Shown here in pieces: positions 1 to 64,000 of a stretch of 64,000 nt of DNA. The DNA is from Halosimplex litoreum (lineage in GTDB: Archaea; Halobacteriota; Halobacteria; Halobacteriales; Haloarculaceae). The position numbers and the translations under genes were made by a program. Positions within the stretch are counted from its first letter, which is position 1, and each line of letters starts with the position of its first letter. The notes below the pieces were generated by a model. The model worked only from the letters and a program-made list of their open reading frames with translations, did no database searches and was not told the origin of the DNA. The stretch is from positions 1,239,836 to 1,303,835 of the forward strand of contig NZ_CP065856.1 of NCBI RefSeq assembly GCF_016065055.1, read 5' to 3'.

Positions 1-282
1 GTCACCGGTGAGTCCGAAGCGAGACACCCCACGAGCGACGCCGCCGAGACCGCCGCTCCCGTCGCGAGAAACGCCCGTCGCGAGGGGAGACCGGTCCGCC
101 GCCGGTCGTCGCGCCCGTCGCGTCCTCGGTCGGCGTCGGCCGAACGCTGTTCCGTCATACACGCAGCTACCCCACGTTCGGATAAACGGGTATCGTAGAT
201 TGTTATTCGATGGGAAGACGTCGGTCGAACGGCGGCGACTGCGGGCCGGTCGGCCACGGCGAGCCCGCGGTCGCGACCCCGG
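1..282. other. Left edge, no gene recognised
   Basis: This stretch lies downstream of the minus-strand SRPBCC gene. Open frames here show no recognisable protein and have arginine-rich shadow composition. No RNA or repeat was recognised. Confidence 0.4.
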
Positions 283-828
283 TCAGTCCTCGCTCTCGAC
301 GAGCTCGGTGAGGTTCCCGAAGTAGGAGTCGATGTCCCGTTCGACGATGGGGCGCAACACCGACGGGGTGAGCGTGGCGGCGCCGCCGGTGTAGGTCACC
401 TCGGCGGTGTAGGCCAGTTTCGCCCCGTAGCGGTCGCCGTCTTGGATCTCCATGGCGGCGAGCACGTCGAACTCGCTGCCGGTCGTCGAGTCGAAGGCGG
501 TCGCGCTCGTGACGACGTGGTCCGGCGGGTCCATCTCGACGAACTCCGCCTCGCCCGACAGGGAGACCGTGAGCCTGCTCACGCCCCTGGTGATCTCGAC
601 GGAGTAGCGCCGCTCGGACAGTCGTTCGATCGACTCGGCGCCGGGCACGCACTCGGTGAGCGTCGCCGGGTCCGAGAGGTGGTCCCACAGCTCACCGGGC
701 GCGGCGTCGACGTAGACGGCGTCGGCGAACTCCAGGCGCTCGCCGCCGGTGTCGTCCGACGGCGGGTCGTCGCCGCGCTCGTCGCCGGTCGGTTCCTCGC
801 TCTGTCGCGTGTCGTCGGAGTGGCTCAT
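283..828 (-). CDS. SRPBCC-family (CoxG-like) lipid/ligand-binding protein
   Basis: The 181-residue product has an acidic, disordered N-terminus (residues 1-30) followed by a single START-like SRPBCC fold to the end. The helix-grip opening is visible as YVDAAPGELWDHLSDP (39-54), then the alternating strand pattern typical of the CoxG subgroup (a 'carbon monoxide dehydrogenase subunit G' name used for many stand-alone proteins). CoxG proteins are known to bind hydrophobic ligands or attach enzymes to membranes. There are no CO dehydrogenase genes nearby, so a CO role is not supported. The ATG start precedes the acidic leader usual for haloarchaeal members. It is transcribed away from the Tat lipoprotein at 859-1878, with 30 bases between them on the same strand. 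Family call is fairly sure, substrate unknown. Confidence 0.75.
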   Translation of the reverse strand: MSHSDDTRQSEEPTGDERGDDPPSDDTGGERLEFADAVYVDAAPGELWDHLSDPATLTECVPGAESIERLSERRYSVEITRGVSRLTVSLSGEAEFVEMDPPDHVVTSATAFDSTTGSEFDVLAAMEIQDGDRYGAKLAYTAEVTYTGGAATLTPSVLRPIVERDIDSYFGNLTELVESED

Positions 829-858
829 TGGTGAAAGGCGGCGAGCGACGGCGGGTCG

Positions 859-1878
859 CTACACTTCGATGATGGTGAACTGGTTCGAGGCGATCCCGAC
901 GTCGTGGAAGTTCGCCTCCCCGTCGGTGACGACCACGTCGTAGCCGTAACTACCGGGGTCGAGCGACTCCGTCTCCAGCGTGCCGGTCCACTGGGCGGTC
1001 GTCTCCTCGCCGCTCTCCTGCCAGGACAGTTCGACGGGGTCGAAGGCGCCGTCGGTCGACTCCACCGTCACCGAGTCGAGCGCGTCGCCACCGATCAGGT
1101 CGCCGCTGGCGCCGTCGTAGATCCCGACGGAGAAGGTCACGTCCATCTCGCCGCTGAACTGCCGCTCGGGCGCGCAGCCGCCGACGAAGCCGCCCGCGGA
1201 CTCGACGGGCGCGCCGTTCCAGAACGTCTCGGTCGTGACGACGTAGTTCGTGGGGTTGGAGTACTCGATGACCTCGATGGCGTCCTCGAGGATGCCGACC
1301 GCCCGGAAGTTCGCGTCGCCGTCGGTGACCTCGACCGTGTAGGCGTAGGTGCCCGTCGAGATATCACTCGGGAGCTCCCAGGAGCCGCCCCACTCTTGGG
1401 CGGGGTTCTCCTCGTCGTCGCCGGCCCAACCCAGTTCTACCTCGGGGCCGCCGTCGACGTTCACGACGACGCTGTCGAGGTCCTCGTCGGTGAGCTGGTC
1501 GCCCGTCTCGGGGTCGTAGATGCCGACGTAGAACACCGCCAGCATGCCGGGGACGAACCTGCGGGTAGCCGAACACGCCGACGCGAACGCCGCGCCCTCG
1601 GGGACCGAGCCGGTCCCGGTCTCGGCGGTCACGACGTAGTTCTCCGGCTGGGGCTCGGGCGTCGCCGTCGGCGTGTCGGTCGGCGCCTCGGTGTCCGTGT
1701 CCTGGGCCGGCTCGGCGGTGTCGGTCTCGCCGCCGTCGCTCGGACAGCCGGCGAGCGCGACGGTCGCCCAGCTGGCTGCTCCGCCGGCGAGCACGCGTCT
1801 ACGGGTCGCCCCGTCGTCGCCGTCGTCGGACCCGGCGAGCGATTCTTCCTCGGTCGAGTAGCTGCTGTCGCGGCTCAT
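859..1878 (-). CDS. Tat lipoprotein with two copies of an uncharacterised beta-rich domain
   Basis: This 339-residue protein has a twin-arginine signal (RRRVLAGG, from residue 26) and a lipobox ending at Cys45 (ALAGC), so it should be exported folded and lipid-anchored outside the cell. A Thr/Pro/Glu linker (50-78) follows. The rest is two similar domains, about 79-205 and 209-339. Each starts NYVVT.ET, has one Cys before an R-F/Q-F..GM segment (Cys102, Cys235), then VGIYD..(T/S)GD.L...LDSV. and ends in a Y.Y.V.VTDG.ANF strand. The divergent gene at 1987 carries a third copy. The start was placed at the ATG giving a normal Tat leader, although the frame stays open upstream. No known family was recognised and the ligand is unknown. 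Confidence 0.75.
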   Translation of the reverse strand: MSRDSSYSTEEESLAGSDDGDDGATRRRVLAGGAASWATVALAGCPSDGGETDTAEPAQDTDTEAPTDTPTATPEPQPENYVVTAETGTGSVPEGAAFASACSATRRFVPGMLAVFYVGIYDPETGDQLTDEDLDSVVVNVDGGPEVELGWAGDDEENPAQEWGGSWELPSDISTGTYAYTVEVTDGDANFRAVGILEDAIEVIEYSNPTNYVVTTETFWNGAPVESAGGFVGGCAPERQFSGEMDVTFSVGIYDGASGDLIGGDALDSVTVESTDGAFDPVELSWQESGEETTAQWTGTLETESLDPGSYGYDVVVTDGEANFHDVGIASNQFTIIEV

Positions 1879-1986
1879 CGTACACGTCGAACTCCACGAG
1901 GTGTCGACAAAACCCTCTCCGTAGTTCCTACTCGCTGGGAGAGACGCCGGTCGTTTTAGCGGAACCTCCCCGAAGTCCCTAACGAG

Positions 1987-2682
1987 ATGGCCGAAGACAC
2001 CTCCGAAGCCGACGGCGACGGTCGCGCGGGCGAACAGGACGAACCGCCGGACGAGGACCCCGGATCCGACTCGACGGGCGACGGGCGAGTGACGAGACGG
2101 CGACTCATGGCGGCGGGCGCGGCGACCTGGGCCACGGCGAGTGTCTCCGGCTGTCAGTACATCACCGACCCCGGCACCGGCGACGACGACACCGACACGC
2201 CGACGGTCACCACCGAGACCACGACCACCGACGACCCCGTCGGCCCGGCGACTCCGACCCCCGACTCCGGCGAGGAGACCGACGACTCCGCTGCGACGCC
2301 GGACGGGGACGAGGAGACCCCGACGCCGACCGCGTCGCCGACCGCGACGCCGCCACCGACGACCACCTCCTGTGCCAGCCTCGGCCGGTTCGCCGCCGGG
2401 ATGGAGGTCGGCCTCCACGTCGCCCTCTACGACCCCGAGACCGGCGACCCGCTCGGCGACGACGCCGTCGACGCCGTCCGCGTCGAGTTCCCCGACGCCG
2501 AGTACGGCCCGCTCGAACTGAACTGGCGGGGCGACCACGAGGCCTACTCGGCCGACACCTGGGGGTCGAAGATCGCCACCGACGAAGACACCGAACGGGG
2601 GACCTACCGCTACGAAGTCAGCGTCGAGGCCGACGACGAGACCGTCGAGACGAAAGTCGCCGACCAGTTCACCGTCGTTTAG
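1987..2682 (+). CDS. Tat lipoprotein, paralogue of the divergent neighbour
   Basis: The 231-residue product has a twin-arginine signal (TRRRLMAAGAATWATA, from residue 36) and a lipobox Cys at 56 (SVSGC). A Thr/Pro/Asp linker (about 60-125) leads to one copy of the domain seen twice in the divergent gene: a Cys (CASLGRFAAGM), the strand VALYDPETGDPLGDDAVD, a Trp-containing middle and a final Y.YEVSVEADDE strand. The two genes share an intergenic region of 108 bases and probably arose by inverted duplication. It should sit on the outer face of the membrane. Function is unknown. Confidence 0.75.
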   Translation: MAEDTSEADGDGRAGEQDEPPDEDPGSDSTGDGRVTRRRLMAAGAATWATASVSGCQYITDPGTGDDDTDTPTVTTETTTTDDPVGPATPTPDSGEETDDSAATPDGDEETPTPTASPTATPPPTTTSCASLGRFAAGMEVGLHVALYDPETGDPLGDDAVDAVRVEFPDAEYGPLELNWRGDHEAYSADTWGSKIATDEDTERGTYRYEVSVEADDETVETKVADQFTVV

Positions 2683-2772
2683 CTCGCCCGTCGCTGACGA
2701 CTCGGGTTCCGGTCCCGACCCGCGGTCGCGGTCCGCCCGCCGGACCGCCGCCCGAATCACCCGCCCGCGCCG

Positions 2773-3081
2773 TTACTTCTCGATCTCGATCCGTCGACCC
2801 GGCGGGCTCTCGCCCGGGTCGACCGGGAGTTCGACGTCGAGGACGCCCTCCCGGTAGGTCGCGGTGATGGCCTCGGTGTCCACCGCTCGCGGGACGTTCA
2901 CCTCGTGGTCGAAGACGCGCGAGCTGCCCGGGCCGCCGGTCCGCCGCGCCGAGACCGTCAGCCGGTGGTGGACCCACGCGACGTCGATCTCCTCGGGGTC
3001 GAACCCCGGCAGGTCGACGAAGACTCTGTAGACGCCGTCGTCGCGGTACAGTTCGACGTCGTGGTCGGGATGCTGTGTCAT
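2773..3081 (-). CDS. hsp20: Hsp20/alpha-crystallin small heat-shock protein
   Basis: At 102 residues this is a minimal small heat-shock protein: nearly all of it is the alpha-crystallin domain (about 8-95), beginning DVELYRDDGVYRVFVDLPGF and containing a strand pair ending A.YREGVLDVELPV. The C-terminal I-x-I element (IEI, residues 98-100) that docks between subunits is present. The usual long N-terminal arm is nearly absent, as in several short haloarchaeal members. Small Hsps hold unfolding proteins without ATP in the cytoplasm. It stands alone, divergent from the regulator gene at 3229. Confidence 0.85.
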   Translation of the reverse strand: MTQHPDHDVELYRDDGVYRVFVDLPGFDPEEIDVAWVHHRLTVSARRTGGPGSSRVFDHEVNVPRAVDTEAITATYREGVLDVELPVDPGESPPGRRIEIEK

Positions 3082-3228
3082 CGGAGTCGCCCTGACGAAT
3101 GGTACCTCACACCGACGTAGTTACGTTTCGGTAGTTACAGCTCGATGAGAACAGCGGACTCGTGACCCTTCGACACCCCCGATCCGTGGCCTACGTTTTT
3201 GCACGCTCGCGACGTAGCTTCCGCCAAC

Positions 3229-6195
3229 GTGACGGGCAACGGGTCGCAGCCGGAGACGGGTGAACGGGACCGCCAGGGGTACGCGGTCGACGCCGCGAGC
3301 GAACGAGCGACACTCGACGCCGTCGCGAGCGCGACCGGGGCGGGCGTCGTCGTCGTCGAAGACGAGCGTATCTCGTTCGCGAACGCGAGCGTCGAGCGAT
3401 ACCTCGGGCGCGAACCGGGCGAGCTGACCGGCGCCCCCGTCGAGTCGGTCCTGCCCGACCGCGGGGTCGAGGCGGTCGCGACGGTCGCCGACGGTGACGC
3501 CGAGCGGACGGTCGCGTGGCGCCCGCCGGGGGCGAACGGGAACGACAGCGCCGACGCGAACACCGCCGCGGTCGGCGACGTCGGCGACGCGGACGGGACT
3601 ACCGGCGCGGTCGGCGGTGGTGTCGTCGCGACGGTCAGCCCCGCCGACGGCGAGCGAGTCGTCGTGACGCTCACCCGAGGCGGCCGGGGCGGAGAGTGGC
3701 CGTCCGACGACGGCGTCGCCCGCGTCGCGCTCGACGCCGACGCCCGAATCTCCGACTGGAGCGCGGGCGCCGAGGCACTCACGGGGTGGTCGGCCGCCGA
3801 AGCCGTCGGCGCGGACCTGTCGCTTCTGTACCCCGACGACGCCGTGGCCGACCCCGAGGAGACGCTCGCCAGCGCGCCCAACGGGGGAACGGGCGAGACG
3901 GAGGGGTGGCGACTGCGCCGCGACGGGAGCGAGTTCTGGGCGAGCGTCTCGGTCACCCCGCGGCGGGACGCAAGCGGTGGTATCGCGGGGTTCGACCTGC
4001 GGCTGCGCGACCGAACCGACCGCAAGCGCCTGGCCGACGAGCGCGAGTTGCTGGCGGCGGTCAACCACGCGATCGCCGACGCCGACGGCTTCCGCGAGGG
4101 CGTCGAGACGACCCTCGAAGCCGTGTGTGCGCACACCCAGTGGGCCTACGGCGAGGCGTGGGTCCCGGCCGACGACGGCGACTACCTCGAACACCTGGTC
4201 GGCCACGCCGAGTCGGAGCGACTCGCGCCGTTCCTGCGGACCAGCCGCTCGGTCACGTTCCCCTTCGAGGCGGGACTACCCGGCCGGGTCTGGGCGAGCG
4301 CCAGCTCGGAGTGGATCCCCGACGCCGCCGCCGAGTCGGCGTCGGTGTTCCACCGGACGGCGATGGCCGAGGAGGTCGGCCTCCAGGCGGCGCTCGGCGT
4401 CCCGATCGAGACCGAGGACGGCGTCGTGGCCGTGTTGACGTTCTGCCTCCGGGAACGGCGGGCCGCCGACGAGGAACTGGTCGAGGCCGTCACCGACGTG
4501 GCCGCCGATCTGGGCGCACTGATGGCGAGCAAGCGCGCCGAAGAGGACTTGCGCACCTTCCGGAAGGCCGTCGAGCAGGCCGGCCACTCCGTCTACGTCA
4601 CCGACACCGACGGTACCATCGAGTACGTCAACCCAACCTTCGAGCGAGTGACGGGCTACCCCGCCGCGGAGGCGGTCGGCGCCGACCCCTCGATCCTCAA
4701 CTCGGGCGAGCACGACGACGGCTTCTTCGTCGACCTCTGGGAGACGATCCTCGACGGCGAGATCTGGACCGACGAGGTGTACAATCGCCGTAGGTCCGGC
4801 GAGGTCTACGTCGTCAACCAGACGATCGCACCGATCGTCGACGGCTCGGGCGACATCGAACGGTTCGTCGCCATCAACGACGAGATCACCGACCAGAAGC
4901 GCCGCGAGCGCGAGCTACGCAGCCAGCGCAACTCCCTGCGGCGGATCAAACAGATCATCGAGAGTCTGCGCCCGATCAACCGTGAACTCGCGCGCGCCGA
5001 CACCCGCGAAGCCGTCGACCGCGGCGCCTGCGAGGGGCTGGCCGCGTCGGAGGCGTACCTCGCGGCGTGGATCGGCGACTACAACGCGGCGGCCGACGAG
5101 ATCGCACCCCGCGGGTGGGCCGGCGTCGAGGACGACTTCGTCGAGGGGCTCGACCTCGGACTGGGCGGCGATCCCGACGGAGGAGTGGGGGGCGACGGGG
5201 TCGAGAAGGGAGGTGTGGACGACCTCTACCGCCGCGCGGTCGCCGACGGCGAGGTCCAGGCCGTACGGGACCTCACGACGGCGCCGACCGGCGGTCCGCG
5301 CCGCGAGCGCGCGCTGTCCCACGGGTTCCAGTCCCAGGCGGTGGTCCCCGCGGTCTACGGGGAGTCCGTGCTCGGGGTGCTCACCGTCTACTCGGCGCGG
5401 CCCGACGCCTTCGACGAGTACGAGCGGGGACTGCTGGCCGAGCTCGGCGAGCGGGTCGGCCACGCCATCAACGCCGCCGAGAACCGCCAGCTGCTCCACA
5501 CCGACACCGTCGTCGAGCTGGAGTTCGCGGTCGGCGCCCGGGACTCACCGACCGCCGCTGTCGCGGGCGAGCTGGACTGTCGGCTCTCGCTGAACGGCGT
5601 CGCACCGGCCGCCGCGGGGCACGTCGCCTACGTCGCCGTCGACGGCGCCCGGCCCGAACCGGTCGCCGAGGCGCTCGCCGAGCGCGACGACGTGGCCGGG
5701 GCCAGGGTCGTCGAAGCCCACGGCGAGACGGGCGTCGTAGAGGTGACCGGCGGCGCCGACCCCGTCGCCGCCCTGGTCGAGCACGGGGCGACCGTCCGCA
5801 CCTTCGAGACGACCGGCGAGGTCGCGACGGTCCGCTGTGAGATCGCGCCCCGCTCGGACGTCGAGTCGCTCATCACCGCGGTCGAGGCCGCCGGTGAGGA
5901 CACAGTCTTCACCGCCAAACGGACCCGCGACCGGAACGTGCGGACCGTCGAACTGACTCGCACCGCCGTCGAGGAACAGCTGACCGACCGCCAGCGAGAG
6001 GCGCTCGCGCTCGCGTACCACGCCGGTTTCTTCGCCTCACCGCGCCACTCCACCGGCGAGGAACTCGCCGACGTGCTCGACATCGCCTCGCCGACCTTCT
6101 ACCGCCACGTCCGCGAGGGCACCCGGAAGATCCTCGAACTCCTCGTCGACGCCGAGGACGCCCCGCCCACAGATGCAAACTTTTCTCGACACTAG
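3229..6195 (+). CDS. Multi-PAS/GAF sensor-regulator with HTH_10 (bacterioopsin-activator-like) domain
   Basis: This soluble 988-residue protein has, in order: a weak PAS (about 20-75), a PAS (165-265, ending in the C-cap DRTDRKRL), a GAF (270-440), a PAS (450-565; VYVTDTDGTIEYVNPTFERV and C-cap EITDQKRRER), a second GAF (585-760), a bacterioopsin-activator linker domain (770-920) and a C-terminal HTH_10 (LTDRQREALALAYHAGFF, then a STGEELADVLDIASPTFYRH recognition segment). There is no kinase or receiver, so signal sensing and DNA binding are on one chain, as in Bat of Halobacterium. The frame runs back to a TTG at 3199, but the GTG at 3229 is the better start because AT-rich promoter-like sequence lies just before it. 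The stop codon lies inside the first of two CTAGTCGACTAG palindromes. Signal and targets are unknown; it need not regulate bacterioopsin. Confidence 0.85.
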   Translation: MTGNGSQPETGERDRQGYAVDAASERATLDAVASATGAGVVVVEDERISFANASVERYLGREPGELTGAPVESVLPDRGVEAVATVADGDAERTVAWRPPGANGNDSADANTAAVGDVGDADGTTGAVGGGVVATVSPADGERVVVTLTRGGRGGEWPSDDGVARVALDADARISDWSAGAEALTGWSAAEAVGADLSLLYPDDAVADPEETLASAPNGGTGETEGWRLRRDGSEFWASVSVTPRRDASGGIAGFDLRLRDRTDRKRLADERELLAAVNHAIADADGFREGVETTLEAVCAHTQWAYGEAWVPADDGDYLEHLVGHAESERLAPFLRTSRSVTFPFEAGLPGRVWASASSEWIPDAAAESASVFHRTAMAEEVGLQAALGVPIETEDGVVAVLTFCLRERRAADEELVEAVTDVAADLGALMASKRAEEDLRTFRKAVEQAGHSVYVTDTDGTIEYVNPTFERVTGYPAAEAVGADPSILNSGEHDDGFFVDLWETILDGEIWTDEVYNRRRSGEVYVVNQTIAPIVDGSGDIERFVAINDEITDQKRRERELRSQRNSLRRIKQIIESLRPINRELARADTREAVDRGACEGLAASEAYLAAWIGDYNAAADEIAPRGWAGVEDDFVEGLDLGLGGDPDGGVGGDGVEKGGVDDLYRRAVADGEVQAVRDLTTAPTGGPRRERALSHGFQSQAVVPAVYGESVLGVLTVYSARPDAFDEYERGLLAELGERVGHAINAAENRQLLHTDTVVELEFAVGARDSPTAAVAGELDCRLSLNGVAPAAAGHVAYVAVDGARPEPVAEALAERDDVAGARVVEAHGETGVVEVTGGADPVAALVEHGATVRTFETTGEVATVRCEIAPRSDVESLITAVEAAGEDTVFTAKRTRDRNVRTVELTRTAVEEQLTDRQREALALAYHAGFFASPRHSTGEELADVLDIASPTFYRHVREGTRKILELLVDAEDAPPTDANFSRH

Positions 6196-6245
6196 TCGAC
6201 TAGCGTCTCTCGTATAGGGTCGATTTTCGTGTACTAGTCGACTAG
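6192..6245. promoter_or_regulatory. Two copies of palindrome CTAGTCGACTAG, candidate operator
   Basis: A perfect 12-bp palindrome occurs at 6192-6203 and again at 6234-6245 (13-bp direct repeat including the preceding A). Spacing is 42 bp, four helical turns. The pair lies just upstream of the wHTH gene at 6288 and overlaps the stop codon of the preceding regulator. This is the arrangement expected of a two-site operator for a dimeric regulator; which protein binds is inferred only. Confidence 0.6.
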
Positions 6246-6287
6246 GTCGATCGGCTATGCTCCCCCGCGGTCAAGGGCTAGACACAG

Positions 6288-6647
6288 ATGTCAGAGTGTA
6301 GAGACCGGGCGTTTCTGGACGCGGTAGGTGACGAGGACTGCAAGACGATCCTCGACGCCGTCCGCGCGGAGGCCAAGACCATCCCGGAGCTGTCCGAGGA
6401 GTGTGACATCCCGCTGTCGACGGCCTACCGGAAGGTCAACCGCCTCCAGGAGGCGGAGCTCGTCGCGGAGAAAAACCGGCTACCGGAGGACTGCCGGCCC
6501 AAGAACGTCTACGAGCTGCGCTTCGACGGCGCGGTGGTGACGATGGGCGAGGAGGGATTCGCCGTCGAGTTCGCCGGCGAGTCGTCCGAACCGACCGCTT
6601 TCGACGGAGCCGTCGACCTGTCGCGGTCGGCGGTCGGGAGCGACTGA
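6288..6647 (+). CDS. Small winged-helix (ArsR-like) transcription regulator
   Basis: The 119-residue product is mostly one winged helix-turn-helix: ILDAVRAEAKTIPELSEEC followed by the recognition helix PLSTAYRKVNRLQEAELV and a wing ending KNVYELRFDGAVV. The N-terminus has a Cys (SECRDR) and two more Cys precede the HTH, but no clear metal site is visible. Haloarchaea have many such HTH proteins that repress nearby genes. The twin palindrome 43-96 bases before the start suggests autoregulation. Two small Cys-containing genes follow closely and could be co-transcribed. Confidence 0.75.
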   Translation: MSECRDRAFLDAVGDEDCKTILDAVRAEAKTIPELSEECDIPLSTAYRKVNRLQEAELVAEKNRLPEDCRPKNVYELRFDGAVVTMGEEGFAVEFAGESSEPTAFDGAVDLSRSAVGSD

Positions 6648-6655
6648 GCGGAGCG

Positions 6656-6859
6656 ATGGCGCGGTTCAGCGTCGACTGCGAGACGTGCTCGTTCTCCGCC
6701 GAGGCGCCCTCGGTCGCGGCGGCGCTGTCCGAGGAACGCGCCCACAGACGCGAGCAGGGCGTCGAGCACCGAGTGACCATCGAACGGCGTTCGCGCGCCC
6801 GGGCACGGCCGTCCGCGAGCGGTGGCGTCGACGGACGGCCCGCGAGTGATCGCCCGTGA
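6656..6859 (+). CDS. Small Cys-x2-Cys haloarchaeal protein
   Basis: The 67-residue product starts MARFSVDCETCSFSAEAPS, then has an acidic/His segment (EERAHRREQGVEHRVTIER). The C-x2-C with a nearby His resembles half of a zinc-binding knuckle found in many small haloarchaeal proteins. The C-terminal third is low-complexity. It starts 8 bases after the upstream regulator's stop, so it is probably in the same transcript. No function can be assigned. Confidence 0.5.
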   Translation: MARFSVDCETCSFSAEAPSVAAALSEERAHRREQGVEHRVTIERRSRARARPSASGGVDGRPASDRP

Positions 6860-6903
6860 CGTCGACCATCAGCCACGACCGGGACCCGCGACCACCAGAC
6901 CCC

Positions 6904-7203
6904 ATGACCGACCACTGGTACTGTCTCGACTGCGACCGGCGCATCGATCCGGACGACCCCTCGCGTCACGCCGCCGCGGACCACCGACTGCGGGGCGTCC
7001 CTGCGCCGAGTCGACCGACCCCGACGGCCATCCGACGGGTCGACCCCGGCGAGACCGCTATCCGACGGGCTGACGACGGCGAGACCGCTATCCAACGGGC
7101 TGACGACGGCGAGACCGCTATCCAGCGGGCCGGCTCCGGTGAAACGGCGATCCGACCGGTCCGAGCGGCCGAGACGCGGCTCGCCCGGCGACCCGACGAC
7201 TGA
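6904..7203 (+). CDS. Small CxxC protein with five tandem decapeptides
   Basis: From the ATG at 6904 the product is 99 residues. It opens with a zinc-ribbon-like segment (MTDHWYCLDCDRRID then a His pair, DPSRHAAADH). Residues 43-92 are five tandem decapeptides of the type IRRADDGETA, encoded by 30-bp repeats at 7030-7179. A GTG at 6856 that overlaps the previous gene's stop (GTGA) would add 16 residues and is an alternative start. The repeats are polar and probably disordered. Function unknown. Confidence 0.5.
   Translation: MTDHWYCLDCDRRIDPDDPSRHAAADHRLRGVPAPSRPTPTAIRRVDPGETAIRRADDGETAIQRADDGETAIQRAGSGETAIRPVRAAETRLARRPDD
7030..7179 (+). repeat. Five 30-bp tandem repeats in a coding region
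   Basis: Units begin at 7030, 7060, 7090, 7120 and 7150; units 2 and 3 differ at one base (tccgacgggc versus tccaacgggc), and the last two have drifted. The period is an exact ten codons, so the reading frame is kept. Confidence 0.9.
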
Positions 7204-7282
7204 CGCGTCGCGGTCGCGGTCGCGGGACCGGCGAGGGCGCCGACGCCGCGGCCGACCGCACCGCCGAACCCGAGCGGGCCGC

Positions 7283-7666
7283 TCACTCACCGGCGTCGTC
7301 GGTCGGCGTCGCCAGGAGGTCTGCCTCGTAGGCCGCGATCGCCTGGACCACTTTGTCGGCGTCGTCGTCGGGCACGTCGAACGCCGCGAGCGTCCCCTCT
7401 AGGATATCGATCGCCCGCTGGATGTGGCTCTCCGTGAACGGGACGTGGAGGTGGGCCTCTCGGACCGGCGCCGCGTCGTAGGTCTCCGGCCCGCCCGCGG
7501 CCTCACAGAGGAAGTCCGTCTGCGTCCGCCGCAGCATCTCCAAGTCCGAATCCTCGAAGAACGGCCCGAGTTCGTCGTCGGCGAGCAGTCGGTCGTAGAA
7601 CTCGTCGACGACCGCCTCGATCCCCTCGCGCCCGCCGAGCCGGTCGTACAGCGTCGCTCCGGTCAT
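7283..7666 (-). CDS. Truncated haemoglobin (2/2 globin)
   Basis: The 127-residue product starts MTGATLYDRLGGREGIEAVV, the classical opening of group I truncated globins, followed by the B-helix FYDRLLADDELGPFF. The proximal His is in the segment EAHLHVPFTESH and the E-helix region QTDFLCEAAGGPETY matches the family. An ATG at 7664-7666 gives the usual length; the frame is open for 16 more codons without globin similarity. These haem proteins bind O2, NO or CO in the cytoplasm. It stands alone, convergent with the plus-strand small genes. Confidence 0.85.
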   Translation of the reverse strand: MTGATLYDRLGGREGIEAVVDEFYDRLLADDELGPFFEDSDLEMLRRTQTDFLCEAAGGPETYDAAPVREAHLHVPFTESHIQRAIDILEGTLAAFDVPDDDADKVVQAIAAYEADLLATPTDDAGE

Positions 7667-7836
7667 GGGCGGACGACAGCGGCCGAGGGGTTTGAGCCTA
7701 CCGCTCGTTCCCACGTCGTGGTAACCGCCGCGTCGCCGAGCCCGCTCGGCCAGGGCTCCCCGGACCGTGGCACGGGTACCGGCGCCCAGTCGTCGCTCCC
7801 ACCGGTTCGGATTCGACGAACGGCGACGGAACGGTC

Positions 7837-8265
7837 TCAGTCGATGTCGGCGAGCGGACCGAAGTCGTCGACGGGCAACACCGAGTAGTCGACCGTGAGC
7901 GTGTCCTTCGTCGCCCGGATCTTGCCGACGAACGTCGAGATGTCCTCGAGCGACCCTTCGAGGATGAACAGCTCCATACAGTGGTGGCCGCCGACGTGGC
8001 TGTGGAAGTTCGAGGCGACCAGGTCCTCGTGTTCGTGGCGCAGGTGCATCATCTTCTCCTCGACGGTCGTCGTCTCGTAGTCGAAGACCACAGTGATGAC
8101 CCCCATCAGCTCGCGGCCCTCCAGTTTCCTGTCCTCGAACTCACCGAGGAGGTTCCGACTGGCCTCCCGCACCACTTCGCTCCGGCCGGTGTAGCCGTGG
8201 TCGTCCGCGAACTGGTCGATCCGTTCGAGCAGTTCCTCCGGCATCGAGACGCTTACGACGCTCAT
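7837..8265 (-). CDS. nikR: NikR-type nickel-responsive regulator (CopG/RHH)
   Basis: The 142-residue product has an N-terminal ribbon-helix-helix ([20 protein letters not shown]... [12 protein letters not shown], 1-48) and a C-terminal ACT-like domain (50-135). The square-planar nickel site of NikR is recognisable: the His of LRHEHED, the HSH pair in NFHSHVGG and the Cys in HHCMEL. In bacteria NikR represses nickel uptake genes when nickel is plentiful; no nickel transporter lies here, so targets are elsewhere or unknown. It is divergent from fttA. A leaderless promoter (TATA element near 8286-8292) fits the ATG at 8265. Confidence 0.88.
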
Positions 8266-8282
8266 ATAACAACACAATCGCC

Positions 8283-8305
8283 TATAATTATTAAATTTTA
8301 TCACT
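8283..8305. promoter_or_regulatory. AT-rich promoter core of nikR
   Basis: This short AT-rich block between the divergent nikR and fttA genes contains, on the minus strand, a TATA-like TTATAGG about 27 bases before the nikR ATG, consistent with a leaderless transcript. Confidence 0.5.
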
Positions 8306-8457
8306 CGAATCCACCACTCGTGGGAACCGGGTCCGATTTCGCTCGGTCCGGAAGCAAAGATTCTTACTCGCGCCCGGACTGAGTGTAGGTATCGACCCGA
8401 TAGCCGTCGGGTTTTTCGACGGTTCTCGCGGCGCGTCGCCCGATTCGAAGGAAACGC

Positions 8458-10380
8458 ATGAAAACGACACACGATTCGATCGACGAGATCCACGCGCAGA
8501 TCGACGAAGAGACACCCGACGACATCGAGATATCGAGCGTCCAGTTCGAGGGGCCGGACCTGGTCATCTACTCGCCCGACGTCGAGACGTTCGCCGAGCG
8601 CGACCGGCTCGTGCCGAAGCTGGCGAGCACGTTCAAGAAACGCATCACGGTTCGCCCGACCGCGGACGCGCTCGTCCCCGAGCGCGAAGCCGAGGGGACG
8701 ATCCGTAACACGATCCCGGACGACGCCGGAGTCCAGTCGCTCGATTTCGACAGTTCGACCGGCGAAGTGCTCGTCGAGGCCGAGAAGCCCGGGATGGTCA
8801 TCGGCCGCCACGGCGAGACGCTCGAGGAGATCCGGGCGGCGGTCGGCTGGACGCCCGAGGTCGTCCGAACGCCCCCGATCGAGTCCTCGACCGTCTCGAA
8901 CGTCCGTAACTTCCTCAAACAGGAACGGGACGAGCGACGGACGATCCTCGAGGACGTCGGCCGGAAGATCCACAGTCCGACGACGGCCGACGACGAGTGG
9001 GTCCGCATCACGACGCTGGGCTGCTGTCGCGAGGTCGGCCGCGCCTCCTTCCTGCTGTCGACGCCCGAGACGCGAGTCCTGATCGACTGCGGCGACAAGC
9101 CCGGCGCCGAAGGGGAGGTCCCGTACCTCCAGGCGCCCGAGGCGCTCGCGGCCGGCCCCGATTCGATCGACGCCGTCGTGCTCACCCACGCCCACCTCGA
9201 CCACTCGGCGCTCATCCCGATCCTGTTCAAGTACGGCTACGACGGGCCCATCTACTGCACCGAACCGACCCGGGACCTGATGGGCTTGCTGCAACTGGAC
9301 TACCTCGACGTCGCCTCGAAGGAGGGGCGGACCCCGCCCTACGACAGCGCGATGGTCCGCAAGGCGCTCAAACACACGATCCCCGTCGAGTACGGCAACG
9401 TCACGGACATCGCTCCCGACGTGAAGCTGACGATGCACAACGCCGGTCACATCCTCGGATCGGCCGTCTCCCACTTCCACGTCGGCGAGGGGTTCTACAA
9501 CGTCGCCTTCTCCGGGGACATCCACTACCGCGACACCCGCCTGCTCGACGGCGCCGTCAACGACTTCCCCCGGGTCGAGACCCTGGTGCTGGAGTCGACC
9601 TACGGGAGCCGTGACGACTACCAGACCGACCAGGAAGACTCCGAGCGCAAGCTCGAGACGGTGATCAACGAGGCCCACGCGAAAGGCGGGAAGATCCTCA
9701 TCCCCGCGTTCGCGGTCGGGCGCTCGCAGGAACTCATGCTCGTGCTCGAGGAGGCGATGCGCGAGGACCGGATCCCGACGATGCCGGTGTACCTCGACGG
9801 GATGATCCGCGAGGCGACGGCGATCCACGCAGCCTACCCCGACCACCTCCGCGAGCGGCTCCGCGAACGGATCCTCTACGAGGACGACAACCCGTTCCTC
9901 GCCGACCAGTTCCGGCAGGTCGACGGCGGCGAGGAGATGCGCCGGGACGTCGCCGACGACGAACCCGCGATCGTCCTGACGACCTCGGGGATGATCACCG
10001 GCGGTCCCATCATGTCCTGGCTCCGACTGCTCGGCGGCGACCCCGAGAGCACGCTCGTGTTCGTCGGCTACCAGGCCGAAGGGACGCTGGGCCGTCAGAT
10101 CCAGCAGGGCCGCGACGAGATCTCGATGAACGACACCGCCGGCCGCGGCGCCGACCGAGTCGCCCTGAACATGGGCGTCGAGACCGTCGACGGCTTCTCC
10201 GGCCACGCCGACCGCCAGGGCCTGGAGACGTTCGTCCAGACGATGAACCCTCGCCCCGAACGGGTCCTCTGCGTCCACGGCGACGAGGCCTCGACCGACC
10301 ACCTCTCCTCGGCGCTCTACGAGGAGTTCGGCATGCGAACCGTCGCCCCGAAGAACCTGGAGACCTTCCGACTGGACTGA
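8458..10380 (+). CDS. fttA: FttA / aCPSF1 beta-CASP ribonuclease, transcription termination factor
   Basis: The 640-residue product has the full archaeal CPSF1 layout: N-terminal KH modules (1-150, with GxxG in [10 protein letters not shown] at about 112-121), a metallo-beta-lactamase domain (175-390) and an inserted beta-CASP domain. Zinc ligands are visible in [10 protein letters not shown] (His244, His246, Asp248, His249), in NAGHILGS, in FSGDIHY and in the C-terminal GFSGHADR and CVHGDE. FttA cleaves nascent RNA and terminates transcription, like eukaryotic CPSF73, and is conserved in nearly all archaea. Length is normal. It is monocistronic here and divergent from nikR. Confidence 0.95.
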
Positions 10381-10411
10381 CGGGGGTAGCCGCCTCGACG
10401 TCGAGGAGGGC

Positions 10412-11005
10412 TCAGCCCACCTCGTCGAATCCCCACTCGTCGGCCCGCTCGGCGGCTTCCGCGCGGGCCTGCTCGCGGATCGCCTCGATCTTCTCGGCGT
10501 CGTCGAGGAACGCCTCGACCGCCCCCGGCTGGCGCTCGTCGACGCCGTCCGCGTCGTCAGTCTCGCTCTCGACCCCGCCGGCCGCCGACTCCGTGGCGCC
10601 GGCCAGCCGGTCGGGCGGCGCTGCCGCGCGCGTCCGGTCTGCCAGCGCCGGGTCGCCGGCGAGTCGTTCGGCGGCCATCCCGGGCGGGACCCGGAAGGTC
10701 GACCGGTCGTGGACGGCTTCGAGGTCGGCCGGAGCCAGGGCGAACAGTCGGATGCGGTACGGTCCCTCGGCGGCCAGATCCGCGAGCGCCGGCGGTCCGG
10801 CGCGGTCGGTCCCGGTGTGGTAGGCGACGACCGGGACGCCGCCGCGGAAGGTGACGACGCCGCGACCGCTGGCTTCGAGCAGGAGCGCGTCCTGCGGTTC
10901 GAAGACCGCGTAACCCGTGAGTTCGCGGTCGAGCGCGTCGACGAGGACGGTCCGTGGGTCTTCGACGACCCGCGACCGGACGAGTCGCCCCTCGGGCAGC
11001 TTCAT
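10412..11005 (-). CDS. Uncharacterised partner of MinD-like ATPase
   Basis: The 197-residue product has a compact N-terminal domain (1-115; [59 protein letters not shown]), an Ala/Pro-rich stretch and an acidic C-terminal helix ([20 protein letters not shown]). It overlaps the upstream MinD-like gene by four bases (ATGA), so the two are translationally coupled and likely work together. The pair recurs in haloarchaea to my knowledge, but I do not recognise a characterised family. A role in localisation or as an effector of the ATPase is inference. Confidence 0.65.
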
Positions 11006-11772
11006 GGTGACTCGGGGAGGACCGCGCTGCGGAACCGGTCCGCGACCGCTCCCGAATCACGGTCGCGGATCGAAAGCGTCGCCGCGGCCTCGCGGTAGGC
11101 GCGGGCGGCCTCGGCGTCGGGCGCGTGGGCGAGCAGCGGCCGGCCGCTCCGGCGGGCCGCTCGCACCCGGTCGCTGGCCGGCACCGTCGCCAGCGTCGGC
11201 CCTTCGAAGTACCGCTCGGCCTTCGGTGCGATGCGCTCGATCGCGTCAGCGTCCCGTACCTTGTTGAAGAGGATCCCGGCCGTGTCGGTCCCGTAGGAGG
11301 TGGCGTACTCCTGGACCTTCAGCCCGTCCGACAGCGCGGGGATCGTCGGTTCGAGGACGACCACGACCCGGTCGGCCAGCACGACCGGGAGGACCGCGGC
11401 ACGAGAGGAGAGCGTGGCCGCCGAGTCGAGCAGGAGTACGTCCGTGTCGGCGGCCAGCGTCGCGACCACCTCGCGCAGACGCGCGGGGTCGGCCGCCTCG
11501 AAGTCGGCGAGGTTCGTCCCGCAGGGCACCACGTCCATACCGTGGCGCTCGTAGACGGCCGCGTCGACCGGCGCGCCGCCCGCGACGAGCACGTCGTGCA
11601 GCGTCGTCTCCACCTCCGCCAGGCCGGTGTGAAAGAGCAGGTTCGCCATCCCCATGTCGGCGTCGACGACCGTCACGTCGTGCTCCTCGGCCAGGGCCAT
11701 CCCCAGCGCGAGCGTGCTCGTGGTCTTTCCGGTCCCCCCTTTCCCGCTGGCGACCGCGAACGCCTCGACCAT
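11002..11772 (-). CDS. MinD/ParA-family ATPase
   Basis: This 256-residue protein has a deviant Walker A motif near the start (SGKGGTGKTT, signature Lys11 and Lys16), the switch I/A' motif VVDADMGMANLLFH, and the D-x-A-A of switch II (LLLDSAATLSSRA). The C-terminus is polar rather than an amphipathic membrane helix, which argues against bacterial-style MinD membrane targeting. Haloarchaea carry several MinD homologues, one of which positions archaella and chemoreceptors; this one cannot be matched to that role from sequence alone. The ATG at 11770-11772 is preferred over a GTG one codon upstream. It heads a two-gene operon. Confidence 0.85.
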   Translation of the reverse strand: MVEAFAVASGKGGTGKTTSTLALGMALAEEHDVTVVDADMGMANLLFHTGLAEVETTLHDVLVAGGAPVDAAVYERHGMDVVPCGTNLADFEAADPARLREVVATLAADTDVLLLDSAATLSSRAAVLPVVLADRVVVVLEPTIPALSDGLKVQEYATSYGTDTAGILFNKVRDADAIERIAPKAERYFEGPTLATVPASDRVRAARRSGRPLLAHAPDAEAARAYREAAATLSIRDRDSGAVADRFRSAVLPESP

Positions 11773-11861
11773 CACATCGGGGTGGTTCCCCCTGGCTTAA
11801 AAACGTTCGTGTGAACGACAGGTAGACGACCGTGTGGCGCATCGGCGCGGACGGTGACCAC

Positions 11862-12007
11862 GCCGCCCTCACCAGGGACTTCGGTGACGGGAGAGACGCC
11901 GAGGGGTGGGAGGCCTCTCGCGAGTACGGCTCGTCGGATACCGACAGCGTCGAGCTGACCGCGACCGACGACACGAATCGGACGGCGGCCGAGACGGTCG
12001 ATATCAG
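11862..12007 (+). pseudogene. Remnant of a PKD domain
   Basis: The plus-strand frame reads TRDFGDGRDAEGWEASREYG then SVELTATDDTNRTAAETVDI, a recognisable PKD fold core (DFGDG, conserved Tyr, VTDDTGRTA-like end). There is no start, no secretion signal and the frame runs into the end of the opposite-strand hydrolase gene. It is best read as a broken piece of a surface protein, not a gene. Confidence 0.5.
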
Positions 12008-12861
12008 CGCAGAGTGGCGCTTGGCGAGAGGGCGTCGCGAGCACTGCCGTCTCGGCCGACCCCGCAGTGGTCGAACTCGTCACAGAGCCACTGGGTGACG
12101 GCCGTCGCGACCCGACGGTGGGCGTCGTCGGTCCCGATCCGCGCGGATCTGTCGCCGCGCTGGCCGCCGTAGGACCCCGCCTGGGAGTGGTTCATCCCTT
12201 CGATGCGTTCGACCGTCGCGTCGGCGGGCAGGTTCGCGCGGCTGTCGGCGAACTGCTCGCGATCGAGTACCGAATCGCGCGTCCCGACGACCGTCAGCGC
12301 GGGCAGACCACGGACGGGCTGGTCGCAGTAGGCACCGACGAGCAACAGGCCGTCGACGGCGTCGGGATGGCTCCCGGCGTACCGACACGCCATCGCACCA
12401 CCCAGCGAGTGCCCGCCGACGACCCACCGCGAGACGTTCCCTTCGCCCGCGAGGACCGCGTCGGCCCGACCGATCGAGAACACCGCGAGATTCGCCCGCA
12501 TCTTCGGAACGACGACGGTGACGTTCGCGCGTTCGGCGAGTCGAGCCGCCGTCGGGAGATACGCGTCGGGCGCGACCCGCCCGCCGGGGTAAAACACCAC
12601 GCCGAGGCGTTCGACCTCGGGGTCGGCGTCCGAGACGACGAACCCGCCGTAGTCCTCGGTCACGGTCACGTTCTCGTTCGCCCGGACCGACTCCCGAACC
12701 TCCTCGGGAGCGTGGTGCGCGAAGACCCCGAAATACGCGTAGAACGCCAGTCCGCCCGCGAGCGCGAGGACGGCGACGGCCGCGGCGATTCGGAGCGCGA
12801 TCGCTCGGGCCGACCGAGCGCCGATCCACGCGCGGGCGTCCTCGACGGAGGGGAGCGACAT
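12004..12861 (-). CDS. Membrane-anchored alpha/beta hydrolase
   Basis: The 285-residue product has one N-terminal transmembrane helix (about 20-45) and then an alpha/beta hydrolase fold. The nucleophile elbow is GGHSLGG (Ser152), the acid is in VVGTRDS (Asp196) and the His in EGMNHSQ (His225), so the catalytic triad is intact. Length and the VFYPGGRVAPDAY oxyanion-region motif match the dienelactone-hydrolase-like group often seen in haloarchaea and Firmicutes. The catalytic domain probably faces outward. The C-terminal 25 residues are extra. Substrate unknown. Confidence 0.8.
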   Translation of the reverse strand: MSLPSVEDARAWIGARSARAIALRIAAAVAVLALAGGLAFYAYFGVFAHHAPEEVRESVRANENVTVTEDYGGFVVSDADPEVERLGVVFYPGGRVAPDAYLPTAARLAERANVTVVVPKMRANLAVFSIGRADAVLAGEGNVSRWVVGGHSLGGAMACRYAGSHPDAVDGLLLVGAYCDQPVRGLPALTVVGTRDSVLDREQFADSRANLPADATVERIEGMNHSQAGSYGGQRGDRSARIGTDDAHRRVATAVTQWLCDEFDHCGVGRDGSARDALSPSATLR

Positions 12862-12891
12862 AGGCGACCCACGGCCGCCGGCCCAGTCAGT

Positions 12892-14487
12892 CTACCGGAG
12901 CGAGCCGCCGTCGAGCGCACGCAGACCGAGGCCATCGACCAGCGCCTCCCTCCCCAGGCCCGCGACCAGGTCGGCCGCCCGGTCGTACGGTGATATCCCC
13001 GTCGAGTCGGTCCTCGCTCGTTCGACACCTGCGTGGGAAAAGACGCCGGTCACGAACGCGTCCCGAGCGGCCTCGTTTTCGAACAGTCCGTGCAGATACG
13101 TCCCCAGCACCCGATCGGTCGCCGCGCCGGCCCCGGCGTCGGGGAACGGTCGTTCGACAGTGGCGGGTTCGCTGCCCCCGAGCGGACGCGTCTCGCCCAT
13201 GTGGATCTCGTAGCCCGAGACCGCACCCGCGGCGCCCGCGAGCGGTCCGACGCCGTCGATCCGCCGCGTCGTCCGTTCGACCCGTTTGTCCGGCGAGAAG
13301 CGCGTCTCGACCGGTATCAGCCCGATACCTTCGAGGGTATCGACGTCGTCGGTGCTCTCGATCCCCGCGTTCGTGATCCGCTCGCCGAGCAGCTGGTAGC
13401 CGCCACAGAGGCCGACGACCGGGCCGTCGAACGCGCGGAGTCGCTCGGGGAAGCCCGCCGCCCGGAGCGCCCGCAGGTCGTCGACCGTGTTCTTCGTCCC
13501 CGGGACGACCACCGCGTCGGCGCCGCGGCCGGTACCCGCGTCGAGCGCGCCAGGGTCGTCCAGGTCGGCATCGAGGGGCAGGTAGACGACGCGGACGCCC
13601 GGTTCGGAGACGAGCGGCTCGAGATCGGTGAAATTGGAGATCCGCGGGAGTCGCGGGACCGCGACAGTGACCGCCCGGTCGTCGGGGACGCCGTCGTCGT
13701 GGCCCCGCACCGCCCGCTCACTCTCGGCGGGGAGGTCGACGCTGTCCTCGGCGGGCAGGCCGGGATCGTCGTGGGGGATCACGCCCAAAACGGGGACGCC
13801 CGTTCGCTCTTCGACCTCCTCGATGGCGGGGTCGAGCAGCGACGCGTCGCCGCGGAACTTCGTGAGGACCGCGCCCGCGACCCGCTCGCCCACGTCGTCG
13901 GGGAGCAGTTCGACCGTCCCCACGAGGCTGGCGAACGCGCCCCCGCGTTCGATGTCGACCGTCAGGAGGATCTCGGCGTCGGCGAAGCGCGCCGTCTCGA
14001 TGTTCGCCAGGTCGCGGTCGCGTAGGTTCGGCTCGGCGATCGACCCCGCCCCTTCGGCGACGACCACCTCGTGGTCGGCCACGAGTCGCTCGTGGGCGCG
14101 GCGGGCGGTCTCGCGGGCGCGCTCCCAGTGGTCCTCGTAGTACTCGCCGGCCTCGTAGTGGGCGACCGCTTCCCCGTCGAGGACGAGCTGTGACTCGCCG
14201 TCGCCCCGTGGCTTGAGCAGGACGGGGTTGTGGTCCGTCGTCGCCGGGACGCGTGCCGCCCGCGCCTGGACGTACTGCGAGACGCCGATCTCGCCGAACG
14301 CGGTATCGGACTCGTCGTCCGTGACGGCCGCCGCCCTCGGCACCGCGCGGGCGTTGTTGCTCATGTTCTGGGCCTTGAACGGGGCGACGTCGACGCCCCG
14401 ATCCGCGAGGAGCCGACACAGCCCGGCGGCGACGGTACTCTTGCCCACGTGGCTGGCCGTTCCGGCGATCAGGATCGTCCGTGCCAT
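12892..14487 (-). CDS. cbiP: Adenosylcobyric acid synthase CbiP
   Basis: CbiP amidates side chains b, d, e and g of adenosylcobyrinate a,c-diamide using glutamine and ATP. The 531-residue product begins with a BioD-like ATP-binding domain (P-loop [10 protein letters not shown], then [10 protein letters not shown]) and ends with a class I glutaminase: the nucleophile is Cys361 in [11 protein letters not shown] and the His is His466 in [10 protein letters not shown]. Length is slightly above the 480-510 usual. The other cobalamin genes lie 4.5 kb away on the same strand, separated by unrelated genes, so it probably has its own promoter. Confidence 0.95.
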
Positions 14488-14604
14488 CCGGGGTCGCTCG
14501 TCGGTTCGGCGCCGAGCGGTAAATACTGGCCGGGCTCGACCGATCGGTTCGACGGGTACCGCCACGCCGGGCATCGTGGCCGCGACAGACGGACACTCGG
14601 TACG

Positions 14605-14616
14605 GACAAGACACTT
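14605..14616 (+). promoter_or_regulatory. Promoter-like element GACAAGACACTT
   Basis: This 12-mer ends 25 bases before the start codon of the lipoprotein gene at 14642. The identical 12-mer ends 25 bases before the start of another Tat lipoprotein (22212-22223). Same sequence and distance suggest a shared promoter or regulator site. Confidence 0.45.
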
Positions 14617-14641
14617 CCCGGCCCGAGTTGCAGAACGGATC

Positions 14642-15016
14642 GTGAACCGGCGCAGACTATTGGGGCTCCTCGGGGCATCCGCGCTCGCTACGCCGGGCTG
14701 TCTCGGTTCCGGGATGCCCGACGATGCGGTGGTGAGAGCCGAACCCGCGTCCCGGCCCCAGGATGACACGGCGGTTCGGTACGAGGCGCTCCCGGAGAGC
14801 GAACAGGAGATCGTACAGACCGCTATCGAGGAGGGGTTGTATCACGCCTGTCCCGAGCTTCCGGACGCGATCCACTCGTTCGCCGACCGATTCGGAGAGT
14901 CAGCGTATCTTCGGTATCGGGACACGACCTACGCGCTGTGGATCCGGATCACCGATATGGTATTCGCGACGAGTGCATCCCCTCCCGAGAAGGATCCGTC
15001 CTGTGGCTTTCTCTGA
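14642..15016 (+). CDS. Short Tat-type lipoprotein
   Basis: From a GTG the product is 124 residues: [14 protein letters not shown] with lipobox ATPGC (Cys at 20), so it should be exported and lipid-anchored. The mature part has a helical motif [19 protein letters not shown], a Cys (HACPELP), and ends [12 protein letters not shown] then a Cys near the terminus. ATG-free starting was accepted because the signal begins exactly at the GTG and a promoter-like element lies at the right distance. It belongs to a recurrent haloarchaeal lipoprotein type of unknown function. It is divergent from cbiP. Confidence 0.65.
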
Positions 15017-15113
15017 CGCTGCCAGGCGTCCGCTCCCGCTCGACGCACGGTAGATCGAACGGTCGAATCACTGAAGTGACGACGCCGTCCATCCGAGTGC
15101 AGACATCGACGCC

Positions 15114-15926
15114 ATGTCCGACGACCACTACGACGCCCTCGCCGACGACTGGCACGACTACGCCGAGGCGCCGTGGCGCGCCCAGATACTCTGGCCCACC
15201 ATCGACGAACTGCTGCCCAACCTCGACGGCCGTCGCGTGCTCGACGCGGGCTGTGGCGACGGCACCCACGCGGCCGCGCTCGCCGACCGCGGCGCCGACG
15301 TGGTCGGCGTCGACGCGAGCGACGGAATGATCGACACTGCGCGCGAGCGCTACGGCGACCGCGACCGCGTCGAGTTTCACCGCGCCGACCTCGCCGAGGG
15401 CCTCGACTCCCTCGCCGACGACGACTTCGACCTCGTCCTCTGCCAGCACGTGCTCTCGCACGTCCCCGACCTCGAAGCGGTCGCCGCGGCGTTCGCCCGC
15501 CTCGTCCGCCCCGGCGGCTCGGTCGTCCTGTCGACCCACCACCCGTTCCACGAGTACCTCGTCGTCCGTGAGGAGTCCTACCCCGACACCCGAGCCATCG
15601 ACGGCCTCGACGCTCGCCCGGCCGTCGATGCCGACGCCGACTCGCATCCACCGACGTACGCCGACACCGAGCGCTACGATCTCTACTGGGGCGGTGAGGT
15701 GCCCGAGAACGCGTCGGACGGACACGGCGGAGCGGATCCCACCACCTTCCACCGACGGCCGCTCGACGACCTCACCGGCCCGCTGTTCGACGCCGGCTTC
15801 GCGCTCAGCGGCCTGCGCGAGCCCGACCTGACCGAGCGGCTGGACGACGAACTGGCCGAAGCGGTGTCGACACTGCTCGACCGACCGCCGCGGTCGCTCT
15901 GTCTCCGGGCCGAACTGTCCGAGTAG
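15114..15926 (+). CDS. Class I SAM-dependent methyltransferase
   Basis: The 270-residue product shows the Rossmann-type SAM site: motif I VLDAGCGDGTHAAAL, the acidic end of strand 2 VVGVDASDGMIDTARE, and motif IV region DLVLCQHVLSHVPDLE. After the core (about 35-150) comes an FHRRPLDDLTGPLFDAGF segment typical of small-molecule methyltransferases in this family. Substrate cannot be inferred from the fold. It is flanked by a lipoprotein gene and the first structured intergenic repeat, so context gives no help. Confidence 0.85.
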   Translation: MSDDHYDALADDWHDYAEAPWRAQILWPTIDELLPNLDGRRVLDAGCGDGTHAAALADRGADVVGVDASDGMIDTARERYGDRDRVEFHRADLAEGLDSLADDDFDLVLCQHVLSHVPDLEAVAAAFARLVRPGGSVVLSTHHPFHEYLVVREESYPDTRAIDGLDARPAVDADADSHPPTYADTERYDLYWGGEVPENASDGHGGADPTTFHRRPLDDLTGPLFDAGFALSGLREPDLTERLDDELAEAVSTLLDRPPRSLCLRAELSE

Positions 15927-15939
15927 TCTCCCGTTCGCC

Positions 15940-16300
15940 CTCGACCCGCTCGCGGTCGCTCAGGCGACTGCACGAGCGCGAGCGCGCCTCGCCCGTTCAG
16001 TCCACCAGGAGAGCAAGCTCTCCTGAGCCCTCGTTCGCTCCGCTCACGAGGACGTCAGGACCGCGACCGTCCCGCACAGCACCACAGACGCCCTCACACC
16101 TCCCCAGCCGCTTGCGCTTCTCGCAAGCTGCAATGCTCATCCCTCGCGCGACGCTGTCGCGCCACGAGAGTCGCGACAGCGCGCGCCGACCGCTACCGCA
16201 CCCGCACCCGCACCGCACCCGCACCGCACCCGCACCGTACCCACACCGCTACCGCACCCGCACCGTACCCACACCGCTACCGCACCTGCACCGCACGGTA
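15940..16300 (-). repeat. Structured intergenic repeat element, copy 1
   Basis: This 490-base gene-free gap carries, in minus-strand order: a GCGGT-rich tandem array (16189-16296), a long hairpin with arms CTGTCGCG/CGCGACAG, the block GCGCGAGGGATGAGC, a block GCGGCTGGGGAGG, two further hairpins (CCTCGT/ACGAGG; GGAGAGCTTGCTCTCC) and GGACTGAACGGGCGAGGCGC. The same blocks in the same order occur in copies 2 and 3. No plausible protein is encoded. The remaining bases to 16418 hold only the upstream region of the ABC gene. Confidence 0.8.
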
Positions 16301-16418
16301 CAGCCACCGCGAACGCACACAGTCCGTCGGTCGGTCACGACCCTCCCCGGCCGGTTCGGCGGTCCCGGACGCCCATTTCGACCGATCAAATAAGGGTGAG
16401 ACGCGTGAAAGGGCCGGT

Positions 16419-17228
16419 ATGGTCCCTGAACGTCCCCCAGACGGCCCTGCGATCGAGACGAACGAGTTGACGAAACGGTTCGGCGACGTGCTCGCGGTCG
16501 ACGGCCTCGACCTGTCGATCGAGCAGGGCGAGGTGTACGGCTTCCTCGGGCCGAACGGCTCCGGGAAGACGACGACGATGCGGATGCTGACGACGCTCAC
16601 CCGACCCACGAGCGGGTCGGCCCGCGTGATGGGCGTCGACGTGACCGACCGGCGAGAGCTGATCTCCGTCGTGGGCTACCTCCCCGAGGAGCCGCCGCTG
16701 TTCGACGAGCTGACCGCCCGCGAGCAGCTACGTCACGTCGCCGCCCTCCACGACCTGCCCCGCGAGCGAGCCCGCGACCGCATCGACCGCTACCTCGACC
16801 GCTTCTCGCTGGCCGAGGAAGCCGACCGCCGGCTCGAAGGTTTCTCGACGGGGATGCGAAAGAAAGTCGGCCTGATCGCGACGGTACTGCACGAACCGCC
16901 CGTGCTCTTTCTCGACGAGCCGACTAACGGGCTGGACCCGCGAGCCGCCCGCACCGTCAAGGACCTCATCGCCGAGCTTTCGGGCGGGGAGACGACCGTC
17001 TTCCTCTCGACGCACATCTTGCCGGTGGTCGACGAGCTCTCCGACAGGGTCGGGGTGCTCCATCACGGTGACCTGGTCGCCGAGGGTGCGCCCGACGGGC
17101 TCAAACAGCGCGCCGAGCGCGGCCAAGCCGGGTCGCTGGAGGACGTGTTCCTCGAAGTGACGACCGACCATAGCGAAGGGGCGACCGCCCCGGAAGCGAG
17201 CACGACGACGCCGGACTCCCAGCCATGA
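16419..17228 (+). CDS. ABC transporter ATP-binding protein
   Basis: The 269-residue product has Walker A (GPNGSGKTTT), Q-loop region, the signature-like LEGFSTGMRKKVG, Walker B (VLFLDEPTNGLDP) and the switch His (LSTHILPVVDEL). This is the exporter-type DrrA/CcmA subgroup. The C-terminal 40 residues are polar. It overlaps the permease gene by four bases (ATGA), so the two form an export pump. Substrate is not evident. Confidence 0.9.
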   Translation: MVPERPPDGPAIETNELTKRFGDVLAVDGLDLSIEQGEVYGFLGPNGSGKTTTMRMLTTLTRPTSGSARVMGVDVTDRRELISVVGYLPEEPPLFDELTAREQLRHVAALHDLPRERARDRIDRYLDRFSLAEEADRRLEGFSTGMRKKVGLIATVLHEPPVLFLDEPTNGLDPRAARTVKDLIAELSGGETTVFLSTHILPVVDELSDRVGVLHHGDLVAEGAPDGLKQRAERGQAGSLEDVFLEVTTDHSEGATAPEASTTTPDSQP

Positions 17229-18949
17229 ACGTCGCCCACAGCCTCCGACTGACTCGTATCGACGTGCGCCGGATGGTCCGCAAGCGTACCGCGCCGGACA
17301 GCAGGGTGGCCTCGGTCGTCTCTATCGGGCTGTTCGCCCTGCTGACGCTCGGGCTCACCGCCGGCGGCGTCTACGGCGGCCGCGCACTCGGACGAGCGCT
17401 CGCCTCGGGGTCGTTGGACCTCTCGGGCGAGGGCGCGCTGACCGCGGCCCGCGGCGTCTTCGGCGTCGTGTGGGTGATCGCCGTCGTCATCTTCGGCGTC
17501 CGCGTGGTCGGCCAGCGCGGCACGCTCACCAACGCCGAAGGCGTCCTGACGGTCGTCCCCACGGCCGAGGCGTACCTCGGCCTCGTCGCCAGCGAGTTCG
17601 TCTACCTGCTGGCCTGGACGCTGTTGCCCGCCGCCGGCGCAGGTGCAGGACTCGCACTCGGGGCCGAGACGCTCTGGCCGGCGGCCGGCGTCCCGCTCGC
17701 GCTGGCCGTCGCCGGTGCGACGGCCGTCGCGACCGCCTGCGCGCTCGGCCTCGGACTCCGCCACGTCGTCACCCGCTTCCCGTTCGTCGCCGAGCACAAG
17801 ACCGGGCTGATCGCGCTCGTCTTCGTCGCTTACATGGCGTCGATCGTCAGCGGGTCGCTCAACCGCGTCGTCGGGAGCCTCTTCGAACCGATGGCCGCCT
17901 CGCCGGTCGGCTGGTACGCCGACCTGGGCCTGCTCGGCCTGCCCGGCCTCGGCTTCGACGCCACGCGGGCGGCCGCCGTCGTCGCCGCCTCGGTCGTCTT
18001 CGTCGCCGCGGCCCTCGCCGCCGGCAGTCGGATCGCCGACCGTCACTGGTTCGCCGACCCCGCGCTGGCCGGCGAGACCGACGACGAACCCGCGCCCGCG
18101 GCGACCGGCACCGACGTCCCGACCGACGGCGACGCCGCGACCGACGCCGCAGGAGAGGACTGGCTGACCCGCCGCGTCGAGACCGTCGTCGATCGACCGA
18201 CTGCGGCGCTGGTCGTCCTCTCGTGGCGTCGCGCCGCCCGCGCGCCGCTCAAGCTGATGTACGCGGCCTACCCCCTCTTCTTCGGGACGGGCGCGTTCGT
18301 CGAGATCATCCAGACCGGGGAGATCCCGGTGTATCTGCCCTACGCCCTGCTCGTGTTCGTCGCCTGGGCCGGCGGCGTCGTCTTCACGCTCAACCCGCTG
18401 GGCGACCAGGGGTCGGTGCTCGGCCCAACGCTGCTCTCGAAGGTGACCGGCCGCACGTTCGTCCTCGCCCACGTCCTCGCGGGACTGGTCGTCGTCGTCC
18501 CGGTCGGAACCGCGCTCGTCGCCGTCACCGCCGTCTTGAGTCCGGTCGGGACCGGGAAGACGGCGATCCTCGTCGGCCTCTCGCCGGTCGCGATGGTCGT
18601 CGCCGCCGGCCTGTCGGTCGGCATCGGGACCGCCTTCCCCCGCTTCGAGGCGACGAATATCACCCGCTCGATGGAGACCGTGGTCCCGAGCCCTTGGGCG
18701 TTCGCGCTCTTCAGCGCACACGTCGTTCTGACGGCCGTCGCCGCCGTCTTCGTCGGTCTCGAGGGCGCCCGAACGCTCGGCGCGACGCTGATCGGCGGGC
18801 TCGCCTCGTTCGCCCTCTCGACACAGGTGTCGCTGGCGCCGAGCACGCTCTACACCGTCAGCGCGGTGGCGCTCGTGGTGCTGTTGCTCCTGCCCGCCCT
18901 GTCCTATCGGTACGCCGTTCGCACGTTCGACCGGTACGAACTCGCGTGA
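17225..18949 (+). CDS. ABC exporter permease
   Basis: The 574-residue membrane protein has about a dozen hydrophobic helices (first near 28-50, then several between 75 and 260, and a second set from about 345 to the end) around a long polar loop (about 275-330, rich in Asp/Ala/Thr). Two halves of similar helix content suggest a full-length ABC-2-like permease on one chain. It overlaps the preceding ATPase gene by four bases. Substrate unknown; cobalamin genes lie downstream on the other strand but a link is not supported. Confidence 0.8.
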   Translation: MNVAHSLRLTRIDVRRMVRKRTAPDSRVASVVSIGLFALLTLGLTAGGVYGGRALGRALASGSLDLSGEGALTAARGVFGVVWVIAVVIFGVRVVGQRGTLTNAEGVLTVVPTAEAYLGLVASEFVYLLAWTLLPAAGAGAGLALGAETLWPAAGVPLALAVAGATAVATACALGLGLRHVVTRFPFVAEHKTGLIALVFVAYMASIVSGSLNRVVGSLFEPMAASPVGWYADLGLLGLPGLGFDATRAAAVVAASVVFVAAALAAGSRIADRHWFADPALAGETDDEPAPAATGTDVPTDGDAATDAAGEDWLTRRVETVVDRPTAALVVLSWRRAARAPLKLMYAAYPLFFGTGAFVEIIQTGEIPVYLPYALLVFVAWAGGVVFTLNPLGDQGSVLGPTLLSKVTGRTFVLAHVLAGLVVVVPVGTALVAVTAVLSPVGTGKTAILVGLSPVAMVVAAGLSVGIGTAFPRFEATNITRSMETVVPSPWAFALFSAHVVLTAVAAVFVGLEGARTLGATLIGGLASFALSTQVSLAPSTLYTVSAVALVVLLLLPALSYRYAVRTFDRYELA

Positions 18950-19000
18950 GCGGCGCCGGCGGACCGGCGACTCGCCGACGGGGCCCCCGCGCCGACCGAG

Positions 19001-19696
19001 TCAGTACTCGGTTCCCTTGCGCGCGCTGTGCCCCGACTCGAGCGGGTGGGCTTCCTTGCGAACGTTCGTCACCAGGTCCGCGACCGCCGTGACGAACTCG
19101 GGGCGCTCGTGGCCGCCGGTCAGGACGAGTTCCAGATCCTCGGGCTTGGACTCGACCAGGTCCCGCACGTCGTCGGGGTCGACGAGCCCGCGGTTGCCCG
19201 CGTAGCAGATCTCGTCGAGGATCAGCATGTGGACGCCGTCGTCGGCGGGGGCCTCGAGCGGCAGAGGCGAGGACAGGTCGGCCTCCCCGGCGGCGTCGAC
19301 GAGGTCTCGCGCCCGCTCGAAGCCGCCTCTCGCGCGGGCGGCGTGTTCGTCGTCGTCGGTGCCGTCGTGGAAGCGGTGCCAGCCGTAGTGGCCGCTGTTC
19401 TCGTAGGAGTAGCCCGGTAGCGCCGCGATGGCGTTGTACTCGCCGCGCACGTCCTCGACGCTGGCGGTCCCGCCCTTCATGAACTGGAGCACGTGGACGC
19501 GATAGCCGTGGCCGGCCGCGCGCATCCCCATCCCCAGCGCCGCGGTCGTCTTTCCCTTCCCGTCGCCCCACCAGACCTGCGTCAGTCCGAACTCCTCGGG
19601 CGCCGCCGGCTCGATAGGTCGCGGTTCCAGCGGGTCGGCGCTGTCGGTACCGTCGTCGCCCGCCGCTGCGCTCGCGTCGTCGGTCTCGTCGGTCAT
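19001..19696 (-). CDS. cobA: Corrinoid adenosyltransferase CobA/CobO
   Basis: This enzyme transfers the adenosyl group of ATP to cob(I)alamin or cob(I)yrinate a,c-diamide. The 231-residue product has an acidic leader (1-38) and then the CobA-type P-loop GDGKGKTTAALGMGMR, the motif VHVLQFMKGG, and the LILDEICYA Walker-B-like strand, with ELVLTGGHERPEF near the end. It belongs to the CobA/BtuR type, not PduO or EutT. It stands 94 bases upstream-facing of cbiZ on the same strand and may be co-expressed with it. Confidence 0.93.
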   Translation of the reverse strand: MTDETDDASAAAGDDGTDSADPLEPRPIEPAAPEEFGLTQVWWGDGKGKTTAALGMGMRAAGHGYRVHVLQFMKGGTASVEDVRGEYNAIAALPGYSYENSGHYGWHRFHDGTDDDEHAARARGGFERARDLVDAAGEADLSSPLPLEAPADDGVHMLILDEICYAGNRGLVDPDDVRDLVESKPEDLELVLTGGHERPEFVTAVADLVTNVRKEAHPLESGHSARKGTEY

Positions 19697-19790
19697 ACTC
19701 GCGGCGACGGCTCCCGGGTCTGTAGCTGTGTCGACACGCTCGCCGCGACGCCGTCGCCGACCGCGAGCCGACGCCGAAGACGCCGCTCGG

Positions 19791-20552
19791 TCACTCGTCG
19801 AGTCGCGAGACGGTCGCGTGGCCGCTCGAACGGACGCCGTACTCGGCCGCCGTGACGGAGGCCGGAACGTCGTCGGCACTCTCGCCGTCGTACCGCGCCG
19901 CGAGACTCGCTCGGACCGCGTCGCGCACGCAGACCCGCGCGGCTCGCCCCACCGGCGTCGCGCTCCCGGCGAACGCCGCGGGCTCGCCCGACGGGTCCGA
20001 CCCGACTACCACTGCGTCCGAGGTCGTCCCGGTGAAGCTCGTCTTCGCGAGCATCGTCGCTGTCTTCGCCTCGACGACCGTCGCCAGCAGCGTCGCGAGC
20101 GCGCCGTCGGAGAGCGCCCGCGTCGTCCCGACGACGAGGTTGACCGTCCCCGGCCGCGGCGGGTCGTCTTCGGCCGAGCCCGTCGCGGAGTCCGCCGTCC
20201 CCGCCGCCACGCCCTCCGACTCGGTCGCGGCTTCGACGCCGTCGCCCATCGGTAGCGCCGCCGGGTTCGAGACACCCGCGGTCGCGACCGCCTCGACGCC
20301 GTCCAGCCGAGCGCGCCGCGCGTGTCGCAGGTCGACGCCCGTCAACATCGCCGGACCGGCGTCGAGAAATCCCGCCTTCTCCCGCCGTTCGGCGACGTAG
20401 GCGGAGAGATCCGTCCGGTCGAACCCCTCGGGGACCGTGCAGTTGTACGCGGCGTCGGCAGTCTCGTATCCGCCCGAAAACCCCGTCGAGAGCCAGCGGG
20501 TATCCGGCCGGCACACGCGCAGCACGTCCGCCGATATCTCACTCTCGAACAT
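19791..20552 (-). CDS. cbiZ: Adenosylcobinamide amidohydrolase CbiZ
   Basis: CbiZ removes the aminopropanol arm of adenosylcobinamide to give adenosylcobyrate, letting archaea salvage incomplete corrinoids. The 253-residue product shows family landmarks FSGGYETADAAYNCTVP, the MLTGVDLRHAR strand, VATAGVSNPAA, GTVNLVVGTTRALSDGAL and AKTSFTGTTSDAVVVG. An Ala/Ser/Glu-rich insert (about 125-145) interrupts the middle. It overlaps the upstream cobD by 14 bases, so the two are in one transcript. Confidence 0.92.
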   Translation of the reverse strand: MFESEISADVLRVCRPDTRWLSTGFSGGYETADAAYNCTVPEGFDRTDLSAYVAERREKAGFLDAGPAMLTGVDLRHARRARLDGVEAVATAGVSNPAALPMGDGVEAATESEGVAAGTADSATGSAEDDPPRPGTVNLVVGTTRALSDGALATLLATVVEAKTATMLAKTSFTGTTSDAVVVGSDPSGEPAAFAGSATPVGRAARVCVRDAVRASLAARYDGESADDVPASVTAAEYGVRSSGHATVSRLDE

Positions 20553-21588
20553 CGAGCGCCCCCAGCAGCCGGTCGTGCTCGGCGGGTGCCCGGACCGCGA
20601 CGCGGACGTGCGTGTCGAGCCCCGAGAACGAGCGGGCGTCCCGGAGTTCGATATCCGCCGCTCGCGCCCGTGCGAGCAGCTCCTCGACGCCCGCTTCGCT
20701 CCCGCAATCGAGCAGGAGGAACGGCGCACTCTCGTCCGCCATCGGTGGGTCGGGCCGATACACCGAAAAGCGCGGATCGGCGTCGAAGGCCCGACGGAGG
20801 CGCTCGCGCTCGCTCGTCACGCGGTCGCGCGTCTCCGCGACGAAGCCCGGGCTGTCCATGCAGTGGGCGCCCACCGCGGCCGCGGGCCACCCCAGCCCCC
20901 AGGTGATCGCCGCCGTCCGGACCCGCTCGCCCAGCTCGCCCGTCGCGACGGCGAACCCCGCACGCAACCCCGGCAGCCCGAACAGCTTCGTCAGCGACCG
21001 CGCGACGACCACCTCCGGTTCGCCGGCCAGCGACGGCCGGTCCGTGAATCCCAGAAACGCCTCGTCGACGAGCAGCGGCGTCTCCGCCGCGCGACAGCGC
21101 TCGGCGAACTCGGCCAGCGCCGCCGGCTCGTAGGCGTCACCGGTCGGGTTGTTCGGGTTGCAGAGGATCGCGAGCGCGAACTCGCCCGGGTCGCGGTCGA
21201 GCACGGCGTCGTGGGCGACCGCCACGGGCTCGCCGCCCTGTAGCTCGACCTCGCGTTCGTACTCGCCGAAGCTCGGCGCGGGCACGAGCGCCCGGTCGCC
21301 CGGGTCGACGGTCACCGCGACGGCCAGCCGGATAGCCGCCAGTCCGCCCGGCGTCGGGATCACCGCGTCGGCGTCGCAGTCCACGTAGCGAGCCGCGGCG
21401 TGACGATACTCGGGGTAGTCCTCGGGGGGGTAGGTCCGCGAGTCGTCGAGCGCGTCCGCGTAGGTCTCGGCGACGCCGTCGGGCACCGCCGGGTTGACGT
21501 TCGCGCTGAAATCGAGCACGTCGGGGTCGTCGCTGCTGCCGTGGACCACTCCTGACCCCGCGAGCCGCGCGACCGCCTCGTTGTCCAT
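20539..21588 (-). CDS. cobD: Threonine-phosphate decarboxylase CobD (PLP)
   Basis: CobD makes (R)-1-amino-2-propanol phosphate, the substrate CbiB attaches to the corrin ring. The 349-residue product is a fold-type I aminotransferase relative: substrate loop DFSANVNPAVP, NPNNPTGDAYEP, the Asp of LLVDEAFLGF, and the PLP-Lys in SLTKLFGLPGLRAG. Its place beside cbiZ favours CobD over histidinol-phosphate aminotransferase. The start ATG gives the usual N-terminus. It is the first gene of a cobD-cbiZ pair. Confidence 0.9.
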   Translation of the reverse strand: MDNEAVARLAGSGVVHGSSDDPDVLDFSANVNPAVPDGVAETYADALDDSRTYPPEDYPEYRHAAARYVDCDADAVIPTPGGLAAIRLAVAVTVDPGDRALVPAPSFGEYEREVELQGGEPVAVAHDAVLDRDPGEFALAILCNPNNPTGDAYEPAALAEFAERCRAAETPLLVDEAFLGFTDRPSLAGEPEVVVARSLTKLFGLPGLRAGFAVATGELGERVRTAAITWGLGWPAAAVGAHCMDSPGFVAETRDRVTSERERLRRAFDADPRFSVYRPDPPMADESAPFLLLDCGSEAGVEELLARARAADIELRDARSFSGLDTHVRVAVRAPAEHDRLLGALDVRE

Positions 21589-21708
21589 ACCGAGGGGTCG
21601 GCCAGCGGCGACAAGAAGCTCCCGCTCCGGCCGCGGCCGACGCGACAGACCGCTTTCACAGGCCCTCGCGACCCCCGCGAGGGCCCCTCGGGTCGCTCCG
21701 TCGTCCCG

Positions 21709-22161
21709 TCACTCCCAGATGTAGCCGAACGCCTCGGAACCGCGCTCGACGTACCGGTTCTCCAGCACCTCGCTGACGGTCCGACCGAGTTCGTCCAGCG
21801 CCTCCTCGATGTCCGCGCGGTCGCTCCGCGCCAGCCGGTCGCCCCACGGCTCGGGGAGGTCGTCGGCGAGTTCCGGCGCACGATACCCCACGTCGCCGGC
21901 GGCTTCGTTCCAGTAGAAATCGAGGGCGTCGACGAGCCCCAGCGCGCGGGCCGCCTCGAACTGGTCGGCGTCCAGGTAGGTGTGGTCGGTCCACTCGACG
22001 AAGCCGTCCTCCCAGGCGCCCTCGGCGAGGAACTCCGCGAGCGCGTCGCGGCGCCCGTCCTCGCCCGTTCGGTCGGCAACCGCTTCGACGGCGTCGTAGT
22101 CGCCCGGGAACTCGGGGTCGTCGAGCGTCGGCGGGTCGGGTACCTCGGCGTCGAGTGACAT
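21709..22161 (-). CDS. Conserved acidic haloarchaeal protein
   Basis: The 150-residue product is very acidic and helical, with WEDGFVEWTDHTYLDADQFE and a C-terminal EALDELGRTVSEVLENRYVE helix and ends in GYIWE. It has no signal, membrane segment or metal motif. ATG at 22159-22161 is preferred to a start 20 codons upstream because the extra part looks non-coding. It lies between cobD and a divergent lipoprotein. I do not recognise the family and see no cobalamin-related feature. Confidence 0.6.
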   Translation of the reverse strand: MSLDAEVPDPPTLDDPEFPGDYDAVEAVADRTGEDGRRDALAEFLAEGAWEDGFVEWTDHTYLDADQFEAARALGLVDALDFYWNEAAGDVGYRAPELADDLPEPWGDRLARSDRADIEEALDELGRTVSEVLENRYVERGSEAFGYIWE

Positions 22162-22211
22162 ACCGAGATTTCGACCGGGAGGGCAATGAGGATTGTCCAC
22201 GCGACCGTGGT

Positions 22212-22223
22212 GACAAGACACTT
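22212..22223 (+). promoter_or_regulatory. Promoter-like element GACAAGACACTT
   Basis: Identical to the element at 14605-14616 and at the same distance (25 bases) before the start of a Tat lipoprotein gene. Confidence 0.45.
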
Positions 22224-22248
22224 ACTCGATCCGGTCGTCACCGTCGCC

Positions 22249-22896
22249 ATGACCTCCAGACGGTCGGTGCTCGCCGCGGCGTCGCTCGGACTCGCCGTGA
22301 CGGCCGGCGGCTGTCTCACCTCGTCCGACGCCGACGACGGACCGACGGAGACGCGAGAACGACCGCGCAGCGACACCGCTACGGCGGCCGACCCGGTCGC
22401 GGCGCCCACCGACGATACCGACACGGCGACCGGCTCGCGTGCGCCGACCTCCGACGACGTCGCGGCCCTGGCCGAGGAGTGCGTGACCGACGAGTTCGCC
22501 GGGTACACGGGCACCACACCGCAGCCGACACCCGAGCGACCGGCCGACCCGACCCCGGAGTCGGCGGTCGCCTACGCCCGGGCGTACGAGCGGTACTACC
22601 TCGCGTATCAGGCGCTGTACGACATCGGTCCACGGACGCCGGACGGGCTGACCGGGGTCCCCGCACACGACTTCCCCGAGGTGACGCTGGCCGAGGCGAC
22701 GGCCGAACCGCTCGACGGAGGCGACGGCTGGGCGGTCGTCAGGCTGGCGTACGACCGCGTCTTCGAGGAAGGCTCGCGCGGGCCCTACACGGTGACGTAC
22801 TACGTCTCGACCGAGGCCACGGTTCGAGCGGAGACGGCGGGCCGCGTGTCGCCCGGTCCCGACCCCGTCGCGGACGGGCGAATCCAGCAGTGCTGA
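22249..22896 (+). CDS. Tat lipoprotein of unknown function
   Basis: From the ATG at 22249 the product has 215 residues. It has a twin-arginine signal (TSRRSVLAAASLGLAV) and lipobox (TAGGC), a low-complexity acidic/Thr linker (25-75), then a folded part with ESAVAYARAYERYYLAYQAL and paired beta strands ending YTVTYYVSTEATVRAETAG and a terminal Cys. An outward-facing lipid-anchored protein is expected. It interrupts the minus-strand cobalamin genes. Upstream bases carry the same promoter-like 12-mer as the lipoprotein at 14642. Confidence 0.75.
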   Translation: MTSRRSVLAAASLGLAVTAGGCLTSSDADDGPTETRERPRSDTATAADPVAAPTDDTDTATGSRAPTSDDVAALAEECVTDEFAGYTGTTPQPTPERPADPTPESAVAYARAYERYYLAYQALYDIGPRTPDGLTGVPAHDFPEVTLAEATAEPLDGGDGWAVVRLAYDRVFEEGSRGPYTVTYYVSTEATVRAETAGRVSPGPDPVADGRIQQC

Positions 22897-22901
22897 TGGG
22901 G

Positions 22902-23456
22902 TTACAGCAGGCGTTCGGCCACTTCGGCGTCCTCGCAGCGGTTGACGTTGACCGCCAGCCGCGCGTCGTCGCGGACGAGCGTCCGGTCGGGGCCGTCGCC
23001 GACGACGTTGACACCCGCGGGGGCGAGCTCCTCGCCCTCGTGGACGAACGTGGTGTCGACGCTCACACCGAGCGCACTCTTGAGGAACGTCGGCGCCGCG
23101 ACGGTCAACGACCCCGACTCGTGGGCGTCGAGGACGCCGTCGACCGCCTCGGCGTCCAGCAGCGGCAGGTCCGCCGCGACCGTCAGCACCGGCTCGGTGA
23201 CTCGCTCGTCGGCCAGGGCGTATTGCAGGTCCGCGACGTACCCCTCGCCGGGCGCCTCGACGGTCGGACAGTCGACGTGGGCCGCGGTCTCGGGTGCGTG
23301 GGGCGAGACGACGGCGTACACCCGGTCGACTCGGCTGTCGGCCAGCGCCGCCAGCACCCGGTCGACCATCGGCTCGCCGTCGACGGGAAACAGGGGCTTT
23401 TCCCCCTCGTAGTCGAGCCGCGTGCCCTTCCCGCCGCAGATCACCAGGGCGTCCAC
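22902..23456 (-). CDS. cobY: Adenosylcobinamide-phosphate guanylyltransferase CobY
   Basis: CobY activates adenosylcobinamide phosphate with GTP; it is the archaeal non-homologous replacement for bacterial CobU. The 184-residue product starts (GTG) VDALVICGGKGTRLD, the nucleotidyltransferase signature, followed by KPLFPVDGEPMVDRVL, and has LTVAADLPLL for metal binding and the terminal NVNRCEDAE. It has no kinase domain, as expected for CobY. It overlaps cobS by 16 bases. Confidence 0.93.
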   Translation of the reverse strand: MDALVICGGKGTRLDYEGEKPLFPVDGEPMVDRVLAALADSRVDRVYAVVSPHAPETAAHVDCPTVEAPGEGYVADLQYALADERVTEPVLTVAADLPLLDAEAVDGVLDAHESGSLTVAAPTFLKSALGVSVDTTFVHEGEELAPAGVNVVGDGPDRTLVRDDARLAVNVNRCEDAEVAERLL

Positions 23457-24313
23457 GCGACCACCTCCCCGAGCCCCACCGGCACCGCAAGCCCCACCGG
23501 CACCGCGAGTCTCACTGACTCTCCGAGGCCCGCCGGCACAGCGAGGTCGGCGCGCCAGACTACCAGTCCCGCGTGGAGCGCGACCACCCGCGCGAGTTCG
23601 TTCGCCCCGCCGACCACGTCGCCGGTCACGCCGCCCAGCCGTCCGCGGGCCCACCACAGCAACGCGAGGGCGACCACCACGCCGCTCGCGAGCGCCGCCA
23701 GGGCCGCGAGCGACGAGCCCGTCAGCGCGACGGTGGGGACGGCGAGCGCGAGCGGAGCGACGAGCCCGCGGGGCGGCGTCTCGTCGGCGACCGCCGCGCC
23801 CATGCCGTCGTGGGCCGCCGAGCCCAGCGCGACCAGCGTCGCCATCGCCGCCTTGGCCGCGACCTCCGCGGCGACGACTAGCCCGACCGCCGCCGCGACC
23901 GGCAGCGCGGCGAGTCCGACCCCAGCGAGCGCGAGCCCGGCGACCACCGTCAGGAGCGCGAGCGTGCCGCCGACGCCCAGAACTGTGTCGGCCATCACCT
24001 CGCGCCGGCGCTCGGCGTCGCCGTGGACGACCGCCCCGTCGCCGAGGTCGGCCACGCCGTCGAAGTGGTTGATCCCCGTCAGCGCGACCACGGCGCCGAG
24101 ATACGCGAGCCCGACCGTGACCGCTGGCACGGGCGCGAGGAGCGCGACCGCGATCGGAACGGCGGCGAGCCCGCCGAGCAGGTACCCCGCGATTGGCAGC
24201 GTCCACGGCGCCGTCCGAAACGCCTCCCAGGCGCGCTCGTCGCGGCCCACCGGGAGCCGCGAGAGGAAGCCCAGCGCACCGCGGACCGCCGTCGGGACCT
24301 CCCTCAGGCCCAC
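23441..24313 (-). CDS. cobS: Adenosylcobinamide-GDP ribazoletransferase CobS
   Basis: CobS joins adenosylcobinamide-GDP to alpha-ribazole phosphate at the membrane. The 290-residue product is polytopic with about seven hydrophobic segments and carries the family's acidic motif NHFDGVADLGDG plus the later ANELARV region. The frame is open far upstream; the GTG at 24311-24313 gives the normal opening LREVPTAVRGALGFLSRLPVG and overlaps the cbiB stop by 10 bases. The tail holds repeated VPVGL units. Confidence 0.92.
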   Translation of the reverse strand: MGLREVPTAVRGALGFLSRLPVGRDERAWEAFRTAPWTLPIAGYLLGGLAAVPIAVALLAPVPAVTVGLAYLGAVVALTGINHFDGVADLGDGAVVHGDAERRREVMADTVLGVGGTLALLTVVAGLALAGVGLAALPVAAAVGLVVAAEVAAKAAMATLVALGSAAHDGMGAAVADETPPRGLVAPLALAVPTVALTGSSLAALAALASGVVVALALLWWARGRLGGVTGDVVGGANELARVVALHAGLVVWRADLAVPAGLGESVRLAVPVGLAVPVGLGEVVAWTPW

Positions 24314-25290
24314 GTGAACACCCCCGCACCGACGTACGTCGCCAGGCCTGCACCCACGTACGTCGCCAGGCCCGCCAGCCCTACCCGCCGAACCGCCCGT
24401 TCGGCGTCTTCGACCGTCGGCAACGGCGCGTCGGCGTTGATGTCGTACGCTCCGGGTTTGACGAGTCGCACGTCGATCGCCGCGGCGATCGTCCCCATCG
24501 GCCACCCGGAGTTCGGTGAGGGGACGCGGTCGAGCCAGCGCCGCGCGGCGACCAGCGAGCCCGGCGACAGGGTCGCCGCGGCGATCAGGACCGCGCCGAC
24601 CCGCGCTGGGACCCACATCACGACGTCGTCCAGCCGCGCCGGCGCCCACCCGACGGGTTTCGAGCGATAGCCCAGCATCGAATCCATCGTGTTCACCGCC
24701 TTGACCCACGCCGCCCCCGCCGCGCCGAACGCGAGCGCCGCGACCGCCGGGTCGACACCGGCCGGAACGGACTCCGCTCCCGACGGCACCACGACGCCGA
24801 CGGCGACCGCCAGCGCCGCGAACGCGCCCAGCGGCGCGACCAGCCCGTCGGCGAGGTTCTCGGCGACGCTCTCGACGACCGCGCTCCGCACCTCGTCGGC
24901 CGACAGCGCCGACGCGTCCCGGCCGGCGAGCGCGCGCAGTTCCGAGCGGGCGGCGTCGATGTCCGTCCCCGTCAGCGCCGTCACCTCACGGGCGACCGAC
25001 AGCAGCCGACGGAGACTCGTCGTCAGAAACAGCGCGACCCCGCCGGCGACGGCGCCCGCGAGCGGCCGCCAGGCGCCCGCCGCGGCCACGACTCCGCCGA
25101 CGGCCACCGCGGCGGCGAGCGGGAGCGCGACGGTCCCGAGCGCGCCCGCCGCTCGCGGGCGGGCCCACGCCCGATCCAGGTGCCCGACCAGCCGGCCGAA
25201 CCAGGCGACGGGATGGACTCGCGTCGGCGGTTCACCGACCGCCGCGTCGAGCGCGAGCGCCAGCCCGACCGCGACCGTGCTCAGCGACAC
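24304..25290 (-). CDS. cbiB: Adenosylcobinamide-phosphate synthase CbiB
   Basis: CbiB attaches aminopropanol (phosphate) to adenosylcobyrate. The 328-residue polytopic protein shows AVGEPPTRVHPVAWFGRLV, the conserved NTMDSMLGYRS and the C-terminal SGWPMGTIAAAIDVRL with NADAPLPTVEDAERAV. The GTG at 25288-25290 overlaps the preceding HAD gene. Its last residues are a duplicated octapeptide (GLATYVGA twice), encoded by a 24-bp tandem repeat at about 24332-24372. It is the second gene of HAD-cbiB-cobS-cobY. Confidence 0.92.
   Translation of the reverse strand: MSLSTVAVGLALALDAAVGEPPTRVHPVAWFGRLVGHLDRAWARPRAAGALGTVALPLAAAVAVGGVVAAAGAWRPLAGAVAGGVALFLTTSLRRLLSVAREVTALTGTDIDAARSELRALAGRDASALSADEVRSAVVESVAENLADGLVAPLGAFAALAVAVGVVVPSGAESVPAGVDPAVAALAFGAAGAAWVKAVNTMDSMLGYRSKPVGWAPARLDDVVMWVPARVGAVLIAAATLSPGSLVAARRWLDRVPSPNSGWPMGTIAAAIDVRLVKPGAYDINADAPLPTVEDAERAVRRVGLAGLATYVGAGLATYVGAGVFTWA
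24332..24372 (-). repeat. 24-bp tandem repeat in cbiB 3' end
   Basis: The 17-mer acgtacgtcgccaggcc occurs at 24332-24348 and 24356-24372, adding one octapeptide (GLATYVGA) to the CbiB tail without a frame change. Confidence 0.8.
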
Positions 25291-25910
25291 TCCATCGCCT
25301 CCAGTCGCGCCGGCAGATCCGTCAGGTCGATGTCGGTCAGGAGGACGCTCCGCGCGCCCGCGTCGCCGGCGCCGCCGTCGGTCGCGGGGTCGTCGCCGAC
25401 GTGGACCAGGTCGTCGACCGTGACGTCCAGCCCGCGCGCGATGGCGTCGAACGCGCGGCGGTCGGGCTTGCGCCACCCGCAGTCGACGCTCGCGACGACC
25501 GCGTCGAACCGGTCGGCGTCGAGGCGCGACCGTTCGAGTGTCCGCTCGACGAGCCCGTCGACGCTGCAGTTCGAGCAGACCCCGACGGGGCCGCGCTCGG
25601 CAGCGGCTTCGACGGCCGCTTGGGCGCCCTCGCGGGTCTTCACCGGGCCGTCGAACGCCCCGCGGACGGCCGTCGCGACCGTCTCCGCGTCGGCGTCGAC
25701 CCCGCGGTTCGCGAGCGCGTGTCCGACGTGGTCCGACAGCGCGAGTTCCGACCCGTCCTGGAGGGAGACCTGCGGCTCGCGGTAGACCGCCGCCCAGTTC
25801 TCCGGGACGGCGACCCCGCGCTCGCGGAGCTGAGCGGCGACGGCCTCCGCGGGGTCGGCGGGGCGGGAGACGGCGACGAGCGTACCGAACAGGTCGAACG
25901 AGACTGCCAC
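25281..25910 (-). CDS. HAD-superfamily hydrolase heading cobalamin genes
   Basis: The 209-residue product has HAD motif I SFDLFGTLV, motif II VGVCSNCS, the Lys motif WRKPDRRAFD and motif IV HVGDDPATDGG. Motif I has Phe where most HAD phosphatases have the second Asp, as in haloacid-dehalogenase-like members, so ordinary phosphatase chemistry is not assured. It starts at a GTG and overlaps cbiB by 10 bases, so it is in the cbiB-cobS-cobY operon. A role as the missing cobalamin-phosphate or ribazole-phosphate phosphatase is inference from position only. Confidence 0.8.
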   Translation of the reverse strand: MAVSFDLFGTLVAVSRPADPAEAVAAQLRERGVAVPENWAAVYREPQVSLQDGSELALSDHVGHALANRGVDADAETVATAVRGAFDGPVKTREGAQAAVEAAAERGPVGVCSNCSVDGLVERTLERSRLDADRFDAVVASVDCGWRKPDRRAFDAIARGLDVTVDDLVHVGDDPATDGGAGDAGARSVLLTDIDLTDLPARLEAMECR

Positions 25911-26154
25911 GCACCCCCCGTCGAACCGCCACACCTTGAACGATACGGACTGTTCAGCGCGCTCGCGTTCCGGGACCGCGGGCTGCGAGTGCGAGCTAAA
26001 GGAGCGACCGACCGTCGACGCCGTCGCTCGGCGAGCGGTCGTCATAGATAAAGGGGTGTGCGGGCCGATTCGGCCCCGGGTCACATGGGTCGTGGGCCGT
26101 GCGCTCGGCTTCGGGCAGGCCTGGGCTGTCGGCGAGGCGCCCGGACGACCGCCG

Positions 26155-26331
26155 TCAGCGACGGTCCCCGTCCGCGTTCACCCACTTGGCCCGTCGGATG
26201 TCGTACTTCCCACAGACCGGGCAGGTGTGATACTGGATATCGAACTGCGTCTCGCACCCGAGACACAGATACGGTAACGCCTCGGGCTTCGACAGCCCTG
26301 AAGCGCGTTTGGCCCGTTCCAAGACGCCCAT
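26155..26331 (-). CDS. Small zinc-ribbon protein
   Basis: The 58-residue product has a C-x2-C...C-x2-C ribbon (CLGCETQFDIQYHTCPVCG) preceded by a short basic helix (MGVLERAKRASGLSKPEALP). This is the size and layout of the small zinc-finger proteins common in haloarchaea, some of which act in stress or surface phenotypes. The ATG at 26331 is preferred over one ten codons upstream, since an AT-rich TATA-like block (26361-26370) lies at the right distance. Function unknown. Confidence 0.7.
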   Translation of the reverse strand: MGVLERAKRASGLSKPEALPYLCLGCETQFDIQYHTCPVCGKYDIRRAKWVNADGDRR

Positions 26332-26514
26332 CGTGACCACACTATCGGCAGGGCCGCTCACAATAAAAAGAGCGAGGATAGTTTACACCCGGCGAAAACG
26401 CTCCGGTCCGGCTCTACAGCCACTTTGAGCCGTGTTTTCGTCGACGGCCTTCCGGCGCCCGCTCGGCCCCGCTGGCGCGGGCCCGACGAGCGGTTCGCGG
26501 GGGCGGACCGTCGC

Positions 26515-26901
26515 TTACTCCTCGTCGGCGTCGTCGCGGTCGTCGGCCTCGGTCACCGGGACGCGCGTCGGCCCGTCGTCGCTCCCGCGGCCGTCGCCGG
26601 GGCGGTGCTCGCCGTCGCCGCCGACCGGGAGCCGCTCGCGCATCTCGCTGGCGAACGACTCGACGCGGTTGCGGACCGTCGAGGCCTCGTCCTCGAAGCG
26701 CTCGACGTTGCGCTCGACGGAGTGGACCCGGTCGCGGGGGATCTGTTTCATGAGGTCGTTGCCGTCGTCGTCGGTCCCGGACTTGAGCATCCAGTGGTCC
26801 CGGGCGTAGACGACCTCCTCGTTGTCGACCGTGACCTCGGTCGTGCCCTCTTCGGGGTCGTCGTAGACGATCGTCGCCTGGCCGAGTTCGATCTCGTCCA
26901 T
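26515..26901 (-). CDS. Conserved haloarchaeal cytosolic protein
   Basis: The 128-residue product has a beta-rich N-terminal part (ATIVYDDPEEGTTEVTVDNEEVVYARDHW) followed by a helix (RDRVHSVERNVERFEDEAST) and a disordered acidic tail from about 95. No signal or membrane segment. I do not recognise a named family. It shares a 14-bp upstream motif (gtttacacccggcg at 26924-26937) with the zinc-ribbon gene downstream (26381-26394). Confidence 0.6.
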   Translation of the reverse strand: MDEIELGQATIVYDDPEEGTTEVTVDNEEVVYARDHWMLKSGTDDDGNDLMKQIPRDRVHSVERNVERFEDEASTVRNRVESFASEMRERLPVGGDGEHRPGDGRGSDDGPTRVPVTEADDRDDADEE

Positions 26902-27056
26902 ACGTGGAGTTGTGGCCCCAGGGGTTTACACCCGGCGGCGAATGCCGCCCCCCGACCCTCGACCGGTGACTGGCACCTTCGCCCGCGGCCACCCGACGCC
27001 CCCTCCCATTCGATGGCCGGCCAGCGGCTTTTGTCACCGGGAGTCCAACCGAAGTC

Positions 27057-27836
27057 GTGGCCGAGCAGCCGACCCCCCGCGCGATCTTCGACCGAGCCGT
27101 CGCGGAGGGCGACCGCCGGCTCGACCAGCCGACCCTCGAACTCGTGTCGACGAGTTTCATCGCCGGCTTCACCGTCGTCTTCGGCCACGTCGCACTCGGG
27201 ATCGTCGAGGCGTTCACGGAGCCCGTCTTCGGCCACGCCGCCAGGGTCGCGGGCGCGCTCGCGTTCGGCCTCGGTGTCGTCTTCCTCGTCGCCGGCCGGA
27301 CCGAGCTGTTCAACGAGAACTTCTCCGACCCGGCCGCGGCCGCCGTCGAACGCCCCGGATTCTCGGCTGCCCCCGCCCTGGGCCGACTCTGGGTCGGCAC
27401 GCTGGCGTTCAATCTCCTCGGCGGTTGCTTCATGTCACTGGTCTTCGCCGTCGACGGGGCGATCCCGCCCGCCTCGACGGCCGTCCTCCGAACGACGGCG
27501 GTCGATATCGCCGGCCGGACGACCGCCGCGTGGTTCGCCCGCGCCGTCGCCGGCGGCACCCTCGTGAGCCTCCTGTCTTTTCTCCTCGTCGCCGTCCGGA
27601 GCGACGGGAGCCGCCTGGCACTGGCCTACGCCGTCGGCTTCCTGCTCGCGCTCGGCCCGTTCGAACACGTGGTCGTCTCCGTGATCCACGTCGTCCTCGG
27701 GGCGCTGCTGGGCGCGACCGTCGGACTCCCCACGCTCGCCGCGATGACCGCCGTCGTCACCGCCGGCAACCTCGTCGGCGGGCTCGGACTCGTCACCGTC
27801 ACACACGTCACACAGGCGATGGGCGCCGGCGAGTGA
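27057..27836 (+). CDS. Formate/nitrite transporter (FNT) family channel
   Basis: The 259-residue product begins at a GTG and has six predicted membrane helices. FNT landmarks are present: FIAGFTVVFGHVALG early, VVFLVAGRTELFNENFSDP (the loop and re-entrant region), LLGGCFMS, and a late FVLALGPFEHVVVSVIHV half-helix with a conserved His. FNT pentamers conduct small monovalent anions such as formate, nitrite or hydrosulfide. No partner gene identifies the ion. It is monocistronic. Confidence 0.82.
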   Translation: MAEQPTPRAIFDRAVAEGDRRLDQPTLELVSTSFIAGFTVVFGHVALGIVEAFTEPVFGHAARVAGALAFGLGVVFLVAGRTELFNENFSDPAAAAVERPGFSAAPALGRLWVGTLAFNLLGGCFMSLVFAVDGAIPPASTAVLRTTAVDIAGRTTAAWFARAVAGGTLVSLLSFLLVAVRSDGSRLALAYAVGFLLALGPFEHVVVSVIHVVLGALLGATVGLPTLAAMTAVVTAGNLVGGLGLVTVTHVTQAMGAGE

Positions 27837-28064
27837 AAGCGGGGTGTCCCGGACCCTGGGCAACCGGAACTCGCCAGCGCGTCTGTGGAAGGGGTCGGGG
27901 GTCGGACGCGCGACGACCGGGACACTGTCACGGGCTAGCGCGTGCCAGCCTCAGGGAACTCGGGACTGGTCCGTCATAAGCCCTCTGACGCCGCGTGAGT
28001 CGACCCCGATTGCACTCGAAGCGACGTCGCTCGCCAGTCGACCACGGTTCGGCTCGAAAACGAG

Positions 28065-28085
28065 TCCGCCCTCCCCGATTTGAAC
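28065..28085 (-). repeat. Duplicated 3' end of tRNA-Tyr (att-like)
   Basis: The sequence tccgccctccccgatttgaa plus one C is identical to 28206-28226, the T-loop, T-stem and acceptor end of the tRNA-Tyr gene. The copies are direct repeats 141 bases apart. Such repeats are the usual scar of tRNA-targeted integration in archaea. Confidence 0.75.
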
Positions 28086-28173
28086 AGATGAGAGACGGTC
28101 CCGCTCGGCTCGTTCCGCTCGCCTGCGCGGGCGTGCGACTCTCGTGCTCAAACCGGCTCGGGTGAAGACACAC

Positions 28174-28197
28174 GCGGCGCTCGCGAGTGAGCGCCGC
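28174..28197 (-). terminator. Stable hairpin after tRNA-Tyr
   Basis: Arms gcggcgctc and gagcgccgc form a 9-bp stem with a 6-base loop, 9 bases after the tRNA 3' end. A T-run does not follow, so a terminator or processing role is only suggested. Confidence 0.35.
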
Positions 28198-28205
28198 GAG
28201 AAGTA

Positions 28206-28279
28206 TCCGCCCTCCCCGATTTGAACGGGGGGCAAGTCGATCTACAGTCGACTGCTCTACCAGTCTGAGCTAAGGGCGG
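28206..28279 (-). tRNA. tRNA-Tyr (GTA anticodon)
   Basis: The minus strand folds as a full cloverleaf of 74 bases: acceptor CCGCCCT/AGGGCGG with discriminator A, D-arm GCTC/GAGC, anticodon stem GTCGA/TCGAC with loop CTGTAGA (anticodon GTA), and T-stem CCCCG/CGGGG with loop TTCAAAT. No intron. CCA is not encoded. The 3' 21 bases recur at 28065-28085. Confidence 0.95.
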
Positions 28280-28394
28280 GCGTACTTGCAGGTAGCCGCC
28301 GAGTCGGACTTAACCGTTTTGACTCGCGTCGAGGGTGAGAGAGGGACCCAGCCACACCGCCGGCGACAGACACGCGTCAGACACTGCGGGAAGA

Positions 28395-28402
28395 TTGAAA
28401 TA
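28395..28402 (+). promoter_or_regulatory. TATA element of cdrL
   Basis: The octamer ttgaaata lies 30 bases before the cdrL ATG, the distance expected for a leaderless haloarchaeal transcript. Confidence 0.45.
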
Positions 28403-28431
28403 CCCAGAAGACGACCACTACGACGAGTCGG

Positions 28432-29034
28432 ATGAGTAAGATAACCTTCCGCGCGGACGACGATCTCATCGAGCGACTCGAGGGGTTCGACGCCTCGAAG
28501 AGCGAGATCATGCGGGAGGCCCTGCGGGAGTATCTGGGCGAGGCGTCGGACACGCGACCGAGCGCGACAGCGACCGAATCGACGCCGACCGCCGACGCGT
28601 CGGACACGAGCGAGTCCATCGACGACCTCATCGCCGAGCGCGTCGACGCCATCGTCGCCGACCGCCTCGACGGCGTGTTTACGCCGAGCCAACCCCAGGA
28701 CATCAACGTAAACATCGCTCTAGACGGCGAAAACGCCGCATCTACTCGGTCGGAGACGGAGGCGTCACCGACCCCGACCGCCGAGGCGTCCGGCACCGAT
28801 CCCGGTCGTAAGACGGGCGCGGACACGGGTGAAAACACGCCCGACGACCCGGACCACTCGTGCGCCAAATGCGGCGAAACCGTCTCCGCTGGGCACGTTT
28901 ACTGCCCGAACTGTGGGGAGAAGGCGTCCCACCGCGTCTTCTGTGACTGCGGGGACGAGCTCCGGTCCGACTGGGGCTTCTGTCCCAGTTGCGGCCGTCG
29001 AACCCCCGCTGCCGACGTGCTCGACCAATCCTGA
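28432..29034 (+). CDS. cdrL: CdrL-type ribbon-helix-helix / zinc-ribbon regulator
   Basis: The 200-residue product has an N-terminal ribbon-helix-helix (MSKITFRADDDLIERLEGFD...KSEIMREALREYL, 1-40), a long acidic linker, a central helix (SIDDLIAERVDAIVADRLD) and a C-terminal double zinc ribbon with four C-x2-C or C-x-C knuckles (CAKCGET, CPNCGEK, CDCGDE, CPSCGRR). This architecture and its place before cdrS-ftsZ2 match CdrL, described in Halobacterium/Haloferax as regulating the cdrS-ftsZ2 operon. Identification rests on layout and synteny. A GTAAGACG site lies inside the gene at 28808-28815. Confidence 0.85.
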   Translation: MSKITFRADDDLIERLEGFDASKSEIMREALREYLGEASDTRPSATATESTPTADASDTSESIDDLIAERVDAIVADRLDGVFTPSQPQDINVNIALDGENAASTRSETEASPTPTAEASGTDPGRKTGADTGENTPDDPDHSCAKCGETVSAGHVYCPNCGEKASHRVFCDCGDELRSDWGFCPSCGRRTPAADVLDQS

Positions 29035-29105
29035 AAACGCCGTAAACGCACCAGAGAATCGCTTAAACGGCGTAAACGGGTGAGTGTATGACGATCGCCG
29101 TTACC

Positions 29106-29112
29106 TTTATAA
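29106..29112 (+). promoter_or_regulatory. TATA element of cdrS-ftsZ2
   Basis: The heptamer tttataa predicts a start of transcription near 29135, immediately before the GTAAGACG inverted repeat. The leader before cdrS would be about 150 bases, long for a haloarchaeon. Confidence 0.5.
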
Positions 29113-29137
29113 CCCTACACCCAGATGTAATTCCTGC

Positions 29138-29267
29138 GTAAGACGGTCGTCTTACACGGGCCGCGGCGCGGACGTGTGACCCGCGCCTTCGTGCGATTAC
29201 GTCGGATGGGAGTTCGAAGTCGCCGTGTAAGACGAACGGGCGACCGCGTCCACGGCTGCCGTCTTAC
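29138..29267. promoter_or_regulatory. Four GTAAGACG half-sites, candidate CdrL/CdrS operator
   Basis: GTAAGACG occurs at 29138-29145 (plus), as CGTCTTAC at 29148-29155 (minus), at 29227-29234 (plus) and as CGTCTTAC at 29260-29267 (minus). The first two form an 18-bp palindrome with a 2-base centre placed at the predicted transcription start. Ribbon-helix-helix dimers bind such inverted repeats. The binding protein is inferred. Confidence 0.6.
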
Positions 29268-29286
29268 CCAAAGGGGAACAACAAAC

Positions 29287-29475
29287 ATGGAGCGTGTGAC
29301 ACTACGGATTCCGAAGCAGCAGATCGAAGAGGTCGAGCGAATGGTCGAAACGGGGGAGTACCCCAACCGGAGCGAGGCCATCCGGGCGGCCGTCCGCGAG
29401 AAACTGAACGAGCAGGACGGGAGCAAGGAGCGCCCCTCGGAAAAGCGCAAGCGGCGCAGCTTCCAGAGGGCCTGA
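29287..29475 (+). CDS. cdrS: CdrS ribbon-helix-helix regulator of cell division
   Basis: The 62-residue product is one ribbon-helix-helix: [19 protein letters not shown] with the second helix [14 protein letters not shown], then a basic tail ([13 protein letters not shown]). CdrS is known in haloarchaea as a small regulator encoded directly before ftsZ2 and needed for normal cell division. The ATG at 29287 removes an Arg-rich non-coding extension. The stop is three bases before the ftsZ2 ATG, so the genes are co-transcribed. Confidence 0.9.
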
Positions 29476-29478
29476 CCG

Positions 29479-30732
29479 ATGCAGGACATCGTCAAGGAAG
29501 CCCTCGAACGCGACGAGGCCGAACAGCAGCAGATGGAGGAGCAGGAGGGCGACGGGTTCGGTGACCCCCGGATCGTCATCGTCGGTTGCGGTGGCGCGGG
29601 CAACAACACCGTCAATCGCCTGTACAACATCGGCGTCGACGGTGCCGACACCGTCGCCATCAACACCGACAAGCAGCACCTCCAGATGATCGAGGCCGAC
29701 ACGAAGATCCTGGTCGGCAAGTCGCTGACCTCCGGACTCGGCGCCGGTGGCGACCCCGAGATGGGCAAGCGCGCCACCGAGATGGCCCAGGGTACCATCG
29801 AGGAAGTCCTGGGCGACGCCGACCTCGTCTTCGTCACCGCCGGTATGGGCGGCGGGACGGGGACCGGCGCGGCGCCGGTCGTCTCGAACATCGCCAAAGA
29901 CCAGGGCGCCATCGTCGTCGGCATGGTCTCGACGCCGTTCAACGTCGAGCGCGCCCGCACGGTCAAGGCCGAGAAGGGGCTGGAGACCCTCCGCAGCGAG
30001 GCGGACTCCATCATCGTGCTGGACAACAATCGCCTGCTGGACTACGTCCCGAACCTGCCCATCGGCAAGGCCTTCTCCGTGATGGACCAGATCATCGCCG
30101 AGACGGTCAAGGGCATCTCGGAGACGATCACCCAGCCCTCGCTCATCAACCTGGACTACGCCGACATGACCGCCATCATGAACCAGGGCGGCGTCGCGGT
30201 GATGCTCGTCGGCGAGACTCAGGACAAGAACAAGACCGAGGAAGTGGTGAAAGACGCGATGAACCATCCGCTGCTCGACGTGGACTACCGCGGGGCCACC
30301 GGCGGCCTCGTCCACATCACCGGCGGCCCGGACCTCGCGCTGAAAGAGGCCGAGGGCATCGCGCAGAACATCACCGAGCGCCTCGACGCGAGCGCCAACG
30401 TCATCTGGGGCGCCCGCATCGAGGAGGAGTACAAGGGCAAGGTTCGGGTCATGGCCATCATGACCGGCGTCAAGTCCGCGCAGGTCCTCGGTCCGACGAC
30501 CCAGAAGCAGGCCGACAAGTCCCGGCAGGCGCTCGACGACGTGGACGACTCGACCTTCGACGCCAGCCAGAACGTCGACACCGAGTTCGGCGATTCGGGC
30601 GGCATGGGCGGCGGTGGCGGCCACGGCGGTGCCGGCGGGAACTCGGGCGGCGAGCCCGACTACGGCCACACCGACGGCGGTCGCGACAACCTCGAGAAGA
30701 ACAACGGGCTGGACGTCATCCGCCCGGACTGA
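29479..30732 (+). CDS. ftsZ2: FtsZ2 cell-division GTPase
   Basis: FtsZ2 polymerises at mid-cell and is required for constriction in haloarchaea, with FtsZ1 as scaffold. The 417-residue product has an acidic N-terminal extension (1-30), the nucleotide loop [13 protein letters not shown], the tubulin signature [13 protein letters not shown], the T7 loop NLDYADM and a C-terminal linker of Gly/His repeats ([14 protein letters not shown]) ending LDVIRPD. Synteny with cdrS marks it as FtsZ2, not FtsZ1 or CetZ. Confidence 0.95.
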
Positions 30733-30961
30733 CCGCTTGCGGCTCCCGGGTCGACTCCCCACTGGAGACCCCTCCACTGGTTCCAGGGGCCCGCTCGACC
30801 CGCTCTCTCTTTCCGTTTTCGACCGGCCAGTGACGACGCCGACCGACTCGCGGATAGCCGTCCGACGGTCGAGCTGTGCGACTCGTCACACGCTGTCAGA
30901 CGTCGGGGACAGTGACGATACGAGCGCCAGCGGCGAGGTGGCGTGACGCGAGAGAACGCGC

Positions 30962-31981
30962 TCAGACCGCTTCGAGCGCGTCCAAGAGGTCGCACTTCCG
31001 ACAGATCTGTCGGCCGGTCGGCGCGCCGCAGCGCTCGCACTCGCCGTAGTCGGGCGCCTTGGCCCCGCCGAACGCCGACGCCGCCAGCGCCGCGAACTGC
31101 TCGTAGCCGGCCATGATCGAGTGGCGCGTCCCCGGATGGTTGTCCTCCATCTCGAGCAGTAGCTCCTGGACCTCCCCGCGATAGGCCTCCTCGGCGTGGG
31201 GACACTCCGTGATGTGCGCGGGCAGGTCCCGCAGGTGGGCGTACAGCGCCACCTCCTTCTCGGGCACGTCCCGCAGCGGTTTGGCCCGTGGGACGTGGTG
31301 GTCCTGTGCGTGGCGCGGGCGCTCGGTCGGGTCCGCCGGCGGGTCGACGGGGTCGCCGTGTCGGTCCTCCTCGGGGAACGGCCCCAGCGACGCGTCGTAG
31401 TGACTGGCCATCTGCTCGACGTCACCCTCGAAGACGTTCATCAGCGCGGTCTGGGCTTCGTCGTCTAAGTTGTGACCGGTCAGCAGCTTGTCCGCGCCGA
31501 GCGTCTCGGCGTAGCGTTCGAGAGCGTCGCGGCGGAAGACGCCGCAGTAGGCGCAGGCGGCCATTCCCTCGGGGTCCTCCTCGACCACGTCGTCCATCCG
31601 GACGCCGAACTCCTCGGCGTAGGAGACGACCTCGTGGCGCAGGTCGAGGTCGGTCGTCAGTTCCTCGCAGGCGTCGATCGACTCGTCGCGGTAGCCCTCG
31701 ATCCCCTCGTGGATCGACAGCGCGACGAGGTCGATCCGAGGGTCCTCGTGGAAGGTGTCGTGGAGGATCTCGGTGAGGACGACCGAGTCCTTCCCGCCGG
31801 AGAGCCCGATCACCCAGGTCTCGGGGTCGTCGGGCGTCGCCGAGCGAGGGATCAGGTTGTCCTCGCGGACGCGGCGGCGGACCCGGGTCTCGACGGTCCG
31901 ACAGAGGTGCTCCTCACAGAGGTGCAGCCCCGAGTAGGCGGCGTGCATCACCGCCGACTCGCCGCACTTGTCGCAGTCCAT
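30962..31981 (-). CDS. ncsA: tRNA 2-thiouridine ATP pyrophosphatase NcsA
   Basis: NcsA adenylates tRNA so that sulfur, carried by ubiquitin-like SAMP, can be put on wobble U34. The 339-residue product has an N-terminal zinc ribbon (DKCGESAVMHAAYSGLHLC), the PP-loop GLSGGKDSVVL (about 59-69), the catalytic Cys regions CAYCGVFRR and, at the end, a CERCGAPTGRQICRKC ribbon. A His/Pro/Asp-rich insert sits after ASHYDASLG (about 193-230), longer than in many relatives. The ATG gives the normal first ribbon. Confidence 0.93.
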   Translation of the reverse strand: MDCDKCGESAVMHAAYSGLHLCEEHLCRTVETRVRRRVREDNLIPRSATPDDPETWVIGLSGGKDSVVLTEILHDTFHEDPRIDLVALSIHEGIEGYRDESIDACEELTTDLDLRHEVVSYAEEFGVRMDDVVEEDPEGMAACAYCGVFRRDALERYAETLGADKLLTGHNLDDEAQTALMNVFEGDVEQMASHYDASLGPFPEEDRHGDPVDPPADPTERPRHAQDHHVPRAKPLRDVPEKEVALYAHLRDLPAHITECPHAEEAYRGEVQELLLEMEDNHPGTRHSIMAGYEQFAALAASAFGGAKAPDYGECERCGAPTGRQICRKCDLLDALEAV

Positions 31982-32088
31982 CGCCCCGACCTACCGGGGC
32001 GACGGTCCTCAGGGTTTCGTTCCCGGCTCACCCCCGTCGGGGCCCAGACGCAGAGACTCCCGCGTTCGGCGGGCACCCGGTTCGCCGG

Positions 32089-33738
32089 TCACTCGGCGGT
32101 CGGCCCGTCGGCGGGTTCGGTGGGGACGACGACGGTGACGGTCGTCCCGCCGTCGACGGTGACGGACAGCTCGCCGTCGCACCAGTGGACGAGCCAGGTG
32201 ACCAGCCAGAGGCCAAGTCCCGCCCCGTGCTGAGTGGGCGTCTCGACGAAGCTATCGGTGAGGACGCGCCGCTCGACGGCGGGCATCCCCGGACCGTCGT
32301 CGGCGACCGTGAACGTCACCGTGCCGTCGTCGACCGCCGCCTCGATCTCGACCGTGGGCGTGGGTGCCTCGTTGTGCGCGATCGCGTTGCGCGCGAGTTC
32401 GTCGAGCGCCACCAGCAGCAGGTCGCCGTTGGGGACCGCGACCGGTTCTTCGGGAGCCGGCGCTCGCACGTCCGCGTGCGGGAACTCTTCGCGGAGCGTC
32501 GTCGCCACGTCTTCGACGACGGCACCGGCTCCACGGGTCGCCGCCTCGTCCGGGCGGGCGCCCAGCGACGACTCGATGGCGCGGGCGTGGTCGGCCAGGT
32601 CCAGCAGCGACTCGCCGCGCCGGCGGATGCGGTCCGCTTCCGCCGCGGTCGTCTCGTCGTCGGTGCGCTCGGCGATGCGGTCGGCGTTGCCGACGACGAC
32701 GGTCATCGCGTTGCGGAGATTGTGGCGCAACACGCGGTTGAGGACCAGCACCTCGGTGCGCCGCTGGGCGAGTACCTCGCTCAGGTCGTTGAACCGCCAC
32801 TCGAGTTCGGTCCACTCGGTCGCGCCCGTCAGCGAGACGGTCGACCCGTAATCGCCGTCGGACAGCGAGGCGAAGCCCCCGTGGAGCCGCTCGATGTTCC
32901 CCACGAACTCCCGGTAGAGCCAGAGACCGAGCGCGGCGATCGACAGCAACACCAGCCCGAAGGCCCCGGCCTGAGCGGCCGTCGCGGTCCACAGCCGCGA
33001 CTCGAAGGCCGCCCGCGTCGTCGTCGCCGAGACCGTCCAGCCAGTCCCCTCGACACGTTCGTTCGCCACGATCAGGTCGGCGTCCGCGCCAGCGTCCGTC
33101 CCTGCGACCGGCCCGGCCGCGTACAGCGTCGTCCCGTTCGCCGCGATCCGGGTCCCCTGAGTCGGCCCGGTGTTCGCCCGCACGATCGATGCCAGGTCCC
33201 CCCGTTCGAGGTGGAACGCTCCGTTGAACGTTCCGACGGTCTCACCGGACCGGCGCAACGGCGTGCTCACCGTCACGATGAGGTTGCCCGTCTCGGCCCT
33301 GACCGGGTCGCTGACGTACGTCTCGCCCGCCATCGCCCGCCTGAAGTACGTTCGGTCGTCGAACCGCTGCCCGACGACACGCTCGCGGGCGGTCGGCGTG
33401 AGCCCCGTCGAGTACAGTCCCGTCATCGTCCCGTTGGCCGCGATCACGGAAGCGCCGCTGAACTCCGTGGTGTGCACGAACGAGCGCAACCGCGCCTCCT
33501 GCGAGGGCGAACCGTGATCGACCAGGGACGGCGACGACCCCCAGAGCTCGACCTGTCGCTCGCGTTCGGCGAGCACGGCGTCGAGCTGGGTCGCCACGGA
33601 CTCGGCCGAGTGGGCCAGTTCGGTCCGCTCCTGGGCGACGACCGCGTCCCGATAGAGGACGAATCCCACCAGCGACGTGGCCGACAGCACCAGCGCGACC
33701 AGCACCAGCGCCAGAGCGAACCGCGTCCGAAGTCGCAT
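32089..33738 (-). CDS. Membrane sensor histidine kinase with extracellular Cache domain
   Basis: The 549-residue product has a transmembrane helix (7-29), an extracellular dCache-like domain (35-250; GLYSTGLTPTARERVVGQRF, DRTYFRRAMAGETYVSDPV), a second helix (255-277), a HAMP-like linker, and a cytoplasmic kinase. The phosphoacceptor is His339 in VLRHNLRNAMTVV, the haloarchaeal H-box; the ATPase part has the N-box ALDELARNAIAHN and G-box DDGPGMP and GAGLGLWLV. There is no response regulator next door, so its partner is unknown. Confidence 0.87.
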   Translation of the reverse strand: MRLRTRFALALVLVALVLSATSLVGFVLYRDAVVAQERTELAHSAESVATQLDAVLAERERQVELWGSSPSLVDHGSPSQEARLRSFVHTTEFSGASVIAANGTMTGLYSTGLTPTARERVVGQRFDDRTYFRRAMAGETYVSDPVRAETGNLIVTVSTPLRRSGETVGTFNGAFHLERGDLASIVRANTGPTQGTRIAANGTTLYAAGPVAGTDAGADADLIVANERVEGTGWTVSATTTRAAFESRLWTATAAQAGAFGLVLLSIAALGLWLYREFVGNIERLHGGFASLSDGDYGSTVSLTGATEWTELEWRFNDLSEVLAQRRTEVLVLNRVLRHNLRNAMTVVVGNADRIAERTDDETTAAEADRIRRRGESLLDLADHARAIESSLGARPDEAATRGAGAVVEDVATTLREEFPHADVRAPAPEEPVAVPNGDLLLVALDELARNAIAHNEAPTPTVEIEAAVDDGTVTFTVADDGPGMPAVERRVLTDSFVETPTQHGAGLGLWLVTWLVHWCDGELSVTVDGGTTVTVVVPTEPADGPTAE

Positions 33739-33901
33739 CGCTTACCCTTTTCCGACGAGCCGCATAAAACTGCGCGCCTCCGAGATCGGTCACTGATAGC
33801 TGCGGCCGGCCTCCGACGCGAGACGCTGGCGGCGCCGACACCGGCGGCGACGCGCCGACGTCGAGAAACCGTTTTGCCCCTCCGGCGGCTACCTCGCGTC
33901 G

Positions 33902-34555
33902 ATGACAGACCTCTCGCGCGAGGAGGCCGTCGCCCGCGTCGAGGACCTCGTCGCCAGCGTCGAAGCGGACCGCATGCCCGTCCCGGTCCGGGAGATCTGG
34001 GTCTTCGGCGACGTGACGCTCGGCCTCGACCCCGTCGAGCGCCTCGACGTCTACCTCACCAAGGACATCCTCGTCGGCGGCGACGACAGCGACACCGACC
34101 CCGAAGAGCTGGCGCTGGGCGTCGACGGCATCGGCGAGACGGTCCGCGCCGACTGGGCCGCCGCGCACACCGAGCACGTCCGCACCAACGCCAACGGCTA
34201 CGCCGCCCCCGAGAAGTGTCTCGCCGCTCACCTCGTCGACGACGACGAGCCCGTCCACCTCGAGGTCTGCAACGCCTCCTTCGACGACAACGTCACCCAG
34301 CGCCTGGAGGGGGCACTGGCAACCGGCGACTACGAGAACATCCTCGACCCCCGCGGCGCCTGCCTCTGGGTCGACGGTCGCCGGAGCGAGGACGCCTTCG
34401 AGAAGCTGCGCGACGGCGAGTTCGTCCTCCCGACGCTGTCTGGCGCCCTCGAGATGCTCGGCGCCGAGCCCGACGTGGCCGAGGAGGCCGCCGACGCCGT
34501 CCGCGCCTATCGCGCCGAGCAGGAGGGCGCGACCGTCCGCGGCGACGTGGTCTGA
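33902..34555 (+). CDS. Conserved haloarchaeal protein (DUF7095-like)
   Basis: The 217-residue soluble product starts with a helix (REEAVARVEDLVASVEADRM), then an alpha/beta stretch (REIWVFGDVTLGLDPVERLDVYLTKD), an APEKCLAAHLV motif and VHLEVCNASFDDNV, ending with a helical C-terminal region. It resembles a family found in most haloarchaea and named only as a domain of unknown function; the specific DUF number is from memory. No motif suggests an activity. It is monocistronic. Confidence 0.7.
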   Translation: MTDLSREEAVARVEDLVASVEADRMPVPVREIWVFGDVTLGLDPVERLDVYLTKDILVGGDDSDTDPEELALGVDGIGETVRADWAAAHTEHVRTNANGYAAPEKCLAAHLVDDDEPVHLEVCNASFDDNVTQRLEGALATGDYENILDPRGACLWVDGRRSEDAFEKLRDGEFVLPTLSGALEMLGAEPDVAEEAADAVRAYRAEQEGATVRGDVV

Positions 34556-34703
34556 CCGCCGCTCGCGCGACCGCGCCCCACCGGTCTCCCGTTCCACCCC
34601 GTCGGCCCGATCCCGTTCTAGCGACCCCTTGTGACGACGAAACGATCGCCTGACCGCGGTCAAGGGGTGGATAACAATCCGTCGGGACCTCGTTCGTCGC
34701 GGT

Positions 34704-34817
34704 ATGCTCCTGTGGGCGATTCTCCTCGGTGTCCTCGCCTGGGCGCTGGCCACGCTGTTGTTCCTGGCACTCGTGTACGCGTACGACGACGGTCGCGGAG
34801 GACGGACGCGCGTCTGA
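34704..34817 (+). CDS. 37-residue single-span membrane protein
   Basis: The ATG at 34704 opens a 37-residue frame: MLLWAILLGVLAWALATLLF, LALVYAYDD and a basic tail GRGGRTRV. One transmembrane helix with positive charges after it fits N-out topology. Codon choice and the clean helix argue for a real small gene; no homologue was checked. It lies between the DUF7095-like and endonuclease IV genes. Confidence 0.5.
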   Translation: MLLWAILLGVLAWALATLLFLALVYAYDDGRGGRTRV

Positions 34818-34919
34818 CCGACGCCCCGGGGTCGCGACCGCGGTCCCCGCCTGGCGCGGGACGCTCGACGGTCGCGGCGGTCCGATACGACTTTGCCGGT
34901 CGACTCCCTGCGGTCGGCC

Positions 34920-35756
34920 ATGACCCGTGTCGGCGCACACACATCGATCGCGGGCGGCGTCCCCAACGCCGTCGACGAACAGCTCGAGATCGGCGGCAAC
35001 TGCGGCCAGATCTTCTCCCACTCGCCGCAGGTCTGGCAGGACCCCAACATCGGCGACGACGAGGCCGCCGAGTTCCGCGACCTCGCCGACGAGCACAACC
35101 TCGGACCGTGGGTCATCCACTCCTCGTATCTCGTCAACCTCTGTACCCCGAAAGACGACCTGCGCGAGAAGTCGGTCGACTCGATGCAGAAGGAGGTCGA
35201 CGCCGCCGAGAAGCTCGACATCCCGTACGTCAACGTCCACCTCGGCGCCCACACCGGCGCCGGCGTCGACGGCGGCCTCGACAACGCCGCCAGCGCCCTG
35301 GACGAACTGGAGATTCCGGACGGTGTCACCGTCCTCGTCGAGTCCGACGCCGGCTCGGGGACGAAACTCGGCGGCGACTTCGAGCACCTCGCCGAAGTGC
35401 TCGACCGCTCGGTCCAGGATCTGGACGTCTGTCTCGACACCGCTCACGCCTTCGCCGCGGGCTACGACCTCTCGACGCCGGAGGGCGTCGCCGACACCGT
35501 CGCGGAGTTCGACGACGTGGTCGGGCTGGAGCACCTCGACTGCATCCACCTCAACGACTCGAAACACGCCTGCGGGACCAACAAGGACGAACACGCCCAC
35601 GTCGGCGAGGGCGAGATCGGCGAGGACGGAATGGCCGCGTTCCTGAATCACGACGACCTGCTGGACGTGCCGCTCGTGCTCGAAACCCCGACCGAGAACG
35701 GCAAGAGCTTCGCGTGGAACGTCGAGCGAGTGCGAGAGTTGCGAGATTCGGAGTGA
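34920..35756 (+). CDS. nfo: Endonuclease IV (AP endonuclease)
   Basis: This enzyme cuts DNA 5' of abasic sites in base-excision repair. The 278-residue TIM barrel shows [15 protein letters not shown] at the start, the IHSSYLVNL and [10 protein letters not shown] strands, [14 protein letters not shown], the metal ligands in [23 protein letters not shown] and the final VLETPTENG. All trinuclear zinc ligands of the family appear to be present. The ATG at 34920 trims nine codons from the longest frame. Confidence 0.94.
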
Positions 35757-35833
35757 GCGACCGGCGGGAGCCGTGAGCTGCGAGGCTCCGAGTGACCGCC
35801 GAACACCGGTGAGACGCGGCGCAGTTCCGACGG

Positions 35834-36475
35834 TCACTCGGTGACGACGACCACTTCGTCGGTCTCGAGGTCGATCTGCGCTTCGAACGCCACCGCACCG
35901 GTCGCGTTCCGGGCCGCGACCTCGACGTGACCGTCGTACGACTGCTCGCTGACGGTCACCGAGCCGTCCCGGGTTTCGACCGTCGCGTTCCGGACCTCGA
36001 ACGTCCTGGCACCGCCCGCCTCGGTCCCGTTGTCCGCGGTCACGGTCCAGTTCCCGTCGACGGAGACGTTCGTCGACCTGACCCGGTCGGCGCTGATCCC
36101 GTAGATCGGTTCGACGGTGAGTTCGTACTCGCCTAACTCGGCGAGCCGCTGGCGGACCCGGTCGTCGGTTCGCGCGACCGTCTTCGCGCGGTCGCGATCC
36201 GCCGGGGAGAGCACTCGATCGGTCGTTTCGACGGCCAGCCGGCCGTCGGTCGCACGCATCTCGACGGCCGTGACCCCGGTCATGTTCTCGACGACGGTGA
36301 CGGTCCCGTTGGTCCCCGAGACGCTGACGCCGCCGTCCGAGACGCGGAACTCCCCTGCCGGTGCCTGTTCGGTGAGCGAGCCGCCGACGCCCAGCACGGT
36401 CCCGGCGTAGCCGGCGCCGCCGCCGAGCACGGCGAGCGCGACCAGCGCCAGCGCCCGTAGTCGGATGTCGGTCAT
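35834..36475 (-). CDS. Exported protein beside membrane wHTH regulator
   Basis: The 213-residue product has an N-terminal hydrophobic helix (7-30) that is a signal anchor or Sec signal, followed by beta-rich segments with many N-x-T/S sequons (GTNGTVTVVEN, RSTNVSVDGNWTV, ARNATGAV). The divergent regulator gene is 138 bases away and a 40-bp symmetric palindrome lies between them. I see no enzyme motif; a surface or envelope role is likely. Confidence 0.7.
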   Translation of the reverse strand: MTDIRLRALALVALAVLGGGAGYAGTVLGVGGSLTEQAPAGEFRVSDGGVSVSGTNGTVTVVENMTGVTAVEMRATDGRLAVETTDRVLSPADRDRAKTVARTDDRVRQRLAELGEYELTVEPIYGISADRVRSTNVSVDGNWTVTADNGTEAGGARTFEVRNATVETRDGSVTVSEQSYDGHVEVAARNATGAVAFEAQIDLETDEVVVVTE

Positions 36476-36512
36476 CGGTCGACAGTTGTCTGAAAGCCCT
36501 CATCAGCGTTCG

Positions 36513-36552
36513 GGTGAAAGCGCTTCGAAACGCGTTTCGTCGACGTTTCACC
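36513..36552. promoter_or_regulatory. 40-bp symmetric palindrome, candidate operator
   Basis: Inner perfect palindrome CGAAACGCGTTTCG (36526-36539) is flanked at exactly six bases on each side by GGTGAAA (36513-36519) and TTTCACC (36546-36552), all sharing one centre. It lies between divergent starts 36475 and 36614. CGAAACG and CGTTTC recur upstream of the exported gene at 37347 (37210-37216, 37239-37244). Confidence 0.65.
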
Positions 36553-36613
36553 GCCGTTCCGCGGAGAAACGAACCGATGGCATTAGGGGACCGCGGAGGA
36601 TGGCCGGGAACGT

Positions 36614-37201
36614 ATGCCGCCCCTCCAGCGACGCCAACTCGCCGCGGCGGTGGCGTTCGTCGCCGCCGCGGTGGTCCTCGCAGTGCAGCTCATCACCCCC
36701 TCCCCGGTCGTCGTCTCCGTCGGCGAGAACGGGACGACCGTCTCCGAACTCGGGACGTATTTCACCACCGAGGACGTCGCGGTCGTCGCCGCCGCCGCCG
36801 CGCTACTGGGCGCGAGCGGCACGTACCTCCTCGTCGGCGACAGTTCGACCCCCGACGCGGTCGGGTCGGCGGCCAGCGCCGCGACCACGTCGCCCGACGG
36901 GAACGGTTCGGCCGCCACCGATTCGACCGCTCCCGAGCGGTCGTCCGGACCCGAACCGAGCGACGACCTGGTCGAGACGCGCCGGGAGGAGATCGAGGAG
37001 ACCGCGAAGCGACTCTCGACCAACGAACGGGCCGTCTACGAGACCGTGCTCGACGCCGACGGTGTCCTCCCGCAGACGGAGATCGTCGCCGGGACGGACT
37101 TCTCCAAGGCGACGGTCAGCCGCACGCTCGACACCCTGGAGAGCAAAGACCTCCTCGAACGCAGGCGACGCGGCATGGGAAACGTCGTCTACCTCCGGTA
37201 A
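36614..37201 (+). CDS. Membrane-bound MarR-like wHTH regulator
   Basis: The 195-residue product has two N-terminal membrane helices (8-28 and 54-76), an acidic linker, and a C-terminal winged HTH (RLSTNERAVYETVLDADG...TEIVAGTDFSKATVSRTLDTL, wing RRRRGMGNVVYLR). The regulator is thus anchored with its DNA-binding domain in the cytoplasm, a layout common in haloarchaea. The symmetric GAAACG palindrome before it and matching half-sites after it suggest it controls itself and both flanking exported genes. Confidence 0.8.
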   Translation: MPPLQRRQLAAAVAFVAAAVVLAVQLITPSPVVVSVGENGTTVSELGTYFTTEDVAVVAAAAALLGASGTYLLVGDSSTPDAVGSAASAATTSPDGNGSAATDSTAPERSSGPEPSDDLVETRREEIEETAKRLSTNERAVYETVLDADGVLPQTEIVAGTDFSKATVSRTLDTLESKDLLERRRRGMGNVVYLR

Positions 37202-37209
37202 GATACGAC

Positions 37210-37244
37210 CGAAACGGCGTTCGAACGGCGATTTCGGGCGTTTC
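37210..37244. promoter_or_regulatory. GAAACG half-sites before exported gene
   Basis: CGAAACG (37210-37216) and CGTTTC (37239-37244) form a spaced inverted repeat just upstream of a TATA-like gatatatcc (37252-37260), matching the half-sites of the operator at 36513-36552. Confidence 0.45.
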
Positions 37245-37346
37245 CAACGGGGATATATCCGGTCTTTCAGGCAACGTGTACTCGCCGTGGCGCGGTGTCG
37301 CGCCGGAGTCCTCCGGCGATGACCCACGCGTCACGCGAACAGACAG

Positions 37347-37841
37347 ATGAAACGCAAGACCCTGATCGCGTCCCTCTGCGTCGCGGCGCTCACCCTCGGC
37401 GGCGCCTCCGTCGCCGCGGCGGACCTCGGGACGCCCGATCGACCGATAGCACAGCACCACGACGACACCCACGAGATCACCGTCGAGATCCTCGACCCCG
37501 ACGGCGAACTGACCGTCGACGAGCGCGAGCGGACCCGCTCGCTCCTCGACGGGGCCGACGACGCCGTCGCCTCGCTGGCCGACCGCTTCGAGGACGGAAC
37601 GGTGACCCTGACCGTCAGCGGGGTCGATCCGAACGACCGCGTCCACATGGACGCGAGCGCATCCGACGGCGGCCCCGAGACGATCGTCGTCGCCGACCTC
37701 GGCGAGGCGTCGGTGCACGTCGAAGACGGCGTACTGGTCGACGACAGCGAGGTCGTCAGTCAGACCGTCGACGGCGACAACGTCACACTCGTCGACGGCG
37801 ACAACGTCACACTCGTCGACGGCGACCGCTCCGCGAACTGA
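37347..37841 (+). CDS. Sec-exported protein with C-terminal DGDNVTLV repeats
   Basis: The 164-residue product has a signal peptide (MKRKTLIASLCVAALTLGGA, likely cut near A-A-D at 25-28) and an acidic mature part, PDGELTVDERERTRSLLDGA then a beta pattern. The end has DGDNVTLVDGDNVTLVDGD, coded by a 24-bp near-perfect repeat. It follows the membrane wHTH regulator and probably shares its control. No known family. Confidence 0.65.
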   Translation: MKRKTLIASLCVAALTLGGASVAAADLGTPDRPIAQHHDDTHEITVEILDPDGELTVDERERTRSLLDGADDAVASLADRFEDGTVTLTVSGVDPNDRVHMDASASDGGPETIVVADLGEASVHVEDGVLVDDSEVVSQTVDGDNVTLVDGDNVTLVDGDRSAN

Positions 37842-37908
37842 CGAACGGACGACCGGATAGCTCCGCACCACCGCCGTCGCCGATCCCGGCGACGGCCGTT
37901 CCCCCACG

Positions 37909-39315
37909 TTACCGCTCGACGGCGTCGGGCCGGTTCTGCACGCGCGGGTACCTGACGCCCAGCGCTTTCCAGTCCAGCCAACGTGCGCCCGGGCGGTCGT
38001 CGGCGAGTTGCCCGTACGGTGGATCGCCACCGGTCGGGACGCCGTCGGCCGGGCCGCTCGGGTCGACCGCCTCAGCGACGTAACCGAGGGCGTCGTCGGT
38101 CGCCCGCCAGACGCCCGCCGCACACGACGGCAGCGCGACGCCGACGTTTTCGAGCCCGCCGAGCGGTTCGGCGTGGGGGACGGCCTCGTCGTCGACCCGC
38201 TGCTGGAGTGTCGCGTAGGCGTAGAACGACAGGTCGGCCTCGCCCGCGGCGCGCTCTTTGACGGCCGGGACGAGTTCGAACAGCTTGTTGTAGCCGACCT
38301 CGACCTTCTCGGGGTCGAGCGTGCCCATCGCCTCGTCGGTGGTGTCCTCGGGGTCGACGTCCTCGGCGGCGGTGTCGTTCGTGACGTACCAGGTGACGTA
38401 GTTGGCCTCGCGGTGGCGGTGGCGCCGCGGGACGACGGTCATCCCCTTGTGCGGGAGGTACGCCCCGACCGCAGGGAGGTGCTCGGCCGGCCCGCGCACC
38501 GCGAGGACGAGCTGGTTGCGGTAGGTCACCGGCGCCAGCGACGACCGGACCGCGTCGGCGTCGCCGCCGGCCTCACGGAACGACTCGCCCCCGACCAGCG
38601 AGTCGACGAACCGGTGCGTGCCGGTCCCCGTCGCGGCGACGAGGTAGTCGGGGTCGACTCGCAGGGTGAGACCCCGACGGGTCTCGACCGTGAGTCGCTC
38701 CAGCGCGGGCTGGCCGGCCGAGTCGGCGCCCGCGAACGCCGCGTCGATGACGTCGCCGACGACGATGCGCTCGGCGTGGTCGGCGGCCAGCGTGCGGACG
38801 AGCGCCTCGCGGTCGATCACGTACTCGTCGACCGCCGCCACGTGCTCGCCGCTCCCCTTCGCGAAGACGGTCCCCTCGCGATAGACATCGTGGAGCCCCT
38901 CGACTCCCCGTTCGTCGTACTCGTAGCCGGCCTCGTCCCACTGGTCGGTGAGATGGCGATAGGGGTAGTCCGTCGAAGCGACGTACCACTCGCCGCCCTC
39001 GACGGGGACGCGGGCGTCCTCTGCGAACGGCAGCCACCGCTCGTCGACGGCCGCGCGACGGCCGCGGTCGGGGTTCAGGTACCCCTTGGCGAGGACGCCC
39101 GGCCAGTCGAAGGTCTGGCCGGCGCCCAGCGGCCTGTTCGAGACGAGCGCCGCGGCGTACCCCCGACCGACGAGTTCGTCGAGGAGCACGAGGCCCTGAA
39201 CGCCACCACCGACGACCAGCGCGTCCACGTCGGCGGTCGGGTACCACTCCAGGTACTCCCGGACCTGCTCGAACAGCGTCACCCCACGGTCGAACTCCGG
39301 TTCGTCCGCTCCCAT
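37909..39315 (-). CDS. FAD-dependent oxidoreductase
   Basis: The 468-residue product has an FAD dinucleotide motif near residue 30 (ALVVGGGVQGLVLLDELVGRG), conserved with GxGxxG variation, and a DAO-like fold including the second LVAATGTGTHRF strand. The substrate domain includes NYVTWYVTNDTAAEDVDPE. Length is normal for this family. No partner gene fixes the substrate. It is convergent with the exported gene at 37347. Confidence 0.8.
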   Translation of the reverse strand: MGADEPEFDRGVTLFEQVREYLEWYPTADVDALVVGGGVQGLVLLDELVGRGYAAALVSNRPLGAGQTFDWPGVLAKGYLNPDRGRRAAVDERWLPFAEDARVPVEGGEWYVASTDYPYRHLTDQWDEAGYEYDERGVEGLHDVYREGTVFAKGSGEHVAAVDEYVIDREALVRTLAADHAERIVVGDVIDAAFAGADSAGQPALERLTVETRRGLTLRVDPDYLVAATGTGTHRFVDSLVGGESFREAGGDADAVRSSLAPVTYRNQLVLAVRGPAEHLPAVGAYLPHKGMTVVPRRHRHREANYVTWYVTNDTAAEDVDPEDTTDEAMGTLDPEKVEVGYNKLFELVPAVKERAAGEADLSFYAYATLQQRVDDEAVPHAEPLGGLENVGVALPSCAAGVWRATDDALGYVAEAVDPSGPADGVPTGGDPPYGQLADDRPGARWLDWKALGVRYPRVQNRPDAVER

Positions 39316-39473
39316 TCGTTGTCCCCGCTATTCGCGGACCGTACAAATGCTTGACTCCACAGTCGACGACCACGGTTCCGCTAGTGCGCCCACGAGCGCG
39401 CACTGGCACCTTCCGTCACCCCCACCGAAATTGTTGATAGGACTGAACGCCTAGTGGAGGGGCAGTGGTGACA

Positions 39474-39890
39474 ATGACACACAAAACGGACATCGGTCGA
39501 GAGTCGAGCGACAGTATCGTGAGCGCTGTCCGAACGAGCCTCGGTGACGAGCTCCGAAGCGTCGTGTACTTCACCCCTTCGGCGTTCGATATCCTGTACA
39601 CGCGCCAGGACCTCTACGGGTCGACCGACGATGCCAGAACGGCCAAGTCACAGCTGGTCGAGTTCGAACGCACCGGTTTCGCGGAGGGACCGATCCGGAC
39701 GGCGATCGCACGCAGGGAGGGCGGGTCGGACATCGGCCCCTACGAGTTTACCGTCCGGTTCCACGAGGACGGGTTCGTCGTCCGGGTCATCCACGGCGAC
39801 GTCGGCGTCCTCTTCACGACGGACAGCATGGACGTCAACGGTTTCGAGGACGCGGCCACGGCTGTCACCGGACTACTGGACGAGAACTGA
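39474..39890 (+). CDS. Conserved small haloarchaeal protein
   Basis: From ATG at 39474 the 138-residue product reads MTHKTDIGRESSDSIVSAVR, then LRSVVYFTPSAFDILYTRQDL, a helix, and a strand VRFHEDGFVVRVIHGDVGVLF. It has neither signal nor membrane helix. Members are widespread in haloarchaea with no known function; I believe they are filed as a domain of unknown function. A GTG at 39465 is an alternative start. It lies 159 bases after a divergent FAD enzyme. Confidence 0.65.
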   Translation: MTHKTDIGRESSDSIVSAVRTSLGDELRSVVYFTPSAFDILYTRQDLYGSTDDARTAKSQLVEFERTGFAEGPIRTAIARREGGSDIGPYEFTVRFHEDGFVVRVIHGDVGVLFTTDSMDVNGFEDAATAVTGLLDEN

Positions 39891-39971
39891 GGCCGACTCG
39901 GTCGAGCGCGAGCGGGCGGTCGACCGTCGAGAGATCGGGACCCTGAACTGGACGACCGGCGACACCCACGT

Positions 39972-41246
39972 ATGCGAGTCCCCTCCGTCGGCCGCCCGGG
40001 GCCGCTCGCGGTGGTCGCCTCGAACGCAGTGGCCCCCGTCGGCGTCCTGGCGTTCGGGTGGTCGACGACCGTCCTCCTCGGCGTGTTCGTCCTCGAACTC
40101 GCGGCCGTGCTGTGCTGGGCGGCGGTGAAAGTCCCCTTCGCCGCCAAGCGCCCGAACAACGCGATCGACGACCACCGGCTGCTGGGCGCGCTCCAAGCCA
40201 AGCGCTGCGGGATCGACCTCCCCGGACCGTTCCCGCCGGTGTATCTCCGGAACCTGCCGACGCTCCTCACGCTCGTCGTCCTCCTCGCGCCGATCGAGCT
40301 CGGGGCCGCCGTCCTCCTGTTCGCGCTCGCCGAGCCGACGATCACGACCGAGACCACCGGCCAGATACTGCTCGGTGGCGTCGGTGTCTTCGCCGCTCGG
40401 GGCGTCGAGACCGCCACGGACTACTTCCGCGACGGCGGCTACCGCGACCACTCCCCGCGGTCCGTGATACTGGCCCCGTTCAAGTACGTCTTCGGCGTCG
40501 GGACGCTCCTGTTCGTCGTCGGCCCGTTCGGCCTCGACAGCGGCGTCGTGCTCGCCCTGGTCGTCGCCGGCAAGCTCGTCTACGACCTCCGGACGATCCA
40601 GGTCGAGCGCGACCCCGACAGACGGGGCGTCTTCTACCGACTCTACGGCAGCAAGGAGACCGAGATCGAACCCGAACCGGTCGTCGAACCCGACGGCGAC
40701 CCGGTCGTCCGCGCACAGCCTCCGCGGACGATCGCAGTCGCCGACGCCCTCTACCGCGGCGTCGTCTACACCCTGACCAGCACCGTCGTCGTCTGCTACG
40801 CTGTCGCCGCGTTCCTCGCCGTCTTCGCGCTGCGACTGGCGGCAGTCCCCCTCGCCGTCGTCTTCGCGTTCGGGACGCTCCGGACGATCACTCGCTACCT
40901 CCGCTACGGCCCGCTGGAGTACCGCGGGTACGACGGCGTCCTCGTCGCCTACGACACGCTGTTCGACGAACCGCAGGCGCGGATCGAGCGCGACGAGGTG
41001 AAAAGCGTCGTCGTCGAGACCGACCGCGTCGACCGGATCTTCGACACCGAGAGCGTCGAGTTCGACCGCGGCGACCGGACTCCGGAGCTGCAGTTTACCG
41101 TCCCCGACCCCGACGAGGTCGAGCACGACGACACGCCCGGGTCGCTGACGGCCCCCCACGTCGACGACCCGAAGGCAATCGCCGACGCGCTCGGCGTCGG
41201 CTGGCTCTACGAACGCGACGTCGAGGAACCGGCCGCGGCGGACTGA
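39972..41246 (+). CDS. Polytopic membrane protein (DUF6498-like)
   Basis: The 424-residue product has about seven membrane segments (9-27, 30-50, 97-118, 125-145, 180-202, 260-285, 287-303) with a polar loop carrying EPEPVVEPDGDP and a cytoplasmic C-terminal domain (about 310-424) of mixed strands including RIERDEVKSVVVETDRVDRI. The family is known only as a membrane domain of unknown function. It is not part of an obvious operon; repeat element copy 2 follows. Confidence 0.7.
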   Translation: MRVPSVGRPGPLAVVASNAVAPVGVLAFGWSTTVLLGVFVLELAAVLCWAAVKVPFAAKRPNNAIDDHRLLGALQAKRCGIDLPGPFPPVYLRNLPTLLTLVVLLAPIELGAAVLLFALAEPTITTETTGQILLGGVGVFAARGVETATDYFRDGGYRDHSPRSVILAPFKYVFGVGTLLFVVGPFGLDSGVVLALVVAGKLVYDLRTIQVERDPDRRGVFYRLYGSKETEIEPEPVVEPDGDPVVRAQPPRTIAVADALYRGVVYTLTSTVVVCYAVAAFLAVFALRLAAVPLAVVFAFGTLRTITRYLRYGPLEYRGYDGVLVAYDTLFDEPQARIERDEVKSVVVETDRVDRIFDTESVEFDRGDRTPELQFTVPDPDEVEHDDTPGSLTAPHVDDPKAIADALGVGWLYERDVEEPAAAD

Positions 41247-41317
41247 ACCGTTTCCGACCCGATTCCCCACCGAGAACGGTCGGTCCGCTCCTTCTCGAAG
41301 TCTCGACCTCGCCCGTC

Positions 41318-41823
41318 GGTGAGCGGCGCGGTTGCGGTGAGCGGCGCGGTTGCGGTGAGCGGCGCGGTTGGCGCGTGCTGTCGAGCGGTGCGAGGTCGAC
41401 CGGAGGGAGACCTCGATGCGAACGGGGAGCGAAGCGACCCGTGAGCGTGCCCGCCTCCCGGCGGGCCGCTCGAAACAGTCGCGCGAGGGATGAGCGAGTG
41501 AGTGGAGCGAACGAGCGAATCGGTTGGGGAGGCGTGAGGCCGTCTGCGGTGCTGTGCGGGTGCGGTCTGGTGGACTGAACGGGCGAGGCGCGCGTGGCGG
41601 CGAAGCCGCCACGGCTTGCGGCGGTCGGCGGAGCCGACCGCCCTGCTCGCGCTCGTTCAGTCGTCTGAGTCGGCACTATCCGCGCGGACGGTGCGGAGAG
41701 CGCGGATATCCGACTCAGCGAGCGCGAGCGGGGCGAGGGCGTTCGTCGCCTGCCGTCGAGTGCGGTACCGATTACTGCTAGCGAGCGCGCCGAGGGCGTT
41801 CGTCGCCTGCCGTCGAGTGCGGT
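41318..41823 (+). repeat. Structured intergenic repeat element, copy 2
   Basis: In plus-strand order: three 18-bp units GGTGAGCGGCGCGGTTGC (41318-41371), a long hairpin with arms CTGTCGAGCGG and CCGCTCGAAACAG, GCGCGAGGGATGAGCG, TCGGTTGGGGAGGCGTGAGG, GGACTGAACGGGCGAGGCGC, hairpins GTGGCGGC/GCCGCCAC and GCGGTCGGC/GCCGACCGC, a block GAGTCGGCACTATCCGCGCGG, then a 33-base block ending GTCGAGTGCGGT repeated at 41734-41766 and 41791-41823. Same blocks and order as copies 1 and 3. No credible gene. Confidence 0.85.
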
Positions 41824-41882
41824 CCATACGCGAACGTCGTCGACCGACGCGCCTATGCGGCCGCGGTGTCGAACGAACCTCA

Positions 41883-42677
41883 GTGCGAGAGTTTAGCGCC
41901 GACTACCTGGAGACCACCCGCGAGGGGATGTGGGACGACTCCCGCGCAGCCCTGTCGGACCTCGATCTCGACAGTCGTGAGCGGGTGCTCGACGTGGGCT
42001 GCGGGACGGGCGAACTCACTCGCGTCCTCGCCGAGGAGAGCGGCGCCGAAGTCGTCGGCGCCGACGTGGACCCGCGGCTGCTCGCCGCCGCGAGCGAGGT
42101 CGCCCCGGTCGTCCGCGCCGACGCGACGCGTCTCCCCTTCGTCGCCGACGCCGTCGACCTCGTCGTCTGTCAGGCGCTGCTCATCAACCTCCCCGACCCC
42201 GTCGGCGCGGTCGAGGCGTTCGCCCGTGCCTCCTCGGATCTGGTCGCCGCGGTCGAGCCCGACAACGGCGCCGTCTCCGTCGACTCGACCGTCGACGCCG
42301 AGGCGCCGCTGGCCCGCCGGGCCCGCGACCGGTTTCTCGATGGCGTCGAGACCGACGTGACGCTGGGCGCCGACGCTCGCGAGGTGTTCGAGGCGGCGGG
42401 GCTGGACGTGGTGTCGACCCGCCGGTACGACCACGAACGGGTGGTGGCACCGCCGTACTCCGAGGCCGCCGTCGAGGCCGCCCGGAAGAAAGTGACCGGC
42501 GAGGGGCTAGCCGACGACCGCGAGACGATCCTCTCCGGCGAGACCTCCGAACGGGAGTACGACGACCTGCGCGCGTCCTGGCGCGCGATGGGCCGCGACG
42601 TGGTCGACCAGATGAGCGACGAGGCGTACGTCCGCACCGAGACGGTCCCCTTCTTCGTCACCGTCGGCCGCGTCTGA
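41883..42677 (+). CDS. Class I SAM methyltransferase
   Basis: From a GTG the product is 264 residues: VREFSADYLETTREGMWDD then motif I VLDVGCGTGELTRVLAEES, strand 2 VVGADVDPRLLAAAS and motif IV DLVVCQALLINLPDP. The frame stays open upstream into repeat copy 2, but that part is compositionally unlike protein. The C-terminal SADYLETTREGMW opening and MSDEAYVRTETVPFFVTVG ending match a haloarchaeal methyltransferase group with unknown substrate. Confidence 0.82.
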   Translation: MREFSADYLETTREGMWDDSRAALSDLDLDSRERVLDVGCGTGELTRVLAEESGAEVVGADVDPRLLAAASEVAPVVRADATRLPFVADAVDLVVCQALLINLPDPVGAVEAFARASSDLVAAVEPDNGAVSVDSTVDAEAPLARRARDRFLDGVETDVTLGADAREVFEAAGLDVVSTRRYDHERVVAPPYSEAAVEAARKKVTGEGLADDRETILSGETSEREYDDLRASWRAMGRDVVDQMSDEAYVRTETVPFFVTVGRV

Positions 42678-42847
42678 GAGGTGGCCGCCGAGCTCTGTTC
42701 CGTCGGTCTCGACCCGAAGCGAGCGGCCTCGGACGCACTCGACGGTGAGCGGTGAAAGCCCTCCGACTCGTTGGCCCGCCGCGCGTCGTCTCGTCGCGGA
42801 CGGACCGCTCGGGGAACCGTTAACGGGCCGGCGCCCCACTCGTCGAT

Positions 42848-43948
42848 ATGGATCCCCGAGTCGAAGACCAAGCGGACGTCGTCGTCGACCACTCGATCGA
42901 CCTGCAGGCCGGCGACGAGGTGTTGATCTCCGCCCCCGCGGTGGCCGAGGACCTGGTCGTCGCCCTGGAAGAGCGCATCGCCGAGCGAGGGGCTCACAGC
43001 GTCTCGCTCGGGGGAAGCGCTCGCGCCCAGCGGGCGTTCAAACGGGCGATGGACCCGGAGGACTACGACGAACCGCCGGCGTCGCTCGTGGCGATGGTCG
43101 AGGAGATCGACGCCGCCGTCGGCGTCCGAGCGGCGACCAACACCCACGAGACGGGCGACGTGCCGCCCGAGAAGAACGCCGCCTACGCGCAGATCATGAA
43201 GCCGATTCAGGACGCCTACACGGACAAGCGCTGGGTCGCCACGCAGTACCCCGCCACGGGCAACGCCCAGGCCGCCGAGATGAGCACGGAAGCCTACGAG
43301 GACTTCGTCTACGACGCCGTCACCAAAGACTGGGACGAACAGCGGGCGTTCCAGGCAAACATGATCGAGATCTTGGAGGGCGCCGACGAGGTCCGTATCG
43401 TCTCCGGCGACACCACCGACGTGACCATGTCCGTCTCGGGGATGAACCCCGTCAACGACTACGCCGAGAAGAACCTCCCCGGCGGCGAGGTGTTCACCGC
43501 GCCGGTCCCCGACTCCGTCGAGGGCGAAGTGCTGTTCGACATGCCGCTGATGGCCCAGGGTCGCGAGGTCGAGGACGTGCGGCTGGTCTTCGAGGACGGC
43601 GAGGTCGTCGACTCCTCGGCGGGCAAAAACGAGGACGTGCTCGCCGCGGTGCTGGACACCGACCCCGGTGCCCGCCGCCTGGGCGAGCTGGGTATCGGCA
43701 TGAACCGCGACATCGATCGGTTCACGTACAACATGCTGTTCGACGAGAAGATGGGCGACACCGTCCACATGGCCTTGGGTCGGACTATCGACGAGAACGT
43801 CCCCGACGACGGTGACGTCGAGGGGAACGACTCGGCGATGCACATGGACATGATCGTCGACATGAGCGAGGACTCCTACATCGAGGTCGACGGCGAGCGC
43901 GTGCAGGAGGACGGGACCTTCCGGTTCGAGGACGGCTTCGAGGCGTAA
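42848..43948 (+). CDS. M29-family metalloaminopeptidase
   Basis: The 366-residue product is an M29 (thermophilic aminopeptidase) enzyme: AVAEDLVVALEERIAERG in the N-domain, then the metal-binding C-domain with NLPGGEVFTAPVP, a GELGIGMNRDID, DEKMGDTVHMALG and AMHMDMI motifs that supply the conserved Glu, His and Asp ligands. M29 dimers remove N-terminal residues with Co or Zn. Signal peptide absent, so cytosolic. Length is slightly below the 400 typical. Confidence 0.88.
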   Translation: MDPRVEDQADVVVDHSIDLQAGDEVLISAPAVAEDLVVALEERIAERGAHSVSLGGSARAQRAFKRAMDPEDYDEPPASLVAMVEEIDAAVGVRAATNTHETGDVPPEKNAAYAQIMKPIQDAYTDKRWVATQYPATGNAQAAEMSTEAYEDFVYDAVTKDWDEQRAFQANMIEILEGADEVRIVSGDTTDVTMSVSGMNPVNDYAEKNLPGGEVFTAPVPDSVEGEVLFDMPLMAQGREVEDVRLVFEDGEVVDSSAGKNEDVLAAVLDTDPGARRLGELGIGMNRDIDRFTYNMLFDEKMGDTVHMALGRTIDENVPDDGDVEGNDSAMHMDMIVDMSEDSYIEVDGERVQEDGTFRFEDGFEA

Positions 43949-43981
43949 CGCACCTCGGCCCGCGTTACCGGCCCGCCGCCA

Positions 43982-44791
43982 TCACAGCGGGTCGTCGCCG
44001 TCGCGCGTCCACTCCGGATTCTCGAACTTCTCACGCGCTCGCTCGCGCGCCTGCGCGAGCTCCCGGTCCGACCACGTGCCTTCGTGGGAACTAACCCACG
44101 ACCGGAGCGACGATTCGAGTTCCGCGACTGCCGCCTCGCGGTCGATCCCGGACTGCTCGCGGACGCTCGTCACTCGCTCGTCGAACTCCTCGGTAGTCGC
44201 GTCGGGGTCGGCGAAACAGGACAGATGACGCTCGGTCCTCGGCGCGAACGTGATCGACCCGTGCTGGACGACGGCGTCCTTCCGGCGGTACTGGGCGTTA
44301 CCGGAGATCTTCCGGCCGTCGCCGGCGACCACGTCGTGAGCGGGGTGGAGCGCCCGCAGGTAACACGCCGGCTCGTAGATGGCGGGCCGCTCCTCGTCGG
44401 CGAACCGGGCGTCGATACCCATACCCTCGAGGGCATCGAGCAGCGGTTCGCAGAGCAGTTCGTACGATTCCATCAGGTCGCCGGGGAGTTCCTCGGCCGG
44501 CGCGACGACGGAGTAGGAGATGTCGCCGAAGTCGTCGTGGTAGATGGCGCCGCCGCCGGTGGGACGGCGAGTGACCGTGATCCCCTCGCGCTCGCAAAAG
44601 TCCCAGTCGATGGTTTCGGGGTCCTGGTGATACCCCAGCGAGAGCGTGCTGGGCGCCCAGCGGTAGACTCGCAGCGTCCGGGTCCCGTCCTCGGCGGCCG
44701 ACTCGGCGGCCACCTCGTCCAGCGCCATGTTCAGCGGCCCCGGTCGGGACTCCTCGGTGATCAGCCGCCAGTCCCAGTCGGCCAGACTCAT
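43982..44791 (-). CDS. lplA: Lipoate-protein ligase / octanoyltransferase (LplA/LipM)
   Basis: The 269-residue product has the lipoyl-transferase fold motifs RRPTGGGAIYHDDFGDISYS (75-94) and GRKISGNAQYRRKDAVVQHG with Lys161. Cys143 in EPACYLRA sits where LipM octanoyltransferases have the acyl-carrying Cys, so LipM is possible instead of LplA; sequence alone does not settle it. It would load lipoyl groups on 2-oxoacid dehydrogenase E2 or GcvH. A second, broken copy of its 5' end lies at about 45305-45379. Confidence 0.85.
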   Translation of the reverse strand: MSLADWDWRLITEESRPGPLNMALDEVAAESAAEDGTRTLRVYRWAPSTLSLGYHQDPETIDWDFCEREGITVTRRPTGGGAIYHDDFGDISYSVVAPAEELPGDLMESYELLCEPLLDALEGMGIDARFADEERPAIYEPACYLRALHPAHDVVAGDGRKISGNAQYRRKDAVVQHGSITFAPRTERHLSCFADPDATTEEFDERVTSVREQSGIDREAAVAELESSLRSWVSSHEGTWSDRELAQARERAREKFENPEWTRDGDDPL

Positions 44792-44831
44792 GGGCGAAGT
44801 ACGGACAGCGCCAGCAAATCGGTTGCGTTCG

Positions 44832-45161
44832 TCAGGCTCGATTGCGAGCGACCAGCGCGAGCGTCACGACGCCGGCGGCGAGCAGCGGTCCGCCGACCAG
44901 CGGACTCGTCAGCCGCGAGACGAGGAACTCGAGGAACTGGGACTGGTACGGCTGGACGACGACGAACCCGTAGCGGGCCGCGAGCGCCTCGGGCGTCCCC
45001 GCCGGGTTCGGCCACACCGGGTCGGGACCGACGCGGAGGAAGACGGCGAACAGGATCGACAGCGCCAGCAGGACGGCGCCGACGGCTCTGCCGTACGCGC
45101 GGAGGTACCAGCGACGGGGGTCCGCCGTGCCCGCTCGCGCGCCGGGCAGCTGGTGTCGCAT
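44832..45161 (-). CDS. Small membrane protein, tandem paralogue A
   Basis: The 109-residue product has two membrane helices (27-46 and about 84-104) and ends FLEFLVSRLTSPLVGGPLL then ALVARNRA. A paralogue at 45420-45758 shares FLVSRLTSPLV and the ALxARxRA end. It belongs to a tandem duplication that also copied lplA and an HTH_10 gene. It precedes lplA by 40 bases on the same strand and could be co-transcribed. Function unknown. Confidence 0.65.
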   Translation of the reverse strand: MRHQLPGARAGTADPRRWYLRAYGRAVGAVLLALSILFAVFLRVGPDPVWPNPAGTPEALAARYGFVVVQPYQSQFLEFLVSRLTSPLVGGPLLAAGVVTLALVARNRA

Positions 45162-45204
45162 GTGCGAGTCGACGGCCGCCCGCAGGATAAGTGTTCATCT
45201 CCCG

Positions 45205-45379
45205 TCAGAACGGTCCGGTGGAAGCGACGTTCGTCATGACCGCCGAGGATCGGCTGGCAGGGTTCGGGGCCGCCGTCGACGTGAAACAGAGACGCCGGCT
45301 CCTCGGCAAGCGCCATCTCCAGCGGCCCCGAACGAGACTCCTCGGCGATCAGCCGTCAGTCCCGGTCGGCCAGACTCAC
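45205..45379 (-). pseudogene. Fused remnant: lplA 5' end plus HTH_10 gene pieces
   Basis: On the minus strand, the frame from GTG at 45379 reads VSLADRD, stop, RLIAEESRSGPLEMAL, matching LplA residues 1-24 with Trp8 turned to a stop. At the shared GGCGCT-type microhomology it passes into LFHVDGGPEP, matching the HTH_10 gene at 46466. A further piece reads VMTNVASTGPF, stop (45205-45240), the HTH_10 C-terminus. The two pieces are out of frame with each other. It is a decayed junction of a tandem duplication. Confidence 0.8.
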
Positions 45380-45419
45380 ATCCGGGGTTGGCAGGGTGTC
45401 AGAAAACCGGTCGCGTTCG

Positions 45420-45758
45420 TCAGGCCCGGGCGCGGGCGTCCAGCGCGAGCGTCATGATGCCGGCGACGACGAACGGCCCGACGACCAGCGGACTCGTCAG
45501 CCGCGAGACGAGAAAGTCGGGGAACCGGAAGAGGACGGTCTGGGTCACGTCGAAGCCGAACATGCGGGCCCACTCTGCTTCGAACCCCGGCTCCAGCAGT
45601 GACACCGGCATTGCGGCCGCTACCATCCGGGAGTCGAAAGACAAGTATAGCGAAAACGTGACCGTCAGCGCGGCGAACAGTCTGGCGATCGCGCGTCCGA
45701 ACGCGCGAACTGCCCAGTCGCGCCGCCCGTGTGCCTCGATCGGCGTCGCTCGGTTCAT
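45420..45758 (-). CDS. Small membrane protein, tandem paralogue B
   Basis: The 112-residue product parallels the one at 44832: two membrane helices, the common FLVSRLTSPLVVGPFVVAG and terminal ALDARARA, but a more divergent N-terminal half. Both copies look intact. It lies upstream of the broken lplA copy and downstream of repeat element copy 3. Function unknown. Confidence 0.65.
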   Translation of the reverse strand: MNRATPIEAHGRRDWAVRAFGRAIARLFAALTVTFSLYLSFDSRMVAAAMPVSLLEPGFEAEWARMFGFDVTQTVLFRFPDFLVSRLTSPLVVGPFVVAGIMTLALDARARA

Positions 45759-45829
45759 CGGTGGCGGGAACTGTCAGCCGAAGTTTATAAATGTCGGCCA
45801 CCGGGGCGGCAGTGGTCAGTAGAGGTGAT

Positions 45830-46381
45830 AGAGTGAGCGATTGCGGTTGGCGCGCGCTGTCGAGCGTGCCGAACGACAGTGAGGCCGCGAGTCGAAGCCG
45901 TGCGAGGGATGAGCGAACGAGCGCAGGCGCGTAGCGGTGCGGTCGGCGCGTGCTGTCGCGCGCTTTCATGCGCGCGACGGCACCGCGCGAGGGATGAGCG
46001 ACGACAGGAGCGAATCGGCTGGGGAGGCTCGTGGTTGTCTGCGGTCGCTGGCGCGGTACGGTGGCGGTCGCTGGCGCGGTACGGTGGCGGTGCTGTGCGG
46101 TTGCGGTCCCTGGCGTCTCGGCGAACGGAGTGAGCCGAGGCTCGGAAGACGAACGCAGTGAGTCTTCCGGCGGACTGAACGGGCGAGGTGCGCGTGGCGG
46201 CGTAGCCGCCACGGACTGTGGCGGTCGGCGGAGCCGACCGCCCGCTCGCGCTTGTACAGTCGCCTGAGCGGGCACTATCCGCGCGGTGCGAGGCGCGCAG
46301 CGCCTCGACACGCGAACGGCGACCGAAGGGAGCCGTGAGCGAGCGCGCCGAGGGCTTTCACCGCCTGTTGTCGAGTGCGGT
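45830..46381 (+). repeat. Structured intergenic repeat element, copy 3
   Basis: The element has two 5' modules, each with GGCGCGCGCTGTCG- or GGCGCGTGCTGTCG-type hairpin start and ending GCGAGGGATGAGCGA, then TCGGCTGGGGAGG, a 23-bp tandem GCGGTCGCTGGCGCGGTACG (46041-46063, 46064-46086), hairpins GAAGAC/GTCTTC with loop GAACGCAGTGA, GGACTGAACGGGCGAGG, GTGGCGGC/GCCGCCAC, GCGGTCGGC/GCCGACCGC, a block CACTATCCGCGCGG and an end block GTCGAGTGCGGT. It separates paralogue B from the HTH_10 gene. No credible gene in it. Confidence 0.85.
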
Positions 46382-46465
46382 CGCTGTCGATCGACTTCCT
46401 TTCACAACTCATCCACCAGAAACCACTACTCGACTAGCACATCGAACCGAACGACGGACGACGAC

Positions 46466-47131
46466 TCAGAATGGCCCCGTCGAGACGACGTTCGTCATAA
46501 CGGAGCGCTCGGCGCGCCGGAGCAGTTCGGCGGCGGTGCCGGGCGCGCAGTCGAGGCGGTCGCCCACCTCTTCGACGCTGCCCTCGCTGGGGGTCTCGTA
46601 GTAGCCGCAGTCGACCGCGGCGAGGACGGCCTCGAACTGCCGGTCGGTCAGGTCCCCGCCGGCGTCCAGCCGGCGTGCGTCGTACTCGCCGACCTCCAGC
46701 ACGTCGACGTCCATCCCCTCGGGTATCTCGTCGACGGCGGTCTGGAGCATCTCGGCCGGTCCCACCGCAGTGAGTCGGACCGTCCCGTCGGCGCGGTACT
46801 CGATGGGCATCAGACCGACCAGCCCCGGCTGAGTGAACGCGGCGACGAAGTCCTGACTGTGGTCCGGGATCCGCTCGCGCACGTAGAGGTAGAACGTGTC
46901 GTCGGGACACCGGGATATCTCGTAGGTCGAGACGTGTTCGACCTCGTCGAGGGTCGGCTCGTAGGGCTCGGGGTCGCCGTCGACGTGGAAGAGGAAGGCC
47001 GGCTCGTCGTCCAGCGCCGTGTTGTACTGGAGCAGCCGCGAGACGCTGTATCCCTCCCGCTGGACGACGAACTGGTGCATCGGGTGTCGCACCGCCGGTT
47101 CCTGGTGGACCGCGACGCGCAAGTACCGCAT
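46466..47131 (-). CDS. HTH_10 (bacterioopsin-activator-like) regulator
   Basis: The 221-residue product has an N-terminal bacterioopsin-activator-type sensor half (1-150; LLQYNTALDDEPAFLFHVDG) and a C-terminal HTH_10: DLTDRQFEAVLAAVDCGYYE and the recognition region SVEEVGDRLDCAPGTAAELL. Single-domain members without PAS/GAF are common in haloarchaea. It is the intact copy of the gene whose remnant lies at 45205-45316. It is divergent from nuoCD with 85 bases between starts, so it may control it. Confidence 0.85.
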   Translation of the reverse strand: MRYLRVAVHQEPAVRHPMHQFVVQREGYSVSRLLQYNTALDDEPAFLFHVDGDPEPYEPTLDEVEHVSTYEISRCPDDTFYLYVRERIPDHSQDFVAAFTQPGLVGLMPIEYRADGTVRLTAVGPAEMLQTAVDEIPEGMDVDVLEVGEYDARRLDAGGDLTDRQFEAVLAAVDCGYYETPSEGSVEEVGDRLDCAPGTAAELLRRAERSVMTNVVSTGPF

Positions 47132-47216
47132 CGGACGATCGGTTTCACCGTACTGTCTTAAACCCTACCCACTCGTGAGGCCCAACGGCGATTGTCCGAC
47201 CGCGCCAACGGCGCGT

Positions 47217-48899
47217 ATGGACCAACGGCAGCGACAGGTGGGCGAGCCGCCCGAAAGCGCCACACCCGTTTCGGACGCCGACTCGCCGCTGGACGCCGCG
47301 CTCGCGGTCGTTCCCGACGACGCCGTCACCGACACCGAGGAGCATCTGAACGCGCCCGCGCTCGTCGTCCGCGCGGACCGCGTGCAGGCGACACTGTCGG
47401 CGCTGCGCGAGCGGGCGGGGTTCGACCACTGCGCCTGCGTCACCGGCCAGGCTTACGGCGATCGCTACGAGTCGATCTACCACCTCCGCAGCTACGACCA
47501 CGCCCAGCGCGAACTCTCGGTGGTCGTCCCGACCCCCGCCGCCGACCCCACACAGGAGAGCGCGGCACCGGTGTACCCGACCGCGGACTGGCACGAACGG
47601 GAGGCCTACGATCTGGTCGGCATCGAGTACGAGGACCACCCCGACCTGCGGCGGATCCTCCTGCCCGAGACCTGGCAGGGGCATCCGCTCGATCCGGATT
47701 TCAGCGGCGAAGAACCGCAGATCGTGCCCTTCCGCGAACACGAGAACCCGCTGGCCGAGGACCATCGCGACGGCGACACCATGTACCTCAACCTCGGGCC
47801 ACATCACCCGGCGACTCACGGCGTGCTCCGCGTGGGCGCCACGCTCGACGGTGAAAACGTCGCCGAGGTGACGCCCGACATCGGCTACATCCACCGCTGC
47901 GAGGAACAGATGTGCCAGCAGGGCACCTACCGCCACCAGATCATGCCCTACCCCGACCGGTGGGACTGGAGCGGCGCCGGCCTCTGCAACGAGTGGGCCT
48001 ACGCCCGCGTCGCCGAGGCTCTCGCCGACATCGAGGTGCCCGAGTACGCCCAGGTCATTCGGACGATGAGCGCCGAACTGTCGCGGCTGCTCGGCCACTT
48101 CCTCGCGGTCGGCACCTACGCGCTGGACGTGATCGGCGAGTTCACCGCCTCGTTCATGTACGCCATCAAGGAGCGAGAACGCATCCAGTCGATTCTGGAG
48201 GATCTAACGGGCCAGCGCCTGATGTTCAACTACTTCCGACTCGGCGGGGTGGCGTGGGACCTCCCCGACCCCCGCTCGGACTTTTTCGCCGAGATCCGCG
48301 AGTTCGTCGACGACCTGCCCGAGCGACTCGCCGAGTACCACGACCTCCTGACCAGCAACGAGATCTTCCAGATCCGCACGGTCGAAACCGGCGAGCTATC
48401 CGCGGAGACGGTCAGGGCCTACGGCTGTACCGGCCCGGTCGCCCGCGGGTCGGGCGTCGACTACGACTTGCGCCGCGACGACCCCTACGGCTACTACCCC
48501 GAACTCGACTGGGACGTAGTCACGGAAGACGGGGGCGACAATTACGCGCGCGTGCTCGTGCGCCTGCGCGAGATAGAGCAGTCCGCCCGGATCATCGAAC
48601 AGTGCGTCGACCTGCTCGAAGGGTGGCCCGAGGCCGAACGAACCGTCCAGGCGAACGTCCCCCGGACGCTACGGCCCGACCCCGATACGGAGATCTACCG
48701 CGCCGTCGAATCCGCCAAGGGCGAACTCGGCATCTACATCCGGAGCGACGGTACGGACGAGCCCGCCCGCTTCAAGATCCGCGGCCCTTCCTTCTCGAAC
48801 CTCTCGGCGCTGGAGGAGGCCGCCCGCGGCGAGTACGTCGCCGACCTCATCGCCACCATCGGGAGCCTCGACCCTATCATGGGCGACGTGGACCGCTGA
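47217..48899 (+). CDS. nuoCD: NADH-quinone oxidoreductase NuoC-NuoD fusion
   Basis: The 560-residue product is NuoC (about 25-165; WHEREAYDLVGIEYEDHPDLRRILLPETW) fused to NuoD (175-560; LNLGPHHPATHGVLR, VTPDIGYIHRCEEQ, YRLSYLLD-type helices and the terminal DPIMGDVDR). Quinone-site His in GPHHPATHG and the conserved Tyr region are intact. In haloarchaea the nuo genes normally form one operon. No other nuo gene flanks this copy, so it is solitary here: a second homologue or a relocated subunit. Confidence 0.93.
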   Translation: MDQRQRQVGEPPESATPVSDADSPLDAALAVVPDDAVTDTEEHLNAPALVVRADRVQATLSALRERAGFDHCACVTGQAYGDRYESIYHLRSYDHAQRELSVVVPTPAADPTQESAAPVYPTADWHEREAYDLVGIEYEDHPDLRRILLPETWQGHPLDPDFSGEEPQIVPFREHENPLAEDHRDGDTMYLNLGPHHPATHGVLRVGATLDGENVAEVTPDIGYIHRCEEQMCQQGTYRHQIMPYPDRWDWSGAGLCNEWAYARVAEALADIEVPEYAQVIRTMSAELSRLLGHFLAVGTYALDVIGEFTASFMYAIKERERIQSILEDLTGQRLMFNYFRLGGVAWDLPDPRSDFFAEIREFVDDLPERLAEYHDLLTSNEIFQIRTVETGELSAETVRAYGCTGPVARGSGVDYDLRRDDPYGYYPELDWDVVTEDGGDNYARVLVRLREIEQSARIIEQCVDLLEGWPEAERTVQANVPRTLRPDPDTEIYRAVESAKGELGIYIRSDGTDEPARFKIRGPSFSNLSALEEAARGEYVADLIATIGSLDPIMGDVDR

Positions 48900-48966
48900 A
48901 GCGAGCGCCCGGCGGCCGCTCCGGACGACCGTTTCGACCATCGATCGGGACCGCCTGACGAGCGTT

Positions 48967-49386
48967 CTAAAAGAGTCCGACGCCGACCGCGTAGGGCCAG
49001 GCCTGCCCACCGACCGCCAGGAAGCCGAGGGCTGCGCCCGCCAGCGCGACGTTCTTCAGGAAGCCGGTCATCTCGTCTTGCGTCTGGTCCTCGGGCACCG
49101 CCCAGAAGTCGTGCATCGTCACCGCCGAGACCAGCAGGAAGGTCGCGAGCGCCCCGGCAGACAGCACCGGCGCGACACCGAGGGCGACGCCGGCCCCGCC
49201 CAGGACGAGCATGGCCCCCGAAGCGACCACCGAGAACGCCGGCGCGGGGAGACCCTTCATCTCGGCGTAGCCGGCCATCCCCTCGACGCCCGAGAAGTGA
49301 TTGATCCCCATGAACGCGAGGACGCCGCCGAACAGCACTCGCGCCACCAGAAAGACCACCTCGCCGGCGGCCGACTCGACGACCAT
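48967..49386 (-). CDS. DoxX-family membrane protein
   Basis: The 139-residue product has four membrane helices: LVARVLFGGVLAFMGINHF, FSVVASGAMLVLGGAGVAL, AGALATFLLVSAVTMHDFW and the last near the C-terminus. The MGINHF and HDFWAV motifs fit the DoxX family, often linked to thiol/redox stress. The start overlaps, by one base (TGATG), the stop of a 24-codon leaderless mini-ORF. A HxlR regulator gene lies divergently. Confidence 0.82.
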   Translation of the reverse strand: MVVESAAGEVVFLVARVLFGGVLAFMGINHFSGVEGMAGYAEMKGLPAPAFSVVASGAMLVLGGAGVALGVAPVLSAGALATFLLVSAVTMHDFWAVPEDQTQDEMTGFLKNVALAGAALGFLAVGGQAWPYAVGVGLF

Positions 49387-49460
49387 CAGGCCGTCACCCC
49401 CGTTCGAGTCGCGCCGTACTCGTCGTCCGTACTACCGTCGGGTACGCGTGCCTCTGACAT
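49386..49460 (-). CDS. 24-residue leaderless mini-protein coupled to doxX
   Basis: An ATG at 49460 opens a 24-codon frame, MSEARVPDGSTDDEYGATRT then GVTA, stopping at a TGATG overlap with the doxX start. A TATA-like AAATATAT (49484-49491) lies about 27 bases before this ATG, the leaderless spacing, so the transcript would begin at this ATG. It could be a functional micro-protein or a leader that tunes doxX translation. Confidence 0.45.
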   Translation of the reverse strand: MSEARVPDGSTDDEYGATRTGVTA

Positions 49461-49650
49461 CGAACACACGTACGACACCTGCACAAATATATTTTATCTG
49501 ACACTCGTGTCACCGGGAGACGCGGGTGTTACCGGGCGTGGTCGGTGTCGCCGTGCCCGAGGTGGTGACTACGAGCGACCGGTCGCGGTCGAGGGTGTCG
49601 GAGGAGCGGATCCGAGTCGCACCTCGCAATCAGGTGTGTTAGTGATATCG

Positions 49651-49666
49651 GGTTCGTGAACGAACC
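49651..49666. promoter_or_regulatory. Inverted repeat GGTTCGTGAACGAACC, HxlR operator candidate
   Basis: Arms GGTTCGT and ACGAACC with a two-base centre lie directly upstream of a TATA-like CTAAGTA (49669-49675) and the hxlR-like gene at 49700. HxlR/DUF24 regulators bind such GTTCG-type palindromes. Confidence 0.55.
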
Positions 49667-49699
49667 GCCTAAGTAGGTGGGCGTGGTACGAAGCGATAC

Positions 49700-50083
49700 A
49701 TGGCGACGAACGCGAACTCCGAGGCGGCGAACCCCGAGGCCTGTCCGGTGGTCGACTCGCTCGAACAGATCGGCTCCCAGTGGCGGCTGGTCGTGCTGTA
49801 CGACCTCCAGGACGGTGAGAAGCGATTCAACGAACTCAAGCGCTCGACCGGTGCGAGTTCGCGCACGCTCTCGCGCGTGCTCGACGACCTGCAGGAACTC
49901 GACCTGGTCGACCGCCGACTCGAGGAGGACGCCCCAGTCGCGACGTTCTACTCGCTGACGGCGAAAGGCGAATCGCTCTGCCCGGTCTTCGAGGCCATCG
50001 AGGGGTGGGCCGACGAGTGGCTCTGCGAGGACGCCGACGAGGCCGAGGCGATGGCGGCCGTCGAGGCCGTCGCCGGCGAGTAG
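49700..50083 (+). CDS. HxlR-family winged-helix regulator
   Basis: The 127-residue product has the HxlR hallmark Cys near the N-terminus (CPVVDSLEQIGSQWRLVVLYDL), then FNELKRSTGASSRTLSRVLDDLQEL and the wing EDAPVATFYSLTAKGESL. HxlR proteins sense oxidants or electrophiles by this Cys and control nearby reductases. DoxX is the divergent neighbour and the likely target. An inverted repeat lies 34-49 bases before the ATG. Confidence 0.88.
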   Translation: MATNANSEAANPEACPVVDSLEQIGSQWRLVVLYDLQDGEKRFNELKRSTGASSRTLSRVLDDLQELDLVDRRLEEDAPVATFYSLTAKGESLCPVFEAIEGWADEWLCEDADEAEAMAAVEAVAGE

Positions 50084-50115
50084 CCTGACGACGGCGGACG
50101 CGTTCTCGCAGGTTT

Positions 50116-51165
50116 TCACTCCTCGACCGGACGGAGTCGGACGGACGTGCCCCGGTAGTCTTCGAGGTAGCCGCCGGACGCGCCGACGCTGACGGTTCCC
50201 TCGTCGGTGTCGAGGACGAGGCCGTTCTCCAGCGTGAACTGGTTGGTCGCGGGGTCGACCAGCGCCTGACGCACGTCGTTGACGCGGCCGACGACGCGCT
50301 CGCCGGCCTCGGTCTCGACCTCGGCACGCAGTTCGGTGCCCGTCCGTCGGTGGCGGATGGCGGTGAAGGTCGCTTTGCGGAACCACTCGAACGTCGCCGG
50401 CAGTTCGACCGGGTCGGCGACGTGGACCTCCCACGGGAACGGCCAGTAGGCACCGAGGAACGTGGCGATGACCGCACCGGTCAGCCCCCACTCGGAGACC
50501 CAGACGACGCCCTCCTCGAAGTACGCGCCGTCGAACACGTCGGGACTGCCGATCGTCGCCCGCTCGTCGTCGACCGCGTAGACGAACGCCATCTCGTCGC
50601 CCCAACAGCGCACGACCGTCGCGAGCCCCGCGTACCGCTCGGCCGCCGCGTCGATGTTCTCGACCTCGGCGACCAGCAAGAGCACGAGCGCCCCGCGCTC
50701 GCGGGCCGCCCGGAGTTGGGTCTCGATCTCGGGGACTACGTCGGCCGGCACGGAGACGAGCACCTCCGACTCGGCGCTCTCGATGTCCTCACGCAGGTTC
50801 TTGAGCGCCTTCCGCCGTGATTTGGCCATCTCGATCTCCGAGGTTCGAGGCCTGGTCTCGGTGAAGCGCTCCTCCAGTCCGGGCGTCATGGCGTCGATAC
50901 GCTCGGAGATGTCGGCCATCGCCTCCCGTGGCGCGAGCGCGCGGATCGTCGTCGGCGAGACGTGGTCGTTGACTCGCACCAGCCCCCGCCCCTCGAGGCG
51001 CTCGGCGATGTTGTACACCGTCCGCCGGGTGACGCCCGCCTCTTCGGCGACAGTGCTGGTCGTCGCCTCCCCCAGCCCCAGCAGCGCCAGATACGTGTTG
51101 ATCTCGTTGTCCGAGAGCCCGAACACCCGCAACTGTTCGCGCAACGCCGCGTCGTCGGTGTCCAT
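50116..51165 (-). CDS. TrmB-like winged-helix regulator with large sensor domain
   Basis: The 349-residue product has the TrmB-type N-terminus FGLSDNEINTYLALLGLGEATTSTVAEEAGVTRRTVYNIAERLE, a coiled-coil linker, and a C-terminal effector domain similar to that of sugar-sensing TrmB (AELVSVPADVVPEIETQL and a beta-rich end). The ATG at 51165 trims a long shadow extension. It is 181 bases after the start-side of a solute-binding protein on the same strand and may sense the same ligand. Confidence 0.85.
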   Translation of the reverse strand: MDTDDAALREQLRVFGLSDNEINTYLALLGLGEATTSTVAEEAGVTRRTVYNIAERLEGRGLVRVNDHVSPTTIRALAPREAMADISERIDAMTPGLEERFTETRPRTSEIEMAKSRRKALKNLREDIESAESEVLVSVPADVVPEIETQLRAARERGALVLLLVAEVENIDAAAERYAGLATVVRCWGDEMAFVYAVDDERATIGSPDVFDGAYFEEGVVWVSEWGLTGAVIATFLGAYWPFPWEVHVADPVELPATFEWFRKATFTAIRHRRTGTELRAEVETEAGERVVGRVNDVRQALVDPATNQFTLENGLVLDTDEGTVSVGASGGYLEDYRGTSVRLRPVEE

Positions 51166-51346
51166 TTGTGTCGATATCACGCTCGCGACTAATCTGTGTG
51201 ACGTTCGGCGGGAGTTCGACCGGCCACCGCGACACCACGAGTGGGAGCGATGCGTGGCGTCGCGGTCGCCGGAAACCCCGTGACAAGGAGTTGGGAGCAG
51301 TACTGCGGCGATGCCACCGGCCGACGACGGCGGTGTCCCTACACGG

Positions 51347-53521
51347 CTATCCCTCCTCCGGCGGTTCGAACTCGGTGTCGTAGCTGGCCTGTGCGATGCC
51401 GCCGAGCACGAGCACGTTCTCGATGCCGAACGAATGCTCGTAGTCGAACGCCCGTGCCGAGGGGCCGGGCCAGTCGAAGTCGCGAACGTTACCGAACGAC
51501 CCCTGCATGTACTGGTGGAACGGGAAGTGGGGAACGTAGAAGTTGTAGTACTTCGCGCAGGTGCGATACAGCTGCTGGCGCTCGGCCTCGCTGTTGCCCG
51601 GCTGTCGGATCGCGTTGACCGTCTCGACGAGGTTGACTTCGGTGGCGCCGTCGAGATCCGGCGCTTTCCCGGCCTCGTCGGGGGCCTCGAAGGCACCGGG
51701 TTCGTCGGGGATCTGCTGGACGATCGGTTTCCCCTGTGTGTCGACGGTGTCCTCGGGCTTGGCGTCGAACGGGTCCGGAGCGGTGGGACTCCCGGCGACG
51801 AGCGCCTCGTCCCACCACGCGCCGCGGTCGTGATAATATTGGAACACGTAGGGGTCGCCGTGCCAGTACAGCGACGACTCGTAGTTCAGCCCGCCGTTGG
51901 GGTCGAGGTTGTTCGACCACGTCGACCACCCCTGCGTGGAGAAGTTGACGCCGAAGCCCCAGTTGGCCAGGTTCGCCCGGATCGTCTGAGCCGCCTGCAC
52001 GTGCTCGGGGATCGTCGACGTGGCGAACAGATCGATCGACGCGGCGTTGCCAGACGGGTCGACCCACTGGCCACCCTGTTTCGTGTACCCCGCACGGTTC
52101 ATGTACTCCGTGGCCGTCTCCACGTTCGACCCTCGCGAGTACGTGTGCAGGCTATCGAGGAACTCCTGAGAGAATATCGCCTCCGACTGGGCGTCGAGCA
52201 GGAAGGTGTCGTTTGCGAGCGGCTGTGCGCCGCCCTGTCCCCAGCCGTTGGCCGAGACGGCGTTCCAGTCGACCGCCTCGACGAGCGCGCGGCGAACCCA
52301 GAGGTTCTGGAGGTGGGGGTTGTTCCAGTTGAACTTCCACATGTCACCGCCGGTCGCACGCAGCCAGCGGGTGAACTCCTGCATGTAGTCGGGCAGTACC
52401 TCGCGGTTCAACGACGCGCCGGGCGACACGTCCCCCACGTTCACGTCCAGCACGCCTTCGGTCTGCAGGGTCTGCGCGCGATCGCCCTCGGCCCAGTAGA
52501 TCGCGAGCTTCTCGACGTTGGTGTGCTCGGCGTTGGGGTGGTCGGGGTCGAGATGGAGAACCATCCGCTCGGATCCCACGTCGTCCATCGACTCCAGCCG
52601 GTACGGTCCCGTCCCGGCGAGGTACTCGTCGGTCCCGCCGGCCAACGCGATACGGTCGAGTGAGACGCGGTCGCTCTTCAGCTCGTCGGTGACCGACGTG
52701 GCCCGGTCGCGCGAACCGGCGTCGCGGTACTGCTCCAGGTACGGCTCGGTGAACGACGGGTGCAGCGGCGGGTCACCGTCGACCGGCCCCGCGTACGTCG
52801 ACAGGATGTTGCTCGCCGTCGGGTCCGGGTCCTGCTCGGGGACCGTCCCCTTGTCCGTCCACTGGTGGAGCGTCCACTGGTCCTCGGCGCGCTGGTTGAA
52901 CGTGGCTTCCTCGGAGAACTTGTTCCCCGCCTGGAAGAACTCGACGTGGTTGTGTTTCTCGCGGGCGACCGCGTCGTGAGCGTCACCCGACCAGTAGGCC
53001 GACCGATCGTCGTGGTGGTCGTACCAGTCGTGTGGCGGCTCGACCTCGGTGCCCGAGATCCACGTCATGATCTCGATCTCCTCGTGGTCGGGCTTGTGCG
53101 GTGTGGGGATCGTCGTCCCACTGTAGGACAGGTTCGTGGTGTGGACGTTGCGGAGCCCGTGCAGGTCGGACATCCAGAGGTCCCCAGCGGTGTTGTCCTG
53201 GGGCGTCCACGGGTTCCAGTCGAACACGTCCGGCGAGTTGGCGTGCGCGTAGGCGATGGTATCGACCACGGGCTCGCGGTCGGTCGCCGTCGCCGTCGGC
53301 GTCGCCGTACTCTCCGCTCCGTCACTCACCGTATCGTCCGGCTCGATCGGCTCCACCGTGTCGTCGCTCGATCCCGCCGGCGTCGCCGTCGAGCCGCCCT
53401 CGCTCGGACAGCCGGCCAATCCAGCCGCGCCCAGCCCCGCGATCACCTGTGCGTACCGGCGACGCGAGACACCGCCCGCCGACTCGCCGTCCGCCTCGTT
53501 ACCCTCGTGATTAACTACCAT
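51347..53521 (-). CDS. Family-5 ABC solute-binding lipoprotein
   Basis: The 724-residue product has a twin-arginine signal (SRRRYAQVIAGLGAAG) and lipobox (LAGC), then a family-5 (peptide/nickel-type) solute-binding fold: WNPWTPQDNTAGD, DEYLAGTGPYRLESMDD, MQEFTRWLRATGGDMWKFN and ALVEAVDWNAVSANGW. No permease or ATPase gene lies nearby, so it is an orphan here. A TATA-like region and an IR at 53557-53571 lie upstream. Ligand could be an oligopeptide or another compound. Confidence 0.85.
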   Translation of the reverse strand: MVVNHEGNEADGESAGGVSRRRYAQVIAGLGAAGLAGCPSEGGSTATPAGSSDDTVEPIEPDDTVSDGAESTATPTATATDREPVVDTIAYAHANSPDVFDWNPWTPQDNTAGDLWMSDLHGLRNVHTTNLSYSGTTIPTPHKPDHEEIEIMTWISGTEVEPPHDWYDHHDDRSAYWSGDAHDAVAREKHNHVEFFQAGNKFSEEATFNQRAEDQWTLHQWTDKGTVPEQDPDPTASNILSTYAGPVDGDPPLHPSFTEPYLEQYRDAGSRDRATSVTDELKSDRVSLDRIALAGGTDEYLAGTGPYRLESMDDVGSERMVLHLDPDHPNAEHTNVEKLAIYWAEGDRAQTLQTEGVLDVNVGDVSPGASLNREVLPDYMQEFTRWLRATGGDMWKFNWNNPHLQNLWVRRALVEAVDWNAVSANGWGQGGAQPLANDTFLLDAQSEAIFSQEFLDSLHTYSRGSNVETATEYMNRAGYTKQGGQWVDPSGNAASIDLFATSTIPEHVQAAQTIRANLANWGFGVNFSTQGWSTWSNNLDPNGGLNYESSLYWHGDPYVFQYYHDRGAWWDEALVAGSPTAPDPFDAKPEDTVDTQGKPIVQQIPDEPGAFEAPDEAGKAPDLDGATEVNLVETVNAIRQPGNSEAERQQLYRTCAKYYNFYVPHFPFHQYMQGSFGNVRDFDWPGPSARAFDYEHSFGIENVLVLGGIAQASYDTEFEPPEEG

Positions 53522-53556
53522 GATTCGTGCCCTACTGTGGGCCACCCCTTGAAATA

Positions 53557-53571
53557 ATTTCTGGAAGAAAT
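53557..53571. promoter_or_regulatory. Inverted repeat ATTTCT-GGA-AGAAAT
   Basis: It lies next to a minus-strand TATA-like element (near 53548-53556), about 36 bases before the solute-binding protein ATG. Arms are perfect 6-mers. A repressor or activator site for the TrmB-like protein is possible. Confidence 0.45.
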
Positions 53572-53798
53572 CTTTTTTCGGGATGTTTTCACCCCGCTCG
53601 TCCGAGCGTTCGAGCCTGAAAAACGGCGATTCCGCACACCGGGTTTCGGTTCCGGCTACCGCGAACGAGCGGTCGACGTGCCGTTGGCCCGTTCGTTCGG
53701 GTCGATGGGCGAGCGATTCGATATCGCGGTATGTGATTTATCGGCCGATCGTGGCCGACGCGTCGGGCTTTTCCCTATCGACGGAGTACGGGCGGGTG

Positions 53799-54707
53799 AT
53801 GGTCCAGAACGTGGCATCCGTGATAGCCGACCTCGAACCCGAGGACTTCTATCTGCTCTCGGGGGTCGAACAGGGGATGCGCTTCTCGGAGTACGTCGAC
53901 CGCGAGAAGTTGCCCGAGTACACCCGCCTGTCGGCCGAGGACGTGGACTACAGGCTGGACCGCTGTGAGGACCGCGGGCTGGTCGAACGCAAGACGATCC
54001 AGTACGAGGGCTTCAAGCTCACTTTCGAAGGCTACGACGCGCTCGCGCTGCACACGTTCGCCGAGCGGGAGACCTTCGACGGCGTCGGTGCCCCCCTCGG
54101 CGTCGGCAAGGAGAGCGACGTGTACGAGGTGCGTTCCTATCGCCCCCTGGCGTTGAAGTACCACCGCGAGGGCTACACCAACTTCCGCGAAGTGATGAAA
54201 GAGCGCGACTACACCGCCGATCGGGACCACGTCTCCTGGCAATACACCGCGCGCAAAGCCGCCGAGCGCGAGTACGACGCCCTCGAAGCGCTGTACCCCG
54301 ACGTGTCCGTTCCCCAACCCGTCGACCACAACCGTCACGCGCTCGTCATGGAGAAGGTCGACGGCGTCGAGCTCTCGCGGACGAAGCTCACCGACGCGCA
54401 AGTGGTCCCCGTCATGGAGCTGATCCTCGCGGAGATGGCGACCGCCTACGCCGAGGGGTACGTCCACGCCGACATGAGCGAGTACAACGTCTTCGTCACC
54501 GAAGCGGGCGTCGTCGTCTTCGACTGGCCCCAGGCCGTCCCCACCGACCACGAGAACGCCCGCGAACTCCTCGAACGCGACGTGGAGAATCTGGTGGGCT
54601 ACTTCGCCCGCAAGTACCCCAGCCACGTCGACGAGATCGACGTGCCCGGCCTCGCGGCGGCGCTAGCCGACGACTCGTTCGAGTCGGCCGCCGAATTCGC
54701 CGAATAA
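53799..54707 (+). CDS. rio2: RIO2 atypical protein kinase
   Basis: Rio2 has a role in small-subunit ribosome maturation. The 302-residue product has the Rio2-specific N-terminal winged helix (VIADLEPEDFYLLSGVEQGM, 1-90) and a RIO kinase: VGKESDVYEV (ATP loop), catalytic loop HADMSEYNVF (about 223-232) and metal motif VVFDWPQ. The ATG at 53799 gives the correct length; a longer frame starting at 53583 has a non-coding leader. Confidence 0.94.
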   Translation: MVQNVASVIADLEPEDFYLLSGVEQGMRFSEYVDREKLPEYTRLSAEDVDYRLDRCEDRGLVERKTIQYEGFKLTFEGYDALALHTFAERETFDGVGAPLGVGKESDVYEVRSYRPLALKYHREGYTNFREVMKERDYTADRDHVSWQYTARKAAEREYDALEALYPDVSVPQPVDHNRHALVMEKVDGVELSRTKLTDAQVVPVMELILAEMATAYAEGYVHADMSEYNVFVTEAGVVVFDWPQAVPTDHENARELLERDVENLVGYFARKYPSHVDEIDVPGLAAALADDSFESAAEFAE

Positions 54708-55070
54708 GGACCGTTCGCCGCCGGTTCGTCCATTTTAGACCGTTCAAAAGCGACAGAAACCTGTTGCCGTTTCCTACCCGTAAACCATATCTCGCGATAC
54801 CAAATCGACTCGGCGTCGTCGTCACAAGTTCCGAATGTAGAAATCTACAAAGCACCAACCGCCCAACAATATCTAAGTCATCACCGGCTCAGAGAAGTCC
54901 GATAGCCCGGTCAGGCCCCTCATTAGTCAGAATACTGTGATACTGTATAGAGGATCGACGCCGATCACATATTGGGATGAAACTCGCGTGACTGAGACAC
55001 CGAAAAGAGATGTACTACCAAGTCCTTACACGTCATAACATATAACTCCCTGCGCGGCGAACGCTTCTCT
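54708..55070. other. AT-rich gene-free left end of island
   Basis: No gene was seen in these 363 bases. Base composition drops sharply against the flanks. It holds the motif TTTTAGACCGTTCAAAAG (54733-54750) and the TATA box of the next gene (atataa, 55040-55045, 26 bases before the ATG). Confidence 0.6.
54733..54750. repeat. Island-end motif A
   Basis: TTTTAGACCGTTCAAAAG resembles motifs at 57429-57446 (TTCTAAACCCTTCAAAAC) and 59523-59540 (TTTTAACCGTTCGAAAAA), all quasi-palindromic. They bound the lower-G+C region and the transposase unit. Confidence 0.5.
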
Positions 55071-55397
55071 ATGAGCGGTTCAAGCTACGATAAAACGATT
55101 CAGTTCCGTGCCGGGGCCGAAAAAGAGGCTGCGGAGCTCCTTGATGAGATTCATATCGGCGGCGTCAATGTGAGCGAGCTTGCCCGGACCGGGTTAATTG
55201 AGATGCTCCGCCGGTCTCTGGACGAACAAGACGAGATCGCAGTCTACGAACGATACAGCCGTGATGAGATCGATGAAGACGTGGCTCGGGTTCTCCTCGG
55301 TGAGAAAATCGACCAGATGGAAGCGGAGAAAAACGCATTCGAGTCGGCAATGGAGCGGGACACCTCAACATTCCTTGCTGATAGCGATGGCGAGTGA
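55071..55397 (+). CDS. Antitoxin-like small protein
   Basis: The 108-residue product is acidic and helical: KTIQFRAGAEKEAAELLDEI, SELARTGLIEMLRRSLDEQD, then a long helix EIDEDVARVLLGEKIDQMEAEK. The start resembles CopG/VapB-like antitoxins, but no clear RHH strand is seen. It overlaps the next gene by 11 bases, typical of a toxin-antitoxin pair. TATA box at 55040-55045 fits a leaderless transcript. Confidence 0.55.
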   Translation: MSGSSYDKTIQFRAGAEKEAAELLDEIHIGGVNVSELARTGLIEMLRRSLDEQDEIAVYERYSRDEIDEDVARVLLGEKIDQMEAEKNAFESAMERDTSTFLADSDGE

Positions 55398-55989
55398 CCC
55401 TCGCCACCCGCTCTTGGCCGATACGAGTTCCCTGATTGCCGTTGCGAACACCGACCAGTGGGACGTTCTGGCGGAGTCGCTCGCTCTCACAACCACGAAC
55501 GTCTGCAAGCACGAACTCCAGAACCACGTCACCTCGAACGCGTACGCGCCGGAAGGAAGCCGTGAACAGTATCTGAAAGAAGGCAGCAAGCGCGTGCTCG
55601 ATCACGTAGACGACGATTCCTCGTCGTGGTCATGCGTGACTGTCGTTCCCCGGCCACACGGGCCAGACGCGGGTGAAGAATCGCTGAAGCAGGAGCTTTC
55701 CGAACACGGTGACTCATATCAGGTCGTCTCGCTGCTCGATGGAGCCGCACGCCGGTCGATCAGGCAACTGGTTGACGACCACGGATACGATATTGACGTT
55801 GTGGGTCCGCCGTATCTGCTCTACGTTCTCTTCGACAACGAGCTCATTTCGAAGGCAGAGTTCTGCGAGGCAACAGGTGAGATGATCCGGACGGAAGGGT
55901 GGACTGGATACGAAGTCGTCAAGAACGCGTGGGCTAGTATTCCTGTGGATTGTTCCGAGTTCCTTGATGACGATATTCTCCCACCTTGA
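55387..55989 (+). CDS. PIN-like domain protein, probable toxin
   Basis: The 200-residue product starts with PLLADTSSLIAVANTDQWDV, a PIN-type first acidic motif, followed by a KHELQNHV helix; the C-terminal YLLYVLFDNELISKAEFCE looks like the PIN end. The usual third and fourth acidic residues are not obvious, so it may be a divergent member. With the overlapping upstream gene it suggests a VapBC-like system. It could also be a solo nuclease. Uncertain. Confidence 0.5.
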   Translation: MASDPRHPLLADTSSLIAVANTDQWDVLAESLALTTTNVCKHELQNHVTSNAYAPEGSREQYLKEGSKRVLDHVDDDSSSWSCVTVVPRPHGPDAGEESLKQELSEHGDSYQVVSLLDGAARRSIRQLVDDHGYDIDVVGPPYLLYVLFDNELISKAEFCEATGEMIRTEGWTGYEVVKNAWASIPVDCSEFLDDDILPP

Positions 55990-56037
55990 AAGCTTACCAA
56001 GTGCTATAACGCTCAACACAGAAGATTATGCAACACA

Positions 56038-56637
56038 CTACAATCGATCGAGTTTCTCGTGAATCCAACGACGAAGTCTTGCTGTTCGGTTCCCGCAGAT
56101 TCCCGGGTATCCGACAACCGCCCGTTGTGGTTCAATCGTTTCTCCCATCACTTGCCGATAATGCAGTGCGAGAGCACGATGATTACCATCCAATAGATAA
56201 GGGCTCCCCTGAGAAAATGGCCGTGATCGGTGGGCGATCACGAACCGGCCCGGCATACTCTCCGCATTGTCTCTAAGTTCTCGAATTTTCTCACGGCCTT
56301 CTTCACTGAATCCTAACTTCTTCTCCTGGAACTGTGATACCGCTTCCTCAATCGTCGGTCGGTCTCCCGGCGGGCCGAATATCGTATACGTGTCTGCAAG
56401 CGTATCAATCGGAACGTGACATTTCATCCAGCAATAGTCGAGTGATAGCAAACTACGCGCAGCGCCAGGCTTGTGTGCGAGAAGTCGCGCTTCCGCTTCG
56501 AACCTGTCCGTGTTTGATTGAATATCGAACTTCGGGGAGTGGGGCTTCTGCTGCTCTTCTTCGAGCCAGGCACGAACCACGGCCGTTTGTGTGGTCCTTC
56601 CATCGAAACTGACGTTTGACCATCGGGTTCGTGACAT
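56038..56637 (-). CDS. ParB/sulfiredoxin-fold-like protein
   Basis: The 199-residue product contains FVIAHRSRPF...YLLDGNHRALALHY, the DGNHR core of ParB and sulfiredoxin-like domains that can bind nucleotides or DNA. The N-terminal part is a polar helical region with no recognised motif, and the C-terminus is basic (RTARLRRWIHEKLDRL). Similar proteins occur on mobile elements of haloarchaea. It is convergent with the PIN-like gene. Confidence 0.55.
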   Translation of the reverse strand: MSRTRWSNVSFDGRTTQTAVVRAWLEEEQQKPHSPKFDIQSNTDRFEAEARLLAHKPGAARSLLSLDYCWMKCHVPIDTLADTYTIFGPPGDRPTIEEAVSQFQEKKLGFSEEGREKIRELRDNAESMPGRFVIAHRSRPFSQGSPYLLDGNHRALALHYRQVMGETIEPQRAVVGYPGICGNRTARLRRWIHEKLDRL

Positions 56638-56836
56638 GAGAGGTCATGCAATTTCCGCTCGTATTTTTCTGTTGCTTTCCGGCTAATATCGAACCAGTAA
56701 CTACCGAATTATTCCGCAGGTGAGAATCTAAAGTATACGCAGATATACTCAGCTATCAGTTCACCGCAATCCAATATGAAACTAACTCCTTGTGAAGTGT
56801 TCATGATACCCTCATTCGTCGGAAATAGGCTGCCCG

Positions 56837-57301
56837 TTAACTGTATCTCTTAGTCACCTCACGCTGGAATTCATCGTTCAGCTCCGTCGTTTTCTGCGCG
56901 AGTGTCGCCTCGAATTCCTCAAGATGGTCCTCAAATTCGGCTTCTAATTTCCAAATCTGCTTCTGAATACGGGCAAGGTCCGTCAGCTGCAACTCGTCCG
57001 CGATGACCTGGCCTTTTGCGGTTAGCGGGTGGCGCTTCTGCCCCTGACTATTATAATCCGGCTCGTCCGACACTAATCCGAGTTCTTTGGCGTCTTCCAG
57101 GCGGTTTCGAATCGTTGCTGAACTGATTTTCAGGTCCTCTCGTAGCACCACGAATCGCTTCGGTTCGGCCTGCAACTCGGCTAATAGCATCACTCCACCT
57201 TTCTTCGAGAGGAACTCTCCGATACGTTCTATCTCAATTTCATCGAACTCATCGGGGGAGGGTGCACCCGCCTCTCCCCCTGCATCATTGCGATCAGCCA
57301 C
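56837..57301 (-). CDS. Winged-helix protein with C-terminal coiled coil
   Basis: From a GTG the 154-residue product has an acidic leader, a wHTH (MLLAELQAEPKRFVVLREDLKISSATIRNRLEDAKEL, wing SQGQKRHPLTAKG) and a long C-terminal coiled coil (RIQKQIWKLEAEFEDHLEEFEATLAQKT). Size and layout suit a regulator of a mobile element or plasmid-like locus. Target unknown. It is divergent from the transposase. Confidence 0.65.
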   Translation of the reverse strand: MADRNDAGGEAGAPSPDEFDEIEIERIGEFLSKKGGVMLLAELQAEPKRFVVLREDLKISSATIRNRLEDAKELGLVSDEPDYNSQGQKRHPLTAKGQVIADELQLTDLARIQKQIWKLEAEFEDHLEEFEATLAQKTTELNDEFQREVTKRYS

Positions 57302-57607
57302 TATTCACCTCGTTTGTACCAGTGCTACCATGAATCATGTGGTTCGACATAAACTAATGGTTTAGGTTGAACTCGAAGAGCGACCAGAACCAGAGTTTCG
57401 GAAATCATCTAGAATTTCGCTTACGCCATTCTAAACCCTTCAAAACCGCCTATTTCGTAGTATGTGGTGGAACGATTCGGAAGCAACACCCCATTGAATA
57501 TGGTTCGAACTGAACTACTTCGGCCTGTCTCATATCAGCCCATGTCTCGGACAGTTCGAAGCACGCCACAGACTGATGACAAGGTGGGTCACCAGGAGTA
57601 ACCGCTC
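57302..57607. other. Gap holding transposase left end
   Basis: About 306 bases with no gene. The motif TTCTAAACCCTTCAAAAC (57429-57446) lies inside and is taken as the left end of the transposase unit. Confidence 0.5.
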
Positions 57608-59540
57608 GTGGTACGTGACGATCCCGCAGTCGCTGAGTCCATCGTTGTGCACGCAGAGTCGCTCTGCCAGCACGAGGACCACCTGTGGGACGTTATTAAA
57701 CAACTTTCAATACCCGTTGCCTCCCTGACTGACGAGCGTGACCAGACCAAGGCAGATTTCGAAACCGAAGAGATGGTTAAATCCCATCTCTTCATGCGGA
57801 TTCGCGGATTTTCCCAAAACGAGTTCGCTGAGCAACTCAGCACCCGCTCGAACCTGATCAAGAGTGTCGAATTCGATGTGAATAGCCTGGATGCGGCCCC
57901 GTCACAGCAGGACCTCTCGTATGCCTGGTGCAATTTCAGTGACGACACACAGAAGATCATCGAGGCCGCTGCAGAAGGCATCGGGCAAGCCGCTGTCGAG
58001 CACAACGTTATTTCCGAGGCGCTTGTCCCGGTTCTTCCTGACGAGGAAGCGGACGAGGACGACGTTCAGACTGACAAAGAATACCAGAAGCAGAAGGCGA
58101 CCAAGCTGATTAGGCTCGCTCGTAGGCACGTCCTTCCGGAATTCGAGACCGGACGAGCGGTCCACCGGACCTACTCAGATGAAGCGATTCTCGATATGTT
58201 CGCGCGTATCTGCGCGAACAAGGGCAGCGCTCACTCCGAAGGCGAGTACGGCTGGCTCACCGACGATGACCTGACCTGCGATGATGAAACGTTCCTCCGT
58301 GCGATCAAGCTGATTGCCACACCTGAAGACGACGATGCACAGCCCTCACTCTCGGACTATGATGAGGCGGATGCGATGCCGAAGATTGACCGTATCCGTG
58401 ATGCCCTCATGGAGTCGTTCGATGCGGCGACGGAGAACGTCATCAATTCGATTCGCGGGGATGACCCGTTCGAGGACCGGAAAACCATCGCGGCCATCGA
58501 TATCACGCACGAGCAGTACCACGTCTGGCCGTGGGAGGACAAGGACGCCGGAACCCCGAAATCCGGGTTCCCGCGGATGGTCAGTGGCTACAAGAAGGAT
58601 GACGAATATTTGCGCGGCTACAAGTACGCAACAATCACGTTAGTTGGCGACAACGCCCCGATAATCCTCGGTGTTGAGCCCGTCAAGGAGAACTCGAAGT
58701 GGGAGCCAGACGGGTCGCCGTCGTACTCGAAAGGCGACATTGTTGCGCGGCTTCTCGATAAGGCAGAGCGGTTCGTTGATTTCGATGAAGTACTGTTGGA
58801 CCGCGGCTTCTACAGTAACGCTGTCTATGCTGAAATCGATGATCGTGACCTGCTTTACACGTCGCCTGTCCCGAAATACGAAGACGACTACACGGCGATC
58901 AAGAACATCGAAGCCCACGATGACGCGGACGCAGCTGTGAAGGACGATGTTCCGTTCGGCCAGGATGGCGAGGTCCACCACACTGCGGAGTTTCTGTACA
59001 CGCCGACCACGAGTGACGATGCGGACGGGAACTACGCTGTGTTCGTGACGAATCGAGACCGTGTCGAACCGGAAGAGATCGACAAAGTCTGCAACACGTA
59101 TGATCGTCGATGGGACATCGAGAGCCAGTTCAAGTCCGTGAAGGGTTTCCTGCCGAAAACGTCGTCGAAGGATTACCGGATTCGCCTCTGCAAGTTCGTG
59201 CTCGCCTCGCTCATCTATAACCTGTGGCGGCTGACCGACTACCTGCTCAAGGTGGCGATGGACGAGGATATTCGGTCGCCGCCGGTGATCACGGCCAAGA
59301 CGTTCGTGCGAGCGCTCGGTGAGTTCCTGCGAGACATCGGATAATACGGCTTTCTGCGTTCCGAGCCCGAAAATCGTGAGCGGCAGCGCTGTCCAGTTCG
59401 GCTGATTTTCTTCATTTAATTACCGGATAGCTGATATTTGGGATTCGTTTCGCTTAGTCGTCCTTGTTTCAGGGCGAGATTGGGTGATGAAAATCCAGCT
59501 ATTGCGAGACTCGTTTGTAGGCTTTTAACCGTTCGAAAAA
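57429..59540 (+). mobile_element. Candidate insertion sequence with DDE transposase
   Basis: The transposase gene is framed by motifs ATTCTAAACCCTTCAAAACC (left, starting 57428) and, on the opposite strand at the right, ATTTTTCGAACGGTTAAAAGC (ending 59520). They match imperfectly as inverted repeats over about 28 bases. No target-site duplication was identified. IS boundaries are tentative. Confidence 0.5.
57608..59344 (+). CDS. IS4-superfamily-like DDE transposase
   Basis: The 578-residue product starts at a GTG after an in-frame TAA. It has a DDE RNase-H fold: first Asp in TIAAIDITHEQYHVW, second in FDEVLLDRGFYSN, and the Y(2)R(3)E(6)K-type element YDRRWDIESQFKSVKGF with the catalytic Glu. 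The N-terminal half contains helical DNA-binding parts and an acidic segment. It is longer than ISH8-like proteins. The exact IS family was not assigned. It appears intact. Confidence 0.85.
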   Translation: MVRDDPAVAESIVVHAESLCQHEDHLWDVIKQLSIPVASLTDERDQTKADFETEEMVKSHLFMRIRGFSQNEFAEQLSTRSNLIKSVEFDVNSLDAAPSQQDLSYAWCNFSDDTQKIIEAAAEGIGQAAVEHNVISEALVPVLPDEEADEDDVQTDKEYQKQKATKLIRLARRHVLPEFETGRAVHRTYSDEAILDMFARICANKGSAHSEGEYGWLTDDDLTCDDETFLRAIKLIATPEDDDAQPSLSDYDEADAMPKIDRIRDALMESFDAATENVINSIRGDDPFEDRKTIAAIDITHEQYHVWPWEDKDAGTPKSGFPRMVSGYKKDDEYLRGYKYATITLVGDNAPIILGVEPVKENSKWEPDGSPSYSKGDIVARLLDKAERFVDFDEVLLDRGFYSNAVYAEIDDRDLLYTSPVPKYEDDYTAIKNIEAHDDADAAVKDDVPFGQDGEVHHTAEFLYTPTTSDDADGNYAVFVTNRDRVEPEEIDKVCNTYDRRWDIESQFKSVKGFLPKTSSKDYRIRLCKFVLASLIYNLWRLTDYLLKVAMDEDIRSPPVITAKTFVRALGEFLRDIG

Positions 59541-59633
59541 TGTGTCGTCGTCGGGCGCTCACAGAAGCTGCGGACGAAGGGGCTCTCGGCTACGATACCC
59601 GAAAGCAGTGGAGCGGTCGTCCCGGCCCCGGCC

Positions 59634-60197
59634 TCAGCCGAGGACGTAGCGCAGCCGCGGGTAGCGTTCGACCAGTGCCTCGCCACCGACCTCGTAGCGC
59701 TCGACGAGCGCGTCGAGGCCGACGATCCGACCTGCGCCGAAGGCGGCGACGGCGAGGAACACGAGCATGTAGGCGAAGTCGCCGTTGATGAGCCCGTGGG
59801 CGATCTCCCAGTTCCCGAAGTAGAACATCGCCATCATGAGCGCGCCGAACAGAGCCGCCAGGCGCACCAGCGCGCCGACGAGCAGGCCCAGCCCGATGAG
59901 GACCTCGCCCCACGGGACGGCGACGTTCGCGAAGGCGACGAACCAGTCGGTCGTCCCCATCCAGACGAACATGCTTTCGAGGGGGTTGCCGTTCGTCCCG
60001 GCCGCGTGGACCAGGTAGCCCTGAGCGGTGAACCCGCCCTCCAGGACCTTCGTCGCGCCCGAGTACAGGAACGCGTAGCCCATCATCAGCCGCAGCGCCA
60101 GCACGAACCACGCCGACAGGCTGTGAGCCTTGCCGTGGACCGTGAAACCGCCGATCTTGCTCTCGAACTCGTTGACTCCGGGGGTGGTCGTCGACAT
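59634..60197 (-). CDS. DoxX/DoxD-like membrane protein
   Basis: The 187-residue product has an N-terminal polar part and four hydrophobic helices: SAWFVLALRLMMGYAFLYSG, DWFVAFANVAVPWGEVLIGL, LAALFGALMMAMFYF and FAYMLVFLAVAAFGAGRI. LYSGATKVLEGG and FGNWEIAHG fit DoxX/DoxD-related proteins, subunits linked to thiosulfate:quinone reduction or thiol stress. No partner DoxA-like gene lies near. The ATG at 60197 was chosen over in-frame upstream codons. Confidence 0.78.
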   Translation of the reverse strand: MSTTTPGVNEFESKIGGFTVHGKAHSLSAWFVLALRLMMGYAFLYSGATKVLEGGFTAQGYLVHAAGTNGNPLESMFVWMGTTDWFVAFANVAVPWGEVLIGLGLLVGALVRLAALFGALMMAMFYFGNWEIAHGLINGDFAYMLVFLAVAAFGAGRIVGLDALVERYEVGGEALVERYPRLRYVLG

Positions 60198-60351
60198 TGT
60201 AGTTGGCCTCTGTCTGGACAGACGCCGGTTCGGAGTATATATCCGGAAGGCAATTCCTCGCCGGTGAGAACCGTTCTCGGCGAGTGAGAATCGGTGGCCC
60301 GTGAACACGGATGGTGTCGGCCGCGCCGGACGCGAAAGGCTGACTGGTGGG

Positions 60352-62226
60352 CTACTCGAGCCGGACGCCGCCGATCCGCAGCCGGCTACTGCCGCCCTGC
60401 CAGAAGTTGAGCCGCAGCGACAGCGACGAGGACGTCCGGTCGACACCCGCCGACTCCATGTCGACCACGACCGCCGAGACCGAGGTGCCGATCGAATCGT
60501 CGGTCACGTCGGCGAGCATCCCCGACGCGCCGCCCATGCTGAAGCGAACCTCGGACTCCTCGCCCCCGTTCGCGCCGGCGACCGAGAGAACGAGCGTCGA
60601 GTAACCCGACACGTCGCGGTTGATCTGCTCCTGATACCAGCCGCCGTTGTCGTAGTCGAGCACGAGTGCGTCGCCCTCGACCTCGCCGGAACCGTTGGCG
60701 AAGCTCCCGGCCCCGCACCACTGGCCCAGATCGTTACGGTTGGCCGACCACGCCGGGTCGCCGTCGTAGTCGTTGACCACGAGGGCGTCGCCCGCGGGTG
60801 TGTCAGTCGGCGTATTCGGCGTGTCAGTGGGTGTCGGCGTCGACGTGGGCCCGCTGGGCGTCGGCGTGGCGGTGGGCGTGTCCGTGGGGGTCGGCGTCGG
60901 GGTGGGCGTCGCGGTCGGCGTCGCCGTGTCCGTCGAGGTGTCGTCGTCCGTCCCGGTGTCGACCTCGCCGGCCGGCACGTCCTCGTCGCGGTGGGCCGCG
61001 AGTTCCTCCCGCCAGAACTCGCCGTAGGGCTTGACCGACCAGTCGTGGTCGAGCATCGCCGGCCGCCACTTGCTGTCGAAACACCAGACCTGCCAGTGGA
61101 CGTCGTAGTCGGCGAAGAATTCGCGGAACTCCTGGCCCTCGTCGTCGGCGGTCCCGGTGATGTAGTTCGCGCCGTGCTCGCCCCAGCCGAACTCCGTCAT
61201 GAACACCGGTACCTCCTCGGCCGGCTCCCCGAAGTGCTCGGAGAGCGGCCGGAGGTTCTGGTGACCGTAGACGTGGCCGGTGTAGGCGAGGTTGTCGCCG
61301 TCGAACTCGTTTTTCGGTGCCTGGTAGGTCCACTGACTCCACCGGGGCGAGCCGATCAGGACCAGGTTCCGCGGCGCGTGCTCGCGGATGGTGTCGACCC
61401 ACGGCTGGGCGGCCGCCTTCCAGGTGTTCCACGTCTCGATGGCCTCGTCGTCGGTCGGCGCCACGTCGACGTTGGGCTCGTAGTGGCCCTGATAGGGGTG
61501 GATCGGCTCGTTGTACACCTCGAAGAGGACGTTGGAGTCCTCGGCGAACTCCGGGGCCACCGTCTCCCAGAACATCTGCAGCTCCTCGTCGATGCCCTCG
61601 CTGTCGTAGGCGTGTGCCTCGTCCTGGCCGCGGTGGCGGTGGTAGTCGACGATGCAGTAGACGTTGTGCTCGGCGCAGGTGTCGACGGCCGGCCGGAGGT
61701 GGTTCTGGACGTACGATTCGAGCTGTGACTGGCTGAACCCGGGAACCGGCGGGATACCGCCGGTGTCGTGACCGCCGACGTCGGTGGGCTGGATCGGGAG
61801 ACGGACGATCCGCGAGTACCACCCCTCCTCGGCGTTCGTCGCCCGCGCGATCGTCTCGTCGGCGTCCGGGCGGAACTCCTTCGCGTTCATCCGTTTGGCG
61901 TCGGGGACGTTCACTCCCCGGAGGATCACCTTGTTGTCGCTCGGGTCGCGGATCAGGTTGCCGTCGCGGTGGAGCCACGGAGTCGGGATACCGTCGGCGG
62001 CTGCGTTGCCGGTGATGCCCAGCCCGAGCGCCGTCGCGGCGCCCGCGCCCGCGGCCGTCCGCAGGAACGTGCGCCGGGAGACGGCGTCGACCCGGCGGGC
62101 GATCCCGTCGGCGTAGCCGTTCGAGGAGTCGCCGCTCGGATCGTCGGTGGATCGCTCGTCCGTCGCTACGTCGGTTCGGTCGGCTGGCGATGCGTCGGTC
62201 CGTTCGCTGGTGTGGTCGTGTGACAT
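60352..62226 (-). CDS. Tat-exported GH5 cellulase with C-terminal CBM-like domain
   Basis: The 624-residue product has an acidic leader, a twin-arginine signal (SRRTFLRTAAGAG, residues 50-62), a GH5 catalytic domain (80-395) with acid/base Glu240 in VLFEVYNEP and nucleophile Glu345 in VFMTEFGWGE, a long Thr/Pro/Asp linker (about 396-480), and a C-terminal beta-sandwich domain (about 485-624). The last domain, ending RLNFWQGGSSRLRIGGV, also occurs in the next gene. Cellulase or related beta-1,4-glucanase activity outside the cell is expected. Confidence 0.88.
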   Translation of the reverse strand: MSHDHTSERTDASPADRTDVATDERSTDDPSGDSSNGYADGIARRVDAVSRRTFLRTAAGAGAATALGLGITGNAAADGIPTPWLHRDGNLIRDPSDNKVILRGVNVPDAKRMNAKEFRPDADETIARATNAEEGWYSRIVRLPIQPTDVGGHDTGGIPPVPGFSQSQLESYVQNHLRPAVDTCAEHNVYCIVDYHRHRGQDEAHAYDSEGIDEELQMFWETVAPEFAEDSNVLFEVYNEPIHPYQGHYEPNVDVAPTDDEAIETWNTWKAAAQPWVDTIREHAPRNLVLIGSPRWSQWTYQAPKNEFDGDNLAYTGHVYGHQNLRPLSEHFGEPAEEVPVFMTEFGWGEHGANYITGTADDEGQEFREFFADYDVHWQVWCFDSKWRPAMLDHDWSVKPYGEFWREELAAHRDEDVPAGEVDTGTDDDTSTDTATPTATPTPTPTPTDTPTATPTPSGPTSTPTPTDTPNTPTDTPAGDALVVNDYDGDPAWSANRNDLGQWCGAGSFANGSGEVEGDALVLDYDNGGWYQEQINRDVSGYSTLVLSVAGANGGEESEVRFSMGGASGMLADVTDDSIGTSVSAVVVDMESAGVDRTSSSLSLRLNFWQGGSSRLRIGGVRLE

Positions 62227-62355
62227 CTGAGGATGGAGTGAGATTCGCGGTGCAGCGCCGCCGTCAGGGGCGACGACGCCGCGGCCGCGGGCGGGGTCGT
62301 GAACCGGTCACGGTCGGTTCGGGAACTGCCGCGGTCGGTTCGGGAGCGACCGGGA

Positions 62356-64000
62356 TCAGTTCGGGACGCGGTAGGTCAGGTCGACGGCGTCGACGATCGG
62401 GTCGTTGCGGTCGAGGTTCGTCTCCAGTTCGACGTGCAGCGAGTCGAGCATCGTGTCGACCAGGTCCTGACGTTCGGCGCTGGTCGACCACGCGCTGCCG
62501 TCCCGTGGCGTGCCGATCTCCATGGCGACGCTCTGGCCGGGATAGATGGTCCGCATGTGGTACGGTTCGTCGTGGTTGGCCAGCCGGACCGCGTACACCG
62601 ACAGCTCGTCGTAGTCCGGATGGTTCACCTCGATCACGTCGCGCTGGGGGTGGCCCAGCGACGCGCTCGGGCGGTGGGGGTTGTTCCAGTGACCGTCCGA
62701 GAGGTTCGAGGCGTTGCCCGACGGGCCGAGCCACCAGATGACCGCGGCGTCCTGGAAGTAGGGCACCTCGCTGGTGTTCGTGAGCTTGAGGTACTGGTTG
62801 ATGTAGCTCCCGCCGGTCTCGTGGATGCGGATCTCCGCCTCCATTGGCGCGTTGGCGGTGAAGCCGTCACCGCCCAGCGACTCGCCGGTCGCCGGGTGGA
62901 CTTTCTCGGCTGCGGCGTCGAGGAGCGGGTTCGTCTCGTCGTTGTAGAACGAATCGGAGATGCTCCCTGAACTCGCCCACTCGCGGCTGTCGTCGTACTG
63001 GGGCTGGTCGTGGGCGCGGTCGCGGACGCGGACCTCCATCGGCTGGTAGGTCCGCGCGTCGGTCGGCCAGCGGTCCTGGATCAGCTGGTCGGGGTCGTTG
63101 GTGGCCGCGGTCGGCCCCGCGGTCTCGTCCCAGACGACCGACGGCTCGTCGTGGACACCCGGATCCTCCTCCTCGTCGGGCAGCAGCGCCAGCCGCGGCA
63201 GCAGCTTCACCGTCGCGTGGGCCGGGAAGTCGTTCTCCGCGAGCTGTTTCACGTACGGTAGCGCCTGCGTGCCGAGCTGGCCGAGCGTCAGCGAACCGTC
63301 GCCGACGTTGTCCTCGACGGCGCTCACGTCGTAGTCGAACTCCTCGGCCTTCTCGGTGTCCGTCCACTCCTGGAGCTTCGAGCCCGTCTCGCCGGGCAGG
63401 TAGTCCGTGAAGCTGCGCGGCACGTAGTAGGGGTCGTCGAAGCCGTCGTAGAGCTCCGCGACCGTCGTGTCCTCGGTGATCTCCGAGGCCGCCGGCAGCG
63501 AGTCGGGCGCGGGCGGTCGCTCGGGGAACGGCACGTCCCACGTGCTCCCGCCGTCGTCCGGCGCGTCGGTGGGCGTGTCGTCGTCGGGCGTATCCGTCGG
63601 CGTGTCGTCGTCGGGCGTATCCGTCGGCGTCGGCGTGTCGTCGTCGGGCGTATCCGTCGGTGTCGACGTCGGCGTCGGCGTCGCCGTCGCGGTCGACGGC
63701 GGCGCCTCGCCGTCGCTCGTGAACGCGATCCGGTCGATCTCGACGGCGCCGGAGGCGCCCTGCCAGAAGTTGAACCGCACGGCCTTCGGGTTCTCCGGGT
63801 CGCTGCCGACCGCCGAGAGGTCGACCGACACCGTCGACCACTCCGTGCCGATGGTGTCGTCGGTGAGGTTCCCAAGCAGGTCCCTCGCGCCACCCACGTC
63901 GACCAGGAAGTCGCTCTCCTCGCCGCCGGCGTCCCCCCGGACTCGCATCGTCAGCTGGCCGTGGTCGGCGACCGACTGGCGGACGTTGCTCGCGAACCAG
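62356..64000 (-). CDS. Secreted protein with CBM-like domain, partial
   Basis: The 5' end lies beyond the window; at least 548 residues are visible. The order is a CBM-like domain (residues to about 95 of the visible part; DDTIGTEWSTVSVDLSAVG, VRFNFWQGASGAVEI), a linker of TPTDTPDDD repeats, and a C-terminal domain of about 400 residues with EASDITEDTT-like and HDEPSVVWDETAG, QDAAVIWWLGPSGNASNL and ANHDEPYHMRTIYPGQSV. No catalytic motif was recognised. The CBM-like domain is shared with the neighbouring GH5. Confidence 0.75.
   Translation of the reverse strand, partial: WFASNVRQSVADHGQLTMRVRGDAGGEESDFLVDVGGARDLLGNLTDDTIGTEWSTVSVDLSAVGSDPENPKAVRFNFWQGASGAVEIDRIAFTSDGEAPPSTATATPTPTSTPTDTPDDDTPTPTDTPDDDTPTDTPDDDTPTDAPDDGGSTWDVPFPERPPAPDSLPAASEITEDTTVAELYDGFDDPYYVPRSFTDYLPGETGSKLQEWTDTEKAEEFDYDVSAVEDNVGDGSLTLGQLGTQALPYVKQLAENDFPAHATVKLLPRLALLPDEEEDPGVHDEPSVVWDETAGPTAATNDPDQLIQDRWPTDARTYQPMEVRVRDRAHDQPQYDDSREWASSGSISDSFYNDETNPLLDAAAEKVHPATGESLGGDGFTANAPMEAEIRIHETGGSYINQYLKLTNTSEVPYFQDAAVIWWLGPSGNASNLSDGHWNNPHRPSASLGHPQRDVIEVNHPDYDELSVYAVRLANHDEPYHMRTIYPGQSVAMEIGTPRDGSAWSTSAERQDLVDTMLDSLHVELETNLDRNDPIVDAVDLTYRVPN

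Follow-up and report, generated by a model that had tools for sequence, protein, structure and literature searches.

A dispersed intergenic element of Halobacteriales with strand-specific hairpin covariation and conserved tandem G·A pairs

We analyzed a 64,000-nt stretch of the Halosimplex litoreum genome (contig NZ_CP065856.1, positions 1,239,836 to 1,303,835; hereafter the window), which contains three copies of a hairpin-rich element. Copy 1 is flanked by a methyltransferase-like ORF that ends at 15926 and by an ABC-transporter-ATPase-like ORF that starts at 16419, and self-comparison of the window placed copies 2 and 3 both on the minus strand. The features of the three copies are as follows, with window coordinates and strands.

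15931..16194, plus strand: copy 1, truncated at both ends, beginning a few bases past the stop codon of the methyltransferase-like ORF
15988..16001, plus strand: copy 1, conserved block CTCGCCCGTTCAGT, the 3' arm of the long-range stem P1
16006..16025, plus strand: copy 1, optional hairpin GGAGAGC-AA-GCTCTCC
16029..16051, minus strand: copy 1, optional hairpin whose minus-strand loop is the 11-nt GAGCGGAGCGA
16099..16150, minus strand: copy 1, variable slot between CCTCCCCAGCCG and CTCATCCCTCGCGCG, containing ATGAGCATTGCAGCTTGCGAGAAGCGCAAG, which comes close to class 2
16150..16187, minus strand: copy 1, long hairpin of domain C, CTGTCGCG/CGCGACAG
41316..41830 (approximate limits), minus strand: copy 2, whose 5' end carries tandem units
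41370..41481, minus strand: copy 2, domain C with extra inserted hairpins, containing CTGTCGAGCGG/CCGCTCGAAACAG
41480..41532, plus strand: copy 2, variable slot of class 1, ATGAGCGAGTGAGTGGAGCGAACGAGCGAAT (window plus strand being the element minus strand)
41593..41643, plus strand: copy 2, a pair of optional hairpins, GTGGCGGC-GAA and GGCGGTCGGC-GGA, each with a GNA triloop when read on the element minus strand
41658..41720, minus strand: copy 2, domain A stems P4/P5, CTGAGTCGG/CCGACTCAG and ATATCC/GGATAG
45816..46453, minus strand: copy 3, complete at both ends, 5' CGTTCGGTTCGATGTGC.. and 3' ..CACCTCTACTGA
45945..45984, minus strand: copy 3, domain C long hairpin GTCGCGCG/CGCGCGAC
45984..46027, plus strand: copy 3, variable slot ATGAGCGACGACAGGAGCGAAT
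46117..46169, plus strand: copy 3, a pair of optional hairpins whose loops, read on the element minus strand, are GAACGGAGTGA and GAACGCAGTGA

Every hairpin quoted in a preliminary description of this DNA was located in the window sequence, including GTGGCGGC/GCCGCCAC, common to copies 2 and 3, and GAAGAC/GTCTTC, found at 46143-46169 in copy 3. The short hairpins had been described as alternatives at one position, which is incorrect: they belong to two slots on either side of a block, CTCGCCCGTTCAGTC, and all are optional inserts, the GTGGCGGC and GGCGGTCGG hairpins lying before the block and the GGAGAGC and GAAGAC hairpins after it. Simple repeats of the ACCGCACCCGC type occupy 16189-16300, after copy 1, where the 3' end of the element is missing.

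The element is a dispersed repeat family. Defining a copy by the anchor CTCGCCC[G/T]TTCAGTC (small variants allowed) followed by CTCCCCA, we found at least 64 copies in the 4.16-Mb genome, and the second anchor (CTCCCCA) alone at two further sites. Copies with both ends identified are 369-720 bp long and share common termini, (C/T)G(T/A)TC(G/A)GTTCG..TGTGCGAGTTGAG at the 5' end (identified at 37 ends) and CGCTCACTCYATCACCTGTACTGA at the 3' end (31 ends). Between copies that are 93-97% identical, the similarity breaks off abruptly at unrelated flanks; for example, the copies at 85660 and 3658032 are 97.5% identical over 485 bp, and those at 1117682 and 3170500 are 95.0% identical over 642 bp, each pair within unrelated flanking DNA. 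We also searched seven other Halosimplex species with the joined flanks of three copies. The site of copy 3074696 was empty in one species, the site of copy 2220431 was empty in several, and the site of copy 1286022 was occupied in one; the boundaries of the empty sites are not base-exact because the intergenic DNA has diverged. Near-identical copies in unrelated flanks, together with orthologous sites that lack the element, indicate that the element is mobile.

All 64 copies are intergenic: a home-made gene predictor called no gene that overlaps any of them. Their orientation to neighboring genes is near random, with 20 convergent, 18 and 14 co-directional and 12 divergent arrangements. Where the gene upstream is divergent, about 11 copies have their 5' end some 47-55 bp away from the start codon of that gene, a spacing that would place them just upstream of a promoter.

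We next consider the stems, whose sequences change between copies while their pairing is kept. In domain A, 93.7% of the cells for 37 pairs of the long arm are paired across 33 copies from the same genome, compared to 27-46% when the arms are slid by 1-3 columns, and double-sided changes occur at 13 pairs in 50 cells, compared to 5.6 and 11.2 after shuffling. One of these stems reads CTGAGCGGG/CCCGCTCAG, CTGAGTCGG/CCGACTCAG, CTACGCGAC/GTCGCGTAG or CTGCGGCGG/CCGCCGCAG in different copies, and the long-range stem changes from TGAAAG/CTTTCA to TGAACG/CGTTCA. In the long hairpin of domain C, which carries additional inserted hairpins in some copies, arms pair better with their own partners than with the arms of other copies, both in this genome (mean score of 7.68 vs 5.55, with a permuted maximum of 6.32) and in other genera (7.37 vs 4.80, with a permuted maximum of 5.36), in permutations that, here and below, ignore the relatedness between copies. 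Further copies with unpaired arms would have spoken against the preliminary description; instead, the domain C arms favor their own partners.

Covariation is also found in the variable slot, which is bounded by CCTCCCCARCCG and CCCTCGC. Read on the element minus strand, the slot of many copies obeys the rule AT(GA NN)n GNA (N'N' GA)n AT, with lengths of 15, 23, 31 or 39 nt, where the fixed G and A letters pair with each other as tandem G·A pairs that alternate with steps of two Watson-Crick pairs (NN). In the 31-nt form of class 1, Watson-Crick pairs fill 289 of the 330 variable cells, compared to 156 when permuted (maximum 189), while the G·A cells are kept in 321 of 330 cases and replaced by Watson-Crick pairs in only three. 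In the class 2 form, GAGxAyCGCA..GAGx'Ay'CGCA, the positions x:y' and y:x' are paired in 62/62 cells, compared to 18.9 when permuted.

As the most independent test, we searched with a pattern in which the G·A frame, the GNA loop and the AT ends are the only fixed positions and every NN is open. Of 392 haloarchaeal genomes, 83 matched, spread over 24 of 95 genera, and of 124 genomes from other orders of the phylum none did; the reversed control gave no matches. Among the matches listed, 123 are distinct, and their NN cells are Watson-Crick in 631 of 738 cases, compared to 347.9 when permuted (sd 12.7, maximum 397). The pattern also matched seven times in viral contigs: two contigs of low GC (L232 at 5158-5188 and L237 at 5507-5537, with a composition that is not haloarchaeal) score 6/6 for NN pairing, one match scores 5/6, and the remainder are chance-like.

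Four results agree and point to the GA-carrying strand, which is the element minus strand, as the one that carries the fold. First, among the NN deviations from Watson-Crick pairing, read on this strand, G·T is found 62 times and A·C 16 times. Second, hairpins with the loop GANCGNAGN'GA and arms of at least 5 fall inside the three copies in all six cases in the window, well beyond chance, and over the copies of the whole genome these 11-nt loops are found 58 times on the element minus strand, once on the plus strand and never in the flanks. Third, GNA triloops occur 37 times on the minus strand and 6 times on the plus strand. Fourth, all 24 cores examined fold more stably on the GA-carrying strand with both RNA and DNA parameters, although the z-scores are alike for the two strands (about -2.5). 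The preliminary description had read changing arms with kept pairing as a signature of selection on structure, and the covariation across the genome and the order, the conserved G·A positions and the strand bias all bear this out. Its suggestion that the variable arms could be specificity tags is not supported: many copies share identical hairpins, which come and go as modules, nothing ties the arms to targets, neither a target nor a partner gene was found, and the orientation to neighboring genes is near random.

We lean toward the reading that the family is a non-autonomous, mobile, non-coding and intergenic element of Halobacteriales, whose spread and upkeep depend on the fold of one strand and not on the sequence of its stems. 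One strand would fold into several hairpins in a branched arrangement and would be used in single-stranded form, most likely as single-stranded DNA exposed during replication or transposition. A host or transposon protein acting in trans may then recognize the folded strand by reading its shape. The letters of the stems could drift because only the pairing and the G·A/GNA framework would be read. In DNA, C-GNA-G triloops and tandem G·A pairs are both known to be stable; the latter are also a known stable motif of RNA, where they are common.

The leading alternative is that the minus strand encodes a structured non-coding RNA family, whose copies spread via recombination or retro-mobilization. 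With Turner RNA parameters, energy minimization of the minus strand gives the alternating 2-bp/tandem-GA hairpin, lacking the outermost AU pairs, in six of six slots tested, and never does so for the plus strand. The G·A-rich slot hairpins are not predicted with DNA folding parameters, so the structural argument rests on covariation. That the slot hairpin is predicted by RNA and not by DNA parameters favors an RNA reading of the slot, and both the tolerance of G·U over A·C (62:16) and the frequency of tandem G·A pairs in RNA are consistent with it. Against an RNA stands the scarcity of A/T runs of at least 6, as needed by a TATA box: 26 of 28 elements have none and 2 have one, which amounts to 0.21 per kb compared to 1.31 in the flanks, and makes an internal TATA-like promoter unlikely. 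The near-random orientation to neighboring genes implies that read-through would not be constant, the optional hairpins are gained and lost, and no RNA family matched: a search of Rfam 15 returned no family above its gathering threshold, the best chance match being BTH_s1 (14.9 bits vs the 74 needed). We consider a non-coding RNA rather unlikely. A broader proposal, which we advance only tentatively, is that these repeats form a class of Halobacteriales mobile elements whose identity is a single-strand fold, built of tandem G·A pairs in alternation with 2-bp steps whose letters are free as long as they pair, closed by a GNA triloop and growing by one unit per arm, and which is either read by a protein through its shape or acts as an RNA.

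Against the preferred reading of a mobile element recognized by its single-strand fold, our searches turned up no mobilizing protein. The element-type 3' pattern occurs only at the copies and at site 363016, where it adjoins a degenerate match to the anchor; no transposase was found beside such a 3' end at any other site. The genome has one Y1 and four TnpB genes, none of them near the copies, and none of the 202 element loci has TnpA or TnpB. A link to IS605/TnpB was rejected, as no such gene lies near the copies and the element cores are absent from 29 TnpB loci. Terminal inverted repeats look good by eye and fail against shuffled sequences (score of 5.96 vs 5.10, sd 1.22), with only TCRGT..ACYGA apparent. 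Inspection of 28 copies by eye showed no target duplication. Phage records gave no match, which led us to reject a phage origin; a search of plasmids gave six short matches.

On our best reading, the nearest known kinds are palindrome-associated transposable elements (PATEs), MITEs and REP/BIMEs. PATEs are found in Haloquadratum and other haloarchaea (PMC3119063), and one example is 489 bp long (PMC10544981). Like them, our element is non-coding, too short for a transposase, near that example in size, palindromic, and present as heterogeneous haloarchaeal copies without clear terminal inverted repeats or target duplications. In contrast, the near-terminal palindromes of PATEs resemble IS605-type ends, and the descriptions of PATEs thereby set apart our element, for which no IS605 relation was found and which is filled throughout by palindromes that have tandem G·A steps and whose arms covary. 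As with MITEs, the copies are short, non-autonomous and dispersed, but they lack clear terminal inverted repeats and target duplications, and no parent transposon was found; MITEs without target duplication do exist. By analogy, the element may work like others that are recognized as a folded single strand. The bottom strand of the integron attC site is one such case, recognized as a single-stranded DNA hairpin (PMC6393395); attC shares with our element the use of one folded strand as a working analogy only, and their structures differ.

REP/BIMEs, which are associated with RAYT transposases, suggest a second alternative, whereby the element is a chromosomal repeat retained because a nucleoid or topology protein binds its hairpins. 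It is likewise an intergenic mosaic of optional hairpins in many copies, and its 5' ends, where they face a divergent gene, often lie about 52 bp from the start codon. However, at 369-720 bp it is about ten times the size of one REP (REP palindromes are 20-40 bp), no RAYT-type partner lies near the copies (the sole Y1 gene is elsewhere), and its stems vary freely. The strand-specific loop and the G·T bias would be unexpected for a double-stranded binding site, copy numbers vary greatly by genus, and the motif was not seen in most of the haloarchaeal genomes searched; we judge such retention decidedly improbable. Weakest is the proposal that template switching keeps the arms complementary by mutation alone, without selection, which is very improbable and largely refuted by the conserved mismatches, since switching would erase the tandem G·A pairs that persist and predicts neither the 58:1 strand bias of the loops nor the preference for G·T over A·C. 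Such switching, a purely mutational source of pairing, does appear to act at times: in copy 72587 (L022), the normally mismatched internal loop between P1 and P2 has been rewritten to a near-perfect palindrome of about 25 bp, with one arm altered to match the other.

What makes the element unusual is that comparing sequences was enough to yield a detailed folding rule, its key non-canonical pairs and the strand that carries them. It poses the testable question of what moves or reads such an element, of which the shape of one strand is all that is known. For haloarchaeal genomics, it provides a definable repeat family that is absent from Rfam, and no description of it was found in the open-access literature searched.

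Two other repeats accompany some copies. Tandem arrays of 57-bp units (CTTGAAACGGATCGACCTCACGCGACAGCAAGCGACGAAAGCCCTCGACGCGCTCG), varying in number, lie 5' of some copies (L050 and L048, upstream of the core; also 691964-692151); a CRISPR was rejected for these arrays, as the entire unit is conserved. A second repeat, GCATCCGCGCG..hairpin..TTTTTCACCCATGTTTTT..long hairpin..AAAAAGATGGT, often adjoins the 3' end of the element (L054, L053, L050 and L048), and it has the GA-N-C-GNA-G-N'-GA loop on the opposite strand.

Follow-up and report, generated by a model that had tools for sequence, protein, structure and literature searches.

A 64,000-nucleotide stretch of the Halosimplex litoreum genome (positions 1239836-1303835 of a single contig of 4.16 Mb, hereafter the window) contains three gaps between genes in which the same sequence blocks recur in the same order. 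What are these gaps copies of, what has spread them, and what holds their layout together? A preliminary description of the window proposed a family of three modular, hairpin-built elements that encode no protein and are mobile or structured. Here, we examine the extent, mobility, fold and exchange of this family. The three gaps probably contain copies of a non-autonomous MITE confined to the haloarchaea, with IS6-type ends and a body of hairpin modules that is under constraint to fold.

Layout of the copies in the window

All blocks named in the preliminary description were recovered by sequence, at the places and in the order given there, and a gene is absent from every copy. Copies 2 and 3 turned out to be longer than first described (Table 1), the extent of copy 2 being judged from an empty site in the congener G006. 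Copy 1, on the minus strand, is truncated and lacks both the CTATCC hairpin and the GGGCKTTC end, and copy 3 contains the 5' domain twice.

Table 1. Features of the three copies in window coordinates. The outer limits of copies 2 and 3 are approximate.
Feature	Position	Strand	Basis or remark
Copy 1, whole, GCGGT-rich array included	15944-16330	-	3'-truncated beside a gene ending at 15926
Copy 1, 5' domain	16187-16136	-	
Copy 1, GGCTGGGGAGG	16109-16099	-	
Copy 1, core start	16003-15987	-	
Copy 2, whole interval missing at the G006 empty site	41247-41836	+	empty-site comparison; includes 41318-41823, the extent first described
Copy 2, GCGGT-rich tandem units	41317-41369	+	sequence
Copy 2, 5' domain: GGCGCGTGCTG - composite hairpin - GCGAGGGATGAG (variant of the long hairpin module)	41370-41494	+	
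Copy 2, conserved block GGTTGGGGAGG	41522-41532	+	
Copy 2, core stem, CTGGTGGACTGAACGGGCGAG to CGAGGGCGTTC	41567-41744	+	covariance model match of 82 bits, G000:1281455-1281579
Copy 2, core inserts: two hairpins	41591-41643	+	
Copy 2, core CTATCC/GGATA helix	41674-41711	+	
Copy 2, 57-bp tail repeat and right end ..GCGAACG	41745-41836	+	sequence; empty site
Copy 2, second 3' arm in the tail repeat, CGAGGGCGTTC	41791-41801	+	
Copy 3, whole element, left end GGCAGTGGTCAGTAGAGG, right end ..GAACCGAACG	45808-46453	+	absent from G006
Copy 3, two successive 5' domains, starting at 45849 and 45945	45849-45998	+	
Copy 3, GGCTGGGGAGG block	46017-46027	+	
Copy 3, core stem with inserted hairpins	46167-46359	+	

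Family size and distribution

The family is much larger than the three copies first reported. Copy 2, searched against the genome, matched 85 pieces at about 40 places. The block GGACTGAACGGGCGAGG was found at 113 places genome-wide with up to three mismatches (15 for the reversed control), and its IUPAC form at 68 (none in the control), a similarity well above what chance would give. By this block the H. litoreum genome holds approximately 68 copies; the core covariance model gave 65 matches at E<0.01. The copies are 100% intergenic. Both orientations are interleaved along the chromosome, and none is fixed relative to the neighbouring genes (with E the element: 23 '> E> <', 17 '< E> <', 15 '> E> >' and 13 '< E> >'). 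A leader, terminator or riboswitch was rejected because of this random orientation, and tRNA-associated integration because only four tRNAs occur among the 59 loci scanned.

Seven other Halosimplex genomes carry 14-98 copies each, the lowest number coming from a genome that is 71% complete. Within the class, 100 of the 392 genomes sampled and 39 of the 86 genera are carriers, with 0-112 copies per genome; they include Halorussus litoreus, four Halonotius species, a Halobacterium and a Natronomonas MAG. Two species of genus g34 hold 112 and 108 copies and the remaining sampled members 0-6, and one species of genus g33 holds 53 and the rest of that genus 0-4. No match was obtained in 242 genomes of the same phylum outside the haloarchaeal class. 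The copies have built up in lineage-specific bursts, and the family is confined to the haloarchaea among the genomes sampled. A few haloarchaeal plasmids also hold copies, with no annotated gene over them. The viral contigs of IMG/VR gave no match, and a viral origin was rejected on that ground.

Anatomy across genera

In Halosimplex, the element starts with the left end [GC]TCAGTACAGGTGATRGAGTGAGC and GCGGT-rich units, followed by the 5' domain (GGCGCGYGCTG-hairpin-GCGCGAGGGATGAG), a variable stretch, GGYTGGGGAGG and a G/T-rich linker. The core is laid out as CCTGGYGGAYTGAAMGGGCGAGRCGCGCTCGCG ... AGTCGYCTGAGCGGGCACTATCCG ... CGGATATCCCGCTCAGCGACCGCGAGCGCGCCGAGGGCKTTC, and 57-bp tail repeats lie 3' of it, up to a right end with GTTCGGTTCGRTGTGCGAG as its reverse complement. 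Each 57-bp unit copies the 3' arm of the core stem, so that a given 5' arm could pair with any of several 3' arms. The number of tail repeats differs among copies (window 41745-41836; L056, L059, L063 and L064). In the other genera, the core and its ends are kept and the interior or the 5' domain is swapped; the Halorussus core can be shorter than 50 bp.

Empty sites, ends and the probable mover

The mobility suggested in the preliminary description is borne out by the 8-bp target duplications, the inverted repeats, the bursts in single lineages and the empty sites. In congeners, the loci of several copies are cleanly empty, some 20-60 bp standing in place of several hundred, and such sites were found for all three loci of the window. 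Copy 1 occurs in G002 and G003 and is missing from G004, G005, G006 and G007. At the copy 2 locus of G006, the base matching 41246 adjoins, nearly directly, the base matching 41831. Copy 3 is likewise absent from G006, and present in three other congeners.

In a few Halorussus copies, TGTTCAGATA lies at consistent distances on both sides, which suggested a comparison with the IS6 family. The best-preserved copies come from Halonotius and Halorussus; they lie between inverted repeats GGYRGTGTTCAGATAAG and have perfect 8-bp target duplications. The Halonotius roseus copy at L182 (268 bp) has the ends GGCGGTGTTCAGATAAG / GGTAGTGTTCAGATAAA and the duplication GTGACGCC; the Halorussus litoreus copy at L231 (227 bp) has the duplication CGTTCTTC, with one end off by a base. 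IS6-type ends occur at the expected distance on the left in 13 and on the right in 12 of the 43 Halorussus and Halonotius copies, compared with at most two per search window in the controls. The Halosimplex end variant, which matches the IS6 ends just in part, was found in 28/150 and 18/150 copies; the opposite strand gave none. Two good ends combined with an exact 8-bp duplication were seen in 2 of 266 copies. Across all copies there is no excess of target duplications, which is expected if most insertions are old, the duplications being informative in copies with intact ends only.

Matches to PF13610, which we take to be the mark of the IS6 family, were found in H. pelagicum, G163 and G172; the window's own genome (G000), G002, G185 and G301 gave none. 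In H. pelagicum and G163, the matches lie inside elements of about 695 bp (696 bp when intact in H. pelagicum) with the ends GGTAGTGTTTAGTTAG / GGTCGTGTTTAGTTAAG or GGCAGTGTTCAGATTAG / GGCGGTGTTCAAATAAG, and three H. pelagicum copies are bordered by the exact 8-bp duplications CGGTCATG, CCCTCGAC and CCGCACCG. Intact 696-bp IS6 elements with such exact 8-bp duplications are located on the H. pelagicum chromosome at L253, L254 and L256. IS6 elements generate 8-bp duplications, in agreement with the copies examined here. Since the inverted repeats and duplication length of its best-preserved copies equal those of haloarchaeal IS6, the element was filed as an IS6-type MITE, and its ends and duplication length point to an IS6-type transposase as the probable mover. 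It shares with the IS6 elements of H. pelagicum and G163 the ends GGnnGTGTTYAG(A/T)TAAG and the 8-bp duplications, but differs from these transposase-encoding elements of about 696 bp in that its compact form measures 227-268 bp and encodes nothing.

Fold of the core and folding strand

The conserved core CCTGGYGGAYTGAAMGGGCGAG...CGAGGGCKTTC folds as one long stem. A covariance model, proposed in the preliminary description as a check on structure, was built, and its stems covary, in line with the idea that the element is structured. Across 48 diverse cores, 93.7% of the cells are paired and 17 of the 38 pairs show two-sided change, including an A-T with C-G covariation of the AAMG/CKTTC closing pair. 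On each of five measures, all 500 shuffles fell short of the real core, and pairing drops to 34-48% when the partner strand is shifted by 1-3 columns. Both further copies and covariation beyond chance, on which the preliminary description had staked its case, were thus found.

The replacements of Watson-Crick pairs indicate which strand folds. G-T outnumbers A-C by 58:21 in the core and by 71:11 and 106:4 in the 5' stem; these cells are not independent and the shorter class is possibly misaligned in part, and the direction is equal in all three sets. As a cruciform would give equal numbers of G-T and A-C, the excess of G-U pairs over A-C mismatches argues that the plus strand folds, as RNA or as single-stranded DNA. 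Mutation bias is not a likely cause of the excess, because the unpaired core columns are balanced (12 variable pyrimidine and 13 variable purine columns). The folding energy per base is better for the plus strand in 57/59 and 47/48 copies. Composition-corrected folding z-scores do not favour the plus strand, so the strand call rests on the counts of G-T versus A-C.

At core pairs 76-111 and 77-110 of a 108-sequence alignment, about one third of the sequences swap two adjacent G-C pairs for tandem G-A/A-G, a sheared-pair motif that is characteristic of RNA. Tandem G-A pairs are also possible in the loop GGGCGA/CGAGGG under the main stem.

A functional structured non-coding RNA family, transcribed from the plus strand, kept by the host and spread incidentally by duplication or transposition, would suit the compensatory changes in the core and the tolerance of G-U on the plus strand only. 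It would also suit the unpaired blocks, which are invariant across families of haloarchaea, and the old copies, which still match the covariance model. We nevertheless consider it unlikely, given that no AT-rich promoter was seen upstream of the left ends, that Rfam holds no match, that three quarters of the haloarchaeal genomes sampled, close relatives included, are devoid of the element, and that copy numbers run from 0 to 112 with empty sites. The RNA and MITE readings are compatible. A plain MITE reading leaves the plus-strand fold and the invariant unpaired blocks unexplained; the fold could act as a functional transcript, as a folded transposition intermediate or as a shield against read-through between genes. 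If it is transcribed, the element would be a structured RNA family of Archaea that is also mobile.

Probable exchange of modules between copies

At 23 loci common to other Halosimplex species, the element occupies the same position in the same orientation, without a reversed case within the genus. The sequence of the element does not follow the locus. At these loci, core similarity is 0.619 between orthologs versus 0.620 between random paralogs, with evenly spread ranks, and that of the 5' domain is 0.699 versus 0.690. In a wider set of loci, the corresponding values are 0.633 versus 0.657 for the core and 0.701 versus 0.673 for the 5' domain. The flanks of shared loci have a mean identity of about 87%. 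That orthologs are no more similar than paralogs despite a fixed position and orientation points to module exchange. In the pair L087/L140, with flanks that are 96.7% identical, one helix is swapped on both arms together; such wholesale replacement of both arms, rather than stepwise mutation, is likewise indicative of exchange between copies. Among 64 copies, the hairpin slot of the 5' domain alone takes 55 distinct sequences. Loss followed by re-insertion would need the same orientation to return each time. Exchange between copies is plausible, as haloarchaea are polyploid and their gene conversion is efficient (PMC12186497). With dozens of loci per genome at which the flanks are orthologous and the content is not, the family offers a natural archive of ectopic gene conversion among polyploid archaea.

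In G002 (L226:1-2600, orthologous to window 40.4-42.7 kb), the gene 3' of copy 2 is inverted and has an element copy on each side, in opposite orientations, as if flipped by recombination between inverted copies.

Origin and maintenance of the family

Under the MITE reading, an IS6-type DDE transposase, now not found in H. litoreum, would have moved the element in trans, and copies would have piled up in bursts where a lineage had such a transposase. Ectopic recombination or gene conversion in polyploid cells would then swap modules between copies, with selection retaining only those combinations that fold. A bolder version, which we regard as doubtful, is a prokaryotic counterpart of SINEs: a structured RNA with a function of its own that travels on IS6-type ends, spreads in bursts and stays foldable because whole hairpin modules are traded between its tens of copies. 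If true, the sequence at a locus would be fluid while shape and position are conserved.

A chromosomal DNA element for genome organisation (a cruciform, nucleoid or recombination site) is very improbable. The even dispersal in intergenic space, the GT-rich arms and the apparent recombination between copies (the L226 inversion) would fit it, but a cruciform involves both strands and predicts equal G-T and A-C counts, contrary to those observed, the two orientations are interleaved, and most haloarchaea lack the element. The nuclease- or chromatin-associated role raised in the preliminary description found no support. The weakest candidate, a PATE (IS605-derived and moved as single-stranded DNA via near-terminal palindromes), is likewise haloarchaeal, non-coding, palindrome- and hairpin-rich and mosaic, and a folded single DNA strand would equally suit the excess of G-T over A-C, yet it is hardly credible, as PATEs have IS605-related ends and by definition no inverted terminal repeats or target duplications (PMC3119063), both present here, and as no homology to the element beyond chance was seen around ten TnpB genes of the H. 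litoreum genome.

Relation to known repeats and associated modules

Bacterial BOX, ERIC and NEMIS repeats are, like the element, intergenic, modular, foldable and present in tens to hundreds of copies; they are unrelated in sequence and shorter, and hairpin exchange at orthologous loci is outside their usual description. Rfam 15 gave chance-level matches only at the window copy, and at six loci a neighbouring tRNA was the sole Rfam match. Searches of the literature by sequence and keyword found no description of the family. The earlier statement that no such family had been described therefore stands for the body and falls for the ends, which are those of an IS6-type MITE: a modular, fold-constrained, exchange-driven body appears to be undescribed, whereas the MITE kind and the IS6 ends are known. 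The nearest description is the catalogue of PATEs, MITEs and SMRs of Haloquadratum, where the haloarchaeal MITE category was defined for Haloquadratum walsbyi (PMC3119063). The element resembles haloarchaeal MITEs in being non-coding, with transposon-related inverted repeats, target duplications, many copies and empty sites. Unlike them, it has a body of modular hairpins with a covarying, strand-specific fold, its old copies apparently exchange modules, and several haloarchaeal families carry it. With this work, a large undescribed repeat family, carried by roughly one in four of the haloarchaeal genomes sampled, is named, and its ends and likely mover are identified.

A second repeated module, ATCTTTTTC-hairpin-AAAAA(C/G)ATGGGTGAAAAAGGCCG with hairpins ending in GCGCGCGGATG, sits right before the left end in many copies (L010, L018, L037 and L063). 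It may be a separate repeat that serves as a preferred insertion site. In G163 and G301 (genus g34, L189-L208), the core hairpin is often found at both ends of the element, inverted and approximately 450 bp apart, which gives the outer ends GAAAGCCCTCGGC...GCCGAGGGCTTTC; these two genomes carry about 110 copies each, against 0-6 in the other members of the genus.
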